Origin: an uncultured Lachnospiraceae bacterium
Lineage (GTDB): Bacteria; Bacillota; Clostridia; Lachnospirales; Lachnospiraceae
Length of the DNA stretch: 64,000 nt
Direction of reading: 5' to 3'
NCBI GenBank assembly: GCA_902774915.1
Contig: CACYKH010000001.1
Span: 180,642-244,641, forward strand
The translations under genes were made by a program, and so were the position numbers. The notes beneath the pieces are model-generated. The model ran no database searches and was not told where the DNA came from. It was given only the letters and a program-made list of their open reading frames with translations. This document shows, piece by piece, positions 1 through 64,000 of this stretch (positions within the stretch are counted from its first letter, which is position 1; each line of letters opens with the position of its first letter).

Positions 1-615
1 TGCAATAGTCATGTCTGAACTATCAATAAATACTGCATCCTCAGCCTGCTTAAGAGGGGCAATATCACGATTCATATCCTGATAATCTCTTGTCTCAATA
101 CCCTTCTTTATTTCTTCAAGATCTGGACTTTCGCCCTTAAGCTTAAGCTCATCAAATCTTCTCTTGGCTCTTACATCTACAGATGCTGTAAGGTAAATCT
201 TAAGCTCAGCATTTGGAAGGATATTTGTTCCAATATCTCTACCATCCATTATCACATCGTTCTTAGCAGCAATATCTCTCTGAAGATCGAGAAGCTTCTC
301 TCTTACTGGAGGAAGCGCTGATGAAGTAGATGCCATATTTCCAACCTTCTCGCTTCTGATTTCCTCAGATACATCAACAAGGTCGAGAAATACATGCTGA
401 ACTCCAGCTTCATAAACAATATTGATATGAATCTGCTCAAGTGCATTCTTAAGAGCAGCCTCATCATATATATCTACGTTATTATCAAGAAGTGAAAGAG
501 CTATTGCTCTATACATAGCTCCTGTATCTACATATACGAAGCCAAGTTCTTTGGCTGCAAGTCTTGCTATAGTACTTTTTCCTGCTCCAGCAGGTCCATC
601 AATTGCAATATTCAT
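1..615 (-). CDS. cmk: Cytidylate kinase, 3' end outside the window
   Basis: Phosphorylates CMP and dCMP with ATP in the cytoplasm for pyrimidine nucleotide synthesis. The 205 visible residues begin MNIAIDGPAGAGKST, a P-loop typical of Cmk, followed by the conserved segment VDTGAMYRA and later MDGRDIGT. The family is about 215-225 residues, so only a short C-terminal piece is missing past position 1. The ATG at 615 is preceded by GGAGGG about ten bases upstream. It is the downstream gene of the cluster starting with the flavoprotein at 6400; in many Clostridia the two are direct neighbours (from memory), but here the four-gene signalling module lies between them. Confidence 0.96.
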   Translation of the reverse strand, partial: MNIAIDGPAGAGKSTIARLAAKELGFVYVDTGAMYRAIALSLLDNNVDIYDEAALKNALEQIHINIVYEAGVQHVFLDLVDVSEEIRSEKVGNMASTSSALPPVREKLLDLQRDIAAKNDVIMDGRDIGTNILPNAELKIYLTASVDVRAKRRFDELKLKGESPDLEEIKKGIETRDYQDMNRDIAPLKQAEDAVFIDSSDMTIA

Positions 616-688
616 TCAAAAACACCCTCCGTAAATCAACAATCTAACTTTGATATTTTAACATATTAAGATAAAAAACGATAGTATT

Positions 689-1996
689 TTAAGATATTAT
701 TTCTTTATTACCAGATGTAAATCTTATACGATAACCATCCTCTTCCTCAGCCATAACTTTCGCATAAACATATTCATTATTTATCTTGATCATGATATTG
801 GCTTTTTCATCAAGTACAGTTTTTGTACTTAGAATAGAATACTTCTTATCTTTTGTAATTCTTATAAGCTTACCAATAAACTTCTCTTCGTCAACCGTCT
901 TACCATCAAGCATAAAGAATGGATACTCATTATCATCTGTTCTATCAATCCATTCAAGGTTTTTATCAAAGCGATTATGAAGCTGCAGATCTCCAATTCC
1001 TTCAATTTCAAGAACTCTTAGCAGCTTAGAAGCACCTTTAGGAAGAATACTTGTTTCGTCAGATATGATCAATTCTTCTGATATAAGCTTCTGAACATTT
1101 TCAGTAATATAAATCTGTCCACCAACAGCCAGTCCCTCAACACGACCAGTAAGGTTTACAGTAGCTCCCATACAGCCATATTTCATTTTGTTTTCTGAAC
1201 CAATGTTCCCAACAATAGCCAAACCGGAATTAATACCAATACCCATTTCAAGTTCAGGTAATCCATTTTCAATGTTCCATTTATTAACCTCATCCATGGC
1301 ATTTTCCATCTCTATTGCACATTTGACTGCAAGAGATGCATGATCAGGCAGGTCACTCGGAGCACCAAACACAACAAAAATGCCATCTCCCAGGAACTCA
1401 ATAATAGTACCATTATTCTTTTCTATTATTTCTGACATCTTTTCAAAATAATGATTGAGTATAACGATTAGTTCATCTGGTGGAAGCTTAGTACTAATAG
1501 AGGTGAATCCTCTCAGGTCGCTCATAAGAATGGAAACTTCTTTATTAATTCCACCTCTTTTGTGACCATCCGGAGTTTCAAGAACGTACTTGGCAATATC
1601 ACGTGATGTATATCTTTCAAAGGCTTTATTAAGTTTAAGCAGCTGTGTAAGATCAGTAATTACGACAAGAACTTCTAGCTTATCTTCATTTGGGCATATG
1701 ATCCTTACATGAATATTATGAAGCTTATCCTCATTATCACGGTAATTAACAATGGCTTCATGGGAATCCTTTTTTTGATAAACCGCATCTAGAAAAAGCT
1801 GAATCAGATCATCATTATCAGCAATAAATGGTATAGCATCCCACAACTTAATATTACTATTCGAATCAATTCCGAATAGTTTTTCCATTGCAGGATTTGC
1901 ATACTCTATATAGCCTGTCGACGAGACAATACAGACAGCATCCCCAGAGTTCTGAGTTATAAAGCTACTTTGTTCAGCGCTTAACTCCCGAATCAT
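689..1996 (-). CDS. PAS-class III nucleotidyl cyclase with PilZ-like tail, guanylyl-cyclase-like active site
   Basis: Predicted to make a cyclic nucleotide from an NTP. An N-terminal PAS-like sensor (about residues 8-118) leads through a short linker to a class III cyclase domain (about 150-310) and a beta-rich C-terminal region (about 370-430) resembling PilZ but without a clear RxxxR motif. Both metal-binding Asp are present (D160 in MSDLRGFT, D204 in FLGDGIF), as are the transition-state pair N281 and R285 in VNLTGR. The purine-specifying positions are E200 and G274 (KYGCMG), where adenylyl cyclases normally have Lys and Asp/Thr; Glu is typical of guanylyl cyclases. No membrane segment is visible. 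A GGAGG precedes the ATG. It is the last gene of the 689-5057 module, behind a hairpin that may lower its expression. That it is a cyclase is near certain; GTP as substrate is inference. Confidence 0.9.
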   Translation of the reverse strand: MIRELSAEQSSFITQNSGDAVCIVSSTGYIEYANPAMEKLFGIDSNSNIKLWDAIPFIADNDDLIQLFLDAVYQKKDSHEAIVNYRDNEDKLHNIHVRIICPNEDKLEVLVVITDLTQLLKLNKAFERYTSRDIAKYVLETPDGHKRGGINKEVSILMSDLRGFTSISTKLPPDELIVILNHYFEKMSEIIEKNNGTIIEFLGDGIFVVFGAPSDLPDHASLAVKCAIEMENAMDEVNKWNIENGLPELEMGIGINSGLAIVGNIGSENKMKYGCMGATVNLTGRVEGLAVGGQIYITENVQKLISEELIISDETSILPKGASKLLRVLEIEGIGDLQLHNRFDKNLEWIDRTDDNEYPFFMLDGKTVDEEKFIGKLIRITKDKKYSILSTKTVLDEKANIMIKINNEYVYAKVMAEEEDGYRIRFTSGNKEIIS

Positions 1997-2016
1997 ACTA
2001 CTTCCTCCAAGATTTT

Positions 2017-2046
2017 AAAACGCCTGCCCCTATGAAAGAGCAGGCG
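2017..2046 (-). terminator. Hairpin between the cNMP-binding gene and the cyclase gene
   Basis: On the minus strand a GC-rich stem (CGCCTGC pairing with GCAGGCG, 2021-2027 with 2040-2046) is followed by TTTT. It lies in the 67-base gap between the two genes. The short U-run makes it a weak terminator or attenuator, which would let the upstream genes be expressed more than the cyclase. Confidence 0.6.
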
Positions 2047-2063
2047 CATAAAGCTCATGAATT

Positions 2064-2957
2064 TTAACTGTTTTCATAAATCTTCTTACAAACATTAAAG
2101 TAACTATCCGTAAGTTTACGAAGTCTGCGAGAAATATGACGAAGAATGTTATCTACCTCTCTAGGATTTGTTTTAAATAAATTTTCAAGACCATCTTCAG
2201 TGATTATTTCAACATAAGTTCCGTCCTCATCAGCCACAGCTGTAGCACTACGAACTTCCTGAGATAGCATTCCCATCTCTCCAAAGAACTCTCCAGAAAC
2301 AAGGTCTGTAAGTTTTTGCTGATTAACTGTACCATAGTCAGAATAGATTGATACTCTTCCGCCATATACTGCATACATGCAATTTCCAGCTTCACCCTGC
2401 TTGAAAATAATTGTGTTCTTAGCATAAACTTCCATGTTATTACAAGCTTTCTCATCGAAAATGCTATTTTCATCTCTTGTAGCTTCAACACTTGGTTTAT
2501 GGAGATTAACACTAGCTTTATAGTGATTTATATATTTTTGTATCTTCTTTATGAAGCTTTCATTTGATTTATCAGCACTATTCTCTTCTATGCTTTTTAA
2601 AACGCTTTTAGCTTCACTATATTCATTTGATAAATCTCTGATTCTGTCACCAATATTATTAATGATAGCTATAATTTTATCTGGTTGCTCGCTGAAGTAC
2701 TCACTTAAGCTTGTACCAGATATTTCTATAACATTTACACCAGATTCGGAAACAACCGTAGTACTTCTAGGTGTAGATTCAATTACAGCAAGCTCCCCAA
2801 AGTACTGACCAGCAACCACATCTGTAAGTTTAATTTCATTCTCTTTTTTATAATTAACGTATACCCCGGCTTTACCATCTAGAACCTGAAAGAAGCTATT
2901 TCCTTCTTCACCTTCATTAAAGACAATTTCACCCTTTCCAAAATATATTTCTTTCAT
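2064..2957 (-). CDS. Tandem cyclic-nucleotide-binding-domain protein
   Basis: 297 residues with two CAP-family cyclic-nucleotide-binding domains (about 5-112 and 170-285) joined by a charged helical linker. No DNA-binding helix-turn-helix or enzyme domain follows, so it is a receptor that probably acts through a partner protein. The first phosphate-binding cassette is near-canonical: FGELAVIE...PRSTT with R64 and S65. The second, FGEMGML...VRSAT (R236, S237), keeps the Arg but replaces the usual Pro. Ser or Thr just after the Arg is the arrangement seen in cGMP-selective sites such as PKG; PKA has Ala. The layout resembles a PKA or PKG regulatory unit without a kinase. An AGGGG precedes the ATG. 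Located between the STAS gene and the cyclase gene, it is the obvious receptor for that cyclase. Confidence 0.9.
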   Translation of the reverse strand: MKEIYFGKGEIVFNEGEEGNSFFQVLDGKAGVYVNYKKENEIKLTDVVAGQYFGELAVIESTPRSTTVVSESGVNVIEISGTSLSEYFSEQPDKIIAIINNIGDRIRDLSNEYSEAKSVLKSIEENSADKSNESFIKKIQKYINHYKASVNLHKPSVEATRDENSIFDEKACNNMEVYAKNTIIFKQGEAGNCMYAVYGGRVSIYSDYGTVNQQKLTDLVSGEFFGEMGMLSQEVRSATAVADEDGTYVEIITEDGLENLFKTNPREVDNILRHISRRLRKLTDSYFNVCKKIYENS

Positions 2958-2988
2958 ATTGCTACCCCTTTTAAAATATAAATTTGGA

Positions 2989-3288
2989 TTATTCTACTGT
3001 TAAGATATCGATAAATCCTGTAACCTCAAATATCTCCATGATGATCTCTGAACAATTTCTAATTACCATACTTCCCTGATTGCTCATAATCTTCTGAGCC
3101 AAAAGAAGTACTCTAAGTCCAGCAGATGAAATGTAAAGTAAATCCTTAAAGTCAAATTCTAAGTTCTCTATACCTTCAATATTTGCTTTTACTTCTTTCT
3201 CAAGATCTGGAGATGTATTTGTATCCAATCTTCCAGATAAAACAAACTCAAGATTCTTTCCATCTAATTTCTTTTCTATTTTTAACAC
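2989..3288 (-). CDS. STAS-domain anti-anti-sigma factor-like protein
   Basis: A single STAS domain of 99 residues, like RsbV and SpoIIAA, which bind an RsbW-type kinase and are controlled by Ser phosphorylation. I place the start at the GTG at 3288, six bases after a strong AAGGAGG; the open frame extends further upstream but lacks a ribosome site. Segment DLLYISSAGLRVLL holds the predicted phospho-acceptor, Ser55 by comparison with RsbV, with Ser54 where RsbV and SpoIIAA have Asp. Its likely partner is encoded next door: the RsbW-like domain fused to the transporter. No SpoIIE-type phosphatase is present in the window. Confidence 0.88.
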   Translation of the reverse strand: MLKIEKKLDGKNLEFVLSGRLDTNTSPDLEKEVKANIEGIENLEFDFKDLLYISSAGLRVLLLAQKIMSNQGSMVIRNCSEIIMEIFEVTGFIDILTVE

Positions 3289-3308
3289 GATAAGCCTCCT
3301 TATGATAT

Positions 3309-3344
3309 AACGAATGATGTTCATATTTTAACATATTATTCGTT
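3309..3344 (-). promoter_or_regulatory. Stem-loop ahead of the STAS gene
   Basis: An inverted repeat (AACGAAT/ATTCGTT, then ATGTT/AACAT inside) spans the end of the transporter gene and the leader of the STAS gene. It is not followed by a U-run, so it is more likely an mRNA-stability or translation element, or a protein site, than a terminator. Confidence 0.4.
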
Positions 3345-5057
3345 CTTATAAAACCTTAAAACATTTTTATTATAACCTGTTGTAGGAATATAATCCTTTT
3401 CTTCCTTCATACTTAGCAATTTATTAAGAAGAAGGGAACTTATACTTGTAATCTCCAGGTCTGGATCTGTTATATCAAATATCTTTCCAGAGTCACGGAA
3501 AATAAGTCTTACGCTGTCATCATCATAAAGAAGAGATACTTCAATGATCACCTTCTTATCTTCATTTTTCTCACGAATTGTTGAAAATATTTCTTCAGCA
3601 AAAAGTCTTGCTTTCATGGCTATCTTTCTATCATAACCATGCTTTTCAAACTGATCATGAATAGCTTCAGAAACATCGGCAATGCTATCTAAAGAAAGCA
3701 GGTCATCCATTACAACAATCTCATGATCCATATTTTCAAGTATCCAAGGAAATTTTTTCTTTCCAAAGTAAAAATATAGACATAGCATTGATATGATAAT
3801 AGCAAAGACTGGTGCAAGAGCAAACCCAATCCAAATACCATTAATTCCTATCAGTCTTCCAAATAAAAGAGGAAGAATCATATAAAGAACTCCATCCTTT
3901 AAGAAGGTTGCAACAACTGCAAACCAAATATGATCTGTATATAGATAATATGATGTTTCCAGCATAAAGAGGGCATTTGCAACAAATGCAGAACACATTA
4001 TTCTTATAGCAATAACTGCTGGTTCCATCAAGGCTGGATCATTAATTCCGAAAAGTCTTGCAAAGAAAGGTGCAAAAATGTAGACAATTACAGTGGCAAT
4101 AACACCTTCTATAATCGCCGTCAGAACCGTATCTTTCATAAGTCGCCTTATCAGAAGATGATTCTTTTCACCAAGATATACTCCAATAAGAGGCTGAATA
4201 GCCATACCAATTCCATCAAACACAACAGAAAACTCAATAAGAGAAACAGCAACTGCAAGTAATACCAGATACTCTTCTCCAAAGTTTCTGCTGATAAAGC
4301 TTATAAGAACGTAATCAACAACACCCCAAAGAAAATAATAAAGGCCGTCAGTGATACTGTACTTAATAGCTCTGATTAATTCTCTAAGGTTAAAATAATA
4401 AACGAATTTTAATGTATTAGCCTTGTTGGAAGAATGAAAAGATAAAGAAATAAGAGCTAGTAAATTACCAGCGCAGGTTCCCATCATGATTCCGCGAATA
4501 CCAAATAGTTTTGCAAAAACAATCGAAAGGCCAATATTACCAAAAAACTGTAAAAAATAGCTGATACTAACAACCTTTTCATCACCATCGTTATATATCA
4601 TCTGGCCGAAATATGTACAGAATATAAGTAAAACGCATTCAAGTGGTAAAAAGAAATAGAATTCTCTTGCAAGTTTAAGTATTTCACCTGTAGCACCACT
4701 TTGATTGAGATAAATATTCTTAAATATAAATATAAAAACAGGAATAACAATTGCAAGTATGGTATTTACCATAACTCCCATTCCGTAAAGCTTATCTGCT
4801 CTTTCTCTATCCATTTTTCCAATAGCTCTGGAATAAAGGACAGATGTACCTTCCGATACGCAAAGAGAAATAGCCATAGAAACACTCATAAGTGGAGCCA
4901 CAATATTAATAGCAGCAACTGCATCCTTACCGATCATTAATCCAGCTATGATGTTAGAACTAAGCAGCATAATATAAACCATTGCCATGGCAAAGGTTCC
5001 GGTAATCAGCATAGAATGATATTTAGTTTTGTAAAAACAAGCTGAATGATTATGCAT
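3336..5057 (-). CDS. MATE-family transporter fused to a degenerate RsbW-like ATPase domain
   Basis: 573 residues. Residues about 15-432 form a polytopic MATE/NorM-like transporter with some 12 hydrophobic helices. After the basic segment GKKKFPW a soluble domain (about 440-573) has the outline of an HATPase_c_2 domain of the RsbW/SpoIIAB type. N-box-like residues lie in ARLFAEEIFSTI: E488 is in place but Ser492 stands where the Mg-binding Asn belongs. RDSGKIFD (D522, G524) resembles the G1 box but lacks its second Gly, and no glycine-rich lid is evident. ATP binding or kinase activity is therefore doubtful. MATE proteins are usually about 450 residues, so the extension is real. It heads the four-gene module, 38 bases after the flavoprotein gene. 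A membrane-tethered partner for the STAS protein is the simplest inference; transported substrate is unknown. Confidence 0.85.
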   Translation of the reverse strand: MHNHSACFYKTKYHSMLITGTFAMAMVYIMLLSSNIIAGLMIGKDAVAAINIVAPLMSVSMAISLCVSEGTSVLYSRAIGKMDRERADKLYGMGVMVNTILAIVIPVFIFIFKNIYLNQSGATGEILKLAREFYFFLPLECVLLIFCTYFGQMIYNDGDEKVVSISYFLQFFGNIGLSIVFAKLFGIRGIMMGTCAGNLLALISLSFHSSNKANTLKFVYYFNLRELIRAIKYSITDGLYYFLWGVVDYVLISFISRNFGEEYLVLLAVAVSLIEFSVVFDGIGMAIQPLIGVYLGEKNHLLIRRLMKDTVLTAIIEGVIATVIVYIFAPFFARLFGINDPALMEPAVIAIRIMCSAFVANALFMLETSYYLYTDHIWFAVVATFLKDGVLYMILPLLFGRLIGINGIWIGFALAPVFAIIISMLCLYFYFGKKKFPWILENMDHEIVVMDDLLSLDSIADVSEAIHDQFEKHGYDRKIAMKARLFAEEIFSTIREKNEDKKVIIEVSLLYDDDSVRLIFRDSGKIFDITDPDLEITSISSLLLNKLLSMKEEKDYIPTTGYNKNVLRFYKNE

Positions 5058-5095
5058 TAACAGTTCCTTTCAAACACAAATAAAATTAGAATATA

Positions 5096-6400
5096 TTACT
5101 CTGCTGCCATAAATGCAGTTGACCAGGCTATTTGTAAATTAAAGCCACCAGTCAGAGCATCGCAGTCTATAATCTCTCCTGCAACTCGCAGGTTCTTTAT
5201 CTTTTTAAGCTCCATATTCTGTGGATTTATTTCCTTAACCGAAATACCACCACCAGTTATTATTGCCTCATCAAAGCCTCTAAGCCCACTTAAATGAAGT
5301 CTAAAATGTTTTAATGTATTGATAAGACTTTTTCTTTCTTCTGCGGTTATAGAATTTACTTTCTTATCTGGTTTAATACCACTTCTTTCAATCACTGCAG
5401 GAATCATAAGTCTTGGAAGAAGTTTTCCTAAGCTGTTTTGAAAATCTCTGTTATGGAATTCTTCAAAATCTCTTAGTACTCTCTTATCCAGATCTTCTTC
5501 AGAAAGGGCTGGTTTTAAATCGATTTCAAGAGTTATTCCTGAAAAATCATTATTCTCTTTAGCGCAGAAAGAACTAATATGGGAAGAAGCTGAAAGACAT
5601 AGTGGGCCACTTACTCCAAAATGAGTAAAAAGCATCTCTCCCATATCTGAATAAAGAACTTTGTCTTTCTTTAAGCTCTTATAAACTTCTTTAGATGCAA
5701 TAACCTTAAGATTAACATTCTTGAGGGCAAGGCCCATCATATCTTTAACAAAGTCCTCTTTAGTCACTAAAGGTACAAGAGAACATCTTACTGGAACTAT
5801 ATCAATCCCGTAATCTTCAAGGAATCTATAACCATCACCTGTAGATCCTGTGGCCTGATACGAATAACCACCTGTTGTGATTACTATTACATCTGCATCT
5901 AACCTGTAACTACTCTTTTTATTATTTAAATCAGAAACTTCAACGCCAACGGCTTTTCTGATATATTTTTCATTTTCATTATTATATTCTTCTGTGATTA
6001 TATCTAATACTTTTGAATTATATTTAACTTCGATATTTCTTTTATTTAGCTGTTCCCTGAGAGCTTTAATAACATCAGAGGAATGGTCTGATACAGGAAA
6101 TACTCTGTTACCCCTTTCAGTCTTAAGGCGTACTCCCCAGCTCTCAAAATCATTCATAACAGCTGACTGATTATATGAATAAATGGCACTATAAAGAAAC
6201 TTCGGATTAGTAACAACATTTTTAAGGAATGTTTCTTCATCCGAATTATTGGTAACATTACACCTGCCCTTGCCAGTGATATAAAGTTTCTTACCAGGGC
6301 GGTCATTCTTTTCTATAATTGTAACTTCGTAGTTTTCAGATGCGTGGATGGCCGTCATCATACCGGCTGCGCCAGCACCTATTATTATCATTTTCTTCAT
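5096..6400 (-). CDS. BaiN/HI0933-family FAD-dependent oxidoreductase
   Basis: 434 residues of the HI0933/YhiN/BaiN flavoprotein family, often annotated as aminoacetone oxidase-like. The N-terminus MIIIGAGAAGMMTAIHA is a Rossmann dinucleotide-binding fold with the GxGxxG motif. GKGRCNVTN and the C-terminal GGGISVKEI and ALTGGFNLQIAW segments are family hallmarks. The physiological substrate is not settled; some gut Clostridia homologues act on bile-acid intermediates. The gene ends 38 bases before the transporter gene and probably shares its transcript. No promoter was recognised in the 74 bases between it and the oadA terminator side. Confidence 0.93.
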   Translation of the reverse strand: MKKMIIIGAGAAGMMTAIHASENYEVTIIEKNDRPGKKLYITGKGRCNVTNNSDEETFLKNVVTNPKFLYSAIYSYNQSAVMNDFESWGVRLKTERGNRVFPVSDHSSDVIKALREQLNKRNIEVKYNSKVLDIITEEYNNENEKYIRKAVGVEVSDLNNKKSSYRLDADVIVITTGGYSYQATGSTGDGYRFLEDYGIDIVPVRCSLVPLVTKEDFVKDMMGLALKNVNLKVIASKEVYKSLKKDKVLYSDMGEMLFTHFGVSGPLCLSASSHISSFCAKENNDFSGITLEIDLKPALSEEDLDKRVLRDFEEFHNRDFQNSLGKLLPRLMIPAVIERSGIKPDKKVNSITAEERKSLINTLKHFRLHLSGLRGFDEAIITGGGISVKEINPQNMELKKIKNLRVAGEIIDCDALTGGFNLQIAWSTAFMAAE

Positions 6401-6430
6401 AGTTAATCTTTATCTTCTAATATTAGATTA

Positions 6431-6460
6431 AGGGGACAGCCATTTTATGGTCTGTCCCCT
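6431..6460 (-). terminator. Strong hairpin after the decarboxylase operon
   Basis: A near-perfect stem (AGGGGACAG with CTGTCCCCT, extended through CCAT/ATGG) lies just past the oadA stop. On the minus strand it is followed by TTAATC and not a long U-run, so termination may be incomplete and some transcripts may continue into the flavoprotein gene. Confidence 0.7.
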
Positions 6461-6474
6461 GTTTCTTCTTTATA

Positions 6475-7884
6475 TTACGCTGGATAAGTCTTGTTTGTAG
6501 TATCTGCCTTTGACAAATCTACACCAGTCTGCTGTGCCTGTCTATACTTAAAGAACTCTGTAGCAACCTGTGGGAATAATGCATATGAAAGCACATCCTC
6601 ATCCTGCTGGCTGTACTGCTCGATTTCTTTTCTAAGTTTATCAAGCTCAGGCTCAATATCATCTGCAGGTCTATGTGTAATTGGCTTTGTATCGCCAATA
6701 GCCTTCTTCTGAACCTCTGGATTGAAAGGCTTGATTGTCTGACCATACTTACCAGAAAGAAGGTCCTTAGACTCTTTGGTTACCATCTTGTATCTCTCAC
6801 CCATCAGTACGTTGAGAACAGCCTGTGTACCAACGATCTGTGATGAAGGTGTAACAAGTGGTGGCTCACCGAAGTCTTTACGAACACGTGGAACTTCCTC
6901 AAGAACCTCCTGGAGCTTATCATCCTGCTTAGCTTCCTTAAGCTGTGAAACAAGGTTTGAAAGCATTCCACCAGGTACCTGGTAAAGAAGTGTTTTGATG
7001 TTAACACCAAGAATCTTTGTGCTCATAAGACCATTTTCAAGACACTCTTCTCTATATGGTCTGAAGTACTCAGCGATCTCAGCAAGGAGCTTCTGATCAA
7101 GTCCTGTATCTCTGTCTGTTCCCTTGAATGTTTCAACCATAACTTCTGTAGCTGGCTGTGATGTACCAAGAGCGAATGGAGAAATAGCTGTATCAATTAC
7201 ATCTACTCCTGCCTCTGCAGCCTTCATATAAGTCATTGAAGCAACACCTGATGTGTAATGTGTATGAAGCTGGATAGGAAGGTTTGAACCTTCTTTAAGA
7301 GCCTTAACAAGCTTCTCTGCCTCATATGGAACAAGAAGTCCGGACATATCCTTGATACAGATTGAATCTGCACCCATCTCCTCGATGCGCTTTGCAGTTT
7401 CTTTCCAGTAATCAAGTGTATAAGCATCTCCAAGTGTATATGAAAGTGCTATCTGAGCATGTCCGCCCTCTTTGTTTGTAGCTTTTACAGCTGTCTCAAG
7501 ATTACGAAGATCATTGAGGCAGTCGAAAATACGGATTATATCAATACCATTTGCAATAGACTTCTGTACGAAGTACTCAACTACATCATCTGCATATGGT
7601 CTATAACCAAGAATGTTCTGACCTCTGAAAAGCATTTGGAGCTTTGTATTCTTAAAGCCATCCTTAAGCTTACGAAGTCTGTCCCATGGATCCTCCTTGA
7701 GGAATCTGAGACATGAATCAAATGTAGCACCACCCCAGCACTCTACTGAGTGATAACCAACCTGATCCATCTTATCTATAATTGGAAGCATTTCCTCAGT
7801 TGGCATACGAGTTGCAATCAGTGACTGATGTGCGTCACGGAGGACTGTTTCTGTAATGCCAAGCTTCTTAACATTATCTGACAT
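6475..7884 (-). CDS. oadA: Oxaloacetate decarboxylase alpha / pyruvate carboxylase B-type carboxyltransferase
   Basis: Moves a carboxyl group from oxaloacetate to carrier-bound biotin (or the reverse, from carboxybiotin to pyruvate). The 469 residues include the hallmark ETVLRDAHQSLIATRM, the metal-binding segment around HTHYTSGVA and the TIM-barrel plus conserved C-terminal helical domain. Full-length OadA proteins are near 590 residues with a C-terminal biotin domain; here that domain is absent and encoded separately at 9054-9434. It is the last gene of the five-gene operon, 25 bases after the pump subunit. Cytoplasmic, peripheral to the membrane pump. Confidence 0.95.
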   Translation of the reverse strand: MSDNVKKLGITETVLRDAHQSLIATRMPTEEMLPIIDKMDQVGYHSVECWGGATFDSCLRFLKEDPWDRLRKLKDGFKNTKLQMLFRGQNILGYRPYADDVVEYFVQKSIANGIDIIRIFDCLNDLRNLETAVKATNKEGGHAQIALSYTLGDAYTLDYWKETAKRIEEMGADSICIKDMSGLLVPYEAEKLVKALKEGSNLPIQLHTHYTSGVASMTYMKAAEAGVDVIDTAISPFALGTSQPATEVMVETFKGTDRDTGLDQKLLAEIAEYFRPYREECLENGLMSTKILGVNIKTLLYQVPGGMLSNLVSQLKEAKQDDKLQEVLEEVPRVRKDFGEPPLVTPSSQIVGTQAVLNVLMGERYKMVTKESKDLLSGKYGQTIKPFNPEVQKKAIGDTKPITHRPADDIEPELDKLRKEIEQYSQQDEDVLSYALFPQVATEFFKYRQAQQTGVDLSKADTTNKTYPA

Positions 7885-7909
7885 TTTGAATAATTCCTTT
7901 CTTTAGTAA

Positions 7910-9031
7910 TTAGTGGACGTTGAAAATCGCCATGAACGTACCGGCAGCGACCGCTGTTCCGATAACTCCGGCTACGTTTGGTCCCATTGCATTCATGAGC
8001 AGGAAGTTTGTAGGGTCATACTCCGCTGCAACCTTCTGAGATACTCTGGCAGCCATAGGAACCGCAGAAACTCCGGCAGAACCTATAAGTGGATTAACCT
8101 TACCCTTGGTTATCCAGCACATCAGCTTACCAAACAGAACACCCATGGTGGTTCCGAGAATGAAAGCAATAAGTCCAAGTGCAACGATCTTAAGTGTAGA
8201 AACCTGAAGGAATGCTTCAGCGCTTGTTGTAGCACCAACAGATGTACCAAGCATGATAACAACGATGTACATCATTGCATTTGATGCTGTCTCTGTAAGC
8301 TGCTTAACAACGCCAGACTCTCTAAAGAGGTTTCCAAGCATAAGCATACCAACAAGTGGTGCTGTTGTAGGAAGAATCATAACAACCACAAGTGTAACAA
8401 CTATAGGGAAGATGATTCTCTCAAGCTTAGTAACCTTACGAAGCTGAGGCATACGAATAAGTCTTTCCTTCTTTGTTGTGAAAAGCTTCATAAATGGTGG
8501 CTGAATTACAGGTACAAGTGACATATAAGAATATGCCGCAACTGCGATAGGTCCAAGAAGTGTATCACCCATTCCAAGCTTACCAGCAAGGAAGATTGAT
8601 GTAGGACCATCGGCACCACCGATGATTGATATAGCTGCTGCTTCTTTTCCTGTAAATCCAAATGCTATTGCAAGGAAGTAAGCACCATATATACCGAACT
8701 GCGCCGCAGCTCCTAGAATAAAGCTCGGCGGATAAGCAATTAACGGTCCAAAATCCGTCATCGCACCAACACCCATGAAAATGAGTGATGGAAGAATACT
8801 CCACTCATCCAGTTTATAGAAGTAATGGAGAAGTCCACCCTCTTCTATAATACCAGGGAACATATTTACCAGAAACATACCAAATGAAATTGGTACCAGC
8901 AGGAGTGGCTCGAACCCTTTAGCGATTGCAAGATACATAAAGAAAAATGCAACAAGTATCATTATGTAGTTCTTCCAATCCAGAGTAGCAAATCCTGTCT
9001 GACTGGCAAGATTTATAATTATCTCTTTCAT
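7910..9031 (-). CDS. oadB: Na+-translocating decarboxylase beta subunit
   Basis: Integral membrane subunit that decarboxylates carboxybiotin and exports Na+ in oxaloacetate, methylmalonyl-CoA and glutaconyl-CoA decarboxylases. The 373 residues are hydrophobic throughout and contain the family signatures GGADGPTSIFLAGKL and NAMGPNVAGVIGTA, with the functionally important conserved Asp in the first motif. Length matches the 370-430 residue family. AGGAGG lies about twelve bases before the ATG. Since both carboxyltransferases in this operon would feed the same pump, the subunit name says nothing about which substrate is used. Confidence 0.96.
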   Translation of the reverse strand: MKEIIINLASQTGFATLDWKNYIMILVAFFFMYLAIAKGFEPLLLVPISFGMFLVNMFPGIIEEGGLLHYFYKLDEWSILPSLIFMGVGAMTDFGPLIAYPPSFILGAAAQFGIYGAYFLAIAFGFTGKEAAAISIIGGADGPTSIFLAGKLGMGDTLLGPIAVAAYSYMSLVPVIQPPFMKLFTTKKERLIRMPQLRKVTKLERIIFPIVVTLVVVMILPTTAPLVGMLMLGNLFRESGVVKQLTETASNAMMYIVVIMLGTSVGATTSAEAFLQVSTLKIVALGLIAFILGTTMGVLFGKLMCWITKGKVNPLIGSAGVSAVPMAARVSQKVAAEYDPTNFLLMNAMGPNVAGVIGTAVAAGTFMAIFNVH

Positions 9032-9053
9032 TTTAGACTATTTCCTCCTAAGG

Positions 9054-9434
9054 TTAGTTAAGTGTTACGAGTGTATCACCAGATTCAACCTGAGCGCCTA
9101 CTGTTGTATCAACAGAAGCTACCTTTCCATCCTCAGGAGCAACAATTTCATTTTCCATCTTCATAGCTTCAAGAACCATAAGAACATCGCCCTTCTTAAC
9201 GTCCTTACCAACTTCTGTCTTAACAGAAAGAATCTTTCCAGGCATTGGAGCAGAAACTACTACAGATCCCTGAGCACCAGATGGTGCTGCAGCTGGAGCT
9301 GCTGCTGGAGCCGCTGCTTGTGCAGCTGCTGGAGCTACTACTGGAGCTGCTGCTGAAGGAGCTGCACCTGCGCCAACCTCTTCTACAGCAACATCATATG
9401 TTGTACCATTAACTGTTATTTTATAATTTTTCAT
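9054..9434 (-). CDS. Biotin carboxyl carrier protein of the decarboxylase complex
   Basis: 126 residues: a short N-terminal docking segment (1-20), a flexible Ala/Pro linker (about 21-55) and a biotinyl domain with the motif EAMKMEN. Lys92 is the predicted biotin attachment site. It matches the gamma/1.3S carriers (MmdC, GcdC, transcarboxylase 1.3S) that shuttle carboxyl groups to the membrane subunit. The low-complexity Ala-Pro linker lets the biotin arm swing between catalytic sites. AGGAGG lies eight bases before the ATG; 20 bases separate it from the lipoprotein gene upstream. Confidence 0.96.
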   Translation of the reverse strand: MKNYKITVNGTTYDVAVEEVGAGAAPSAAAPVVAPAAAQAAAPAAAPAAAPSGAQGSVVVSAPMPGKILSVKTEVGKDVKKGDVLMVLEAMKMENEIVAPEDGKVASVDTTVGAQVESGDTLVTLN

Positions 9435-9453
9435 TTATCTAATCCTCCTAAGA

Positions 9454-10431
9454 CTATCTTCTTCTAATCGATCTAACAACGAGTGTATCCTTACTTGCTG
9501 TGTATGCAGGTCCTCTTGCTCCGCCTGCTGCTGCATTGATTGCCGCTGTAATAACTGCAACAAGCTCTGCATCATTCATCAGGTCATCTTTAGCAAATGC
9601 AACCTGTGGGGCAGCTTTCTCTGTTCCACTGGCAGCAAGGATTCTCTCTTCTGTTTTCTTCTTTGCATCGTCATGAGCCTTTTTCTTTTCTGCTTTTGCT
9701 TTACGTATATCTGCATCGAAAAGAAGTGGCAGATATTTCAGAAGGCTGATAACAAATGAAATAAATATAAGTACTATGAATACAACGCCCATACCAATGG
9801 CTGTATTCTTACCACCCTGAGCTACAAGCTCTTTTGTTGAATAAACAGCACTTACCTCACACTCTTCTGCAATATATGGATACTCTCCATAAGCAGCTGC
9901 AAGATAACTATCAAGGAATGCATCCATAGATGTTAAATCAAGTTCTGGATAATTTCCATACATCTGAGATACAAAACTTGCTGTATCCAAACCATACTGA
10001 GATGCCTGAGAAGACAGGTCAGTATATAATTTTTCTTTATCATAGTCGAATGCTTTATTTTGCTTGTAAGAAACCGTAACCTTTACATCTCTATGCTCGA
10101 AACGGCATATCTGTGAAAAGTTAACCTTACCATCTACACCATTAGAAGTAGTACCATCCTTAAAGTCCATGAAGTATCCAACATGGTCTGTAGTCTGAGC
10201 TGCTTCGAAACCTGCAATTGCAGTCTTCTGAAGCTCATCACCTTCGCTGAGGTAGTAATCCTTCTGAGCTGGTGTAACTTCAACATACTGATTAATAATC
10301 TCTTTAGTCTGTGACTGCATAAGATCATTATCAACTTCGAAGTTAAGTTCCTCCTCGGCACATCCTGTCAGGACAAACATAAAGGTAAGTAACATACTAA
10401 GCAAAAGCATTATCTTAAGCTTATTCTTCAT
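9454..10431 (-). CDS. OadG-like delta/gamma subunit with lipoprotein N-terminal domain
   Basis: 325 residues in three parts: a lipoprotein signal with lipobox LTGC (Cys24), an extracytoplasmic domain of about 180 residues of unknown function, and an OadG-type membrane helix (about 210-235, motif KNTAIGMGVVF) followed by a basic, Ala-rich cytoplasmic tail ending near VVRSIRRR. The C-terminal tail resembles MmdD/OadG, which anchor the soluble subunits to the pump. Ordinary OadG is about 80-130 residues, so the large lipid-anchored domain is an addition; it could act as a sensor or clamp outside the cell, which is speculation. AGGAGG precedes the ATG. Confidence 0.88.
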   Translation of the reverse strand: MKNKLKIMLLLSMLLTFMFVLTGCAEEELNFEVDNDLMQSQTKEIINQYVEVTPAQKDYYLSEGDELQKTAIAGFEAAQTTDHVGYFMDFKDGTTSNGVDGKVNFSQICRFEHRDVKVTVSYKQNKAFDYDKEKLYTDLSSQASQYGLDTASFVSQMYGNYPELDLTSMDAFLDSYLAAAYGEYPYIAEECEVSAVYSTKELVAQGGKNTAIGMGVVFIVLIFISFVISLLKYLPLLFDADIRKAKAEKKKAHDDAKKKTEERILAASGTEKAAPQVAFAKDDLMNDAELVAVITAAINAAAGGARGPAYTASKDTLVVRSIRRR

Positions 10432-10445
10432 TAATTTACTCCTCC

Positions 10446-11855
10446 TTAGAAAGCCATATGCTTCTTATATGGTCTGTCCTCACTCTTTGTAGCGAGCATG
10501 TCAAATGCAGCAATAAGTCTCTTTCTTGTTGCATCTGGCTCAATGATATCATCAACGTATCCACGCTTAGCAACTGCTGCTGCACCTGCCTGAGCCTCTG
10601 TTACCTTAGCAGCTGCATCCTTGATAGCTGCTTTCTTGTCATCTGACTCATTGATATCATCAGCAAACATAATCTCAGCAGCTGTACTTGGATCTGTAAT
10701 TCCAACTGTAGCTGATGGCCATGCATAAACAATATCAGCACCAAGTGACTTAGAATTCATTGCAATGTATGCTGAACCAAATGCATCGCCTACGATTACA
10801 TTTATCTTTGGAACAGTTGCATTTGCAAATGCAACTGTGAGTTTAGCTGTTGCTCTTGCAATTCTCTTCTCGTTATCAAATGTAGCCTCAAAGCCCTTTA
10901 CATTTGTAAGAGAAAGAACCGGAATGTTGAATGCATCAGCAAAGCTTACAAAATCAGCAGCTTTAACTGCACCTTCAAAGCTAAGGAGCTTTTCCTGATT
11001 ACCGATGGCTGCTACTGTAGCACCACCAAGCTTAATAAGACCAGTGAACATATCCTTACCGAATGAAGCCTTAGACTCAATAACGATATTGTCATCAGCA
11101 ATACTCTGTACTATTGCCTTGATATCATCTACTGAGCTTTCGATTCCAGGAGTTGTTCTGTTAAGATCATCAGCACAATCAGAAACTTCACAATCTATAT
11201 TGTTTGATGGAAGATATGTAATAAGATTTTTAATATGATCCAATACCTGATTATCATTCTCATATACTGCATCTACAAGAGTAGTATTCTCGCTTACATA
11301 CTGAGCAGATGAAGTATCACATTTTTCCTCATAATTACCCTTGATGGCATTTGGGCTGTTAACAAAGAGTTTTGAGTCCTCTACCATGTAAGTGAAATCA
11401 GAAAGTGCTGCAAGAACACTTGTTCCACCACCGCAGTTGCCAAAAATTGCAGTAATCTGTGGGATAACACCTGAAGCCATTGTGCTCTTCTTGAAAAGTG
11501 CACCAAAGCTGTGAAGTGAATCTGTTGCTTCCTGAAGTCTAAGACCAGCACAGTCAATAAGACCGATTACAGGAGCTCCAACCTTCATAGCAAGAGAATA
11601 TACATTTGAAATCTTCTTCGCATGCATCTCTCCAATTGCACCACCAAGAACGCTTGCATCCTGGCTGTACACATAAACGAGTCTGCCATCGATCTGACCA
11701 TATCCGGTTATAACACCGTCCTTAGGTGTATCGAGAGACTCCATGTTGAAATCAGTAGCTCTTGCTGTAACTGCAGAACCAATTTCAACAAAACTTGCGT
11801 CATCAAGCAGAGTACTTATTCTCTCACTTGCTGACAGTTTAAGCTTGTCGCTCAT
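10446..11855 (-). CDS. Acyl-CoA carboxyltransferase, methylmalonyl-CoA decarboxylase alpha-like
   Basis: A crotonase-fold carboxyltransferase of the MmdA/PccB/12S family with two half-domains, carrying motifs GGAIGEMHAKKI and GNCGGGTSVLAALSDF in the first and GDAFGSAYIAMNSK in the second. At 469 residues it is shorter than MmdA (about 510) and is divergent, so the acyl-CoA substrate (methylmalonyl-, malonyl- or glutaconyl-CoA) cannot be named. I place the start at the ATG at 11855: a GGAGGA lies seven bases upstream and overlaps the earlier in-frame ATG at 11870. First gene of the decarboxylase operon, directly behind the promoter at 11919-11947. Confidence 0.88.
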   Translation of the reverse strand: MSDKLKLSASERISTLLDDASFVEIGSAVTARATDFNMESLDTPKDGVITGYGQIDGRLVYVYSQDASVLGGAIGEMHAKKISNVYSLAMKVGAPVIGLIDCAGLRLQEATDSLHSFGALFKKSTMASGVIPQITAIFGNCGGGTSVLAALSDFTYMVEDSKLFVNSPNAIKGNYEEKCDTSSAQYVSENTTLVDAVYENDNQVLDHIKNLITYLPSNNIDCEVSDCADDLNRTTPGIESSVDDIKAIVQSIADDNIVIESKASFGKDMFTGLIKLGGATVAAIGNQEKLLSFEGAVKAADFVSFADAFNIPVLSLTNVKGFEATFDNEKRIARATAKLTVAFANATVPKINVIVGDAFGSAYIAMNSKSLGADIVYAWPSATVGITDPSTAAEIMFADDINESDDKKAAIKDAAAKVTEAQAGAAAVAKRGYVDDIIEPDATRKRLIAAFDMLATKSEDRPYKKHMAF

Positions 11856-11888
11856 TACATTGTCCTCCATGTATAATATTTAGTGAAA

Positions 11889-11947
11889 GTCCATAATGGA
11901 CCAAAATTCGCCTTATATATTATATGGGTTTGACCCTTTTATTTCAA
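11889..11947 (-). promoter_or_regulatory. Promoter of the decarboxylase operon with two small palindromes
   Basis: A TTGAAA -35 (11942-11947) and perfect TATAAT -10 (11919-11924) are separated by exactly 17 bases. The spacer holds GGGTCAAACCC, an inverted repeat, and the start of the transcript holds the 13-base palindrome GTCCATAATGGAC (11889-11901). Both are placed where a repressor would block RNA polymerase, so they are operator candidates. No matching regulator gene is visible nearby. Confidence 0.75.
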
Positions 11948-11994
11948 CCTAAAAATAAAGAAATGTTTAACAAATATTGCTTTCTTTTCAAAAT

Positions 11995-12051
11995 CAAAAA
12001 ATAAGTCAATGAGGTCAAATTTCTAAAACTCTGATTTGTCCCCATTGACTT
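11995..12051 (-). terminator. Terminator after pgsA
   Basis: A long stem (AAGTCAATG with CATTGACTT, continuing inward with a few mismatches, 12003-12020 with 12035-12051) is followed on the minus strand by a run of T. It ends the pgsA transcript and insulates it from the decarboxylase operon. Confidence 0.8.
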
Positions 12052-12082
12052 AATAATTTTTCTGTATTTTATTACGAAAATA

Positions 12083-12640
12083 CTACTTATATGACTTGAT
12101 AACGCCCTTATTTTTAACTAGATAATCGATTAATGAAACGATCGTAAGTATAAGGGATGCATATATAAGAATCTGCTCAAATATATGTATTGGACTTGCG
12201 GCATTTGGGAATACTGTTGCAAGATCTGGAATCATAACGCAGAGCATAACCATTGTCACTGCTGTTTTAACCTTGCCCCACCATCCTGCTGCAATAACAA
12301 TTCCGTTATCTGCAGCAACAAGTCTGAATCCACTTATAATAAATTCTCTGGAAATAATAACTATTACTATCCAGGCAGGAATTCTTCCAAGTTCTATAAG
12401 CGCGATCATTGCTGCTGATACAAGAAGCTTATCAGCCAGCGGATCCATAAACTTTCCAAAATCTGTAACCAGATTGTACTTTCTAGCTATCTTACCATCC
12501 ACCATATCTGAAAGAGATGCAATGATAAATACAGCCAGAGCTAACCACTTATTGCCTGGAATTGCATCTATATATAGTAAAACTAAAAAAATTGGAATAA
12601 GTATCACTCTAAAAATTGTTATTTTATTAGGTAAATTCAT
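12083..12640 (-). CDS. pgsA: CDP-diacylglycerol-glycerol-3-phosphate 3-phosphatidyltransferase
   Basis: Membrane enzyme that makes phosphatidylglycerol phosphate, the first committed step of phosphatidylglycerol and cardiolipin synthesis. The 185 residues contain the full CDP-alcohol phosphotransferase motif between DMVDGKIARKYN and GKFMDPLADK, with its Asp residues intact, and five to six hydrophobic helices. Length is normal. A GAGG sits ahead of the ATG. In Clostridia it commonly follows rimO; here a secreted-protein gene lies between them. Confidence 0.95.
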   Translation of the reverse strand: MNLPNKITIFRVILIPIFLVLLYIDAIPGNKWLALAVFIIASLSDMVDGKIARKYNLVTDFGKFMDPLADKLLVSAAMIALIELGRIPAWIVIVIISREFIISGFRLVAADNGIVIAAGWWGKVKTAVTMVMLCVMIPDLATVFPNAASPIHIFEQILIYASLILTIVSLIDYLVKNKGVIKSYK

Positions 12641-12662
12641 ATTATCATCCTCTTTTTATAAT

Positions 12663-13958
12663 TTAGCTCATATATCCACTGGAATTGAACCAGTATTTAA
12701 CTCCGTCAATCCACAGGTACTGGTTATGTGGATACCATCCATTATCCTCATACCACCAGCCTGTTCCGTCAAGATGCCATTTTCCATGAGAATAATTTTC
12801 ATCCCATGCACCGTCAGAACCAAGCCAGCATCCATCACGGTATTCTGAATAATCCATATAGCCATCTGCTGTGAAGTAATACCACTTTCCGTCTATCTTC
12901 TGCCACTGTGAATGAGGATACCATCCCTTGCTGTCCTCAAACCACCAGCCTTTGCTGTTTGACTTCCAGCTACCCTTAGCAGTATAAGAAGTGCCGCCGT
13001 TAGCATCGTACCACTGGCCCTTTACCCATTCATTCTTATACGAAGTTCCTTTTGATTTGCCAGAACCACTATTTGAAGAACTTCCAGAATTATTGTTACT
13101 GTTATTATTTGAACTTGTTTTAGTAAAATCAAATATTATCTTAGCATAATATGATTGATATGTTCTCTCATTTTCTTCGCATCGATATTGCGCCATAGTA
13201 AAAGATATAGTTTTTGTAAGACTGCAAGTTCCCAGTTTAGTAATACTAAAAACATTATTAATATAACACATTCTGACATCATATTTTCCATCATTATCCA
13301 AATCAAAATCTGTATAATCAGAATCTGAATAATAGCCAATATGATTGTCTGATGCTTCATATGACAGATGCTGGATAATATGCTTCACTCTGCTGTCAGG
13401 CAGACTAAAAGTCGTATTATCTTTTGTAAAGTCAACTGTAAGAGTACCAAGATTATAGTTAGGTTCATTTTTTATAGTAATATCACACTCTAAAGTTCTT
13501 GAATAAGCACCTGAAGAAATTTTAATATTAGAAAAAGGACTATTATCACTCAAAATAACATAATTTATAACGTTGATATTATATTTACTAATATCAACAG
13601 CAGCATGTGGTTTACTTTGATTTTCGAGAGATTCAATACGCGCAAAATAATGATACGTTTTACCAGCTACCAATTCATCCTCTTCACCAATATCTTTTCC
13701 GCTTAATTTATCTTTTAAAGAACAACCACTCAATTGTAGAGTAATATCAGAGAAAAACAATTTAGAATCCCAACAAATAGCATCTTTTCTTTTTAATCCA
13801 CCATAAGGTCTTACATTTAAAGAAATTGTTTTACTACTCATATCACAATCTATATCTATACTGTATGCTTCACTATCAATTTTAAAACTAAAAATAGTTC
13901 CAATCACAATAGCGAACGCCATAAATACAGCTAATATTTTCTTATTTACCCTCTTCAT
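12663..13958 (-). CDS. Secreted protein with C-terminal cell-wall-binding repeats
   Basis: 431 residues from the ATG at 13958 (an AAAGG lies about seven bases upstream, a better fit than the ATG at 13964). An N-terminal signal peptide (about 1-30, MKRVNKKILAVFMAF) is followed by a beta-rich domain of about 250 residues that I do not recognise, a Ser/Asn/Gly linker, and four or so aromatic repeats of the choline/glucan-binding type (GWWFEDSKGWYP, WYYFTADGYM, GWWYEDNGWYP, YWFNSSGYM). It is probably held on the surface by wall polymers. More AT-rich than the flanking pgsA and rimO, between which it sits, so probably an acquired gene. Confidence 0.82.
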   Translation of the reverse strand: MKRVNKKILAVFMAFAIVIGTIFSFKIDSEAYSIDIDCDMSSKTISLNVRPYGGLKRKDAICWDSKLFFSDITLQLSGCSLKDKLSGKDIGEEDELVAGKTYHYFARIESLENQSKPHAAVDISKYNINVINYVILSDNSPFSNIKISSGAYSRTLECDITIKNEPNYNLGTLTVDFTKDNTTFSLPDSRVKHIIQHLSYEASDNHIGYYSDSDYTDFDLDNDGKYDVRMCYINNVFSITKLGTCSLTKTISFTMAQYRCEENERTYQSYYAKIIFDFTKTSSNNNSNNNSGSSSNSGSGKSKGTSYKNEWVKGQWYDANGGTSYTAKGSWKSNSKGWWFEDSKGWYPHSQWQKIDGKWYYFTADGYMDYSEYRDGCWLGSDGAWDENYSHGKWHLDGTGWWYEDNGWYPHNQYLWIDGVKYWFNSSGYMS

Positions 13959-13987
13959 AACCATACCTTTCTATACAAATCCTATTT

Positions 13988-15340
13988 CTAAACCAATCTT
14001 CCTTCGAGATCATAAATATCCGAATCCGTAATCTTTACCCGGACTATCTCGCCAGAAATAAGTTCTCTCTCCGATTCTATAAATACCATACCATCTATAT
14101 CAGGAGCATCCATATAAGAACGTCCAACATAAACATCATCATCCGGTAAATATCCATCTATGATTACATCAAACTCTTTATCGATATAGCCTTCCAGCTT
14201 TTCAATTGAAATATCCTGCTGAAGAAGCATTATGTCCTGCATACGTTCATTCTTGGTCTCTTCATCAACCTGATCAGAAAACTTAGCTGCAGGTGTGCCA
14301 TCCTCTTGAGAATAAGTAAATACCCCTACATGATCAAGCCTAAGCTCCGCTAGAGTTTCAATTAGCATTTCATGATCATCGGTTGTTTCACCAGGGAATC
14401 CTGTAATAATTGTAGTCCTTATGATAACATCCGGCATCTTCTCACGAAGCTCAGAAACAACCTTTCTGATTCCGTAATTATCTATGCGTCTACCCATCTG
14501 CATAAGAATGTCATCCTCAGTATGCTGAATAGGCATATCAATATAATGAAGAACCTTAGGATTAGAGGCTATTTCATCTATAAGCTCTGGATAAATCTCC
14601 TCTGGATAAGCATATAGAAGTCTAATCCATTCTATTCCATCAATCTTTGCCAGCTCTTTTAGAAGAATATGCAGTCTCTTCTCACCATACAGGTCAATTC
14701 CATAGCAAGTTGTTTCCTGAGCCACAAGAATAAGCTCTTTAACTCCAGAATCCGCAAGAACCTTGGCTTCTTCAATAACAGATTCCATCGGAACACTTTT
14801 GTACTTACCCTTGAAATAAGGAATTGCACAATATGTACATCTCTTATCACATCCATCAGCAATCTTAAGATACTCAAGATAAGGACGTTCAGTAACAATA
14901 CGTTCTATCTTCGTTCTATCTGGATATGGAGAATCAAGCTCAGAATACCTGGTTACAGGTTTTTCATCAGAGCTGTTCTTACCATCTCTTGCCCGAAGCT
15001 CATCAACTACTTCAACAATACTGTCAAGAGCCATAGTGCCTATGAAAGCATCTACCTCTGGGATTTCATCTGCAATCTGATCCTTATAGCGCTGCGCCAT
15101 ACATCCAGTACATATAAGATACTTAAGCCGTCCATTTTTTAATTCGGACAGCTCAAGAAGTTTATCTATACTCTCCTGTGTGGCTGATTCAATAAAACAG
15201 CAGGTATTAACTACTGCAACATCAGCCTCTTCAGGATCAGAAGTAAGATTATATTCACTTTTATCAATCAGCCCCAGCATTCTCTCACTGTCGGCCGTAT
15301 TCTTATCGCAACCTAAGGTCACAAGTAAAATATTATACAT
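13988..15340 (-). CDS. rimO: Ribosomal protein S12 methylthiotransferase
   Basis: Radical-SAM enzyme that methylthiolates the universally conserved Asp of ribosomal protein S12. The 450 residues show the three-part MTTase plan: an N-terminal UPF0004 domain with three Cys for an auxiliary [4Fe-4S] cluster (in GCDKN, NTCCF and CTGCM), the radical-SAM motif CDKRCTYC, and a C-terminal TRAM domain. The motif GCDKN and the PYLEYLKIADGCDK segment favour RimO over the tRNA enzyme MiaB. It starts 17 bases after folD and likely shares its transcript. Confidence 0.95.
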   Translation of the reverse strand: MYNILLVTLGCDKNTADSERMLGLIDKSEYNLTSDPEEADVAVVNTCCFIESATQESIDKLLELSELKNGRLKYLICTGCMAQRYKDQIADEIPEVDAFIGTMALDSIVEVVDELRARDGKNSSDEKPVTRYSELDSPYPDRTKIERIVTERPYLEYLKIADGCDKRCTYCAIPYFKGKYKSVPMESVIEEAKVLADSGVKELILVAQETTCYGIDLYGEKRLHILLKELAKIDGIEWIRLLYAYPEEIYPELIDEIASNPKVLHYIDMPIQHTEDDILMQMGRRIDNYGIRKVVSELREKMPDVIIRTTIITGFPGETTDDHEMLIETLAELRLDHVGVFTYSQEDGTPAAKFSDQVDEETKNERMQDIMLLQQDISIEKLEGYIDKEFDVIIDGYLPDDDVYVGRSYMDAPDIDGMVFIESERELISGEIVRVKITDSDIYDLEGRLV

Positions 15341-15357
15341 ACAAAAACCTATAATAA

Positions 15358-16218
15358 TTAAACAAGATCATGCTTCATAACAGCAGCCTGATAACAATTG
15401 TTCATAAGACCTGCTATAGTCATAGGACCAACTCCGCCAGGAACAGGTGTGATCTTTCCAGCAACAGGTTCAACACTTTCAAAATCAACATCTCCGCAAA
15501 GCTTCTTAGTTCCATCTATTCTATGAATACCTACATCAATAACTGTAGCACCCTCTTTAACATAAGATGCATCTATATACTTTGGCTGACCAATAGCAAC
15601 TACAAGCACATCAGCATTCTTACAAATCTCCTTAAGATTCTTTGTATGCGAATGACAAATTGTAACTGTCGCATTCTCTCTAAGAAGAAGAATACCCATA
15701 GGCTTACCAACAATATTACTTCTTCCAACTACTACAGCATTTGCACCATCGAGATTCACACCACTTCTCTTAAGAAGTTCAATAACACCAGCTGGAGTAC
15801 ATGATACAAATCCTCTAACTCCAATACTAAGTCTACCAACACTTTCAGGATGGAAGCCATCAACATCCTTATCAGGACTTATGGCACGTATAATCTTATC
15901 CTCATCAATATGCTTAGGAAGTGGCAACTGAACAAGAATTCCATCCACTGTCTTATCTCTATTTAGATCATCAATTAACTCCAGAAGCTCCTTCTCACTA
16001 GTTTCTTCAGGAAGTTCATAAGACTTTGAGATTATTCCTGTATACTCACAAGCCTTCTTCTTATTACCAACATAAACTGTCGAAGCAGGATCATTTCCAA
16101 CAAGAATTACAGCCAAAGTAACATCAATCCCATGATGCTCCTTAAGGGACGCAACCTTATCCTTAACCTCATCCTTCAAATCCTGCGAAATCTTCTTACC
16201 ATCGATTAATTCAGCCAT
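15358..16218 (-). CDS. folD: Bifunctional methylene-THF dehydrogenase / methenyl-THF cyclohydrolase
   Basis: Interconverts methylene-, methenyl- and 10-formyl-tetrahydrofolate using NADP. 286 residues, with YVGNKKKACEYTGI (catalytic Lys in the first part), DGILVQLPLPKHID, DVDGFHPESVGRL and the nucleotide-binding VVVGRSNIVGKPMG, ending with the PVPGGVGPMT motif. All are canonical. It lies 25 bases downstream of fhs, so the two steps linking formate to one-carbon folate are co-transcribed. Confidence 0.97.
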   Translation of the reverse strand: MAELIDGKKISQDLKDEVKDKVASLKEHHGIDVTLAVILVGNDPASTVYVGNKKKACEYTGIISKSYELPEETSEKELLELIDDLNRDKTVDGILVQLPLPKHIDEDKIIRAISPDKDVDGFHPESVGRLSIGVRGFVSCTPAGVIELLKRSGVNLDGANAVVVGRSNIVGKPMGILLLRENATVTICHSHTKNLKEICKNADVLVVAIGQPKYIDASYVKEGATVIDVGIHRIDGTKKLCGDVDFESVEPVAGKITPVPGGVGPMTIAGLMNNCYQAAVMKHDLV

Positions 16219-16243
16219 TTTAATCTAGTTTCTCCTTAATTTA

Positions 16244-17914
16244 TTAGAACAATCCTACGATTTCTCCACTCTCGTAAACATCAATTCGCTCTGCAGCAGG
16301 ACTCTTAGGAAGTCCAGGCATAGTCATAATCTGACCAGCAATTGCAACAACGAATCCTGCACCTGCAGAAACATAAACCTCTCTGATATTAACCTTAAAT
16401 CCTGTAGGTCTTCCAAGCAGCTTCTGATCATCAGAAAGTGAATATTGTGTCTTTGCCATACATACAGGAACATTACTAAATCCAAGAGCCTCAAGCTTCT
16501 TAAGAGCATTATTAGCTTCTGGGCTGTACTCAACACCGTCAGCACCATAGATTTCCTTAGAGATTGTCTCAATCTTCTCCTTAAGACTAAGGCTATCCTC
16601 ATAAAGGAACTTGAAGTTAGGGCTTCCTTCTTCAACAGCATCAAGAACCTGCTTAGCAAGTTCAATTCCGCCTTCTCCGCCCTTCTCCCAAACTTCAGAG
16701 ATAGCGAATCTGCAGCCCTTATCCTCTACAAACTCCTTAATAGCTGCAACTTCAGCATCTGTATCAGCTACAAACTTATTGATTGTCACAACTACAGGAA
16801 CATTGTACTTCTTAAGATTCTCAATGTGCTTTCCAAGGTTAACTATACCCTTCTTAAGAGCCTCAACATTCTCCTTATTAAGCTCATCCTTTGGAATTCC
16901 ACCGTTATACTTCATAGCTCTTGCTGTTGCAACAAGTACTACAGCATCTGGCTTAATACCAGCCATACGGCACTTAATATCAAGGAACTTCTCAGCTCCA
17001 AGGTCTGCACCGAAACCAGCCTCTGTAATAACAAGGTCAGCAGCCTTAAGAGCAAGCTTTGTTGCTCTTACTGAGTTACATCCATGAGCGATATTTGCAA
17101 ATGGTCCACCATGAACAAATACTGGATTATTCTCAAGTGACTGAATAAGGTTTGGTCTGATGGCATCCTTAAGAAGAACTGTCATAGCACCAACTGCCTT
17201 AAGCTGCTCAGCTGTTACAGGCTCATTATCATAGTTATATGCTACGATTATCTTACCAAGTCTTGCCTTGAGATCTTCAAGATTCTCAGCAAGACAAAGG
17301 ATTGCCATAACCTCAGTAGCAACAGTTATACAGAAGTGATCCTCTCTTACAACACCGTCAAGTCTCTTTCCAAGACCAACTGTAATATTTCTAAGAGCTC
17401 TATCATTCATATCCAGACATCTCTTAATAACAACTCTCTTAGGGTCAATTCTTAGCTCATTACCCTGAAGTAAATGGTTATCAAGCATAGCACAAAGAAG
17501 ATTGTTTGCAGATGTGATTGCATGGAAATCACCAGTAAAATGCAGATTAAGCTTATCCATTGGAACCGCCTGAGCATATCCGCCACCTGCAGCTCCACCC
17601 TTAATACCAAAGCAAGGACCAAGGGATGGTTCTCTTATAGCTACAACTGAGTTAACATCCAGCTTTCTCATTGCATCTCCAAGACCAAGTGTAACTGTAG
17701 TCTTTCCTTCACCTGCTGGAGTTGGATTGATAGCTGTAACGAGTACAAGCTTACCATTCTCCTTATCAGCTAATTTACCGATGAATTCATCGCTAAGCTT
17801 AGCCATACTCTTTCCATACATTTCGATATCATCTTCAGTAGCACCGATTTTCTCAGCGATCTTTCTGATATCAAGCATTGTAGCTTCCTGTGCGATTTGG
17901 ATGTCTGTTTTCAT
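16244..17914 (-). CDS. fhs: Formate-tetrahydrofolate ligase
   Basis: ATP-dependent synthesis of 10-formyl-THF from formate; the cytoplasmic entry of formate into one-carbon metabolism in anaerobes. 556 residues, the usual length. P-loop-like [15 protein letters not shown], then [22 protein letters not shown] in conserved position (only part quoted: [13 protein letters not shown]), and C-terminal [13 protein letters not shown] are all present. AAGGAG lies seven bases before the ATG. With folD it supplies purine and Met synthesis, and fits a formate-handling fermentative anaerobe. Confidence 0.97.
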
Positions 17915-17935
17915 GATTTTCTCCTTATCTATAAT

Positions 17936-17951
17936 TTCTTGCGAGCAAGAA
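17936..17951 (-). terminator. Perfect small palindrome between ftsK and fhs
   Basis: TTCTTGC-GA-GCAAGAA forms a 7-bp stem with a two-base centre in the 55-base gap. It lacks a U-run, so it may be an operator or a processing site as well as a weak terminator. Confidence 0.35.
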
Positions 17952-17969
17952 TGATTTTAAGTTTATCAA

Positions 17970-20660
17970 TTATGACATGCTATCTAGTTTTTCATCGAAT
18001 TCAGAAATATTCATAAGAATCTTTCTAGGTTTTGTTCCTTCTTCAGGTCCAACAACTCCGAACTCTTCGAGCTGATCCATAATACGGGCAGCTCTGTTAA
18101 ATCCTATACGAAGCATTCTCTGGAGATAACCTATCGAAGCCTTATCCTTTTCGATTACGAATCTGGCTGCATCTTCAAAGTATTCATCATATCTGTCATC
18201 GTCACCAGATGAACCACCAGCTCCACCACCGGAAGCTCCGCCGCCTCCAACACTGGATGAATTAATACTTTCAGCAACAGATTCATCATAAGTTGCTTCT
18301 CCGCCATTATTCTTAATGTAATCAACAACGGCAACAACTTCGTCATCATCTATAAATGCACCCTGCACTCTGACAGGTTTCGTATATCCTGTTGGATAGA
18401 ACAACATATCACCCTTACCGAGAAGCTTCTCAGCACCAACCATATCAATGATTGTTCTGGAATCAACTCCGGATGAAACAGCGAATGCAATACGTGATGG
18501 CACATTCGCCTTAATAAGACCTGTGATAACATCTACAGAAGGTCTTTGTGTTGCAATAACAAGATGAATACCAGCTGCTCTGGCAAGCTGTGACAGACGT
18601 ACTATGCTGTCCTCAACCTCTTTATGAGCAACCATCATAAGGTCAGCAAGCTCATCAACGATAACAACGAGCTGATACATATGCTTAAACTGAGGATCCT
18701 CATTTGGTCCCTGTTCCTTAACCTTCTTGTTAAAGCCTTCCATATTTCTAACATTATAGTTAGAGAATATCTGATATCTCTTTGTCATCTCCTCAACTGC
18801 CCAGTTAAGAGCACCTGCTGCTTTCTTAGGATCTGTGACAACAGGAATAAGAAGATGTGGAATACCATTATAAGCTGTAAGCTCTACCATCTTAGGATCG
18901 ATCATGATCATTCTTACATCTTCTGGTGAAGATTTGTAGAGAATACTCATTATAAGAGTATTTATACAAACAGATTTACCTGAACCAGTAGCACCTGCAA
19001 TAAGAAGGTGAGGCATCTTGGCAATATCATGAATAACAATCTGACCACTGATATCCTTACCAACGGCAAATGCCACGTTGGACTTAAATCTTCTAAAGAG
19101 ATCATTATCAATAAGATCTCTGAAGTAAACTACCTGATTAGACTTATTAGGAATTTCTATACCTATTGCAGCTTTACCAGGAATAGGAGCTTCTATACGT
19201 ATATCTGTGGCTGCAAGAGCCATCTTAATATCATTTTCAAGAGAAACAATCTTACCAACTCTTACACCCTGTTCAGGCTGAAGCTCATAACGCGTGATAG
19301 CTGGACCAACTGAACAGTTTGTGATGGTAACATTTACACCAAAGCTTTCAAGAGCTGACTTAAGTGTTATAGCCGTTTCTCTAATAGTTACATCACTGGT
19401 TCTGTCATATGAACTTCTACCACCGGATTTAAGCAACTTAACAGGAGGGAACTTGTATTTTTTCTTAGGCTTAGACTGTCCGTCTATTTCCTTAGTAATC
19501 TCCTGTGTCGCCTCAGCTGTATCTCGAGCAGTAACCTTTTCTTCAACCTCTGTCTCAGCCTCAGAACTTCTCATTTTAGGTCCTTTATATTGCTGATCAG
19601 GTTCCACACCCTGTGAGCCCTGGTCAAAAGTCTGCTGTACAAATGATTGCTGCATTGGTTGCTGCATTGGCTGCTGATTAACAAACTGACTATTAGAAGT
19701 ATTATCAAATGGATCATTATAAGTTCTAGGATCCACTTCAAGTTCAAAGAAGTCCTTTGGCTTATACTCTGGAGCTACTTTCTTCTTTGTTTCCTTAGCA
19801 CTGCGAAGCTCTTCGAGACTCTTAATCTCCTGAACCTCTTCCTCTTCAACAACCTTATTAGGTCGCTTTCCGCCTCGTTTAACTCTTGCATCATCAGTCT
19901 GTGGAAGAACCTTCATGCTATCGAACATTGCACTAGACTGGGAACGGGCTCTTTGTCTTGCAGCCTTTCTTTCCCTTTCAGCCTTGTTGATGAGTTCTTC
20001 AATCTCTCGTTCTTCCTCATCCTCTTCATCATAGTCATAATCGTCATCAATTTCAGGTTCTCTGGCATTTAGGAATAAGAAAAGCTTTCCAATATCAGCA
20101 AGTCTTATATTAGTTACCATGATAATAGCTATCATAGTAATAAGAACTGTGATGATAACAGCTCCAACTCTACCTATAAGCTTGGCAATAAGCACTATTA
20201 TTCCACCAAAGAGAACTCCACCGCCTCGATGATCACTATAACCATCAAAATATAGATCCTTAATTCCGAATCCTTTGGTTCCAACTATCAGCTGACAAAT
20301 GAAGCTGAAGGCAAGGAACATAACAGTGATCCAGATAAGTTTCTTTATAAGCTTAGGCTTTGGACCATTTGCCATAATAAAGCAAAATGCAATAAAGAAG
20401 AAAATTGGAAGCACATAGAATGATATTCCGAAAAGACCAAAGAAAAATCCACTGATTACATCTCCGAACTTTCCACACACTCCATATGTTCCAAGTATAA
20501 GTATCAGATTAATAGCAAAAAAGACAATGGCGTAGATATCCCTGAGATTTTCAGGAGGTGTCTTAGCCTCTGCTCTTTCAGCTGCTTTCTGTCTTTGATA
20601 AGCCTTTGTATTCTTATTTGGGGTTCTTTTTCTATTACTATTTGACTTAGTATTAGCCAT
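17970..20660 (-). CDS. ftsK: FtsK/SpoIIIE DNA translocase
   Basis: Hexameric ATP-driven DNA pump that clears chromosome from the division septum. 896 residues from the ATG at 20660, favoured over an upstream GTG because AGGTGG lies just ahead. Four membrane helices (about 40-185), a long acidic and Gln-rich linker (about 200-390), the RecA-like motor with Walker A GATGSGKS and Walker B VVIVDELADLMM, and a C-terminal winged-helix gamma domain ending in GVVGPEEGTKPRKIL. A Gly/Ser-rich loop precedes the gamma domain. Whether it works in division or sporulation cannot be told from sequence. It lies downstream of the GH94 gene behind a hairpin. Confidence 0.96.
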   Translation of the reverse strand: MANTKSNSNRKRTPNKNTKAYQRQKAAERAEAKTPPENLRDIYAIVFFAINLILILGTYGVCGKFGDVISGFFFGLFGISFYVLPIFFFIAFCFIMANGPKPKLIKKLIWITVMFLAFSFICQLIVGTKGFGIKDLYFDGYSDHRGGGVLFGGIIVLIAKLIGRVGAVIITVLITMIAIIMVTNIRLADIGKLFLFLNAREPEIDDDYDYDEEDEEEREIEELINKAERERKAARQRARSQSSAMFDSMKVLPQTDDARVKRGGKRPNKVVEEEEVQEIKSLEELRSAKETKKKVAPEYKPKDFFELEVDPRTYNDPFDNTSNSQFVNQQPMQQPMQQSFVQQTFDQGSQGVEPDQQYKGPKMRSSEAETEVEEKVTARDTAEATQEITKEIDGQSKPKKKYKFPPVKLLKSGGRSSYDRTSDVTIRETAITLKSALESFGVNVTITNCSVGPAITRYELQPEQGVRVGKIVSLENDIKMALAATDIRIEAPIPGKAAIGIEIPNKSNQVVYFRDLIDNDLFRRFKSNVAFAVGKDISGQIVIHDIAKMPHLLIAGATGSGKSVCINTLIMSILYKSSPEDVRMIMIDPKMVELTAYNGIPHLLIPVVTDPKKAAGALNWAVEEMTKRYQIFSNYNVRNMEGFNKKVKEQGPNEDPQFKHMYQLVVIVDELADLMMVAHKEVEDSIVRLSQLARAAGIHLVIATQRPSVDVITGLIKANVPSRIAFAVSSGVDSRTIIDMVGAEKLLGKGDMLFYPTGYTKPVRVQGAFIDDDEVVAVVDYIKNNGGEATYDESVAESINSSSVGGGGASGGGAGGSSGDDDRYDEYFEDAARFVIEKDKASIGYLQRMLRIGFNRAARIMDQLEEFGVVGPEEGTKPRKILMNISEFDEKLDSMS

Positions 20661-20673
20661 TCTTCCCACCTTT

Positions 20674-20702
20674 AAACCCCTCCACGAATAGTCGCGGAGG
20701 GG
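20674..20702 (-). terminator. Hairpin after the GH94 gene
   Basis: CCCCTCC pairs with GGAGGGG (20677-20683 with 20696-20702), loop of 12, followed on the minus strand by TTTAAA. Probably a partial terminator between the phosphorylase gene and ftsK; the ftsK ribosome site begins directly after it. Confidence 0.6.
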
Positions 20703-20726
20703 AAGTTTATTAGTAAATAAAATTGA

Positions 20727-23138
20727 TTATGAAATAGTAAGAACTATTTCATTTTCAGCCTGCAGTTTATCTGCAGGAATGTATGGTGCATCTAAAGCCT
20801 CTCCATTGAGTGTGATACTCTTGAATCCGCTCTCTGCTCCATTTGGATTCAGAACCTTGATATTAAGGTGTGAACCACGGAAGTCTTTTGATATTTCAAA
20901 TTCCTTCCAGTCTGAAGGTATTGAAGGTGCGATCTTAAGACCATAGAAATCAGGTCTCATACCCATTATACCTTCTACGCAACCAACCATTACAGTTGAT
21001 GCTGTTCCTGTAAGCCAGTGAACATGAGCTCTACCATGCTTTGGACTATCCTTACCTTCAACAAACTGACCATAGCAATATGGCTCCAGTTTTCTAATCT
21101 CAGCCTTATCATTCTGAGCGGCAGGGGCATTTTCCATGAAATACTCGAAAGCTCTGTTTCCGTGACCCTTAAGGGATTCAGCAAGGATTATCCAACCCTG
21201 TGGCTGTGAGAATATACCACCATTCTCTTTAGTAGATGCATTAAAGAGAAGCATCAGAGCTCCATCGAATGCATGTTCCTTATAAGCAGGTGCCATGAGC
21301 ATAACACCGTAATCAGTATTAAGCTCTCTATGTACACTTTCAAGTGCAAGATCAGACTGCTCTTCACTTGCAAAACCACTGATAACTGACCAGCTCTGTG
21401 GATTCAGCCACATATTAGCTTCTGGATCGTTTCTGTTACCAATTTCTTTACCAGATTCCATATATCCTCTGATAAATCTATCCTCGTTCCAGCATGCATC
21501 AAGGATCTTACCAAGCTTTGCCTGCTGTTCGTCGATATATGCAATATAGTCAGTATCATTCTTATGCTCTGCAAATTTCTTGATTACTGTAAATGCATAA
21601 TAAAGCTGGAATGCAACGAATGTAGATTCGCCCTGCTTTCCAAGTCTCAGACAATCATTCCAGTCAGCATGAAGACCTGCTGGCATTCCATGATTTCCAA
21701 GTCTGTTAAGTGAGAAGTCTATAGCACGCTTAAGGTGATCATAAACTGTTCCCTCATCTTTATTTGCATATGTGATAACTTCATCAATAAATTCAAGATT
21801 TCCTGATTCAGAAATGTACTTAAATACTGTAGGGAACAGCCAAAGTGCATCATCAGCTCTGTAAGATGGATGACCTGTTTCTTTAGCATATACAGAATTC
21901 TCATCATTCTCATCAGGACATGTTTCATGACCTGCATTGTGGTTGAACTTAACCAGTGGAAGTCCACCACCATTGTCAACCTGTGCTGAAAGCATAAATC
22001 TAATCTTATCTGCTGCCATCTCAGGATCAAGATGAATGATACCCTGAATATCCTGAACTGTATCACGATATCCATAACCATTTCTAAGACCACAATAGAT
22101 GAATGATGCAGCTCTTGACCAGATAAATGTCATAAAGCAGTTAAATGCATTCCATGTATTGATCATTGTATTGAACTCTTCACTAGGTGTCTTAACCTGG
22201 AAGTGAGCGAGTTTACCATGCCAATATGTAATAAGTTCATTAAGATCAGCCTTTACAGCTTCCTCAGCGTTATTGTAGTTATTTAAGATAGCCTCAGCCT
22301 CATCATCGGACTTCATTCCAACAACAAATACAAGACACTTTGACTCACCAGGAGCAAGACTAACTTTAGATGAAAGTGCACCGCAACTGTTGAGATTGTA
22401 GTTCATATCTCCACCGAGGTCACCTGTCTCAACTCCAATAGGATTTGAATAATTGCGGTAGTTTCCAAGGAATGACTCCTTATCACCACAATATGAAGAA
22501 ACAGGAGAACCAGCGAGACCAAGGAATCTCTGCTTTACTGTACTTCCATTTACAGATGATTTGTTAACATTCTCGTTGATCACCTGCTTAACTCTGTTAT
22601 TTACAAAATAAGTTCTTGTAATAAAGAGTGTATACTGAAGGTTAACCTGATCCTGCTCATAGTTACCTTCATTTGTAAATTCAGCATATCCTGTAAGTGT
22701 GAGGTCTCTCGCCTTATCAGAATTGTTTGTCACCTTAACTGCCCATACTTCATAAGTCTTATCAAGAGGAACATAGTATGTAGCCTCAGATGTAATCTCA
22801 TTATAGTCAGCCTTGATAACCGTATATGCTGTACCATGTCTTACTTCACTATTGAAAGTATCAAGAGATTTTCCGACTGGCATCCATGAATTTGACCAGT
22901 ATTCACCGGACTCGTTATCTCTAAGATAGATATAACGACCCGGCTGATCAAAACTATTAAATACATATCTAAGTATACGTCCGTTAGCTCCGGATTTCTC
23001 GAAGCTGTAACCTCCAGCATTATTTGAAATAATAGCACCGTATTCAGGGGAGCCAAGATAGTTTGCCCATGGAGCTGGTGTATCTGGCTTTGTAATTACA
23101 TATTCCTTTTTGGTTTCATCAAAATACCCGTATTGCAT
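20727..23138 (-). CDS. GH94 disaccharide phosphorylase, probably cellobiose phosphorylase
   Basis: Cytoplasmic enzyme splitting a beta-glucoside with phosphate into glucose 1-phosphate plus glucose, saving ATP after cellobiose uptake. 803 residues, no signal peptide. Domain order is that of GH94: N-terminal beta-sandwich (about 1-290), helical linker, (alpha/alpha)6 barrel and C-terminal beta domain. The catalytic acid lies in HADWNDCL near residue 492, the position known for Cellvibrio cellobiose phosphorylase. The NGYGYRDTVQD segment is family-typical. Length fits cellobiose or laminaribiose phosphorylase; cellodextrin phosphorylases are about 980. No transporter is adjacent. An AAGGAG precedes the ATG. 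Family certain, exact disaccharide less so. Confidence 0.9.
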   Translation of the reverse strand: MQYGYFDETKKEYVITKPDTPAPWANYLGSPEYGAIISNNAGGYSFEKSGANGRILRYVFNSFDQPGRYIYLRDNESGEYWSNSWMPVGKSLDTFNSEVRHGTAYTVIKADYNEITSEATYYVPLDKTYEVWAVKVTNNSDKARDLTLTGYAEFTNEGNYEQDQVNLQYTLFITRTYFVNNRVKQVINENVNKSSVNGSTVKQRFLGLAGSPVSSYCGDKESFLGNYRNYSNPIGVETGDLGGDMNYNLNSCGALSSKVSLAPGESKCLVFVVGMKSDDEAEAILNNYNNAEEAVKADLNELITYWHGKLAHFQVKTPSEEFNTMINTWNAFNCFMTFIWSRAASFIYCGLRNGYGYRDTVQDIQGIIHLDPEMAADKIRFMLSAQVDNGGGLPLVKFNHNAGHETCPDENDENSVYAKETGHPSYRADDALWLFPTVFKYISESGNLEFIDEVITYANKDEGTVYDHLKRAIDFSLNRLGNHGMPAGLHADWNDCLRLGKQGESTFVAFQLYYAFTVIKKFAEHKNDTDYIAYIDEQQAKLGKILDACWNEDRFIRGYMESGKEIGNRNDPEANMWLNPQSWSVISGFASEEQSDLALESVHRELNTDYGVMLMAPAYKEHAFDGALMLLFNASTKENGGIFSQPQGWIILAESLKGHGNRAFEYFMENAPAAQNDKAEIRKLEPYCYGQFVEGKDSPKHGRAHVHWLTGTASTVMVGCVEGIMGMRPDFYGLKIAPSIPSDWKEFEISKDFRGSHLNIKVLNPNGAESGFKSITLNGEALDAPYIPADKLQAENEIVLTIS

Positions 23139-23167
23139 ACATTAAACTCCTTGCAATGTATATTTTT

Positions 23168-25252
23168 TTACTGATCAGCATCCTTAAGCGAAAGACTGAT
23201 CTTGCCCATATCAATACCTAAAACCTTAACTCTAACTTTATCCCCTATATTTACAACATCCTCAACCTTTTCTACTCTCTCATTAGCAAGCTTTGAGATG
23301 TGTATCATACCATCTTTGTTAGGTGTAATCTGAACAAATGCACCGAATGGCATTATTCTTACGACTTCACCTTCATATGTCTTACCGATCTCGATAGGAT
23401 CAACAATAAGCTTGATTGTCTTGATAGCATTGTCAATTCCATCCTGGTTGATTCCGCAAACAGAAACCATACCCTCATCATCGATGTCGATCTTAACTTC
23501 ATTCTCTTCGATAATCTGGTTGATCATCTTACCCTTCTGGCCGATTACATCACCAATCTTATCTGGGTCGATCTGAAGTGAAATGATCTTTGGAGCATAT
23601 TCATTAACTGTCTCACGTGGAGCTGGGATAGCCTTAAGCATGCACTCATCAAGGATGAAGAAACGAGCTTCTCTTGTACGTGCAATAGCACCCTTAATAA
23701 TCTCATCTGTAAGACCATGAATCTTAATATCCATCTGAATAGCTGTGATACCTTCCTTAGTACCTGCTACCTTGAAGTCCATGTCTCCGAAGAAGTCCTC
23801 AAGACCCTGGATATCTGTAAGAAGAACAAAGTCGTCATCTGTCTCACCAGTTACAAGACCACAGCTGATACCAGCTACTGGAGCCTTGATAGGTACACCA
23901 GCTGCCATAAGTGACATACATGATGCACATGTTGAACCCATTGATGTTGATCCGTTAGATTCGAATGTCTCGGATACGGCACGGATAGCATATGGGAACT
24001 CTTCCTTAGATGGAAGTACTGGAGTAAGAGCTCTCTCTGCAAGTGCTCCGTGTCCAATCTCACGACGTCCTGGTCCACGACTTACCTTTGTCTCACCAAC
24101 TGAGTATGAAGGGAAGTTATAATGATGCATATATCTCTTCTCTGTTACAAACTCATCAAGACCATCGATTCTCTGTGCCTCTGAAAGAGGTGCAAGTGTT
24201 ACGATATCGCAGATCTGTGTTTGTCCTCTAGTGAACATAGCTGAACCATGAACTCTAGGAATAAGATCAACCTCAGCTGCAAGTGGTCTGATCTGGTCAA
24301 GTGCACGACCATCTGGACGCTTGTGATCTTTAAGGATCATCTTACGTACTGTCTTCTTCTGATACTGATAAAGAGCATCACCGAGGAATCCAAGCCACTC
24401 TTCGTTGTCTGCATATCTCTCTTTTAACTGCTCCTTGAAAGCATCAATGTTCTTCTCTCTTGTCTGCTTGTCATCTGTAAATACAGCCTCTTCCATAACT
24501 TCTGGAGGAATAACAGTCTTGATATCCTCGAAAAGCTCTTCAGGAACTGCATAGCTCTTATAAGTGAACTTCTCTTTTCCGCAATCAGCAACAATCTTAT
24601 CGATGAACTCGATAACCTTCTGGTTAACCTTGTGTGCCTCGAAGATAGCCTCAAGCATCTTGTCTTCAGGTACCTGATTAGCACCAGCCTCGATCATGAT
24701 AACCTTATACTTTGTTGAAGCAACTGTAAGGTTAAGGTCTGAAACTGAAAGCTGAGCTGCACTTGGGTTAAATACTAAGTGATCGTTGATGAGACCAACC
24801 TGTGTTGTTGCACAAGGGCCATCAAATGGGATATCTGAAATAGATGTTGCGATAGCTGAACCAAGCATAGCTGTAAGCTCTGGTCTGCAATCTGGGTCTA
24901 CTGAAAGAACTAAGCTCTCAAGAGTTACATCATTTCTGAAATCCTTTGGGAAAAGAGGTCTCATAGGACGGTCAATAACACGACATGTAAGTGTTGCGTT
25001 CTCAGATGCCTTTCCCTCTCTCTTATTAAATCCACCAGGAATCTTACCAACAGCGTACATCTTCTCGTTGTACTCAACTGAAAGTGGGAAGAAATCTATT
25101 CCATCCCTTGGCTCCTTTGAAGCCGTTGCTGTTGAAAGAACTACAGTATCACCATAATGAATGAGTACTGCTCCGTTTGCCTGCTTACCGACTCTGTCAA
25201 CGTCTACGCGAAGAGTTTTCCCGGCAAGTTCCATTTCGTACTTTTTGAACAT
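23168..25252 (-). CDS. pnp: Polynucleotide phosphorylase
   Basis: Phosphorolytic 3'-5' exoribonuclease of the RNA degradosome. 694 residues from the ATG at 25252, which has AAGGAG seven bases upstream; the frame extends 28 codons further but those lack family similarity. Two RNase PH domains (second with SFESNGSTSMGSTCA and the catalytic Asp-rich DDDFVLLTDIQG region), a helical linker, KH domain (IIGDVIGQKGKMI-like, about 560-620) and C-terminal S1 domain (GAFVQI.PNKDGMIHIS). Length is standard. In most bacteria it directly follows rpsO; here aroE-aroK and a repeat lie between, and it has its own promoter. Confidence 0.97.
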   Translation of the reverse strand: MFKKYEMELAGKTLRVDVDRVGKQANGAVLIHYGDTVVLSTATASKEPRDGIDFFPLSVEYNEKMYAVGKIPGGFNKREGKASENATLTCRVIDRPMRPLFPKDFRNDVTLESLVLSVDPDCRPELTAMLGSAIATSISDIPFDGPCATTQVGLINDHLVFNPSAAQLSVSDLNLTVASTKYKVIMIEAGANQVPEDKMLEAIFEAHKVNQKVIEFIDKIVADCGKEKFTYKSYAVPEELFEDIKTVIPPEVMEEAVFTDDKQTREKNIDAFKEQLKERYADNEEWLGFLGDALYQYQKKTVRKMILKDHKRPDGRALDQIRPLAAEVDLIPRVHGSAMFTRGQTQICDIVTLAPLSEAQRIDGLDEFVTEKRYMHHYNFPSYSVGETKVSRGPGRREIGHGALAERALTPVLPSKEEFPYAIRAVSETFESNGSTSMGSTCASCMSLMAAGVPIKAPVAGISCGLVTGETDDDFVLLTDIQGLEDFFGDMDFKVAGTKEGITAIQMDIKIHGLTDEIIKGAIARTREARFFILDECMLKAIPAPRETVNEYAPKIISLQIDPDKIGDVIGQKGKMINQIIEENEVKIDIDDEGMVSVCGINQDGIDNAIKTIKLIVDPIEIGKTYEGEVVRIMPFGAFVQITPNKDGMIHISKLANERVEKVEDVVNIGDKVRVKVLGIDMGKISLSLKDADQ

Positions 25253-25445
25253 TTTGTTTCTCCTTCGTATAATTTTTATAGAGATTACACGAGGGGTCCG
25301 AAACAACTGAAAAAACATGAAAAAACCTTTTGTCATGTTAACTGTTATTCATGGCTTTTCAGCAGTCTCGGTCAGGAAAAATACAGCGTTTCCTTCTACC
25401 TCGCATAATCCATACAAGTTTACCATAACAAAAGGTGCTATTCAA
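25253..25445 (-). promoter_or_regulatory. pnp promoter and long structured leader
   Basis: A candidate promoter TTGAAT-17-TAAACT (25440-25445 and 25417-25422) would give a leader of about 155 bases. An inverted repeat of 12 bases with one mismatch (around 25326-25337 and 25424-25435) can close part of it or overlap the promoter. Long leaders are common ahead of pnp, which autoregulates by leader cleavage in enterobacteria. The promoter match is moderate. Confidence 0.5.
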
Positions 25446-25469
25446 CTAAATTTATTATATTTTTGTATT

Positions 25470-26828
25470 TTAGAATTCAATAATCTCCGCTATCTCTGAT
25501 GGTGTTAATCTATCTGTGTAAATAACCTGATCAGCAAATAACTCATAATATGGATTTCTGCTATCCAGCATCATGCTTACACGTTTTCTAAGTTCTTCCT
25601 CAGATTCTGATTGCAGAAGTGGTCTTGTATCATCACCTTTTACGCGTTCCACTATTGTATCCACATCAGCCTTAAGATATACCACATGTCCTAGCTTACC
25701 AAGATTATCCCTGTTTTCCTTTCTAAGAACTGCGCCGCCGCCAGTTGAGATAACAGTATTTGAAAGATTACTGAGATCAGCTATAACCTTGGATTCAAGA
25801 TTTCTGAAATACTCCTCTGATTCATAAGTAAAGATATCATTTATGGATCTTCCCTCTTTCTCAACAATATACTCATCAAGATCAATAAAATCCATATTCC
25901 TATCCTTAGCAAGCGCATTACCAACACTTGTCTTGCCTGAACCCATATAACCAACAAGAACTATATTTCCGCCATAAAGCTTTTTAGAAAGCTCAGCATA
26001 TACTGTATCTGCCATTTCATGAGTCACTCTTACGCCAAACCACATTTCAAATGCTATTATACCCTGATAAAGAAGCATTGTAAGTCCATTATCATTCTTC
26101 ACTCCAAGACTATTTAACTTCGCAATAAATGGAGTCACAGCCGGATTGTAAATAAGATCATAACCATATTCAGCCATACTGTAGAAATCATCATCATCTA
26201 TAAGAAGTCCATCTCCCTCTTTAAGACCAATAGATGTGCACTGGAACATAATATACTTATCTTCAGGAATCTCCTTATATTTACTGAGACTCAGTGCCTT
26301 TAATTCAACTGAAGGATAATCCTTTCCCAGCTTGGCAACAATATCTTCAGCCTTTTCAAAGCTTCTATTTAAGATATAAACAGCCTTTACACCAGACTTG
26401 ATAAGCATAAGACAAACAGCCCTGGCAGCTCCGCCAGCACCAATAATGATAGCCTTCTTACATTCAAGCTTCACATGCCTTGACTCAATAGCCCTCTTAA
26501 GACCAGGCATATCTGTATTATAGCCCTTATACCCTCCAGCACTTCTTACGAGCGTATTAACGGCACCAATCTCAGCCGCTTCCTCATCAACACTAACAAG
26601 GGACTTCATAACATCCTGCTTATAAGGAACAGTGACATTGAGACCATAAACACCAGAAGCCGAAAGACCCTTCACGGCCACATCAATATCACTCTCCACA
26701 TGTATAGGCACATATACTGCATTTATTCCCATCAATCCACACAATGTATTATGAATAACAGGCGACAGAGTATGCTCAATTGGATTTCCAATCACACCTA
26801 TTATCTTAGTCTTACCATCTATGTTCAT
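25470..26828 (-). CDS. Fused shikimate dehydrogenase-shikimate kinase
   Basis: One 452-residue protein covering two steps of the shikimate pathway. Residues 1-285 are AroE: substrate-binding NPIEHTLSP, catalytic K70 in VTVPYK, D106 in GYNTDMPG and NADP-binding GAGGAAR (130-136). Residues about 286-452 are AroK: P-loop GYMGSGKT (293-300), FIDLDEYI and GGGAVLR. Both parts have intact active-site motifs and full length, so this is a working fusion and not a stop-codon readthrough. It makes shikimate 3-phosphate from dehydroshikimate; aroC, the last enzyme, lies 700 bases upstream past rpsO. GGGGG precedes the ATG. Confidence 0.95.
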   Translation of the reverse strand: MNIDGKTKIIGVIGNPIEHTLSPVIHNTLCGLMGINAVYVPIHVESDIDVAVKGLSASGVYGLNVTVPYKQDVMKSLVSVDEEAAEIGAVNTLVRSAGGYKGYNTDMPGLKRAIESRHVKLECKKAIIIGAGGAARAVCLMLIKSGVKAVYILNRSFEKAEDIVAKLGKDYPSVELKALSLSKYKEIPEDKYIMFQCTSIGLKEGDGLLIDDDDFYSMAEYGYDLIYNPAVTPFIAKLNSLGVKNDNGLTMLLYQGIIAFEMWFGVRVTHEMADTVYAELSKKLYGGNIVLVGYMGSGKTSVGNALAKDRNMDFIDLDEYIVEKEGRSINDIFTYESEEYFRNLESKVIADLSNLSNTVISTGGGAVLRKENRDNLGKLGHVVYLKADVDTIVERVKGDDTRPLLQSESEEELRKRVSMMLDSRNPYYELFADQVIYTDRLTPSEIAEIIEF

Positions 26829-26856
26829 TTCTTTCCCCCTTTAGAAAAAAGTAGAT

Positions 26857-27050
26857 AGCCTGCGACCGTATATATATTATTTCTCGACATCGCTTCCGCT
26901 CGGTGCGGGCCACCCCTAGCGGACGCCGGCTTCCTTTCTTCGAAAAGAAGCTTCGGCTTGCTAAGCTCTCACTTCGTACTTCGTACTCGTGAATCGCTAA
27001 GCACCGAGACCCGCAACGGTCTCGAAATAAGATATATACGGGTGCAGGCT
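26857..27050. repeat. GC-rich palindromic element, 194 bp, MITE- or REP-like
   Basis: Ends are inverted repeats of 31 bases (26857-26887 and 27020-27050) that agree at 26 positions, beginning AGCCTGC and running through an AT-rich CGTATATAT stretch. The core is much richer in GC than its surroundings and folds into further hairpins: CGAGACC/GGTCTCG, a TTCTT-TTCG-AAGAA tetraloop stem and TCCGCT/AGCGGA enclosing GGTG/CACC. An 81-codon open frame crosses it but resembles nothing, ends inside aroE-aroK and is not counted as a gene. Placed between the rpsO terminator and the aroE-aroK start. Could be a non-autonomous mobile element or a structured RNA. Confidence 0.75.
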
Positions 27051-27068
27051 TTGACATTATACCATATA

Positions 27069-27101
27069 AAAGAAAAAAGGCACATAGATATGTGCCTTTT
27101 T
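27069..27101 (-). terminator. rpsO terminator
   Basis: Perfect stem AAAAAGGCACATA / TATGTGCCTTTTT (27074-27101) with a two-base centre, followed on the minus strand by a T-rich run. It closes the rpsO transcript just before the palindromic element. Confidence 0.9.
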
Positions 27102-27111
27102 GATTCTTGGA

Positions 27112-27378
27112 TTATTTTCTGAGACCAAGCTTCTGAACGATAGCTCTGTAACGCTCGATATCCTTACCCTTAAGGTAAGCAAGCATATTTCTTCTCTGAC
27201 CTACCATCTTAAGAAGTCCTCTTCTTGAATGATAATCATTTGGATGATTCTTAAAATGCTCATTAAGATCATTGATTCTAGCTGTAAGGATTGCAATCTG
27301 TACCTCAGGTGAACCTGTGTCGCCTTCCTTTACGCCATACTTTGCAGCGATCTCAGACTTCTGTGCTTTAGTAATCAT
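27112..27378 (-). CDS. rpsO: 30S ribosomal protein S15
   Basis: 88 residues, exactly the usual length. Primary 16S rRNA-binding protein of the small-subunit platform. Conserved [11 protein letters not shown] and the HHxDHHSR-like region (here [13 protein letters not shown]) followed by [12 protein letters not shown] are present. A strong GGAGG lies ahead of the ATG at 27378. It has its own promoter and a folded leader that may bind S15 itself, and its own terminator, so it is a single-gene unit. Confidence 0.98.
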
Positions 27379-27406
27379 AGTTACTACCTCCTTTATAATA
27401 TATACG

Positions 27407-27453
27407 CCTCATACCGAGTCCCGGTCGGAGTTCTCCGAAAACGCAGTATGGGG
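27407..27453 (-). promoter_or_regulatory. Structured rpsO leader, candidate S15 autoregulatory site
   Basis: In the mRNA an outer helix (CCCCATACTG with CGGTATGAGG, one mismatch) encloses a CGGAG-AA-CTCCG hairpin and a CCG/CGG pairing, giving a three-way-junction-like fold about 30 bases before the start codon. S15 binds three-way junctions in 16S rRNA and represses its own mRNA in several phyla. The fold was drawn by eye and needs covariation support. Confidence 0.55.
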
Positions 27454-27466
27454 TTAAAACATAGGT

Positions 27467-27495
27467 ATTCTATACGAATAGCCAGATTATGTCAA
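27467..27495 (-). promoter_or_regulatory. rpsO promoter
   Basis: Perfect -35 TTGACA (27490-27495), 17-base spacer, -10 TAGAAT (27467-27472). The start would fall near 27460, giving a leader of about 80 bases that includes the structure at 27407-27453. Confidence 0.8.
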
Positions 27496-27505
27496 GTCGA
27501 TTTTA

Positions 27506-28609
27506 TTAGTTTATCTCATAAGCCTTAATAAGCTTATCAATAGTTGATGTAGTGTTGCTCATCATGAGGTCAAGAATGGTTATTGCCACCATTGATTCAA
27601 CTACTACAACCGCACGAGGAGCAACGATTGGGTCATGTCTACCTTTTATTTCTATTTCTACTTCGTTCTTATCCTTATCGATAGTCTGCTGTTTCTGGAA
27701 GATAGATGGAGTTGGCTTAAAAGCAGCTCTCAGGACAATGTTAGAGCCATCAGAGATTCCTCCAAGGATTCCACCGCTATGATTAGTAGTTTTAACAACT
27801 TTGCCTTCCTCAATAGAGAAACTATCATTATTTTCAGAGCCTCTGGCTTTCACAACATCAAAGCCATCGCCGATCTCTATTCCCTTAACAGCTCCGATAG
27901 ACATTATAGCCCCCGCAAGTCTGGCATCCAGCTTATCAAATACTGGATCACCAATTCCAGCAGGTACATTTGATACCATGCATTCTACCATAGCACCAGT
28001 TGAATCTTTCTCTTCTATCAGCTGTTCTACATATTTAGCTGCTTTCTCAGCAGCTTCTTTATCCGGCATACATAGACCATTATTAAATATTTCTTCATAA
28101 GAAAAATTCTCGTAATCAATGACGATGTCACCTATTTGTTTAACATATGCCTGCACTTCGATTCCCATAGTCTTAAGTATCTTAATAGCAATAGCGCCGG
28201 CAGCAACTCTTCCAGCAGTTTCACGTCCTGATGATCTTCCACCTCCTCTATAATCTCTAAAGCCGTACTTAGCATCAAATCCGTAATCTGCATGACCAGG
28301 ACGATATTTATCAGCTATATCACTATAGTCCTTAGAAATCTGAGATGTATTCTCAATCATAAGTGAAATAGGAGTTCCCGTAGTTTTGCCCTCGAAAACA
28401 CCGGACATGATTTTAACCTTATCAGCCTCATTTCTCTGAGTTGCAAACTTAGACTGCCCAGGTTTACGTCTGTCCAGGAAACTCTGTATATAATCTTCAT
28501 CTATTTCAAGACCTGCAGGACAGCCATCAATAACAACGCCAATACCTGCACCATGGGATTCTCCCCATGTGGTTATCTTAAATATTTTTCCGTATGTAGA
28601 ACCACTCAT
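27506..28609 (-). CDS. aroC: Chorismate synthase
   Basis: Converts 5-enolpyruvylshikimate 3-phosphate to chorismate with reduced FMN. 367 residues of normal length; N-terminal [16 protein letters not shown], the RPGHADYGF segment, [20 protein letters not shown] and the C-terminal HDP-containing [11 protein letters not shown] are all canonical, with both key His residues. AGAGG precedes the ATG. It has its own promoter with an overlapping palindrome, and is separated from the aroE-aroK fusion only by rpsO and the palindromic element. Confidence 0.97.
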
Positions 28610-28649
28610 TAATATTACCTCTTATAAAACCTTAAAAATCACTACTTAA

Positions 28650-28691
28650 AATGACATTTGTCATTATATATTTATTCATAAATGAAAACAA
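28650..28691 (-). promoter_or_regulatory. aroC promoter with overlapping operator-like palindrome
   Basis: TTGTTT (28686-28691), 17-base spacer, perfect TATAAT (28663-28668). A 16-base perfect palindrome AATGACATTTGTCATT (28650-28665) overlaps the -10 and the likely start point, an ideal repressor position. The -35 lies inside the tail of the xerD terminator. Confidence 0.65.
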
Positions 28692-28713
28692 GACAGAAGA
28701 AATCTTCTGTCCT
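28681..28713 (-). terminator. xerD terminator
   Basis: AGGACAGAAGA pairs with TCTTCTGTCTT (28703-28713 with 28690-28700), tight two-base loop, followed on the minus strand by GTTTTCATT. Good intrinsic terminator just past the xerD stop. Confidence 0.8.
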
Positions 28714-28737
28714 GCTCCCTCTTCCCCACCAATCGAA

Positions 28738-29616
28738 CTAAGCTCTTGGATGAGCCTTGTCATATACTTCTTTAAGCTTGCTTGATTTTCCTTTCAGATA
28801 CATCTGTGTTGTAGAAATATCTGAATGACCAAGCATTTCCTGTAAGCTGACCAGATCTGCACCATTTATAACCATATGAGTTGCAAATGAATGTCTGATC
28901 ATATGTGGTGTAATGTCCTTATTAATTCCCGCTTTCTTAGCGTAGGACTTAAGCACCTTCCAGAAACCTTGTCTGGACATCATGTCACCCTTGATATTGG
29001 TAAACAGATATTCTGAATCAGCACACATACTAGGTCTAATCTCAGTTATATATCTGTTAAGAGCGTATTTTGCAGCATTCTCAATAGGAATAATACGACT
29101 CTTTGTTCTATCGTGACACTCAATATAATTAAGAGACAGATTGATATCTGACATTTTTAACGAAATAAGTTCGGAAACTCTAAGGCCTGTTGCATAAAGA
29201 AGCTCAAGCATTGCCTTATCACGTATTTCCTTAGGTGTATCTCCAGAAGGCTGTTCAAGTAAAAGATTAACTTCTTCTATACTGAGAATCTCAGGAGCCT
29301 TCTTCTCAACCTTAGGTGGCTTAAGACCCTCTGTTGGATTACCTTTAACTTTGCCATTTTCAAGAAGATAAATAAAAAATGACCTGATACTTGCAATACT
29401 TCTAGAAACAGTAGCCGAGCTCTTCTTTTCGTCCTCCATATAAAGAACATAGGAACGAAGTAAAGTCGTATTAACTTCACTCAAATCCTTCACTCCGTTA
29501 CTCTCAAGATAGTCCAGCATCTTAACAAGATCACGTCTATATGATTGAATAGTATTTTGACTACTCTTTTTTACATCAGTCAAATACTGTATATAATTCT
29601 CTACATCATGTTCCAC
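28738..29616 (-). CDS. xerD: Tyrosine recombinase XerD-like
   Basis: 292 residues: SAM-like N-terminal core-binding domain (about 1-88) and catalytic domain. All catalytic residues are present: R146 (ATGLRVSEL), K172, H238 and R241 (HMIRHSFATH), H264 (LGHSDIS) and Y273 (TTQMYL). Length and housekeeping surroundings suggest a chromosome-dimer resolvase, not an element integrase, although XerC versus XerD cannot be settled by eye. The beta-hairpin Lys sits in CHDRTKSR, less conserved than usual. Start is GTG at 29616 behind GGTGGG; it has its own promoter in the gap upstream. Confidence 0.9.
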   Translation of the reverse strand: MEHDVENYIQYLTDVKKSSQNTIQSYRRDLVKMLDYLESNGVKDLSEVNTTLLRSYVLYMEDEKKSSATVSRSIASIRSFFIYLLENGKVKGNPTEGLKPPKVEKKAPEILSIEEVNLLLEQPSGDTPKEIRDKAMLELLYATGLRVSELISLKMSDINLSLNYIECHDRTKSRIIPIENAAKYALNRYITEIRPSMCADSEYLFTNIKGDMMSRQGFWKVLKSYAKKAGINKDITPHMIRHSFATHMVINGADLVSLQEMLGHSDISTTQMYLKGKSSKLKEVYDKAHPRA

Positions 29617-29929
29617 TATACTCTACCCACCAAAGCATTATGATCATGTTTGCACAAAATATTTACATAGTTGTTACAAAACGATAGTGATATTAGTATA
29701 GTGTTAAATTTACATAAAATCAATAATAATTTTTAAACCCATCCGTCCGCAAACCCTTATTTTTAGGGCTTTTACGCAATATAGTGTGTTCAAAACTGGT
29801 TTACAACACATTATCTTGTGGAATATTTTTTTAAAATTTTTTTTAAATTTAGTTACGCTTTTAACATAATTTAATGTCAATTTGGTTAAATTTCTATTAC
29901 AACACGGAATTTTGATACTCTTATGACGT
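29617..29929 (-). promoter_or_regulatory. 313-base gap holding the xerD promoter
   Basis: Contains TTGATT-17-TATACT on the minus strand (29718-29723 and 29695-29700), giving a leader near 70 bases. The rest is strongly AT-rich with long A/T tracts (29821-29849) and a small inverted repeat TGTGTT/AACACA (29785-29810). A possible short hairpin near 29750-29770 may end the Nudix transcript. No open frame or RNA gene was seen. Confidence 0.55.
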
Positions 29930-30520
29930 TTATTTATTAATCGAAAGCATGTATGCCATTATTGCAATTATGGTCTTGCTGTCATTTATTTTTCCATTAT
30001 TAATGTATTCCATGGCTTCATCTGGAGTGAGCCTTATGATATCCAGAAATTCATCAGGGTCTCTTTTAATCTCTCCCTCGGCCAGGTCAGTTCCAATATA
30101 AACAGCTGTCCTCTCACTAAATAGTCCTGCAGCTGCGATTATATAATTAACAAATGTAAGCTTCTTCGGAATTAGACCAGTTTCCTCTTCTGCCTCTCTG
30201 AGAGCACATTTAAAGAATGGATTGTCAGAGGATTCAAAAGACTGCCTTGAATTTTCAAACTTGAACCCACTCTCAAAATCATCTGTCTCAGCACAGCCGG
30301 CAGGAATTTCTATATCAAAATCATTAATAGAATTTCTATATTGTTTAACAAACAAAAGCTTTCCCTCGTTATCTACAAGAAGGACACCTGAGCCATTACG
30401 ATTCTCAACAAAGTCGTAATAAACCTTTTCTCCGTCAGGTCTTTCCAATGTATCCTCAAAAACCTTTACTCTATGTGCCTTATACTTTAGTTCTCTATTT
30501 AATAGCTTATAACTGTTCAT
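29930..30520 (-). CDS. Nudix hydrolase, ADP-ribose pyrophosphatase-like, with insertion in the Nudix motif
   Basis: 196 residues of the ADP-ribose pyrophosphatase branch: strand IPAGC (72-76) and catalytic helix ALREAEEETGL (106-116) with the REUXEE core intact, and a C-terminal dimer-type region. Between them lies an extra stretch of about 19 residues (roughly 82-100), so the usual G-x5-E spacing of the Nudix loop is lost. The three acidic metal ligands in REAEEE remain. Likely cleaves ADP-ribose or a related nucleoside diphosphate in the cytoplasm. Monocistronic between xerD and rny. Confidence 0.85.
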   Translation of the reverse strand: MNSYKLLNRELKYKAHRVKVFEDTLERPDGEKVYYDFVENRNGSGVLLVDNEGKLLFVKQYRNSINDFDIEIPAGCAETDDFESGFKFENSRQSFESSDNPFFKCALREAEEETGLIPKKLTFVNYIIAAAGLFSERTAVYIGTDLAEGEIKRDPDEFLDIIRLTPDEAMEYINNGKINDSKTIIAIMAYMLSINK

Positions 30521-30610
30521 ACGTTACCTCGCAAAATTATTACATACGGAAATCACTAAGCAAGAACTCTTATGGCTTATGACCCTTATGTCATAATATC
30601 ATCTACATAA

Positions 30611-30648
30611 AAAGAAATCCACCCGCTTCTCTTACGAGAAGCAGGTGG
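30611..30648 (-). terminator. rny terminator
   Basis: CCACC-GCTTCTC stem against GAGAAGC-GGTGG (30619-30631 with 30636-30648), four-base loop, then ATTTCTTTTT on the minus strand. Strong intrinsic terminator directly after the rny stop. Confidence 0.9.
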
Positions 30649-30654
30649 TCTTAA

Positions 30655-32208
30655 TTATTTAGCATAATCTGTGACTCTTGACTCACGAATCAGGCTTACT
30701 TTGATCTGACCTGGATATTCAAGCTCATCTTCAATCTGCTTTGAAATATCTCTTGCCAGAAGTACCATATCTGAGTCACTAATCTTTTCAGGAACAACTG
30801 CAACCCTGATCTCTCTACCTGCCTGAATGGCGAAGGATCTTTCTACACCACTAAATCCATTAGCAATCTCTTCGAGTTTGGTAAGTCTAGTAGTATAAGT
30901 CTCGAGAGTTTCTCTTCTTGCACCAGGTCTGGCTGCTGATATAGCATCTGCTGCCTGAACTATGCATGCGATAAGAGACTCTGCCTCACAATCACCATGA
31001 TGTGAAGCAACCGAATTGATAACAACATTATTTTCTTTGTATTTCTTACAAAGATCAACACCGATGGTAACATGAGAACCTTCGATTTCATGATCTATAG
31101 ATTTTCCTATATCGTGTAAAAGACCGGCTCTCTTAGCAAGTTTAATGTCCTCGCCAAGTTCTCCAGCAAGAAGTCCACTTAAATGAGCAACTTCAACTGA
31201 ATGCTTAAGTGCATTCTGTCCATAGCTTGATCTAAACTTCATACGACCCAGAAGCTTAATGAGTTCTGGATGTAATCCGTGAACACCAACCTCAAGTGCT
31301 GCTGCCTCTCCTTCTTCACGCATCTTTGTTTCGACTTCCTTCTTAGCCTTTTCAACCATCTCTTCGATTCTGGCTGGATGGATACGTCCATCGACTATAA
31401 GTTTTTCAAGGGCTATACGAGCTACTTCTCTACGTACAGCATCGAAACTGGATAATACAACTGCTTCAGGTGTATCGTCGATAATGAGATCGACACCTGT
31501 AAGAGTTTCAAGAGTACGTATGTTTCTTCCTTCACGTCCGATAATACGTCCCTTCATCTCATCACTAGGAAGCTGTACAAGTGAAACAGTGGATTCTGAT
31601 ACAACATCAGCAGCACATTTCTGAATAGCGCCAACCACATATTCCTTAGCCTTTTTATCAGCTTCTTCCTTAGCTCGAGATTCCATCTCCTTGATCATTA
31701 TTGCGGTTTCATGTTTTACGTCATCTTCAACGGTTCTAAGTAAATATTCCTTTGCCTGTTCAGAGGTAAGACCAGAAATTCTTTCCAGTTCCTGTTGTCT
31801 CTTGGCTGAAAGCTCTTCTACTTCAGACACCTTCTTGGCAAGATTAGCTTCCTTAGCTGAAAGAGATTGCTCTCTTCTCTCTAAAGTATCACTCTTCTTA
31901 TCAAGGTTTTCCTCTCTCTGAAGAACTCTCTTTTCCATGTGCTGAATCTCAGTTCTACGATCCTTAACTTCCTTTTCGATGTCATTCTTAGTCTTAAGTG
32001 CATCTTCTTTGGCAGTAAGGAGAATATCTCTCTTCTTTGACTCAGCTGTCTTCAATGCATCATCTATTATATCCTTGGCTTTGTCTTCCGCTTTTCCAAC
32101 CTTAGCTTCTGCTATGTTCTTACGATATGCTATACCAATAAAGCAACCGATTATTAACGCTACGACAAAGGCGGCTACTACGATGATTACCCATACAAGA
32201 GTTGACAC
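30655..32208 (-). CDS. rny: Ribonuclease Y
   Basis: Membrane-anchored endoribonuclease that starts mRNA decay in Firmicutes. 517 residues: N-terminal membrane helix (about 4-27), long coiled coil (about 30-200), KH domain with [11 protein letters not shown], and HD domain with [12 protein letters not shown]. Length and order are standard. Start is GTG at 32208 with GGAGG upstream. It follows recA and recX, as in many Clostridia, but has an 89-base gap and likely its own promoter. Confidence 0.97.
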
Positions 32209-32297
32209 AGGAGTACCTCCTTTTATTAAAATGTAATGTACAAAAAAATACTATTCGTGTTAAAAAACACTCATAATAGTTTATACTCTAAAGAATA

Positions 32298-32912
32298 TTA
32301 TGTCAAGTAATTGTTAATTTTATCATACGCGAATCCATGCCGGAAAAGGTAGGATAAAGCACGTCTCTTAACCTTAATATCCTGAAGGTTCTCATTCTTA
32401 TATTTCTTTTCAAGTAGTAATCTAATCACGTCATCTTCGGACAGATTTTCGTCCAAATAAACCTGATCTATAACCTCTTTATACTGGGATGCATCTATAT
32501 TTCTGTTCCCAAGCTCTTTCTCAATAAGACTACGACTCTTTTTACGAATGTAACTTCTGGTAAAGCTTTCCACGAAACGAGACTCATCCAGATAATTGTA
32601 TTCATAAAGCATCTCTATAACATCATCTATTGTCTGCTCTGGAAATTGTTTCAGCTTAAGCTTATGCCTTATAACATTTTCAGAACATTCATTAGCAGTT
32701 AAATATCCATAAGCCTTATTAAAAGCACGGTTATAAACCTTGTCCCGAATGAAGTAAACATCCTGATCACTTAACTCAGCATAGAACTCATCTTCTTCAG
32801 ACTTATCTACCCCAAGTTTCTCTAGTTCACTTGAATAAACAGCACCCAGGTACTCACTGTCTAAATATGCATTATAAGTTCTATTCTTTTTAACAAATCT
32901 GATACTATTCAT
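32298..32912 (-). CDS. recX: RecX regulatory protein
   Basis: 204 residues of the RecX family, a small helical protein that binds and limits RecA filaments. The three-helix repeats appear around YGYLTANECSENVIRHKLK, FVESFTRSYIRKKSRSLIEKEL (quoted in part: SYIRKKSRSLIEKEL) and DVIRLLLEKKYK. Located 8 bases downstream of recA, the usual arrangement, so translated from the same mRNA. Confidence 0.93.
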   Translation of the reverse strand: MNSIRFVKKNRTYNAYLDSEYLGAVYSSELEKLGVDKSEEDEFYAELSDQDVYFIRDKVYNRAFNKAYGYLTANECSENVIRHKLKLKQFPEQTIDDVIEMLYEYNYLDESRFVESFTRSYIRKKSRSLIEKELGNRNIDASQYKEVIDQVYLDENLSEDDVIRLLLEKKYKNENLQDIKVKRRALSYLFRHGFAYDKINNYLT

Positions 32913-32920
32913 ATTAGTAC

Positions 32921-33946
32921 CTATTCTTCTTCAGATGCTTCCTCGCTATCTCCATTATTGAAGTAGATATCTCTTACCTTATCTTCAATCTCCTGCATTA
33001 CATCAGGATTCTCTTTAAGGTAAGCCTTTGCGTTCTCACGTCCCTGACCAATCTTCTCGCCAAGGTATGCATACCATGCACCTGACTTACTAACAACATC
33101 ACAATTAGCTGCAAGATCAAGGATATCGCCTTCCTTGGAAATGCCCTCGCCAAACATGATATCGAATTCAGCCTTCTTAAATGGAGGAGCAACCTTATTC
33201 TTAACAATAGTAACCTTTGTTCTGTTACCTACGCCTTCGCCACCAGTCTTGATAGTCTCAACACGACGAACTTCCATTCTTACTGAAGAATAGAATTTAA
33301 GTGCGCGACCACCAGTTGTTGTCTCAGGATTTCCGAACATTACACCAACCTTCTCACGAAGCTGGTTGATAAAGATAACAACACAATTAGTCTTACTGAT
33401 AACTGCTGTAAGCTTTCTAAGAGCCTGTGACATAAGTCTTGCATGAAGACCCACATGGCTATCACCCATCTCTCCATCTATCTCAGCCTTAGGAACAAGA
33501 GCTGCAACAGAGTCAATAACGAGTACATCCATAGCTCCAGATCTAACCATTGTCTCTGTAATCTCAAGAGCCTGCTCACCACTATCTGGCTGAGCAATAT
33601 AGAGGTTATCAATATCTACACCGATATTCTTAGCATAAACAGGATCAAGGGCATGCTCTGCATCGATGAATCCTGCAATTCCACCACGTTTCTGAACTTC
33701 AGATACAACATGGAGTGCAACTGTAGTTTTACCACTTGATTCAGGTCCGTAAATCTCAATAATACGTCCCCTTGGCATACCACCAATTCCAAGTGCGATA
33801 TCAAGGCTAAGTGAACCTGTTGGAACAGCCTCAATATTCATGTTTGTAGCATTATCACCAAGCTTCATTACAGAGCCCTTACCAAACTGCTTTTCTATCT
33901 GAGCAAGAGCAGCATCTAAAGCTTTTAATTTTTCTTCATTCTGCAT
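32921..33946 (-). CDS. recA: Recombinase RecA
   Basis: ATP-dependent strand-exchange protein and SOS co-protease. 341 residues, usual length. Walker [10 protein letters not shown], Walker [11 protein letters not shown], loop-2 region [20 protein letters not shown] in conserved position (part: [13 protein letters not shown]) and acidic C-terminal tail ending [10 protein letters not shown] are present. AAAGGAG lies ahead of the ATG. Its promoter region faces tmcAL and carries a weak LexA-like sequence. Confidence 0.98.
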
Positions 33947-34126
33947 AAAAACTCCTTTCAGTAAATGTGGCCTATAACCACATTATCTTGTAAATCATTC
34001 TTTATTAGTATCAATATTTAGTTATTTTTGACGAACAAAGTTAGTATAGCATAACGAATAAAAAAATGCTATTCTTAGTTTATGATTTTTTTATTGTAAA
34101 TGGGTTTCTTTTCAAGGAGAAAAACT
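33947..34126. promoter_or_regulatory. Divergent recA / tmcAL control region
   Basis: On the minus strand TATACT (34043-34048) is a likely recA -10, and CGAACAAAGTTAG (34032-34044) at the start point loosely resembles a Firmicute LexA box with one base too few between half-sites. A hairpin AATGTGG/CCACATT (33964-33984) lies in the recA leader. On the plus strand TTGACG (34028-34033) may be the tmcAL -35, though its -10 is weak. These calls are tentative. Confidence 0.4.
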
Positions 34127-35356
34127 ATGGCAAATTTGGGAATTATCGCAGAGTTTAATCCGTTCCATAATGGACATAAATATCTATATACAGAAGCCGT
34201 AAAAAAATGTAAGGCTGAAAATGTAATCGCCCTTATGAGCGGCAATTTTATTCAGCGTGGCGCTCCAGCCATGGCTGATAAGTATTCCAGAGCAGAGGCC
34301 GCTGTAATTGGCGGAATTGATGCTGTTTTTGAGTTACCTGTAATCTATGCAACCGGAAGTGCCAGAGATTTTGCAGCTGGTGCTGTTGCCATTCTCAACG
34401 AAATGAAAATAATTGATTACATTGCCTTTGGTGTTGAAGATGATGTACCAGAATTTTTTGATGAAGTTACGGATATCCTTGCCAATGAACCTAAGGAATA
34501 TAAAGATTCTCTTAATGAGCATCTTACAAAGGGCTTTTCCTATCCGGCAGCCAGCGAAAGAGCCATCAAAAAGATACTAGGAGCTTCTGCGTCCAAAATT
34601 ATCTCAAAGCCAAATAATATTCTGGCTATTTCCTATATAACAGCATTAAAGAAATTAAAATCAGATATAAAACCTATCATCATCCCTAGATGTGACAATG
34701 GTTATGATAATGAAGAGCTTACCGGAAAGTATTCAAGCGCTACCGCTATCAGAAAAGCTCTGAATGAAGGTGTGAACATAAGGCAGTATATTCCTAGAGG
34801 AAGTTCTAAACCATATCTTGAATATACAAAGAAGCCACTTCCTGAAAAGACATGGCTAACACCATCTATAGCATCACGCTTAATTTATGACCGCAATCTC
34901 CCACCAGAGATTTCTCAGTTGGATCAGATAATGGATATGACACCTGAGCTTCTTAACAGACTTAGAAAGGCACCACTGCCTGTAAAGTATGTTGAGCTTC
35001 AGGATTTCTTAAAGACTAAGAATATTACAATGAGCAGGGTCAGCCGTGTTCTTCTTCATATGGTTCTTGGTATAAAGGATGAAGATAGAAAGATAGCATA
35101 TGATAATGGCTATGCTGATTATCTAAATATTCTGGCAATAAAAGATACTAAAACTAGTATTATTAAGGATATAGAAGCTGCATCTACCCTGACTCTTATA
35201 AACAAAAAATCCAGCTTCACACCTGAAACCGAAACTAGTTCCAGAATGTGGCAGCTGGATAAACTTGCAACTGATCTATATAATCAATTAATTTATGATA
35301 ATTCAAATATAAGACTTCGCGGAGAACTTAGTTGTAGTACTAAGATAGTTAAATAA
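34127..35356 (+). CDS. tmcAL: tRNA(Met) cytidine acetate ligase
   Basis: Makes acetyl-AMP from acetate and ATP to form N4-acetylcytidine at the wobble base of elongator tRNA-Met. 409 residues from the ATG at 34127, seven bases after AAGGAGA; an ATG 27 bases earlier lacks a ribosome site. N-terminal nucleotidyltransferase fold with the HxGH-type motif FNPFHNGHKYL, then the ISYITALKKL and GYDNEELTGKYSSATAIRKAL regions of the family (part: KYSSATAIRKAL). The only plus-strand gene in the window, transcribed away from recA and convergent with the coiled-coil gene 12 bases further on. Confidence 0.93.
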   Translation: MANLGIIAEFNPFHNGHKYLYTEAVKKCKAENVIALMSGNFIQRGAPAMADKYSRAEAAVIGGIDAVFELPVIYATGSARDFAAGAVAILNEMKIIDYIAFGVEDDVPEFFDEVTDILANEPKEYKDSLNEHLTKGFSYPAASERAIKKILGASASKIISKPNNILAISYITALKKLKSDIKPIIIPRCDNGYDNEELTGKYSSATAIRKALNEGVNIRQYIPRGSSKPYLEYTKKPLPEKTWLTPSIASRLIYDRNLPPEISQLDQIMDMTPELLNRLRKAPLPVKYVELQDFLKTKNITMSRVSRVLLHMVLGIKDEDRKIAYDNGYADYLNILAIKDTKTSIIKDIEAASTLTLINKKSSFTPETETSSRMWQLDKLATDLYNQLIYDNSNIRLRGELSCSTKIVK

Positions 35357-35368
35357 TTAATTATTTAA

Positions 35369-36121
35369 TTAATCATCAAGGAAGTCATCGTCATCATCAT
35401 AGTCGTCGTCGAAATCATCGTCGTCGGCATAATCCTCGTCGTCATCAAGATCATCCTGCATTGGAGGAACAGGACCACCCATAGCTGGAGCACCGCCTAC
35501 TGGATTATCCATGTAGCTGTCATCTCCACTACTATAATCATCATAAAGAACACTGTTAGGATCATTATTAATAAGATTCAGACTTGTATTAACCTCATTA
35601 AGGTTTGTATCGAGAGTATAAACTCCGTTCTCCAAACTATCGATGAGGTTTTTATAATTCTCATTCTCAGCTTCAAGAGTATTCTGAAGGAAGTCTTTGA
35701 TATCTGTAATCTTCTGCTTTGTATAAAGCATAGCTCCCATACGAACCTCTGTAGCCTCTGCAGTAGCATCAGAAACGATCTGCTGAGCCTCAGCTCTTGC
35801 AGTCTCCATGATTTCATTAGCTCTTGCATTAGCAAGCTCTGTAATATGATTCTGCTCTACAAGACGGTTAGCTTCATTTACAGATTCAGAAATAATAGCA
35901 TCTGAACGTGTTCTGGCTGAAGCAAGGATAGCCTCCTTGTTACGCATAATCTTCTTACATCTCTCTATCTCACTTGGAAGTTTAAGCTTAAGCTCATTGA
36001 GCATACGCTCTAACTCATCCTTAGGCACAACAATCTTGTTTGATGAAAGAGGCTGATATTTGCATCCATTAATAAATGCCTCAATCTCCTCGATCATTTC
36101 TTCTACGCCTTTTTTACCCAT
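35369..36121 (-). CDS. Coiled-coil protein with extremely acidic tail, ATPase-subunit-H-like annotation class
   Basis: 250 residues, no signal or membrane segment. A helical, coiled-coil-rich core (about 10-185, including LASARTRSDAII and ARAEAQQIVSDATAEA) resembles DivIVA tails or V-type ATPase subunit E/H stalk helices. The last 45 residues hold over 25 Asp/Glu. Similar proteins beside coaD in Clostridia are usually called hypothetical or ATPase-like. It ends the recG-rsmD-coaD run, 18 bases after coaD. The acidic tail suggests binding to a basic partner. A scaffold role at the membrane or septum is only a guess. Confidence 0.7.
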   Translation of the reverse strand: MGKKGVEEMIEEIEAFINGCKYQPLSSNKIVVPKDELERMLNELKLKLPSEIERCKKIMRNKEAILASARTRSDAIISESVNEANRLVEQNHITELANARANEIMETARAEAQQIVSDATAEATEVRMGAMLYTKQKITDIKDFLQNTLEAENENYKNLIDSLENGVYTLDTNLNEVNTSLNLINNDPNSVLYDDYSSGDDSYMDNPVGGAPAMGGPVPPMQDDLDDDEDYADDDDFDDDYDDDDDFLDD

Positions 36122-36139
36122 TTTTAAAATCCTCCTGCC

Positions 36140-36622
36140 TTAAATCTTATACTTATCTTCTATCATACTCAGTATTGAATCAGGAACAAAGCCTTCAACA
36201 GATTTGCCATAGCTTGCAAATTCCCTAACCATACTGGAACTTATAAAAGAAAACTTAGGATCTGTCGCCATAAACAAAGTATCTATTTCTGGAGACACCT
36301 TATGATTTCCCTGAGCCATCTGAAGCTCACTGTCAAAATCAGTAACCTCTCTAAGTCCTCTTATAATTACTTTAATATCATTTTCCTTAGCAAAATCAAC
36401 TAAAAGTCCATCATATGAAGCTACGGTTACATTCGGGAAATCCGCCAAAACATCTCTTAACATATTAACACGCTCATTAAGAGAAAACAACGGACTTTTT
36501 TTAGCTGAATTGTTAAGAACACATACTATTACATTATCAAAAATCTTACTCGCTCTTTCGATTACATCCATATGTCCCAGAGTAACCGGATCAAAGCTAC
36601 CAGGATAAACTACTGAACTCAT
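36140..36622 (-). CDS. coaD: Pantetheine-phosphate adenylyltransferase
   Basis: Fourth step of coenzyme A synthesis, joining ATP and 4'-phosphopantetheine. 160 residues, the standard length. SFDPVTLGHMDVIERA holds the T/HxGH nucleotidyltransferase motif, and ISSSMVREFASYG matches the conserved ISSTxVRE signature. It starts 12 bases after rsmD, the usual rsmD-coaD pair. Its ribosome site is weak, suggesting translational coupling to rsmD. Confidence 0.97.
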   Translation of the reverse strand: MSSVVYPGSFDPVTLGHMDVIERASKIFDNVIVCVLNNSAKKSPLFSLNERVNMLRDVLADFPNVTVASYDGLLVDFAKENDIKVIIRGLREVTDFDSELQMAQGNHKVSPEIDTLFMATDPKFSFISSSMVREFASYGKSVEGFVPDSILSMIEDKYKI

Positions 36623-36634
36623 TTGCTTTAAAGT

Positions 36635-37186
36635 CTACTCCCTGCCGCACAAGAAAACGTGCTTATTAGTCTTATAATTCTTAGTCTTATAGATCATAAA
36701 CTTTGTATCATCGATAAAGCTAAAATCCTCTTCCAGCTTTGCTTCCACCACAATCTTGAAATCAGGATTTGTAAAAGTCTTGGTACTGAGAATCTCAAGA
36801 GCTTCCTTCTCAAGTCCTTTACCATATGGAGGATCGATGAAAATAATATCGAAATTCACTTTACCGAGTCTGCTGAGATAACTGATGACATCTGACTTGA
36901 CTATCTCTGCCTCATTCTCAAACTTAGTAAAATGAATATTCTGTTTAATGATATCGAGAGCCTGCTTATTATTCTCAACAAGAACTGCGTGCTTTGCGCC
37001 TCTAGAAAGAGCCTCAATTCCTATTGCTCCACTTCCAGAAAATAAATCAAGAAACAGAGACTCCGGCACATCCATTTGAAGACAATTGAACAGAGTCTCT
37101 TTATATTTATCAGCCGTAGGCCTTGTATTATCTCCCTCCAAAGTTTTAAGAGGAAGGCTTCTTCTAGAACCAGCTATTACTCTCAT
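36635..37186 (-). CDS. rsmD: 16S rRNA m2G966 methyltransferase
   Basis: SAM-dependent methylation of 16S rRNA guanine 966 during 30S assembly. 183 residues: MRVIAGSRRSLPL at the start, SAM-binding FLDLFSGSGAIGIEAL and the catalytic DPPY motif (IFIDPPYGKG), all typical. There is no clear Shine-Dalgarno before the ATG, and a good -10 ends only nine bases upstream, so the mRNA may be leaderless. Confidence 0.95.
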   Translation of the reverse strand: MRVIAGSRRSLPLKTLEGDNTRPTADKYKETLFNCLQMDVPESLFLDLFSGSGAIGIEALSRGAKHAVLVENNKQALDIIKQNIHFTKFENEAEIVKSDVISYLSRLGKVNFDIIFIDPPYGKGLEKEALEILSTKTFTNPDFKIVVEAKLEEDFSFIDDTKFMIYKTKNYKTNKHVFLCGRE

Positions 37187-37194
37187 GATATCTC

Positions 37195-37223
37195 ACTATA
37201 CCATATTATGCGGATTAGGGCAA
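37195..37223 (-). promoter_or_regulatory. rsmD promoter, nearly abutting the start codon
   Basis: TTGCCC (37218-37223), 17-base spacer, TATAGT (37195-37200). The -10 ends nine bases before the rsmD ATG at 37186, placing the predicted start point at or within about two bases of the codon. Confidence 0.6.
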
Positions 37224-37255
37224 CGGTTTATGTTAAAAAACACTAAATATAGTAT

Positions 37256-38806
37256 TTACTCTCCACTTATCTGAGATTTTAACCATTTACCTGTTTCCGA
37301 CAACTCATCATCTGTCCATCCCGACTTCTTATCACAACTTGAAGATATAAGCGATGAAGTCTCATCCTTGTTAGAGAGGTTCCATCCAGCATAGGACAGA
37401 TTATAATCATTTATCATCTCAAACCAGTCATCAGCTGAATCATAATCTATACCACCATTACCAGAAGCATCACAGATACTGAACTCTGAGATGAATACAC
37501 AAAGTCCCTTATCATGAGCTGTCTTAACTTTGCTTCTAATATTATCCTTGTGAGTTGCCGCATAGAAATGTGTTGTATATGCAATATTCTCTTCACCTGT
37601 AATAGGGTCAGCAGCTGCCTGATCAACATCCTGTGACCATGTCGGAGTACCAACAATTATGATAGCATCTTTATCATTAGCTCTGATAACTGGAATAACT
37701 TCCTCTGCATATCCCTTAACATCACTCCATGTAGTGCTGCCATTTGGCTCATTACAAATCTCATAAAGTACATTGTCATAATCAGCATACTTAGCAGACA
37801 TCTCGTCGAAGAATGCTATCGCCTCATCCTGATGTGCTGTAGGTGTAAGATCATGAAGTATATGCCAATCTATAATTACATACATACCAAGATCTGTAGC
37901 ATATTCCACACCATCATCCACAAGAGACTTAAGCTTTGCCTGGTCACCACCCTCGCAGTAACCACCATTCTCAGCTGTATACATAGCAAGTCTTATAAGG
38001 TTTGCTCCCCAGTCATCACGTAGAGTCTGGAATGCATCTTTATTTATATAGTCAGGGAACCAAGCCAGACCATGAGTACTTACTCCCTTAAGCTGGTAAG
38101 GATCACCATTCTTATCAACTATATCAGTTCCTTTTATCGAAAGCTTACCGTGGTTATCAAGAGGAGTTCCAGATTCAGGCTCCTTCTTCTCCTTCTTCGA
38201 AGCCTTCTTCTCATCATCAGACTGAGTAGTTGGCTCTTCCTTAACAACCTTGTACTCCTCACCACTCACATAGAGAACTGGAGTTTTATCAGCTTCTGCT
38301 TTGTCAGAGCTATCAAACTTAACCTGGAAACCAAGATTCGTAGTCGAATGAGCAGCTACAGTTCCATTATAATCAACAGCTGTAGCAGAAAGCGTGCCGC
38401 TGGATATCTTGTACTCACCATTCCAGCTGTCACCCATCTCACCACCATCAAATCCGGATATCTTAACCTCCCAATCGGAGATGTCCTCATCAGAATCATT
38501 ATGGATATCTACTGTGAACTGATAAACATACTTATCGCCATCCTGCCAATTATTTTCAGCAGCAATAGTTGCATAGCAGGCAAACTTCTTCTCGGTATTC
38601 TTTTCCTTTTTAGCCTCAGTTGTTTCTTCCTCGGCTTCGTCAGCTGTAGCTTTTGCCTCTGTTGTAACTTCTGTAGTTGCTTCTGTTGTCACATCTGCCT
38701 TTTCATTTTTGTCCTTGTTCTTATCAATGACAATATAAGCAACAAGTCCTGCAACAATCAGAACAAGTGCTACTATCGCAATGATAAAACCCTTTTTTTC
38801 TTTCAT
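37256..38806 (-). CDS. Membrane-anchored GH5 endoglucanase with CBM2-like domain
   Basis: 516 residues. An uncleaved-looking N-terminal membrane helix (about 6-27) is followed by a Thr/Glu-rich linker, a beta-sandwich of about 110 residues (about 72-185, including VYQFTVDIHN and NLGFQVKF) resembling a CBM2-type carbohydrate module, a Lys/Glu-rich linker and a GH5 subfamily 2-like cellulase domain (about 225-515). Acid/base Glu lies in ICNEPNG (near 352) and the nucleophile in FISEFS (near 442). Predicted to cut beta-1,4-glucans at the cell surface, supplying oligosaccharides. It sits inside the recG-rsmD-coaD housekeeping run, which suggests acquisition. AAGGAG precedes the ATG. Confidence 0.9.
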   Translation of the reverse strand: MKEKKGFIIAIVALVLIVAGLVAYIVIDKNKDKNEKADVTTEATTEVTTEAKATADEAEEETTEAKKEKNTEKKFACYATIAAENNWQDGDKYVYQFTVDIHNDSDEDISDWEVKISGFDGGEMGDSWNGEYKISSGTLSATAVDYNGTVAAHSTTNLGFQVKFDSSDKAEADKTPVLYVSGEEYKVVKEEPTTQSDDEKKASKKEKKEPESGTPLDNHGKLSIKGTDIVDKNGDPYQLKGVSTHGLAWFPDYINKDAFQTLRDDWGANLIRLAMYTAENGGYCEGGDQAKLKSLVDDGVEYATDLGMYVIIDWHILHDLTPTAHQDEAIAFFDEMSAKYADYDNVLYEICNEPNGSTTWSDVKGYAEEVIPVIRANDKDAIIIVGTPTWSQDVDQAAADPITGEENIAYTTHFYAATHKDNIRSKVKTAHDKGLCVFISEFSICDASGNGGIDYDSADDWFEMINDYNLSYAGWNLSNKDETSSLISSSCDKKSGWTDDELSETGKWLKSQISGE

Positions 38807-38864
38807 CCGTGTTCTCCTTGTATATGTGTTTACGAATATTGTATATGCTTGATAAAATTAACTT

Positions 38865-40844
38865 CTATATAACAATTAAATCATTGTATTTTAGTGAAAC
38901 ATCCTGCGCTAACCTAAGCATATCGCTGTGATTATATATATCAGCTATGCGGAAGTTCATATCTCCACTCTGCCTGATTCCAAAGAAATCTCCAGGTCCT
39001 CTAAGTCTCAGATCCTCCGACGCAATGAAGAATCCATCATTAGAATCCTCAAGAACCTTAAGCCTCTCCATAGATGCCTCAGACTTCTTAACATTTATAA
39101 AGACCGCATAGCTCTGTGCATCTCCTCGTCCCACACGACCTCTCAGCTGATGAAGCTGCGCCAATCCAAAACGCTCAGCATTCTCAATCATCATCACGGT
39201 AGCGTTCGGATTATTAATACCCACCTCAATAACTGTGGTCGAAACAAGCACATCTATTTCTTTATTAATAAATCTATGAAGTATATCCTTCTTCTCATCT
39301 TCTTTCATCTTGCCATGAAGATAAGCCACCCGGATATCTCTACCCAGCTTTTCAGATAACTCATCACTATAGTTGATTACATTTTCAGCCTCAACAGCCT
39401 CGCTGTCCTCAACCATTGGACATATTACATAAGCCTGATGTCCTTCAGCCACCTGCTTACGAATAAAGTTATATGCATTCGGCCTGTATTCAGTTCCTAC
39501 AACACAGTTCATTATCTTCTTTCTGTTGGATGGCATATCCTTGATGACGGAGATATCCATATCAGCATAAAGAATAATAGCAAGGGTTCTAGGAATAGGT
39601 GTGGCACTCATTACTAGAACATGAGGGAAATTTCCTTTTTCAGTCAGCTTCTCGCGCTGCTTAACTCCAAATCTATGCTGCTCATCTGTAATTACAAGAC
39701 CAAGACTCTTAAAGTCAGTTGAATCCTGAATTATGGCATGAGTACCAATGACTATATCGCAGATGCCTTCTTTAAGCTCTTGATAAACCTCTCTTTTCTC
39801 TTTAAGAGTCATGGAGCCAGTAAGAAGTCTCACTGTAAGCTTATAAGGCTTAAGCATCTTACAAATATCTTCATAATGCTGTACGGCCAGAACCTCAGTC
39901 GGTACCATAAGAGCACCCTGATAGCCGCTGATTGCATTCATTAGAAGCGCAATTACCGCTACTACTGTTTTACCTGAGCCTACATCTCCCTGAATCAGTC
40001 GATTCATCACGTGCTCAGAACTCATGTCTGAGCAAATATCCTTTACGGCATCACTCTGTCCCTGAGTCAGACTAAACGGAAGTCCAGCTATAAAGCCATC
40101 CTTCTTCGCAAGAGCCTCATCATTTATCTTATAAAGGTTTTCCTGCTTAACTGTGTCCTCTTTAAGCTGTCTGATTTTAATAAGAAATTCCAAAAATTCA
40201 TCAAAGGCTATTCTGCTAAGTGCCTTTTTTAATGTCTCTTCATTGTCAGGAAAATGCATTTGTATCAAAGCATCACTCCGGGGCATTAGGTCATTTTGCT
40301 GGATTACATCTTCCGGAAGATATTCAGGAAGAGCTTTTATTGTATCCATAACCGCAGAGACTGAGCGGGTTATAGAATTATTGGTGATACCAGATTTAAG
40401 AGGGTAAATAGGTTGCATTGTGGAAAGCGCCTTTTGGTAAGTAAACTGAGTAAAGTATTCCGGCATTTCCATCACACGCATATTACCGCTGTATTTAACT
40501 GTTCCATAGAAGATATAAGTTTCGCCCTTGTGGAACTTGCTACGAAGAAAAGGCATATTAAACCATACCATTCTTATACTTCCTGTACTGTCCGCAGCAG
40601 AAAGCGATGTAATGGTATAACGGCGTCCCTTATGCACATCCACATAAGAAACCACCTTGCAAAAAACAGCAACCCTGTCTCCTTCGTTGGTATCAACAAC
40701 TGAGACAGGCTCACTGTATGTTTTATAAGCTCGGGGATAATAATAGATCAGGTCTTTTACATTATAGATTCCTAATCTATTAAACTGCTGTGCAGTCTTA
40801 TCCCCAATCCCCTTAATATTCTTTATATCTTCATCTAATCTCAT
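38865..40844 (-). CDS. recG: ATP-dependent DNA helicase RecG
   Basis: Branch-migrating helicase that reverses stalled forks. 659 residues, slightly short of the usual 670-690. N-terminal wedge domain (OB fold, about 50-150) and superfamily 2 helicase motor with Walker A GDVGSGKT, DEQH box in ITDEQHRFG, SATPIPRT and motif VI QLRGRVGRGD. All motifs intact. It starts 32 bases after fakA in the common rpmB-asp23-fakA-recG order. Confidence 0.96.
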   Translation of the reverse strand: MRLDEDIKNIKGIGDKTAQQFNRLGIYNVKDLIYYYPRAYKTYSEPVSVVDTNEGDRVAVFCKVVSYVDVHKGRRYTITSLSAADSTGSIRMVWFNMPFLRSKFHKGETYIFYGTVKYSGNMRVMEMPEYFTQFTYQKALSTMQPIYPLKSGITNNSITRSVSAVMDTIKALPEYLPEDVIQQNDLMPRSDALIQMHFPDNEETLKKALSRIAFDEFLEFLIKIRQLKEDTVKQENLYKINDEALAKKDGFIAGLPFSLTQGQSDAVKDICSDMSSEHVMNRLIQGDVGSGKTVVAVIALLMNAISGYQGALMVPTEVLAVQHYEDICKMLKPYKLTVRLLTGSMTLKEKREVYQELKEGICDIVIGTHAIIQDSTDFKSLGLVITDEQHRFGVKQREKLTEKGNFPHVLVMSATPIPRTLAIILYADMDISVIKDMPSNRKKIMNCVVGTEYRPNAYNFIRKQVAEGHQAYVICPMVEDSEAVEAENVINYSDELSEKLGRDIRVAYLHGKMKEDEKKDILHRFINKEIDVLVSTTVIEVGINNPNATVMMIENAERFGLAQLHQLRGRVGRGDAQSYAVFINVKKSEASMERLKVLEDSNDGFFIASEDLRLRGPGDFFGIRQSGDMNFRIADIYNHSDMLRLAQDVSLKYNDLIVI

Positions 40845-40875
40845 AGAAGTACCCTTTGAAAAATTTCATACGGAT

Positions 40876-42603
40876 CTATTCCACAGAAAGAATGTAATAA
40901 TATATTGGCTGGCCACCGAATCTCACATCAACATCAAGATCCTCGTACTTTTCAGCCAGATAATCTGAGAGTGCATTTGCATCATCTTCAGAAATGTCCT
41001 CACCATAGTAAAGTGTTATAAGTCCACTGTCCTCGTCAACAAGGCTTTCAACCAGGTCTTTAGTTACCTGATCAACCTCTGTACCTACAACATCAATACC
41101 ATTATCAGATATTCCCATTATGTTATTCTTACGAATTTCCTTACCTTCAACAGAAGTATCTCTTATAGCAAATGTAACCTCACCGGTCTTTACATCACCA
41201 AGAGCAGACTTCATGTTTTCTAAGTTTTCCTCTGGCTCTGCAGCCTCGCTATAGGAAAGCATAGCTGCTATTCCCTGAGGAATTGTACTTGAAGGTATAA
41301 CAAAAATCTTCTTATCCTCGCATATATCAGATGCCTGATTTGCAGCGAGTACAATATTCTTATTATTTGGAAGTATATAAACATTTTCCGCATTTACATG
41401 CTTGATTGCAGAAAGGATGTCATCTGTACTAGGATTCATAGTCTGACCACCATGAATTACATAGTCCACACCTATCTCCTCAAAGATAGTACTCATACCA
41501 TCTCCTGCAGACACAGCTACAAAGCCATACTTCTTAGGTGGCTCGTCAAATGTAGTCTCTTCTACTGCTGGTTCCTCAGCCTTTGGAGAATCAACGTAAT
41601 GCATTTCATTTGCCATGAATACTCTTTCGTTATGTTCCTCGCGCATGTTATCAACCTTACATCTTGTAAGCTGACCATACTCAAGACCCTTTTCAAAAGC
41701 CTTACCAGGATGATTTGTATGCACATGTATCTTTATCACTTCATCATCAGCAACACATACTAAAGAATCACCTAATGTAAGAAGATATTCCTTAATTTTT
41801 TCAACTTCGTCATCAGATACAGGATTATCCAGTAATACAATAAACTCTGTACAATATCCAAATTTAATATCTGCAGTAGATATATGGTCATTACCACTTC
41901 CAGTAGGTCTTGATGGGATAGCCTCAAGAAGGCCTGCTCCTCTGGCAAGCTTTGGAACATTATCAGAATCTTCAAGTGCTACAGGTGTACCCTGAAGTCC
42001 AAGATGCATTCCCTTAATTATCTCAATAAGACCCTGTCCACCAGAATCAACTACCCCTGCCTCTTTAAGAACAGGAAGAAGTTCCGGAGTTCCAGCAAGA
42101 GCCTCATCTCCATAAATAATAATCTGCTCCAGATAATCATTTATATCATCATATTCATTTATTATTTCAGCAGCCTTTTCAGCCATAGCTCTGGCAACTG
42201 TTAGGATTGTTCCTTCCTTTGGCTTCATAACAGCCTTATATGCAGTCTCAACTGCACGAGCAAATCCATTTGCCAGACATTCCTGATTGATTTCCTTTCC
42301 ATCCTTGATCTCACGGCAGAAACCACGAAGTATCTGGGAAAGAATAACACCGGAGTTACCTCTGGCACCACGAAGAGAACCACCGGAAATAGCCTTAGCC
42401 AAATTTGCCATAGTTGGTTCTTTAACTTCATTAACTTCTGCAACTGCTGACATTATTGTCAGAGTCATATTGGTACCTGTATCTCCATCAGGAACTGGGA
42501 ATACATTAAGCTCATTAATATATTCCTTCTTGTTGCTTATATTATTAGCTCCAGAAATAAAAGCTGTTTTTAATAACTCTGCATTTATTGTTGTGAGCGG
42601 CAT
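40876..42603 (-). CDS. fakA: DAK2/DhaL-domain fatty acid kinase subunit FakA-like (YloV)
   Basis: ATP-binding subunit that phosphorylates fatty acids held by a FakB partner, for phospholipid synthesis from exogenous fatty acids. 575 residues: N-terminal DhaL nucleotide domain (about 1-200; NVFPVPDGDTGTNM, GSLRGARGNSGVILSQ), a middle domain with the conserved Cys-rich-type IHVHTNHPG segment, and a C-terminal DegV-like domain (about 355-575). GGAGG precedes the ATG. No fakB gene is in the window, so the partner must be elsewhere. Confidence 0.92.
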   Translation of the reverse strand: MPLTTINAELLKTAFISGANNISNKKEYINELNVFPVPDGDTGTNMTLTIMSAVAEVNEVKEPTMANLAKAISGGSLRGARGNSGVILSQILRGFCREIKDGKEINQECLANGFARAVETAYKAVMKPKEGTILTVARAMAEKAAEIINEYDDINDYLEQIIIYGDEALAGTPELLPVLKEAGVVDSGGQGLIEIIKGMHLGLQGTPVALEDSDNVPKLARGAGLLEAIPSRPTGSGNDHISTADIKFGYCTEFIVLLDNPVSDDEVEKIKEYLLTLGDSLVCVADDEVIKIHVHTNHPGKAFEKGLEYGQLTRCKVDNMREEHNERVFMANEMHYVDSPKAEEPAVEETTFDEPPKKYGFVAVSAGDGMSTIFEEIGVDYVIHGGQTMNPSTDDILSAIKHVNAENVYILPNNKNIVLAANQASDICEDKKIFVIPSSTIPQGIAAMLSYSEAAEPEENLENMKSALGDVKTGEVTFAIRDTSVEGKEIRKNNIMGISDNGIDVVGTEVDQVTKDLVESLVDEDSGLITLYYGEDISEDDANALSDYLAEKYEDLDVDVRFGGQPIYYYILSVE

Positions 42604-42623
42604 CTCTTAGTCCTCCACCAAAA

Positions 42624-42980
42624 TTAGTCGATTACTCTAACGCCCTCAACGTAAACGTTGATCGCATTTACCTTCATAGTTGTATAATCCTCAACCTGAT
42701 ACTTAACTGTATTCACAAGGTTATCTACAACTGTCTTTATATTTACACCATATGCAACTATGATATGGAAATTAATATTCAGACCACTATCATCTATAAC
42801 TACATTAACACCCCTGCTGACATTACTGCCTTTAAGAAGCTTAGCCAGACCATCTTTCATGCTGAGACTTGCCATTCCAACAATACCAAAGCAATCAAGA
42901 GCTGCATGACCAGCATACTGAGCAATAACCTCTGTATCTATAGAAATATTACCGTTTTCATTTTCCATAAGACCTGCCAT
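42624..42980 (-). CDS. Asp23/Gls24-family envelope stress protein
   Basis: 118 residues of the DUF322 family. Segment ISIDTEVIAQYAGHAALDCFGIVGM (part: EVIAQYAGHAAL) and the C-terminal VNVYVEGVRV are typical. These proteins gather at the membrane in Firmicutes and respond to envelope stress; exact biochemistry unknown. It lies 20 bases before fakA, the usual neighbour, and has AGGAGG ahead of the ATG. Confidence 0.93.
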   Translation of the reverse strand: MAGLMENENGNISIDTEVIAQYAGHAALDCFGIVGMASLSMKDGLAKLLKGSNVSRGVNVVIDDSGLNINFHIIVAYGVNIKTVVDNLVNTVKYQVEDYTTMKVNAINVYVEGVRVID

Positions 42981-43045
42981 ACTTTACCTCCTTAAAAAAT
43001 AATGTGATTCCTTCGAAAAAATGCTGGCGCAATTTCTTATGATAT

Positions 43046-43078
43046 AAAAAGGGGACGAACAGAAGCTTCTGTCGTCCC
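43046..43078 (-). terminator. rpmB terminator
   Basis: GGGACGA and TCGTCCC close a nearly perfect palindromic stem around AGAAGCTTCT (43052-43078), followed on the minus strand by CTTTTTAT. Strong terminator that isolates rpmB from asp23. Confidence 0.9.
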
Positions 43079-43098
43079 TTATCACCAACATTAATTAA

Positions 43099-43284
43099 CT
43101 ATGCTCTTTCTACCTTACCTGATCTAAGGCACTTTGTACATACATAGATAGTCTTTGGAGAACCATCGACCTTAGCCTTGACCCTCTTTATATTAGACTT
43201 CATGATTCTATTTGATCTTCTATGTGAGTGACTCACATTGTTTCCAAAATGAACTGACTTATCGCAGTAAAAGCACTTTGCCAT
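43099..43284 (-). CDS. rpmB: 50S ribosomal protein L28, zinc-binding form
   Basis: 61 residues. Two CxxC pairs (CFYC at residues 4-7 and CTKC near 49-52) make it the C+ zinc-ribbon paralogue, which unlike the C- form needs Zn. VSHSHRRSNR is the conserved rRNA-binding segment. GGAGG precedes the ATG. Its promoter and leader hairpin lie immediately upstream and its terminator downstream, so it is transcribed alone. Confidence 0.98.
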   Translation of the reverse strand: MAKCFYCDKSVHFGNNVSHSHRRSNRIMKSNIKRVKAKVDGSPKTIYVCTKCLRSGKVERA

Positions 43285-43315
43285 TCCTTAGCACCTCCTT
43301 TAACTACATACTAAA

Positions 43316-43373
43316 AGTCTGCTTTCAGACTCGCAACATTTGACATTCTATCAGATTTGATATACTAATGCAA
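43316..43373 (-). promoter_or_regulatory. rpmB promoter and leader hairpin
   Basis: TTGCAT (43368-43373), 17-base spacer, TAGAAT (43345-43350). The early transcript contains AGTCTG-AAAG-CAGACT (43316-43331), a perfect 6-bp stem with a tetraloop, which may stabilise the mRNA or serve in autoregulation. Confidence 0.7.
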
Positions 43374-43377
43374 GCAT

Positions 43378-44517
43378 TTATTTGATTTTTTTTGCAACTA
43401 CTACATATCTGCCTTCGCTTGCATGATAAGCACATGTAGAAAGGGTTACAAGCTTATCACCAAACTCAGCTGTAGTATCGATAGAATAAGGCGTCATCTT
43501 CTTGACTTTCGATACATATTCATCAAACTCTGCCTGGTCTGCTGCGTTATTAAATTCATAATATTTAAAGAGCTTATCATTACTCTCATCTATTTCCGTT
43601 CTAAATGCGGCTATCACCTCATATGTACCATTGTCATTAATAGTATCAAAGGTGAAAGTCTTATGTTCCTTATAAAAATCCTGGCTCTCATATTGAAGCA
43701 AGGTATGGAACATTGTTCCTGCTTTCATATTATGACCATAGATAAGTATATTATCTGATGGCTGGAACGGATCTGAATTCTTTGATAAGAATAAGGTTCC
43801 TGATGAACTATATTCCTGATAAAAGTCCAGATGTAAATATTTCTGTTCATCAGTTGGAGTATACATTACAGGATAATCAACATTTGTTCCGTCAATCTTT
43901 AACCATCCAATAAAGTCATTATTCTTTGCATAAACTCCAGCAAACTTTGTTTGAACCTTAACTCCATTTATAACTTCATACTCAAGGCCATTAGCCTCTG
44001 CATCACCAGCAGTTCCTGTACCAGTGCCGGAACCACCAGAATTACCATCATCTGTTATAAGAGCCTTCAGATCATCAAAGCTATCCTGAGACTTCTTTAT
44101 ATTATAGAAATAATATCCCAGATAGCCACCTGAACCTAAAAAGACAAGTATAAAGAAAACAAGCAGGCAATTAAGTATAGCAGTTTTTCGTTTTCTCATT
44201 CTTTGTTTTTCCTCAGCCTTTCTAACCACGTCATTTTTCGATTGCTGTTTTATAATCTCAGCCCTGGTTAAATGCGTAGATTTTTCTGATGATTCAGAAG
44301 AATCCGAGGATCTATCAGAACCGCTGAGTCTTAAAAAACTTTTCTTTTGTTCTTCGGCTTTTGGTTCATCCTTAATCTTCGGTTTTTCTATTTTGGGCTC
44401 CTCTTCAACCACTCTAGGTTCTTCTACCGGCTTAGGGGTCGGCGTAGACTTAGTATTTGAGGATTCACCAGAGTAACGTTTTAAAATCTCATCAATCTCA
44501 TCCTGATTGTAACCCAT
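43378..44517 (-). CDS. Class B sortase
   Basis: Transpeptidase that links surface proteins to peptidoglycan. 379 residues: a long charged N-terminal cytoplasmic region (about 1-110, rich in Pro/Glu/Lys/Ser), one membrane helix (about 115-137), a linker and the extracellular sortase domain. Catalytic His lies in YGHNM, Cys in TLSTCAYH, and Arg in EGRYVVVAKK at the C-terminus. The class B spacing between Cys and Arg fits. No sortase substrate with an LPxTG-like signal is encoded nearby. The extended cytoplasmic region is longer than in Staphylococcus SrtB. GAGAGG precedes the ATG; 17 bases after the Nudix gene. Confidence 0.92.
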   Translation of the reverse strand: MGYNQDEIDEILKRYSGESSNTKSTPTPKPVEEPRVVEEEPKIEKPKIKDEPKAEEQKKSFLRLSGSDRSSDSSESSEKSTHLTRAEIIKQQSKNDVVRKAEEKQRMRKRKTAILNCLLVFFILVFLGSGGYLGYYFYNIKKSQDSFDDLKALITDDGNSGGSGTGTGTAGDAEANGLEYEVINGVKVQTKFAGVYAKNNDFIGWLKIDGTNVDYPVMYTPTDEQKYLHLDFYQEYSSSGTLFLSKNSDPFQPSDNILIYGHNMKAGTMFHTLLQYESQDFYKEHKTFTFDTINDNGTYEVIAAFRTEIDESNDKLFKYYEFNNAADQAEFDEYVSKVKKMTPYSIDTTAEFGDKLVTLSTCAYHASEGRYVVVAKKIK

Positions 44518-44534
44518 TAATTATACCTCTCAAC

Positions 44535-44984
44535 CTAGTAAAACGTTTTCCCCCAACGTTTTTCTTTCTTCAGTGCCAAATATTCAGCGTAGGCATTTTC
44601 AAGAATCTGCTTTTCATTAGGAAACTTCAGCAGATGATATGCCTCGTGATATTTATAGTAGCCCGAATCACAGAAGTACTCTTCTTTCTGTGGCTTACTG
44701 TAAAAGCTTTCGCCCATCATTAAGAACCAGTGTACGTTCTTATTTACAGTATCTGTATATGTTGAAAATGTATAGCTGCTTTTACCAATATATTTAACTA
44801 TAGTCGCATCAGCTCCTGATTCTTCCTTGACCTCACGAAGTGCTGTAGTCTGATGATCCTCGCCTTCCTCTACGGTTCCCTTCGGGAGAACCCACCCCTC
44901 ATAGCGATTCTTATAGTTTTTATATAGCAGTAACACTTTTCCTCTGAATATAACCACACCGCCACAACTAATTGCTTCAATCAC
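44535..44984 (-). CDS. Nudix hydrolase
   Basis: 149 residues from a GTG at 44984, seven bases after GGAGGG. The canonical Nudix box reads GTVEEGEDHQTTALREVKEESG in outline (GTVEEGED then ALREVKEESG), with all acidic ligands. Related to diadenosine polyphosphate/MutT-like enzymes, substrate unknown. Likely cotranscribed with the sortase gene downstream. Confidence 0.88.
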   Translation of the reverse strand: MIEAISCGGVVIFRGKVLLLYKNYKNRYEGWVLPKGTVEEGEDHQTTALREVKEESGADATIVKYIGKSSYTFSTYTDTVNKNVHWFLMMGESFYSKPQKEEYFCDSGYYKYHEAYHLLKFPNEKQILENAYAEYLALKKEKRWGKTFY

Positions 44985-45004
44985 GTGCAATCCCTCCTTT
45001 TCTC

Positions 45005-45031
45005 ATGCAAAAGTTTAATAAACTAGTGCAT
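45005..45031. promoter_or_regulatory. 27-base imperfect palindrome upstream of the Nudix gene
   Basis: ATGCA..AGTTTA and TAAACT..TGCAT are symmetric about one central base, with two mismatched positions on each side. It lies 20 bases ahead of the Nudix start and could be an operator or a weak terminator for the PBP gene; there is no U-run. Confidence 0.4.
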
Positions 45032-45089
45032 TTGGTGTGAATCTCGCTGCCAATTACTTGATGACAGCACCCTAATTTATATCATAACA

Positions 45090-46607
45090 CTATTCCGAAT
45101 AATATGCATCCATAACTCGTGATGCAACGTAAGTTCCTGATGTTTGGTTTGTTGTATAATCCTCTACTACTACACTTACAACGATATCCGGATCATCTAC
45201 ATTGGTAAATCCAACAAACCAGGAATTACAATTTCCATTATTATCATATTCCGCTGTACCTGTCTTTCCAGCTACAGTATAAGGCTTTCCAGCCATATAT
45301 TGAGATGCAGTTCCGCTTGTAGCTACTTCCTGAAGCATAGGAATTATAGCCTTTGTAACCTCAGGATCTATAACAGAGCCATAAGCCTTAGGCTTCTCTT
45401 TCTTAAGTGAAATGCCATCTGCATTCTGAAGTTCTTCCACCATCATCGGTCTCATCATCGTTCCACCATTTGCTATAGCCTGCATTATGAGGGCATTATG
45501 AAGTGGAGTAACCAATGTATCACCCTGACCGATTACTGTCTGAGGTATGGCTGATTTATCACTATCGCCGTCCAGCTTAAACTGAGACTTTGAATAATCT
45601 CCATCATATGGAAGATTGCCATTATAAAGCAGTTCTTCCGCAAACTTATTCAGCTTATCCATATCCAGTTCATTACAACCAATATTGGCAAAGCTGGTAT
45701 TACACGAATGAGCAAGAGAACCCTTAAGATCCAGTTCCCCATGAGCTGTACTATTACTACATCTTATAGAAACACTGTTAAAGATATCCGTACCATTACA
45801 GATATGATAATAGTTTTCGTAATCTGGATGTTCTTTAATGTATTCCATGGCAGTTACTACCTTGAAGGTAGAACCAGGAGCATAAAGACCCTGAGTCGCT
45901 CTATTAAGAAGAACCGTACTCGTACTACCCTCTTCAGAATGAACAGTATCCCAAACATTATCTATATCATTAGGATCAAATGTAGGACTTGAGTACATAG
46001 CTCTTATCTTACCTGTTGAAGCCTCCAGTACTACGACTGCACCGTTTGCCCCGCCAAGAGCTTCAGCCGCAGCGTTCTGCAGCTTATAATCCAGAGTTGT
46101 TACTATTGTATCTCCAGGGTTCTTATCACCATTCAGATCGTTATAAACCTTACTTACTACATTTACATGTGAACGCATCAGATCGAAATTCTCTGAAAGT
46201 TCCAGTCCGGCACGACCATAAGAATTATAACCTACAGTATGCGCAAATAAGCTTCCATATGGATAAACTCTGGTCTCATTTCCATCTTCGTCTGTCTTTG
46301 TAGTAGCTACGACAACATCATCACTTGTTATAATATCACCACGACAAACAAACTTTACAAAGCTGTCCTGTCTCTTATTGGCGGTATTAGCTACAATGCT
46401 ATCTGCATTTTTAAATACGTACCAGATAATATATCCGAACATAGAAATAAAAACCAATACCATAACATATGTCATAAAGACTATTGGTCTGTTCTTTATC
46501 TTATTTTTTTTGTTCTTCTCACGTTCTTTGTCCATCAGAGCTTTAAGCTGTGGATTAATAGCTTGCTCCACCTGACGCGATTTTTTCTTTTTCTCTTTCA
46601 AGATCAT
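45090..46607 (-). CDS. Penicillin-binding protein, class B transpeptidase (PbpA-like)
   Basis: Cross-links peptidoglycan. 505 residues: short basic cytoplasmic N-terminus, one membrane helix (about 44-66), dimerisation domain and transpeptidase domain with STFK (near 245), SCN (near 304) and KTG (near 445, AGKTGTAEY). Smaller than typical FtsI, like PbpA of actinobacteria and Clostridia. The gene overlaps the end of the FtsW/RodA gene by 53 bases and is its natural glycosyltransferase partner. The ribosome site AGAGG is close to the ATG; a TTG six bases on would also fit. Confidence 0.92.
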   Translation of the reverse strand: MILKEKKKKSRQVEQAINPQLKALMDKEREKNKKNKIKNRPIVFMTYVMVLVFISMFGYIIWYVFKNADSIVANTANKRQDSFVKFVCRGDIITSDDVVVATTKTDEDGNETRVYPYGSLFAHTVGYNSYGRAGLELSENFDLMRSHVNVVSKVYNDLNGDKNPGDTIVTTLDYKLQNAAAEALGGANGAVVVLEASTGKIRAMYSSPTFDPNDIDNVWDTVHSEEGSTSTVLLNRATQGLYAPGSTFKVVTAMEYIKEHPDYENYYHICNGTDIFNSVSIRCSNSTAHGELDLKGSLAHSCNTSFANIGCNELDMDKLNKFAEELLYNGNLPYDGDYSKSQFKLDGDSDKSAIPQTVIGQGDTLVTPLHNALIMQAIANGGTMMRPMMVEELQNADGISLKKEKPKAYGSVIDPEVTKAIIPMLQEVATSGTASQYMAGKPYTVAGKTGTAEYDNNGNCNSWFVGFTNVDDPDIVVSVVVEDYTTNQTSGTYVASRVMDAYYSE

Positions 46608-47931
46608 CAGCCTCTTTACTAACTAGTATGTATGTATATTGAACTATTGAAAACATTATCAGTGTACTGAATACACTACTGATACCATAACTGATAAGTG
46701 GCAGGGTTACACCGGTGGACGGTATAAACTTTGTTGCACCACCAATATTCAGAAGCACCTGAATTATATATATAGTAGCTATTCCAAATGTTACATATTT
46801 ATAGAATGGCATCTTACATTTCATTGCTATATTCTGCATTGCTATAAAACTGCTGAGGTAGATAAGTATAAGTGCAAGGCCAAATACCACACCAAGCTCC
46901 TCGCAGATTGCCGAGAAAATAAAATCACTCTCTGCAACTGGAATAAGGTAAGGCATACCATTTCCAAGACCTGAACCTGCAAATCCACCAGTACCAATAG
47001 CAAACAGGGATTCACAAACCTGATAACCTTCAGACTGCTGATATGCAAATGGGTCCTGCCATGCATGAACTCTCACTACAATATGAGCAAAAAGATTATC
47101 CTTGAAAAGCATATATCCAAGAACGCATGCCCCGACTCCAAGTGCTACACCAAGAATCATAAAGACCGGTCTGGAAGTTGCAAGATAAACCATCATGAAA
47201 TAAACGATGTAGAAAAGGAATACTGCACCAAAGTCCTTCTCAACTACAAGGATAAGCATAAAGGCAGCAGCGATAGCCGCATTTACAAACAGCTCCTTCA
47301 TAGTATTAAGCTTAACCAATGAACAAGCCACAAAGAATATAAAGATGATCTTTACAAATTCCATTGGCTGCAGGGAAAGCCCAAAGATATGAATCCAGTT
47401 TCTGGAACCATTTATAACCTGTCCAACTCCCGGTATAAATACTGAAGAAAGAAGAACCAGACCAGCTATTCCGAAGAATGTTCTCCACTTCACAATATTC
47501 TTCAATTTAGCAAGTATAAACGGAATAAAAAGGGAAATAACAAGTCCAACTGAAGCCAGGATAAACTGCCTTATTGCAAGCCCAGGGCTAAGTCTCAGAA
47601 GAACTGTATAACCTATCAGCATAAGGAATGCCACATTATTAGTCATCAGCCTGGAAGAATTCTTATATATAAGTCGAAAAGCAACTATATATAGAATCGC
47701 TATGGCAATTTCGATAATATAGTAAAGAAAAACCTTAGCATCTTCCATATTAATAAACAGCATCACATGACATAAAAAGTGAATCATGAATATATAGAAT
47801 ATCTGTTTATTCAGGTTACTATTTCTCTTCTCTCTGTCTTTGGCAGTAAAGTAGGTATAACACTTAATGGTATAAAGAGCCATAAACAGAAGAACCAGAT
47901 ATTTTGAAATTGTGCAAACAAGATTAGCCAT
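46555..47931 (-). CDS. FtsW/RodA/SpoVE-family peptidoglycan glycosyltransferase
   Basis: SEDS-family polymerase that extends glycan strands from lipid II. 458 residues with about ten to twelve hydrophobic helices, the conserved extracellular loop SGFAGSGLGNG-like segment (TGGFAGSGLGNGMPYLIPV in part) and the putative catalytic Asp in ESDFIFSAICEELG. N-terminus is longer and more polar than in RodA. The overlap with the PBP gene suggests translational coupling and a one-to-one complex. FtsW, RodA and SpoVE cannot be told apart by eye. Confidence 0.92.
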   Translation of the reverse strand: MANLVCTISKYLVLLFMALYTIKCYTYFTAKDREKRNSNLNKQIFYIFMIHFLCHVMLFINMEDAKVFLYYIIEIAIAILYIVAFRLIYKNSSRLMTNNVAFLMLIGYTVLLRLSPGLAIRQFILASVGLVISLFIPFILAKLKNIVKWRTFFGIAGLVLLSSVFIPGVGQVINGSRNWIHIFGLSLQPMEFVKIIFIFFVACSLVKLNTMKELFVNAAIAAAFMLILVVEKDFGAVFLFYIVYFMMVYLATSRPVFMILGVALGVGACVLGYMLFKDNLFAHIVVRVHAWQDPFAYQQSEGYQVCESLFAIGTGGFAGSGLGNGMPYLIPVAESDFIFSAICEELGVVFGLALILIYLSSFIAMQNIAMKCKMPFYKYVTFGIATIYIIQVLLNIGGATKFIPSTGVTLPLISYGISSVFSTLIMFSIVQYTYILVSKEADDLEREKEKIASGGASY

Positions 47932-47933
47932 AT

Positions 47934-50309
47934 TTAAATGCCCTTCTCAAAATGTCCTCTCGTAAATAATTTCTTATCTATAAACCTTGGAGTCTCAGAC
48001 AAGACGTCCCGAATCTCCTCAGCACTCTCATTAGTGAAGCTGCAAAGTCCTGCATGGGAAATGCCATGCAGACTCTGTGGCAGGCCACTCAAAATGACAT
48101 TATAACATAAACCGTCACATTTTATAACACTCACCCTGTGCCCCTTATCATCTGTAAGCGTTCCTGTTGTATCTCTAAGGCCAGATGTGACCATAAGTGG
48201 CAGCTTTCCGTAGTATAAAGTAAAGCTTTCGTTATCATAATTCATAGCCCTGAGTTCTCTTTCGCTGAGCTCAAGAGACTTTTCATAAAGAACCATCCCT
48301 TTATGACCTGAAAGAATGTCACCCATTTCCACAACTGAAGCATCATTATAAAGGTAGATAGATGATGATAAAAGAATATCCTTATCTTCAAAGCCTTTAT
48401 TTCCGCCATCACCTGAGAAGCTATTTCGAACAGCAGCAAGATCATCTATATTTCTAATATAAAGACCAGAAATACCCTCTATAAAATCACCATAATCCTT
48501 CTGGACATCATATTCTCCCCTGTTTATATAAGGTAAACCAAGTTCTATCCTGTAAGCTTCTGGAGCAAAGCTACTCATAACTTCCGCCACAGAAGACCTA
48601 GTCTTTTCAAGTTCTTCTTTTGTAAATCCACCAAGTCCAAGATCCAGGATTATAAATATATAACCTGATATCCCTATTATTTCATTCGGGATATTATTAA
48701 GAAATGCCTCCACCTGATATGGATAAGAAAATGAATAGTAATAATTATAACTCTGTCCATCAAATCCCTTCTTAGGCGAAATTTCTTTATTTATAGCTTC
48801 GTACGAACGAGCGTCCTGAATATTTCTACTTCTACTCTTTCTAATCTTTAGTTCTATTTCCTCAGCAGCCTGCCTTCTTAACTCGCTGATATCTCCAATC
48901 CTGACAAATCCCTTACCATCACAATTTATAGAAAGCTTATCAATATAAAAGGATGTATTCCCAAGCTGCGAAACTTTATTTCTTATGGTTTCCTCATCTA
49001 TAGGACGTTTAGATGCAGGTTCTACTTTACCTCCATATACTGTACTACTGAATCCATCTCTTTCAAAAGTAACAGATAAATCCTCTCCACAAATAGCTTC
49101 AACCTTACAATTTATAGGAAGTCTGTTATCTCTATTAATAAGAGCTTCTATATCCTCTGTAAGAGCCTTTGACCTGGTTCTATAAATATTTGTACCCTTA
49201 CTTATCTTTCGGGTTTCAGGCGCATTAAGAGAAACAATTTCTCCTGCCCCAGCTTCCTTATTAGAAGTAATAGATATTGGAGACTGAGCATCTATCATAA
49301 GTTCATCCCCAATACCCAGATCAGTTTCTAGCTTAAAACCAACCTGACCATCCATGATCCTTGATATAGAGCCAACCTTAACGCCTCTTCTTCCTGGCAT
49401 ACTCTTATCTATCAGAATCTCGTCCCACTTTTCTTCATCACGACTTCTTACCATGTATCCACTGGAGAAACCGCCACGATTAAAGATATCCAGGAGGCGT
49501 TTTTCGTAGTGTCTAACCTTCTCCTCTGTAAAACTTCCATCTATATAGCTTTCTGCAAGATTTCTATAAGCTTCTACTGTAGCTGCTGTATAGTATTCAT
49601 TTTTCATTCTTCCTTCTATCTTAAGGCTGTCCACTCCTGCATCTGTAAGTTCAGGAATAAACTGAAGTGAACAAAGATCCCTCATGGAAAGAAGGTACTC
49701 CCCATTATAGTTTTGTCTGCAAGGCTGAGCACATCTTCCTCTGTTTCCGCTTCGTCCACCAGCCATTGAACTCATAAGGCATCTTCCGCTATAACAAAGA
49801 CACATAGCACCGTGCACAAAGGCCTCAAGTTCAATGTCAACATTTGCTTTTATATTAGCCAGCTCTTTTATAGACATCTCCCTTGCCGCAACAACTCTGG
49901 TAGCCCCCATATCTTTAGCCAGCTGAGCACCTGCAGGGGTAAGTATATTCATCTGAGTACTAGTATGTATCTCCATATCAGGAAATGCATTCCTGAGAAG
50001 TCTAAGCACGCCAAAATCCTGAACCAGCACCGCATCAAGCCCTGCCTCATATAAAGGAAGGAGCATGGCATAAACCGAGCTAAGTTCAGTATTCTTAATA
50101 AGAGTATTGCAGGTCAGATAAACCTTCACACCATACAGATGTGCATACTCAATTGCTTCAATTAATTCATCTGGAGAAAAGTTATCTGCATAAGCTCTCG
50201 CTCCAAAAGAATTCCCCGCTAAGTAACAAGCATCAGCGCCGGCTGCTATTGCAGCCTTTAGAGATGCCATATTACCACACGGGGCAAGAATCTCAGGTCT
50301 TTTTTTCAT
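47934..50309 (-). CDS. U32 family protein, long form (DUF3656-type)
   Basis: 791 residues. The N-terminal part (about 1-300) is the U32 core, with MKKRPEILAPCGNMASLKAAI-like start, and the conserved Cys cluster GNRGRCAQPCRQNY used for iron-sulfur binding. Members take part in tRNA or 23S rRNA hydroxylation (TrhP, RlhA) although named peptidases. The longer C-terminal part fits the DUF3656 type. It stops two bases before the FtsW-like start and follows zapA by two bases, so it belongs to the ruvAB-zapA run. The precise RNA target is unknown. Confidence 0.88.
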   Translation of the reverse strand: MKKRPEILAPCGNMASLKAAIAAGADACYLAGNSFGARAYADNFSPDELIEAIEYAHLYGVKVYLTCNTLIKNTELSSVYAMLLPLYEAGLDAVLVQDFGVLRLLRNAFPDMEIHTSTQMNILTPAGAQLAKDMGATRVVAAREMSIKELANIKANVDIELEAFVHGAMCLCYSGRCLMSSMAGGRSGNRGRCAQPCRQNYNGEYLLSMRDLCSLQFIPELTDAGVDSLKIEGRMKNEYYTAATVEAYRNLAESYIDGSFTEEKVRHYEKRLLDIFNRGGFSSGYMVRSRDEEKWDEILIDKSMPGRRGVKVGSISRIMDGQVGFKLETDLGIGDELMIDAQSPISITSNKEAGAGEIVSLNAPETRKISKGTNIYRTRSKALTEDIEALINRDNRLPINCKVEAICGEDLSVTFERDGFSSTVYGGKVEPASKRPIDEETIRNKVSQLGNTSFYIDKLSINCDGKGFVRIGDISELRRQAAEEIELKIRKSRSRNIQDARSYEAINKEISPKKGFDGQSYNYYYSFSYPYQVEAFLNNIPNEIIGISGYIFIILDLGLGGFTKEELEKTRSSVAEVMSSFAPEAYRIELGLPYINRGEYDVQKDYGDFIEGISGLYIRNIDDLAAVRNSFSGDGGNKGFEDKDILLSSSIYLYNDASVVEMGDILSGHKGMVLYEKSLELSERELRAMNYDNESFTLYYGKLPLMVTSGLRDTTGTLTDDKGHRVSVIKCDGLCYNVILSGLPQSLHGISHAGLCSFTNESAEEIRDVLSETPRFIDKKLFTRGHFEKGI

Positions 50310-50311
50310 TA

Positions 50312-50713
50312 TTATTTATCTTTCTCAGCTTCCAGCTGAACCAGTCTCTTCTGAAGAGCATTTACCTGTTCTTTGTATTCTTCAACCAGCTTAAGTGCTG
50401 CTTCATGCTTTATCTGTGATTCGATAACTTCATGTCTCAGTTCGTAAAGCTGCTGTTCCTTGTCCGTATTATCGCCTGCTGTTTCATCAGCCTTAGCTTT
50501 AGCTTTAAAATAATCATCTGCAATATTCAGAGCAAGAAGAACTCCCTGATATTCTATGTTCATTCTTCTGTATTCCTCAGATTGCTTGCATTCAGCTATC
50601 TTACCATTAATGTAAGTAGCTATATTCTGTAAGTATTCCTCTCCTTCATATCCGCTAAGAGTATATACCTTATTATTGATAACAACAGGAATATCTATTC
50701 TCTTCTGTCCCAT
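50312..50713 (-). CDS. zapA: Cell division protein ZapA
   Basis: 133 residues from the ATG at 50713, behind a GAGGTG (the frame opens at an upstream GTG that overlaps this site). N-terminal ZapA beta-alpha domain (about 1-65; IDIPVVINNKVYTL and EEYLQNIATYINGKI) and a long C-terminal coiled coil. It bundles FtsZ filaments. Longer than Bacillus ZapA (85) and similar to other clostridial forms. Two bases from the U32 gene. Confidence 0.9.
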   Translation of the reverse strand: MGQKRIDIPVVINNKVYTLSGYEGEEYLQNIATYINGKIAECKQSEEYRRMNIEYQGVLLALNIADDYFKAKAKADETAGDNTDKEQQLYELRHEVIESQIKHEAALKLVEEYKEQVNALQKRLVQLEAEKDK

Positions 50714-50734
50714 TTTACACCTCACATTAGTTTA

Positions 50735-51736
50735 TTAACTGAGCATAAAGTCCAGATTTAAATGTTTATATGCTTTCTCTGTAACAACTCGTCCTCTTGG
50801 AGTTCTGTTTATCAGACCATTCTTAATAAGATACGGTTCGTAAACATCCTCGATGGTTCCGGCATCCTCTCCGATAGCAGCTGAAAGAACATCAATTCCT
50901 ACAGGACCACCACCATAATTCTTAATAATGGTCATAAGAATGTTTCTATCAGTGTCATCAAGACCATAGCCATCAACATCAAGCTTATCAAGAGCACATT
51001 TGGCAACATTATAATCAATTTTGCCCTGATGTTCAACCTCTGCAAAATCACGAACTCTCTTAAGGAGTCTATTTGCGAGACGAGGTGTACCTCGTGATCT
51101 CTTAGCTATTTCAAGGGCACCTTCTTCATCAACCTCAATGCCCAGAACCGCCGAAGATCTAATTACAATACTCATCAGTTCAGTCACATTATAAAGATCC
51201 AGTCTGCTCACTACTCCAAATCTGTCACGAAGCGGCGCCGAAAGCATACCAGCTCTTGTTGTAGCTCCAACAAGGGTAAACTTTGGAAGGTCAATCCTGA
51301 GGGATTTTGACTGCTCACCCTTTCCAATGATTATATCTATCGCATAGTCTTCCATAGCTGGGTAAAGAACTTCCTCTACCTGCTTATTAAGTCTATGAAT
51401 CTCGTCAATAAAGAGGACATCGTTCTCAGAAAGCTGACTAAGGATTGCAGCAAGTTCACCTGGCTTTTCAATAGCAGGGCCAGATGTAACCTTAATATTA
51501 ACACCCATCTCCTCTGCAACTATACATGCAAGAGTTGTTTTACCAAGTCCTGGAGGGCCATAGAGTAAAACATGGTCCAGAGGTTCCTTACGTTTCTTTG
51601 CAGCCTCAATAAATACCTCAAGGTTCTTCTTAACCTTTTCCTGACCTATATATTCACGAAGACTGCGAGGACGAAGTGTCTTCTCGTTAAAATCATCTTC
51701 TATTTTCTTTTCAGTTGTTATGATTCTATTTTTCAT
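50735..51736 (-). CDS. ruvB: Holliday junction helicase RuvB
   Basis: AAA+ motor that drives Holliday junction branch migration with RuvA. 333 residues: [19 protein letters not shown] near the start, Walker [12 protein letters not shown], Walker [10 protein letters not shown], sensor [18 protein letters not shown] and C-terminal winged helix [13 protein letters not shown]. Standard length. It follows ruvA by 39 bases. No ruvC is visible, as expected in Firmicutes, which use RecU. Confidence 0.97.
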
Positions 51737-51775
51737 AATAAAGATCCTTCACTACGTTCAGGATTAAAATTCCTT

Positions 51776-52372
51776 TTAAAGATTCTTTAGTGCGGCGCGG
51801 ATTATATCTTCCGTCTTCATCTTGTCAGCACCTTCAACTTTACGTATAGCTTTAAGTGCATCTGTATTAGAATATCCTAATTCACAAAGAGCCTGTGCTG
51901 CATCTGAAATATCCGAACTTGAATCATTATCGAATACATCTACAGAACTCTGATCAAAGATTGTACCTTCAAGATCAAGCTTATCCTTGAGATCAAGAAC
52001 AACCTTTTGTGCAGTTTTGGTTCCAACACCATTAGCTTTTGAAATAGCTTTATAATCACTGGCAATTATTGCAGCGCAGAGATTATCAGGTCCAAGCTCG
52101 TTAAGAATAGCAAGAGCCCCTTTAGGACCAACACCACTTACAGAAATCAGCTGTGTAAAAAGCTTTCTTTCCTGGTTTGTTAAAAAACCAAATAGACGAA
52201 TGTCATCCTCTTTAACTTCCATATATGTAATTATCTTTATATCACTATGGAGAGCTGGAAGCTTTCTAATAACATAGTCATAAGTAAGTATCTCATATCC
52301 TATTCCATTTGAGTCAACAACTATTCTGTCAGAATATACTTCTTCCAGTTTGCCAGATATATATGCTATCAT
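51776..52372 (-). CDS. ruvA: Holliday junction DNA-binding protein RuvA
   Basis: 198 residues: OB-fold (about 1-63; MIAYISGKLEEV), tandem helix-hairpin-helix (LISVSGVGPKGALAIL and ISKANGVGTKTAQKVV), acidic flexible linker and C-terminal three-helix domain that touches RuvB (ELGYSNTDALKAI). Length is normal. AAAGGGG precedes the ATG. First gene of the ruvA-ruvB-zapA-U32 run, separated from the DivIVA-like gene by a terminator. Confidence 0.97.
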   Translation of the reverse strand: MIAYISGKLEEVYSDRIVVDSNGIGYEILTYDYVIRKLPALHSDIKIITYMEVKEDDIRLFGFLTNQERKLFTQLISVSGVGPKGALAILNELGPDNLCAAIIASDYKAISKANGVGTKTAQKVVLDLKDKLDLEGTIFDQSSVDVFDNDSSSDISDAAQALCELGYSNTDALKAIRKVEGADKMKTEDIIRAALKNL

Positions 52373-52387
52373 CTGTTACCCCTTTAT

Positions 52388-52427
52388 AAAAACTAAAGAG
52401 TGCTACAATGCACCTTGCAGCACTCTT
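52388..52427 (-). terminator. Terminator after the DivIVA-like gene
   Basis: AAGAGTGCTGCAA pairs with TTGTAGCACTCTT (one mismatch), six-base loop, followed on the minus strand by TAGTTTTTA. Strong terminator. Confidence 0.85.
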
Positions 52428-52452
52428 ATATTCTTTGTAATCAGATTTCGAT

Positions 52453-53031
52453 TTAAAGGAACTCGAAGTCGTCGTTTCCTTCTTCCTCTCCATCACCGAT
52501 CATAACCTTATTAGGCTTTCTGTTATCTTCGATTTCTCCAACGAATACATCGTCGCCATCTCCGAATACATCGTCATTTGACTGCTGGAAGAATTTAGAT
52601 GTAGCTGAATCATCCTTCTTTTCCTCAGTCTTTGCCTCTTCCTTAGAAGCTCCTGACATCTTGATCTTACCATCTTTCTTTGGCTCATCAAATGAGATAT
52701 CAGCAAATGGATCTTCAAATAATGAATCATCCTTCTTCTCTTCAACTTTCTCCTCTACTGGAGCAGCCTTTTCTTCTTTAACTTCTGCCTTTTTCTCTTC
52801 CTTAACAGGTGTAACTCCCTGAACCTGATTCTCTAATTCGAATAACTTAAGACGATTCTCTTCGATAACCTTGTTAAGTCTGTCTTTCTCATCTCTGAGA
52901 TTTTTATTTTCTGTAAAAAGCTCATCGTATGCACGATAAACTGTATCTACATACTGATCTACATCAACCTTATTGTAACCAAATAATCCTTTGCGAAAGT
53001 TCTGTGACTTTATGTCCATAGGTTGCATCAT
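52453..53031 (-). CDS. Short DivIVA-domain protein with acidic tail
   Basis: 192 residues from the ATG at 53031 (GGAGGG ten bases upstream; the earlier TTG is unlikely). The N-terminal DivIVA domain (about 5-75) carries FRKGLFGYNKVDVDQYVDTVY, of which GYNKVDVDQYVD is the recognisable core, then a coiled coil, then a low-complexity Glu/Lys/Asp region with several repeated VEEKKDDS-like stretches and a C-terminal GEEEGNDDFEFL. Family members mark cell poles or septa. Good promoter upstream. Cytoplasmic; partner unknown. Confidence 0.85.
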   Translation of the reverse strand: MMQPMDIKSQNFRKGLFGYNKVDVDQYVDTVYRAYDELFTENKNLRDEKDRLNKVIEENRLKLFELENQVQGVTPVKEEKKAEVKEEKAAPVEEKVEEKKDDSLFEDPFADISFDEPKKDGKIKMSGASKEEAKTEEKKDDSATSKFFQQSNDDVFGDGDDVFVGEIEDNRKPNKVMIGDGEEEGNDDFEFL

Positions 53032-53090
53032 AGTAACAACACCCTCCAATAAAAAATATTAGCCGATGAAAACACCAGCACACTAGATAA

Positions 53091-53118
53091 ATTATAACAT
53101 ATTTCTTTATTCTTTCAA
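53091..53118 (-). promoter_or_regulatory. Promoter of the DivIVA-like gene
   Basis: TTGAAA (53113-53118), 16-base spacer, perfect TATAAT (53091-53096). Gives a leader of about 55 bases. Confidence 0.75.
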
Positions 53119-53175
53119 TACCTTAATTAACATAAATTTCATAGGAAAATATCGAATATTTGTCTTTTAAATGTA

Positions 53176-54210
53176 CTATTTACCATTATATTTCATAATC
53201 TCATAAATCATATGTTTAGCATATTCTACGATAAGATCTTCGTTACCAAGAAATGTATCATCAAGCATTACATAACCGCTTTTACTTCTTGCACTATCCT
53301 TGTAAAGAGCTGAATTTCCAGAATAATTGTTGAGGGCAGTAACGAAGTATCCGTCTTTAGTAATAGCTCCATCCTTTTCCTTGGTACCAAGATAATAATT
53401 TAGTTTCCCTGCAAAAATCGGAATTCTAAGACCAGCCCAGTCATCCTCTGCATCTATGGAAGCTCCATAAGACGAAGAAGAAATGTGCTTTGTAAGACCA
53501 GTTTCAAGGTTCATATCCATAATAAAGAATAGTTTTCCTGCAATGTCTTTAACACTGAAATTCTCAAGACTGAGATTTCCCTTAGTCATCATATCAATGG
53601 CAAGAACGCCACCAAGATAAAGCATTCCTTCCATATCATCTCTATTATGACGAAGAACAAGCTCACGACTCTTTGCGTCGTCAGTTGTCAGGAAATTTAG
53701 ATATACATCAATAAGCTGGCCACCATTAAAGGTATCAACACGGTCTATACCTAAATACTTTTCAATAGTCTTCTGCTTAATGTTAGGAAGACCAAGAGCA
53801 TACTTATAAGGCTTAATGCATTTCATTAAGTCAAAGGATCTAATTTTGTTAAAGCCATTATCGAACTTAATATGAAATTTATTTGTAATGGCATTCATTC
53901 TCTTTTCAATATAAGGAATATCAAAGCGGTCACCGTTAAACTCAACCAGTACATCATAATCAGAAATAATGTCAAAGAATGCATTTATCATTTCTGGCTC
54001 TGAACGTCCATCATCATTAAAGAGCTGGATTATCTGCCAGTCATCTCCCACTTTGATGTTTACCCCAATAATATAAGTAAAGGAATTCATTGGAGAAAGG
54101 CCAGTGGTCTCAATATCGAACATACAAACCTTCTTACCCGGAAAGTATGCAGCAGTGTGATCATAAGCCTCAATGCGCTCTTTTGGAATTGTCTCTACAA
54201 TCTTTTCCAT
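53176..54210 (-). CDS. YprB-like RNase H-fold exonuclease
   Basis: 344 residues of the ribonuclease H-like YprB family. DEDD-type motifs: MFDIETTGLSP (Asp, Glu), VEFNGDRFDIPYI (Asp) and the C-terminal RHNRDDMEGML (Asp). The C-terminal 100 residues form an unassigned domain. Bacillus YprB is longer with TPR repeats, absent here. GAGG precedes the ATG. Monocistronic or read with the divergent ssrA region; the ssrA terminator lies 36 bases upstream. Confidence 0.85.
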   Translation of the reverse strand: MEKIVETIPKERIEAYDHTAAYFPGKKVCMFDIETTGLSPMNSFTYIIGVNIKVGDDWQIIQLFNDDGRSEPEMINAFFDIISDYDVLVEFNGDRFDIPYIEKRMNAITNKFHIKFDNGFNKIRSFDLMKCIKPYKYALGLPNIKQKTIEKYLGIDRVDTFNGGQLIDVYLNFLTTDDAKSRELVLRHNRDDMEGMLYLGGVLAIDMMTKGNLSLENFSVKDIAGKLFFIMDMNLETGLTKHISSSSYGASIDAEDDWAGLRIPIFAGKLNYYLGTKEKDGAITKDGYFVTALNNYSGNSALYKDSARSKSGYVMLDDTFLGNEDLIVEYAKHMIYEIMKYNGK

Positions 54211-54245
54211 AAAACCTCAATATCAAATCTTTATATGGCTCATAC

Positions 54246-54269
54246 AAAAAGGCACCCTAAGGTGCCTTT
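54246..54269 (-). terminator. ssrA terminator
   Basis: AAAGGCACC / GGTGCCTTT stem with TTAG loop and TTTTTG tail on the minus strand, two bases after the tmRNA 3' end. Confidence 0.9.
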
Positions 54270-54271
54270 GT

Positions 54272-54611
54272 TGGAGTAGGCGAGAATCGAACTCGCGTCC
54301 GAAGGCTCTTCCACTACCACTTCTCCCATCACAGTAAGTGTTTTATCATTCCCTACGGCTCACGCCCACTTACAGGCTTAAACTTTCGGTAGCTTGTAAT
54401 TCTTCCCGAGCCTACAAGCTTCGGCAAGGAAGTGCTCCGCCTGTTCGATGCCAGGAACCTATGCAGCGGATGACACAGGGCTGACAGCTGCACTTAGGCA
54501 GCGAGTGCTAATTTATTATCAGCGTTTATATTTAATGGATGGTTTTACGAGGTCACCCACCTCGGATGGCTATAATAGTTTCTAAACCCCCGTCGAAACC
54601 AGTACTACCCC
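54272..54611 (-). ncRNA. ssrA: Transfer-messenger RNA (tmRNA)
   Basis: About 340 bases. Rescues stalled ribosomes with SmpB and tags the peptide. The 5' end GGGGTAG pairs with CTACTCC at the 3' end to form the acceptor stem; the 5' TGGTTTCGACGGGGGT motif and the 3' T-arm GGACGCGAGTTCGATTCTCGC are both present. The CCA is not encoded exactly. The tag frame (54494-54523) ends ADNKLALAA followed by TAA, the typical LALAA proteolysis signal; I infer the resume codon as the GCT at 54523. Several pseudoknot-forming repeats lie between. Only 26 bases separate its 5' end from the upstream small gene. Confidence 0.95.
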
Positions 54612-54637
54612 TGGTTTAGGGTTAATTAATAGCTTAT

Positions 54638-54979
54638 TTATTCAGCATCAGTTGCAGATGCATCTGTGCTTGAAGAATTATAATAATCCTCAAGAAGTTT
54701 CTGAAGCTCAGCATCACTATTGCTTCCAAGATGTGCATAAGAATCTGCCCACATCTCATCAAACCACTGACCATAAGCAGTAGCCTCAATAGTCTTATGC
54801 TTCTCAGCTTCAGCCTTCTGATATTTATAAATTACTTTTCCAAGAGGAATTCCGATGATAGCTCCAATACCAAGTGAAACTATAAGTACTGCCAAAGCTT
54901 TCTTAACCTTCTGAAGCTTAAGTGTCTTCTTACGGTTCTTCTTTTCCTCTTTATATTTATCAACTTTCTGCTGACTCAT
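54638..54979 (-). CDS. Small single-pass membrane protein, unknown function
   Basis: 113 residues from the ATG at 54979 (AGAGGTG about nine bases upstream; the GTG at 54991 is less likely). A basic N-terminus (about 1-30), one hydrophobic helix with Gly zipper-like spacing (ALAVLIVSLGIGAIIGIPLG, about 33-52), then a polar, acidic region of about 60 residues ending in Ser/Thr/Asp. Probably N-in. It lies between smpB and ssrA and has a good promoter, so it may carry the ssrA promoter or be co-transcribed with it. I do not recognise the family. Confidence 0.75.
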   Translation of the reverse strand: MSQQKVDKYKEEKKNRKKTLKLQKVKKALAVLIVSLGIGAIIGIPLGKVIYKYQKAEAEKHKTIEATAYGQWFDEMWADSYAHLGSNSDAELQKLLEDYYNSSSTDASATDAE

Positions 54980-55034
54980 TTCAATCGTCACCTCTATGTT
55001 TTATCATAATCAGGCTAGTAAATAGCCAACGATT

Positions 55035-55063
55035 ATAATATACCAAAACACGCTGATTTTCAA
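55035..55063 (-). promoter_or_regulatory. Promoter ahead of the small membrane protein and ssrA
   Basis: TTGAAA (55058-55063), 17-base spacer, TATTAT (55035-55040) on the minus strand, between the smpB stop and the small gene. May also transcribe ssrA, since no promoter is visible in the 26-base gap before it. Confidence 0.7.
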
Positions 55064-55086
55064 GGTTTTTTATGAGTTTCCGATTA

Positions 55087-55554
55087 TTATCTGAACTTCA
55101 CCTTGAAATCTCTTTCAGCCTCTCGCTTCTGATCATTCTTCGCAAGAGTTTCTCTCTTATCATAAAGCTTTTTACCTCGAGCAAGACCGATTTCCAGTTT
55201 TACTCTGCTGTCGCTGAAATACACCTTAAGCGGTACTATTGTATAACCCTTTTCTTTTGTTCTGCCTATCAGCTTATTGATCTCTGACCTGTGAAGAAGA
55301 AGCTTCCTTTTTCTAAGAGGGTCTTTATTGAATATATTTCCCTTCTCATAAGGATTTATATGCATCTTATAAATAAATACTTCACCCTTATTTATAGAAA
55401 CAAATGCTTCTTTGATACTGCAATTTCCCTGCCTGAGGGACTTGACCTCAGTACCTACAAGCTCAATTCCCGCTTCATATGTTTCATCAATAAAATAATC
55501 ATGATAGGCTTTTTTATTATTAGCAATGAGTCTTGTGCCCTTTTCTTTAGCCAT
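55087..55554 (-). CDS. smpB: SsrA-binding protein SmpB
   Basis: 155 residues. Start at the ATG at 55554, seven bases after GGAG, one base past the rnr stop. Conserved [18 protein letters not shown] (part: [14 protein letters not shown]), [11 protein letters not shown] and C-terminal basic tail [19 protein letters not shown]-like region. Delivers tmRNA to stalled ribosomes. Coupled to rnr in the classic secG-rnr-smpB-ssrA order. Confidence 0.96.
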
Positions 55555-55555
55555 T

Positions 55556-57742
55556 TCATTTCTCCATTTTAACAAATCCAAAGTCGATCACTCTGTCAAT
55601 CTTATCGCATCTTTCTACTCTAACACGACATGGATCTCCTAATTTAAATACTTTTCCAGATGTTTTACCAACCATCTCGAATCTATCTTCATAATATTCA
55701 TAATAGTCATCAGTCAGGTCGGCCACTCTTACAGCACCTTCCACGGTATTAGGAAGCTCAACAAATATCATCTGGCCTGTAAATCCAGAAATAATTCCAT
55801 CGAACTCTTCACCAATGAACTGTGACATATATTCTATCTGCTTAAGCTTAACTACATCTCTTTCAGCATCTACAGCACGTCTTTCCTTGGCAGAATTATC
55901 CTCTGCAACCTTAGGAAGCATTCTCTTATAATGCCTAAGTCGATCATTATCCAGCTTTCCATGAAGGTTTTCCTTAATTATCCTATGAATCTGAAGGTCA
56001 GGATATCTTCTGATAGGCGATGTAAAATGGCAATAATACTTGCATGCAAGACCAAAATGACCAATGCATTCCGTACTGTATCTTGCCTGCTGCATGGATC
56101 TGAGAGTCATCTTTGTTACAAGTGCCTCATATGGCTGATCCTTAATATCATTCAGAAGCTTCTGATACTCCTTCGGATGCATCTTGTCCTTACTAACCTT
56201 AAAGTAAAGCTTGAAGTTTCTGATAGCATCTCTAAGCATATCAACCTTCTCCTGAACAGGAACCTCATGAACTCTGTATTCAAAAGGAATGTCTGACCAG
56301 AAGTATTCTTCAGCAACAGTCTCATTTGCCATAAGCATGAAATCTTCTATTATCTTTGTGGCGCAGTTTCTATCATATGGATGAATGTCAACCGGAACAC
56401 CTTCATCATTTACGATTATCTTCGTCTCTGATACATCAAAATCAATTGAACCACGCTTTTCTCTTGCCGCACGGATGATCTGAGAAAGTTCAAGCATGAG
56501 CCTGAACATAGGAACAAGATAATCATATCTCTTCATGAGGGCATTATAATCCCTGGAAGGATCCTCTTCCACTACCTCAGGATGAATGTTCTCACCCTCA
56601 AGAATAGTCGCCACATCTGTATAGTTCATTCTCTCATTAACATTAATGAGACCCTCAACTATCTCATGATTTATAACCTTACCATTCTCATCTATATCCA
56701 TGATGCAGGACAAAGTAAGCCTGTCTACATCATGATTAAGCGAGCATATTCCATTTGAAAGCTTGTGTGGAAGCATTGGAATAACACTATCCACAAGATA
56801 ATTACTGGTACCACGCTTCAGCGCCTCTTTATCAAGAGCCGAACCTTCTGTAACATAGTTTGAAACATCAGCTATATGCACACCAAGATGATAAATGCCA
56901 TCCTCATAAGAAAGGGAAATGGCATCATCCAGATCCTTTGCATCCTCACCATCGATTGTTACAGTATCCAGATTACGGAAGTCTCTACGTCCCTTCTTCT
57001 CATCTTCAGCCACTTCATCAGGAATACTATTTAACTGATATTCCACATCCTCTGGGAATTCAACAGGTATGCCATAAGTACGGACAACCTGAAGTATATC
57101 TGACTTTGGATCATCTATATGTCCAATAACCTCTGAAACTGAGCCTTCCGGCGACTTTTTACCATCACCGAAATCAGTAAGAGAAACGATAACTAAGCTT
57201 CCTGTAACAGCATTATTAGATACATGCTTTGGAATGTAGATGTCATCTGCTATCTTTTTGTTATTAGGGATAACGAATCCATATCCCTCACACTGCTGAT
57301 AAACGCCTATAAGCTCTGCAGTATTTCTAGAAAGAATCCTTGTAATACGGGCTTCTTTTCTAGGTCCACTCTGCTTAGTGATAACACTTATCAGAACCTT
57401 ATCACCATGAAATGCATTCAGGCTGTCACTTGCAGGTATAAAGAAATCCTCATCGAATCCTTCAACAGTAACAAAGCCAAATCCTCGTCTGGTACTACTA
57501 TAAATACCTACCAGCATTCCTTTTGGAGGGAGCATATATCTATTATTCTTAGTTTTAACAAGCTTCACATCATCGCAAAGTCTGTTGATATACTCAAGAA
57601 AAGCCTCCTTTTCTTCCTCCGTGGTGATTTCATATAAATAACAAAGTTCTTTGAACTTGAGTGGTCTGTAATCCGGCTGAGACATTTGCTCTCTCAGCTT
57701 TTCAAACATTTCTATTTCTTTTTCTGTATATTCTTCTAACAT
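55556..57742 (-). CDS. rnr: Ribonuclease R
   Basis: 3'-5' exoribonuclease active on structured RNA and tmRNA targets. 728 residues from the ATG at 57742 (GGAG upstream); the open frame extends 23 codons further without family similarity. Cold-shock domains (about 55-210), RNB catalytic domain with [16 protein letters not shown] (metal Asp residues) and HIADVSNYV, and C-terminal S1 domain. Length fits. The smpB start directly follows. Confidence 0.96.
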
Positions 57743-57783
57743 AATATCTCCTGAATTATCGTCAGAACAGCATCTATTATAGA

Positions 57784-57814
57784 AAAATAGGGTGCCTACA
57801 AATGTAAGCACCCT
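57784..57814 (-). terminator. Hairpin between secG and rnr
   Basis: AGGGTGC-TACA pairs with TGTA-GCACCCT (57803-57814 with 57789-57800), loop of two, then ATTTTTC on the minus strand. Strong terminator or attenuator that separates secG from rnr-smpB. Confidence 0.85.
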
Positions 57815-57838
57815 TAATAATCCTAATCAATTATTATC

Positions 57839-58072
57839 CTACATAAACTTAGAACTAAGTAATGCAGCTACAATAATGAATAATGCACCAAGTATTGCTG
57901 TAGCTCTCTGCATACGAGCTTCCTTGGAATGCTTCTTGTTCTTAGACCAGTAAGTATCAACAGATCCTGTAAATGAACCAGTAAATCCGTTATCCTTTCC
58001 TTCCTGACTAAGCACGAGAATTGCAAGTGCTATCGCTATAATTATAAATATAATAGTAAGTGCTGTCTTCAC
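57839..58072 (-). CDS. secG: Preprotein translocase subunit SecG
   Basis: 77 residues with two membrane helices (about 2-22 and 55-76), the second carrying ATAILGALFIIVAALLSS. The segment GFTGSFTGSVDTYWSKNK is the conserved cytoplasmic loop type of Firmicute SecG. Start is GTG at 58072 after GGAGG. Typical head of the secG-rnr-smpB cluster. Confidence 0.94.
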   Translation of the reverse strand: MKTALTIIFIIIAIALAILVLSQEGKDNGFTGSFTGSVDTYWSKNKKHSKEARMQRATAILGALFIIVAALLSSKFM

Positions 58073-58140
58073 AACATTATCCTCCTAAAAATCATACCTA
58101 GCGATAATAACACAAGCTAAATATAAATGCAACCAGAAAT

Positions 58141-58566
58141 TTATTTATTCTTAAGGATATCTCTGATTTCTGTAAGAAGTACTTCTTCCTTGCTTGGCTC
58201 TGGAGCTTCCTCTTCAGCTTCTTCTTCCTTCTTCTTAAGGCTCATAAGTTTATTCATTCCCTTGAGCATGAGGAAAAGAACTAAAGCAATGATAAGGAAA
58301 TTAATTACAGCTGATAAGAAATCGCCATAATTAAGTGTAAGTGTCTTAACCGTCTCGGCATCAAGTCCTGTATAATCTACCCATGGAAGCTTGATTGATC
58401 CGCCTATCTCAGCACCACCGATACTATTGATAAGAGGATTGATGAAGCTGTCGCAAAGTGCTGTTATGATAGCTCCAAAAGCGCCACCAATGATAACACC
58501 AATTGCCATGTCCATTACATTTCCCTTAAGTGCAAACTCTTTAAACTCCTCTAAAAACTTTTTCAT
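58141..58566 (-). CDS. mscL: Large-conductance mechanosensitive channel MscL
   Basis: Pentameric valve that releases solutes on osmotic downshock. 141 residues: N-terminal FLEEFKEFALKGNVMDMAIGVIIGGAFG (part: GNVMDMAIGVIIGGAFG) is the pore helix, a second helix near 82-103, and a charged C-terminal helix ending EILLTEIRDILKNK-like. Normal length. It lies between secG and the 901-residue gene; in related genomes this slot usually holds gpmI or eno. Confidence 0.95.
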   Translation of the reverse strand: MKKFLEEFKEFALKGNVMDMAIGVIIGGAFGAIITALCDSFINPLINSIGGAEIGGSIKLPWVDYTGLDAETVKTLTLNYGDFLSAVINFLIIALVLFLMLKGMNKLMSLKKKEEEAEEEAPEPSKEEVLLTEIRDILKNK

Positions 58567-58636
58567 TAGAAATACCTTCCCTTTCTAAATTTTTATAAAA
58601 ATAACAGATTAATTATATCAATTCACTTATGAAAAA

Positions 58637-61342
58637 TCAACTAAGACCAGGTGTCTGCTGTGTCTTTTGAGGTGTCTGTTTCTTAACCTCATTTGTTTTA
58701 ACTGCAGGAGCAGACTTAGCAGAATTCTCTTCTATTATCTTCTGCATATTGCTTGCAAACTTCTTATCATCAATGGCCTTAATAATATCCTTATTTGATT
58801 TCTTATAAATTCCTGTTTTTTCTACAAACTTTGCTACATCCTGTCTAAGCTTTTTATATGAATCTACGGAAGTCAGACTTTCCATAAGCTTATTCTCAGG
58901 TAGATATTTCTGTCTCAGAGCACCTTTATTATATTCAAGGTATTCATCAAGCTTTTGCTTCTGATCAAAGAGCTGTGCTCTTCTCTCAAAATACTCCTTG
59001 CCAACCATATTCTTAGCTATCTCAGCATTAATTGGAGCAACTTCTTTTTTATACTTATCTTCGATTGCCTTTAATTCCTTTTTGTATTCAGGATTCTGGA
59101 GAAGCTTTCTGTTGGTCATGTTGTAGCTTTCATCCAGTATTCTTATTACAACCATATCAGTAACTGCTTTTAGCCTTTCAGCTTTTGTGAGTTTTGTTTT
59201 ACTCTTTTCAGCTTGTTCCATTTTATTATGAGCATTATTTCCAGTTGCGATGATATGAGATGCAACCTTTAACCCCTTACCATAATGAAGATAATCATTT
59301 CCAACCCCTTCTTTATTGGCAAGAATAAAGAGGTCCGTATCTCTATACATCATATCGGTCATACGGTTTAGCATTTCAACTTCGCCAATAGTCATATAAT
59401 TCAGTTTATCAGCGTTCTTTGCCTTATCACAAATGGTCTTTATACCAGATGCCAGTATATGAGCTAAAGGCTTCTTATTACCTTTTTGGTATTCCTTCAT
59501 AGCTTCTGCAGCTGAAGTACGTCCAAACTGGATAACATCTGAATACTTCTTTGTATCTGCATCAAGGCTTACCGAACCTATTTTTGTAGTATACTTGACG
59601 CCAGTATAGATTGCTTTATCTTCTGGCTTTGCATCTACAAATCTTGGATCCTTAGCAGCCGCCTCTGGTGTAAGTGCACCAGCATAAGCTATGGCCACAA
59701 AATCCTTTTCAGAAAGATTTCTACCTGATGCGCCATACTTTCCGACTGCCACAAACTCATCATTAATAGGTTTAAATGTTCTAACCTTTGAGTTTCCACC
59801 AATTCCGTCAAATGCAGCCATCAGCTTTTTATTCTTTGTATCCAGGGTTCTGCCATAAAGGCCTTCTATTGCAGCCAGATTTTCTTTATACGTTTCAGGG
59901 ATTAAAGTACGGTCACTATCCACTTTATCATAACGTTCAGCCTCTTTTTTAATTGCTTTCTGAACAAAGTCTCTATAAATATCTCCCTCAGTAAAGTCTC
60001 CCTTTGGAGTCTCAGCTGTAGGATGCTTGTAATCTTCTATATTAATATAATTCTCCTGTCCAGGCTTAGCTCCCCTTACAGTATTGATTCTTTCAATTTC
60101 CTGTCTGAACTGTCTATCTGTAAGGATTTCTGACATTATAACGAGGATAGCATCTATTCTATCCCTGCCATAATCGCTACGTCTTACCTTCTCTTTTCCG
60201 ACCATGTACTTAAGGCACTCTTTACCAAGTGTTTCTTTTAATAAATGAGCTTTTGTATATTCTCCACCACAAATAAGACTATCAAGATTCTTTACATCTT
60301 GTACTATCATTTCAAATAGAGATGCATTCTTTCTACCCTTCTTATCAATAGTATCAACAAGCTGATTCTTAGCTCCACGAATTATCATTAAGTTTGTTGA
60401 TTCTATCTCATTTTTATAATATGAATTTAATGTCTCAGTATTTTTAAAGAATTCAGGCTTATAATTCAAAATCTTATTACTAAACATCTGGTATCCTTCA
60501 ACCATCTTCTCTTTAGTAATATTCTGAACCAGTATATCACCGCTTTCCTTAACCCATTGTTCAAGAATTGGATCTCTTACAGAATAATCTTTACCTGGAA
60601 CTTTGACATAAGGAAACTTAATTTCGTTTCTCGCAAGCTTTCCTAACGAATACATTTTTTGTTCTTCAGGTGTAAGTCTGGATTCAGGACTCACATTCAT
60701 TTTTTTGAAGACAGCATATTCATCTTCCGAAAGTGTTTGTCTATGGTTTGTATCGGATTCATCTGAACCCATAGTATTATAAAGTCCCTGAAGAAGACCT
60801 CTGTCTAAAAGACCTGTAGTAGTGAGCGACTTATTTGTAATGTAAATTGCCTTCCATTCTCTATATGGATCATCTTCCGCAAAATATTTTTTATTTTCTT
60901 CAACTTCAGCTGCGATATCCATCAGGATTTTCATTTCTACAGCAAAAAGCTTAGTATATACTTCTTGTTTGGCCTTTTCAGTACCATCAGCATAAATTTC
61001 TTCGCAAAGCATCTGCTCTACTTCTAACATAAAATTAGTATCAGAATCAGATACACCAATTTCTCCCGGTAGACCCAGAGCTTCTCTTAATTGAACCGCT
61101 TCGGACTCAGACAAACTGTTTTTAATATTATTATAATTCTTGATATTTTTAATATCTCTATTTTCATTTGTTGATTCAAGAGAGTCTCTTTCATCTCCCG
61201 TAAAATAATCTGACTCCATGATGTAATTTCTTGATGCTAAATGCAAATATAGCCAGACCTTGTCTTCAAACCTTTCTAACGATTTCATAGTCTTGACTAT
61301 TTTATCTTTTTGCTTTTGGGTTAAACTATGATCCTTTGGCAT
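58637..61342 (-). CDS. Large hydrophilic protein, unknown function
   Basis: 901 residues, no signal peptide, membrane helix or Walker, protease or nuclease motif that I can see. It starts MPKDHSLTQKQKDK and is rich in Lys, Glu, Asp and Asn throughout, with helical predicted character and a Pro/Gln/Thr tail (APAVKTNEVKKQTPQKTQQT in part). Segments FDGIGGNSKVRTF, GASGRNLSEKDFVAIAYAGAL and LNRMTDMMYRDTDLF look like ordered domains. GGGAGG precedes the ATG. Weak promoter TTGCGC-17-TAGTAT upstream. Base composition is more AT-rich than the glycolytic neighbours. It may be a Lachnospiraceae-specific cytoplasmic or secreted-without-signal protein. I do not recognise it. Confidence 0.85.
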   Translation of the reverse strand: MPKDHSLTQKQKDKIVKTMKSLERFEDKVWLYLHLASRNYIMESDYFTGDERDSLESTNENRDIKNIKNYNNIKNSLSESEAVQLREALGLPGEIGVSDSDTNFMLEVEQMLCEEIYADGTEKAKQEVYTKLFAVEMKILMDIAAEVEENKKYFAEDDPYREWKAIYITNKSLTTTGLLDRGLLQGLYNTMGSDESDTNHRQTLSEDEYAVFKKMNVSPESRLTPEEQKMYSLGKLARNEIKFPYVKVPGKDYSVRDPILEQWVKESGDILVQNITKEKMVEGYQMFSNKILNYKPEFFKNTETLNSYYKNEIESTNLMIIRGAKNQLVDTIDKKGRKNASLFEMIVQDVKNLDSLICGGEYTKAHLLKETLGKECLKYMVGKEKVRRSDYGRDRIDAILVIMSEILTDRQFRQEIERINTVRGAKPGQENYINIEDYKHPTAETPKGDFTEGDIYRDFVQKAIKKEAERYDKVDSDRTLIPETYKENLAAIEGLYGRTLDTKNKKLMAAFDGIGGNSKVRTFKPINDEFVAVGKYGASGRNLSEKDFVAIAYAGALTPEAAAKDPRFVDAKPEDKAIYTGVKYTTKIGSVSLDADTKKYSDVIQFGRTSAAEAMKEYQKGNKKPLAHILASGIKTICDKAKNADKLNYMTIGEVEMLNRMTDMMYRDTDLFILANKEGVGNDYLHYGKGLKVASHIIATGNNAHNKMEQAEKSKTKLTKAERLKAVTDMVVIRILDESYNMTNRKLLQNPEYKKELKAIEDKYKKEVAPINAEIAKNMVGKEYFERRAQLFDQKQKLDEYLEYNKGALRQKYLPENKLMESLTSVDSYKKLRQDVAKFVEKTGIYKKSNKDIIKAIDDKKFASNMQKIIEENSAKSAPAVKTNEVKKQTPQKTQQTPGLS

Positions 61343-61430
61343 AACAAACGCCTCCCTAATTATTATTTAACTAACAATCATATAATACTAGATAAAGCAT
61401 AACAAAAGCGCAACAAAAATCAAAGATAAT

Positions 61431-61472
61431 AAAAAAATGAGCATATCTCGTCAATCGACGAAATATGCTCAT
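61431..61472 (-). terminator. tpiA terminator
   Basis: A 16-bp stem ATGAGCATAT.TCGTC / GACGA.ATATGCTCAT (61437-61452 with 61457-61472), four-base loop, then TTTTTTT on the minus strand. Very strong; ends the gap-pgk-tpiA operon. Confidence 0.95.
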
Positions 61473-61493
61473 ATAATTTACAAGAAGTTAATC

Positions 61494-62240
61494 TTAGTAA
61501 TTAACGATCTTACCGAAGTCAGCCTTAAGTGAAGCTCCACCAACAAGACCACCATCGATATCAGGCTGTGCAAAAAGCTCAGCTGCGTTACCAGCGTTTA
61601 CAGATCCGCCGTACTGAATACGTACAGCCTCAGCTGTAGCTGCATCATAAATCTCAGCTATACAATCTCTGATTCCCTTACATACTTCCTGAGCCTGCTC
61701 TGTTGTAGCAGTCTTACCAGTACCGATAGCCCAGATTGGCTCGTAAGCGATAACGAGATTCTTAACATCATCAGCTGCAACGCCCTGAAGATCAGATTTG
61801 ATCTGAAGTCTAATCCAGTCCATTGTAACACCCATTTCTCTCTGCTCTAAGCTCTCGCCACAGCAAAGGATTGGTGTAAGACCAGCTTCGATAGCCTTCT
61901 TAACCTTCTTATTAAGTGTGCAATCACACTCTTTGAAGTAATCACGTCTCTCTGAATGTCCGATGATAACATACTTAACACCAGCATCTACAAGCATCTC
62001 TGCTGAAATCTCACCTGTGTAAGCACCCTTATCTTCGAAATACATATTCTCAGCACCAACTTCAACGTTAGTACCCTTTACAGCCTCAACAACAGGAACG
62101 ATGTCGATAGCTGGTACACAGTAAACTACATCTACTGCATCATTTACTACAAGATCCTTCAGCTCTGCAACAAGTGCAACAGCCTGTGAAGGAGTCATGT
62201 TCATCTTCCAGTTTCCTGCGATAATTTTCTTTCTAGCCAT
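61494..62240 (-). CDS. tpiA: Triosephosphate isomerase
   Basis: Interconverts dihydroxyacetone phosphate and glyceraldehyde 3-phosphate. 248 residues, TIM barrel. Catalytic Lys in NWKMN, His in GHSERR, Glu in [11 protein letters not shown], and the phosphate-binding GGSVNAGNA are all intact. AAGGAG precedes the ATG. Third gene of the glycolytic operon, separated from pgk by a small stem. Confidence 0.98.
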
Positions 62241-62262
62241 TTTTCTATTCTCCTTATTGATT

Positions 62263-62297
62263 AAATATCGCTTATTCGGGATGAATTAGCGATATTT
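62263..62297 (-). terminator. Intercistronic stem-loop between pgk and tpiA
   Basis: AAATATCGCT pairs with AGCGATATTT (62288-62297 and 62263-62272) around a 15-base loop and overlaps the pgk stop codon. No U-run. Likely an mRNA-processing or stability element, or a weak attenuator. Confidence 0.5.
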
Positions 62298-63494
62298 ATT
62301 TGTCGTTTGCTGCTGCTACACCTGGAAGCTCCTTGCCTTCGAGGAATTCAAGAGAAGCTCCACCACCAGTTGAGATGTGGCTCATCTTATCGCCAAATCC
62401 AAGCTGGTTACAAGCTGCTGCTGAATCACCACCACCGATGATTGTTGTAGCATCTGTCTCTGCAAGAGCCTCAGCAACTGCAATAGTACCTGCTGCAAGT
62501 GTTGGGTTCTCAAATACACCCATAGGTCCGTTCCAAACAACAGTCTTAGCTGTCTTAGCTGCATCTGCGAAAAGAGCTCTTGTCTTCTCACCGATATCAA
62601 GACCTTCTTTATCTGCAGGAATGTTGTCTGAACTTACTGTCTCTACATCGATTGGTCCATCGATTGGATCAGGGAATCCTGCTGCTACTACAGTATCTAC
62701 AGGAAGAAGGAGTTTCTTGCCAAGGGAGTCAGCCTTTGCAAGCATTTCCTTACAATAATCAATCTTGCTGTCATCAACAAGTGAAAGTCCAACCTCTTTA
62801 CCCTGAGCCTTACCATACCACCACCGATGATAAGAGTATCACACTTCTCAAGAAGGTTTGAGATAACATTTAACTTATCTGCAACCTTAGCACCACCAAG
62901 GATTGCAACGAAAGGACGTACTGGATTCTCTACTGCATTACCAAGGAAGTCAATCTCCTTCTGCATAAGATATCCAACAACTGCAGTATCAACAAACTGT
63001 GTAACACCAACATTTGAGCAGTGAGCTCTGTGAGCTGTACCAAAAGCATCGTTTACGAATACATCTGCAAGTGAAGCAAGGTCCTTAGAGAAAGCCTCAC
63101 CATTCTTTGTTTCCTCAGCACGGAAACGTGTATTTTCAAGAAGGATTACATCGCCATCATTCATAGCGTTAACAGCTTCAACTACATTTGGTCCAACTAC
63201 TTCTGGGTTAGGAACGAACTTAACTTCCTGTCCGAGAAGCTCTGAAAGACGAACTGCAACTGGAGCAAGTGTCTTTGTCTGCTTGTCCTCTTCTGTCTTA
63301 ACCTTTCCAAGGTGTGAGCAAAGAATAATCTTACCACCATCAGCGATAAGCTTCTTAATTGTTGGGAGTGCAGCTACAAGTCTGTTCTCATCTGTGATCT
63401 TTCCGTCCTTAAGTGGAACGTTGAAGTCACATCTTACCAGCACGCGCTGTCCCTTTACGTTAATATCGTCAACTGATTTTTTATTGAGTGACAT
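62296..63494 (-). pseudogene. pgk: Phosphoglycerate kinase with internal frameshift
   Basis: Glycolytic ATP-forming kinase. The N-terminal part starts at 63494 (AGGAGG upstream) and reads normally ([33 protein letters not shown]) to LIIGGGM, then changes frame near 62812-62813 into unrelated residues. The other frame resumes with the expected [15 protein letters not shown] region and continues through [22 protein letters not shown] and GGGDSAAA to the stop at 62296. Comparison with the family consensus GGGMAYTFxKAQG suggests about 13 bases are missing. All other motifs are intact. A glycolytic operon gene should not be dead, so an assembly or sequencing error is likely, though a real lesion with another pgk copy cannot be excluded. 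Confidence 0.85.
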
Positions 63495-63523
63495 TTTATT
63501 ACCTCCTAGTAATTATTTCTTAG

Positions 63524-63558
63524 AAGAAAAGGGGCCCGGTCCAAATAGACCGGACCCC
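63524..63558 (-). terminator. Hairpin between gap and pgk
   Basis: GGGGTCCGGTC pairs with GGACCGGGCCCC with small bulges (63548-63558 and 63531-63542), followed on the minus strand by TTTTCTT. Strong stem; probably a partial terminator or processing site that raises gap over pgk. Confidence 0.75.
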
Positions 63559-63586
63559 ATTCTTAGGTCTTTTTTAAAGCTAGCTA

Positions 63587-64000
<414 letters not shown>

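Follow-up and report, generated by a model that had tools for sequence, protein, structure and literature searches.

Four consecutive minus-strand open reading frames at 689..5057 of the window, the whole 64,000-nucleotide stretch analysed, encode, in reading order, a MATE transporter with an RsbW-like tail, an RsbV-type STAS protein, a tandem cyclic-nucleotide-binding (CNB) protein, and a PAS-cyclase. We tentatively read them as a signalling cassette that would convert an internal stimulus into changed transporter activity, which we regard as quite possible rather than probable. The conserved core of the cassette is the cyclase together with the CNB protein. The four same-strand genes described in the initial annotation are real, as the reading frames are present and Pfam returned matches to MatE, STAS, two cNMP_binding domains, and Guanylate_cyc plus PAS. 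These parts are already known separately, and it is the wiring of the four genes that we infer. The cassette is bounded upstream by a gene for an HI0933-like FAD protein (5096..6400, minus strand) and downstream by the cytidylate kinase gene cmk (1..615, minus strand, cut by the window edge), both outside the module and near each other in most relatives examined.

The cyclase (689..1996, minus strand, 435 aa) has a PAS domain at approximately residues 13-118 and a class III catalytic domain at approximately residues 146-336, with a Pfam Guanylate_cyc match at 3e-27 in addition to PAS. The two metal-binding Asp residues and the N/R transition-state pair are present, and the substrate pair is E/G, not K/D or K/T. 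Its best solved matches were a phytochrome-cyclase fusion (6fht, 1.6e-54) and 2w01 (2e-50). Both PDB entries are titled adenylate cyclase; 2w01 is the entry used as Cya2, a guanylate cyclase, in an excerpt of PMC5995499. The catalytic domain is 46% identical to that of Synechocystis Cya2 and shares its metal-binding Asp, E/G, and N/R residues (an excerpt of PMC4215837 describes the E-G pair), and the window cyclase groups with Cya2, apart from the K/T types (98/95). Among 17 CNB-type cyclases, E/G was found in the window protein and 13 others and E/N in three. The K/T pair occurs in CyaB, in the cyclase of a related locus (L071), and in the C18 cyclase of the same genome. As Cya2 is a guanylyl cyclase and the window cyclase shares its E/G specificity pair, the predicted product is probably cGMP. 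The two enzymes differ in that the Tyr of Cya2 (VNLTYR), reported to enhance guanylate cyclase activity in an excerpt of PMC4215837, is Gly in the window protein (VNLTGR). They also differ in input domain (CHASE2 in Cya2 according to an excerpt of PMC5995499, PAS here), in the Lachnospiraceae host, and in the adjoining CNB gene. Also against the cassette reading, the K/T cyclase of this genome could supply cAMP to the same CNB receptor.

The initial annotation had called class III cyclases uncommon in Lachnospiraceae, which the wider comparison contradicted. Matches to the cyclase protein, some of them to PAS only, were found in 43 of 200 family genomes and in 44 of 61 genus genomes, including its own. 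What is rare is the E/G cyclase type, not class III cyclases as such: a complete E/G-type cyclase was present in seven of the 61 genus genomes, again counting its own. A plasmid origin was considered and rejected, given that none of the 185 plasmid records matching the cyclase protein reached 60% identity and none covered 80%.

The tandem CNB protein (2064..2957, minus strand, 297 aa) consists of two cNMP_binding domains (2e-35; 121 bits vs. a cut-off of 27.5) without any other domain. The phosphate-cassette Glu/Arg pairs, E55/R64 and E227/R236, are invariant across 13 proteins. The Ser after the conserved CNB Arg cannot discriminate between cGMP and cAMP. No second CNB protein was found in the genome, where the tandem protein stands alone. 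The arrangement of its two domains is unsure because the predicted model reached a pLDDT of only 79.5 and a pTM of 0.63, with PKA-R/PKG matches at a TM of only ~0.3. TIGR03896 (cyc_nuc_ocin, bacteriocin-type transport-associated), which has a two-CNB make-up, matches both domains, but at 42 bits (cut-off 161), and the window protein is therefore not a member.

A rival reading is a Pycsar-like antiphage function, in which a cyclic pyrimidine nucleotide would be made on infection and the CNB or MATE protein would serve as effector. Matches to PADLOC models were found for the cyclase (PycC, best 5e-20) and for the CNB domains (TIR-effector, 5.9e-21; PycTIR, 1.6e-19, through its CNB part). However, the cyclase is nearer to Cya2 (2e-50, from a different library) and bears a GTP-type pair, and in the Pfam scan the CNB protein lacked both TIR and membrane domains. 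We also know of no place for STAS or RsbW in Pycsar, and we consider an antiphage role very improbable.

Within the genus, the tandem CNB protein was present in four of 61 genomes and immediately preceded the cyclase in all four, an adjacency that exceeds chance. At loci found by cyclase query, the CNB gene adjoined the cyclase or lay one gene off at six of nine E/G loci. Between the two genes lies a GC-rich hairpin followed by TTTT (2021..2046, minus strand), which was kept in all four same-genus loci having both CNB and cyclase, with double changes at three of 11 pairs across four sequences, and which gave a z of -3.67. This hairpin may act as an attenuator or weak terminator. The terminator scan did not list it, and scans of promoters and terminators gave no clear excess over shuffled sequences (35 vs. 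29.2, sd 6.0, and 4 vs. 3.8, sd 1.7, respectively).

The STAS protein (2989..3288, minus strand, 99 aa) is of RsbV type and has an SSAG phosphoacceptor motif. It most likely starts at GTG 3288 rather than at the listed ATG 3324, because 12 other aligned STAS proteins begin within two residues of that position; an AGGAGG ahead of the GTG (3295..3300, minus strand) is the likely ribosome-binding site. The Pfam STAS match was 4e-11, and TIGR00377 scored 58.1 against a cut-off of 53.45 bits when the 111-aa reading frame was used. The phosphoacceptor Ser lies within SSAG in 13 of 13 STAS proteins and aligns with the DSTG of RsbV (6m36_B).

The transporter (3336..5057, minus strand, 573 aa; Pfam MatE 6e-22), which we call MATE-W, has relatives at 44-46%, and its MATE part is conserved at full length in 13 of them. 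The RsbW-like domain that the initial annotation had placed on it, which we locate at approximately residues 436-573 (3336..3752, minus strand), was upheld when its profile was compared with those of RsbW relatives (prob 93, E 3.5e-7), as well as by predicted fold. The AlphaFold model of the tail (pLDDT 87) had RsbW and SpoIIAB as its top PDB matches (6m37 at TM 0.65/0.77 and 1til at 0.73/0.74). However, Pfam HATPase_c_2 gave no match to the protein up to E 0.1, and the kinase motifs are gone: the N-box Asn is Thr, GGxG is missing, and the ATP lid is shortened. The N-box Asn and GGxG were both kept in none of 21 MATE-fused domains, compared to 10 of 10 other RsbW-type domains. These losses rule against an active kinase, and because the domain is predicted to be catalytically dead, we revised its proposed role from STAS kinase to STAS target, the tail being more likely a docking platform.

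Resemblance of the STAS protein and the tail to RsbV and RsbW, together with SpoIIAB-sigmaF complexes among the structural matches of the tail, would also suit a sigma-factor switch. The membrane-tied tail would then hold a sigma factor and free it upon STAS binding, with the MATE part serving just as anchor or as substrate sensor. Yet the genome has separate intact RsbW genes, and conservation of the MATE part in the 13 relatives extends along its entire length, and we judge this arrangement unlikely.

No relatives of the RsbW or PP2C queries were found in the window, so the cassette locus holds no complete partner switch. A second MATE-W of the genome lies in the C12 operon, ordered PP2C-RsbW-STAS-NRPS-MATE, and the STAS protein encoded there is 74% identical to that of the window. 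This operon could be the source of kinase and phosphatase; PP2C and RsbW genes also occur on C2. Of the 13 further MATE-W loci of the genus at 44-46%, eight have PP2C, RsbW, or STAS in the stretch and five show none of them, two of the five lying near contig ends.

Across cyclase loci, the link to partner switching proposed by the initial annotation was borne out in part. Partner-switch genes (RsbW, PP2C, STAS, or MATE fusions) lay close by at five of 17 loci, the window included, but were absent from the stretch at the other 12, two of those stretches being shorter than 4 kb; the CNB-cyclase pair can therefore stand alone. The comparison left out L110-L113 and G242, the last having two cyclase fragments only. 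The link recurs in G227 (RsbW-STAS-PP2C-CNB-cyclase), in L101 from Pseudobutyrivibrio (cyclase, CNB, STAS, and a MATE-HATPase fusion, so that the four component types are complete, with RsbW as a separate gene besides), in L103 (RsbW, STAS, cyclase, and CNB), and in L106 (cyclase and CNB with two fusions nearby, MATE-RsbW and PP2C-RsbW). By contrast, the same four genes in the same order were found in none of the other stretches compared.

These loci bear directly on the rival view that the cassette is two independent pairs brought together by a one-off insertion, namely CNB and cyclase with a target elsewhere, and MATE-W and STAS as part of a C12-type switch, the two being either co-transcribed or just neighbours. 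We find this a realistic, if somewhat doubtful, possibility. The exact gene order was seen at this locus only, partner-switch genes were missing around the core at seven loci (G225, L102, L104, L105, L108, G079, and G080; stretches of 14.9-20.9 kb), and neither CNB nor cyclase occurred at any of the 13 other 44-46% MATE-W loci. The conserved hairpin also lies between CNB and cyclase, and in nine relatives the number of other genes between HI0933 and cmk ranges from zero to five. Against it, partner-switch genes join the core at four further loci, where the MATE and PP2C forms are unlike one another, and the link was therefore made or kept more than once. Moreover, in L071 a CNB-SpoIIE (PP2C) fusion adjoins STAS, RsbW, and a K/T cyclase. 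Such a fusion was rejected as a general rule: the rest of the phylum gave 28 partial matches to CNB, and the six of these that were scanned all bear DUF2225 and none SpoIIE. Two other candidates were also set aside: a double RsbW-like domain in the ~400-aa protein adjoining STAS in L101 and L103 (hhalign prob 0.5; no Pfam match for the L101 protein) and a TIM-barrel gene as a constant component, for which this genome gave no match at E <= 1e-10.

Under the single-cassette reading, the PAS domain would sense a signal, and the Cya2-type cyclase, judging by its residues, would make cGMP. The tandem CNB protein, the sole CNB receptor found in the genome, would bind the cGMP and, as gene neighbourhoods suggest, shift STAS phosphorylation via an RsbW kinase or PP2C phosphatase. 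Kinase and phosphatase, both missing from the window, would be supplied in trans, with the C12 operon as the most likely source. Only unphosphorylated STAS would then dock on the kinase-dead MATE tail, gating the exporter, as fold and motif loss suggest. It is somewhat doubtful, though a realistic possibility, that MATE exporters with kinase-dead RsbW tails are a phosphorylation-gated class, placed here under cGMP control in a complete Lachnospiraceae cGMP pathway.

Several known systems resemble parts of this scheme. An excerpt of PMC3770947 describes the XC_0250/XC_0249 cGMP pathway of Xanthomonas campestris, where, as in the cassette, a guanylate cyclase gene is linked to a CNB-receptor gene; that receptor carries its own output (GGDEF), whereas ours has two CNB domains, no output, and partner-switch neighbours. 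Cyclic-nucleotide control of PP2C was proposed for CNB-bearing Myxococcales phosphatases (excerpt of PMC2887360), while PP2C and CNB are neighbouring genes in G227 and fused in L071, and PP2C is absent from the window locus. The RsbU/RsbV/RsbW and SpoIIE/SpoIIAA/SpoIIAB systems share the RsbV-type STAS with its Ser, the predicted RsbW/SpoIIAB fold of the tail, and the PP2C, RsbW, and STAS genes elsewhere in this genome. The cassette differs from them in its cyclic nucleotide input, in its apparent output, where a transporter takes the place of a sigma factor, and in an RsbW-like domain that is MATE-fused and lacks kinase motifs. In full-text searches of open-licence papers, no paper had all the terms when STAS, RsbW, or partner switching was paired with cyclic nucleotides or MATE; looser searches of such papers gave no title suggesting this combination.

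If MATE exporters of this kind are indeed a phosphorylation-gated class, the direct target of the partner switch is the transporter and not transcription. A transporter bearing an inactive version of an anti-sigma kinase would mean that docking is a way for partner switches to steer a transporter. The cGMP messenger of bacteria was called poorly understood in 2013 (excerpt of PMC3770947).

The four genes of the cassette all lie on the minus strand and are read in the order MATE (5057-3336; Pfam MatE), STAS (Pfam STAS), tandem CNB (2957-2064; two Pfam CNB domains) and PAS-cyclase (1996-689; Pfam PAS and Guanylate_cyc), with the MATE, CNB and cyclase limits taken from the ORF list. The STAS gene most likely starts at GTG 3288, because AGGAGG lies directly upstream and the starts of all 12 aligned relatives fall within two residues of it. 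With this start, the intergenic gaps are 47, 31 and 67 bases, and 38 bases separate the cassette from the preceding gene and 73 from the cmk gene that follows. A simple scan for promoter and terminator signals found no clear excess over shuffled sequence, nor did it list the GC-rich hairpin followed by T's in the CNB-cyclase gap (2021-2046). This hairpin is present in the four genus loci that have both genes, and none of 200 shuffles of the window sequence folded as well (z -3.67). From these four sequences, few for a claim of conservation, RNAalifold gave 11 pairs, three with pair-keeping changes on both sides; each of the two innermost pairs is lost in one sequence. It may act as a weak terminator that holds cyclase output below receptor output.

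The block is flanked by HI0933 (an FAD protein) and cmk (cytidylate kinase). HI0933 was matched in 52 of the 61 genus genomes, and among the 29 best loci besides our own, each inspected 1.5 kb around, cmk lay within 1.5 kb in 21, with a gap below 450 bases in 16 of those. In nine of 10 larger stretches HI0933 and cmk were both present, separated by 0 to 5 further ORFs, none of which was related to any of the window's four proteins. The content of this slot is variable and, among the stretches examined, only the window has the four genes in it, a pattern compatible with their possible arrival as one block.

Among solved structures, the cyclase matched best the phytochrome-cyclase fusion 6fht (1.6e-54) and 2w01 (2e-50), both named adenylate cyclase in the PDB. 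PMC5995499 identifies 2W01 as Cya2, a guanylate cyclase that gains adenylate cyclase activity through E488K; we infer that 6fht is such a variant. The specificity pair of Cya2 is E-G, as stated in PMC4215837. The window cyclase shares this pair and keeps all catalytic residues, and a tree (with two long reference branches) split an E-type group including Cya2 from a K/T group with support of 98/95. Together these features make cGMP the predicted product, although the Tyr that enhances guanylyl cyclase activity in Cya2 is Gly here, which calls for caution. Across 17 aligned CNB-type cyclases, the pair was E/G in 14 and E/N in three; the genome's other class III cyclase, on contig C18, has K/T, as in CyaB.

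Both domains of the CNB protein retain the phosphate-cassette Glu and Arg, and no other protein of the genome matched the CNB family (98.9% complete assembly; two matches at E <= 0.001, both within this protein). A tandem CNB gene was found in 4/61 genus genomes, each time immediately upstream of the cyclase. Among 398 phylum genomes, the full tandem matched at E <= 1e-20 only in our own; a further 28 genomes gave partial matches about one CNB domain long. At the nine E/G loci recovered by cyclase query, CNB adjoined the cyclase or lay one gene off in six and was absent from those positions in three (genomes G239, G236 and G212). The CNB query recovered 13 genome_contigs loci (L101-L113), of which L101-L109 were read; a cyclase was also present at eight (L101-L108) and not at L109.

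Several cyclase neighborhoods carried further genes. In a sister group made up of Cya2-like cyclases from Lachnospiraceae, all four members have the E/N pair (L065 4453-5226, L066 10368-11282, L067 8914-9822 and L068 9890-10819) and directly adjoin genes with TIR-like PADLOC matches; these loci could represent a cyclic-nucleotide system whose effector is a TIR protein. A TIM-barrel gene also lies close by in two of them, and a GAF-GGDEF gene in L066. The TIM-barrel gene recurs near cyclases of three kinds at eight loci (L101 7764-8552, L103 3028-3837, L108 10971-11771, L063 8570-9361, L117 6987-7772, L071 11616-12401, L066 12323-13108 and L068 11824-12597), assigned to AP_endonuc_2 by Pfam in six and by similarity in L103 and L117. 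Its product has nine invariant residues (H70, H111, E148, D175, H178, H201, D210, H212 and E241), reminiscent of endonuclease IV metal ligands, and could be a cyclic-nucleotide phosphodiesterase. Within the genus, strong similarity was confined to G239, where the gene adjoins the cyclase, with a weak match in G209. In G227 (L114 461-6550), NHLM-type bacteriocin export genes adjoin the cyclase (ABC1 above cut-off, ABC2 just below, secretion-protein match weak), and a nearby 87-aa ORF with a GG-like site and no family match may encode a peptide. Finally, an AMP-binding, carrier and reductase-like (NAD_binding_4) protein is encoded a few genes before the CNB-cyclase core in G079 (L063 3-2819).

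On the transporter side, the C-terminal tail of the MATE protein had no Pfam match. Its profile, compared with nine RsbW relatives, aligned over 114 columns (probability 93, E 3.5e-7), and a profile search of PDB sequences reached RsbW at E 0.17 only. An AlphaFold model (18 sequences, pLDDT 87.4) best matched B. subtilis RsbW and SpoIIAB, above histidine kinases. The N-box Asn and GGxG were both kept in none of 21 MATE-fused domains, in contrast to 10/10 RsbW-type domains (nine from stand-alone genes, one from a PP2C fusion); Asn alone persisted in two (L175 and L101), and the ATP lid was shortened in most. Given the predicted RsbW-like fold and these losses, we read the tail as a putative pseudo-kinase that would bind STAS. 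Still, ATP binding may persist, since the Asp of the next motif is kept in 20/21.

A second MATE-W, as we call a MATE with such a tail, is encoded on contig C12 of the same genome (44% identical) in an operon of PP2C, RsbW, STAS, NRPS and MATE-W (L158 2753-9671). Its STAS is 74% identical to that of the window, and the NRPS comprises AMP-binding, carrier and condensation domains (A-PCP-C); this MATE-W is likely the exporter for a small NRPS next to a partner switch. The same order, with extra genes, recurs in three genomes (G228, G223 and G202), and in G218 MATE-W precedes the large gene. Across 13 other MATE-W loci (44-46%, C12 included), PP2C, RsbW or STAS occurred in the stretch at eight, and a ~1000-residue protein at five, its domains assigned from the C12 copy only. 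By comparison, the genome's density of SpoIIE domains (four in 2.61 Mb) would place one in ~2.5% of random 16-kb stretches, a figure of simple arithmetic for related genomes that are not independent.

Neither CNB nor cyclase occurred at these 13 loci, and the main rival explanation of the cassette is that two unrelated pairs lie together. We also searched 16 fetched stretches with RsbW, PP2C, STAS and MATE-W queries; with the window, they make up 17 CNB-type loci (the nine E/G loci and L101-L108, the cyclases of L106 and L107 being nearly the same). Partner-switch genes were present in four of the 16, or 5/17 with the window, and not found in 12/17, two of which (L107 and L115) are shorter than 4 kb. 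The arrangements were RsbW, STAS and PP2C, then CNB and cyclase (G227); RsbW, STAS and MATE-HATPase, then cyclase and CNB (L101); RsbW and STAS, then cyclase and CNB (L103); and MATE-RsbW, PP2C-RsbW, cyclase and CNB (L106). Thus each of the window's four kinds of component recurs at L101, its MATE part being only 21% identical. Adjacent genes for STAS, RsbW and a CNB-SpoIIE fusion also occur at L071, a locus of another type whose cyclase is K/T. At L106, the end of MATE-W and the PP2C-RsbW fusion are separated by a RelA/SpoT-domain gene (1793-2887).

The literature searched (open-licence papers, judged mostly by title) held no title suggesting this combination. Gene content and motif losses were observed and the folds predicted. 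Our best reading of the cassette is a single signaling path, with each functional step inferred. The cyclase would make cGMP, which would be sensed by the CNB protein; the signal would then pass to STAS via a kinase and a phosphatase encoded elsewhere, and STAS would dock on the MATE tail as the read-out.
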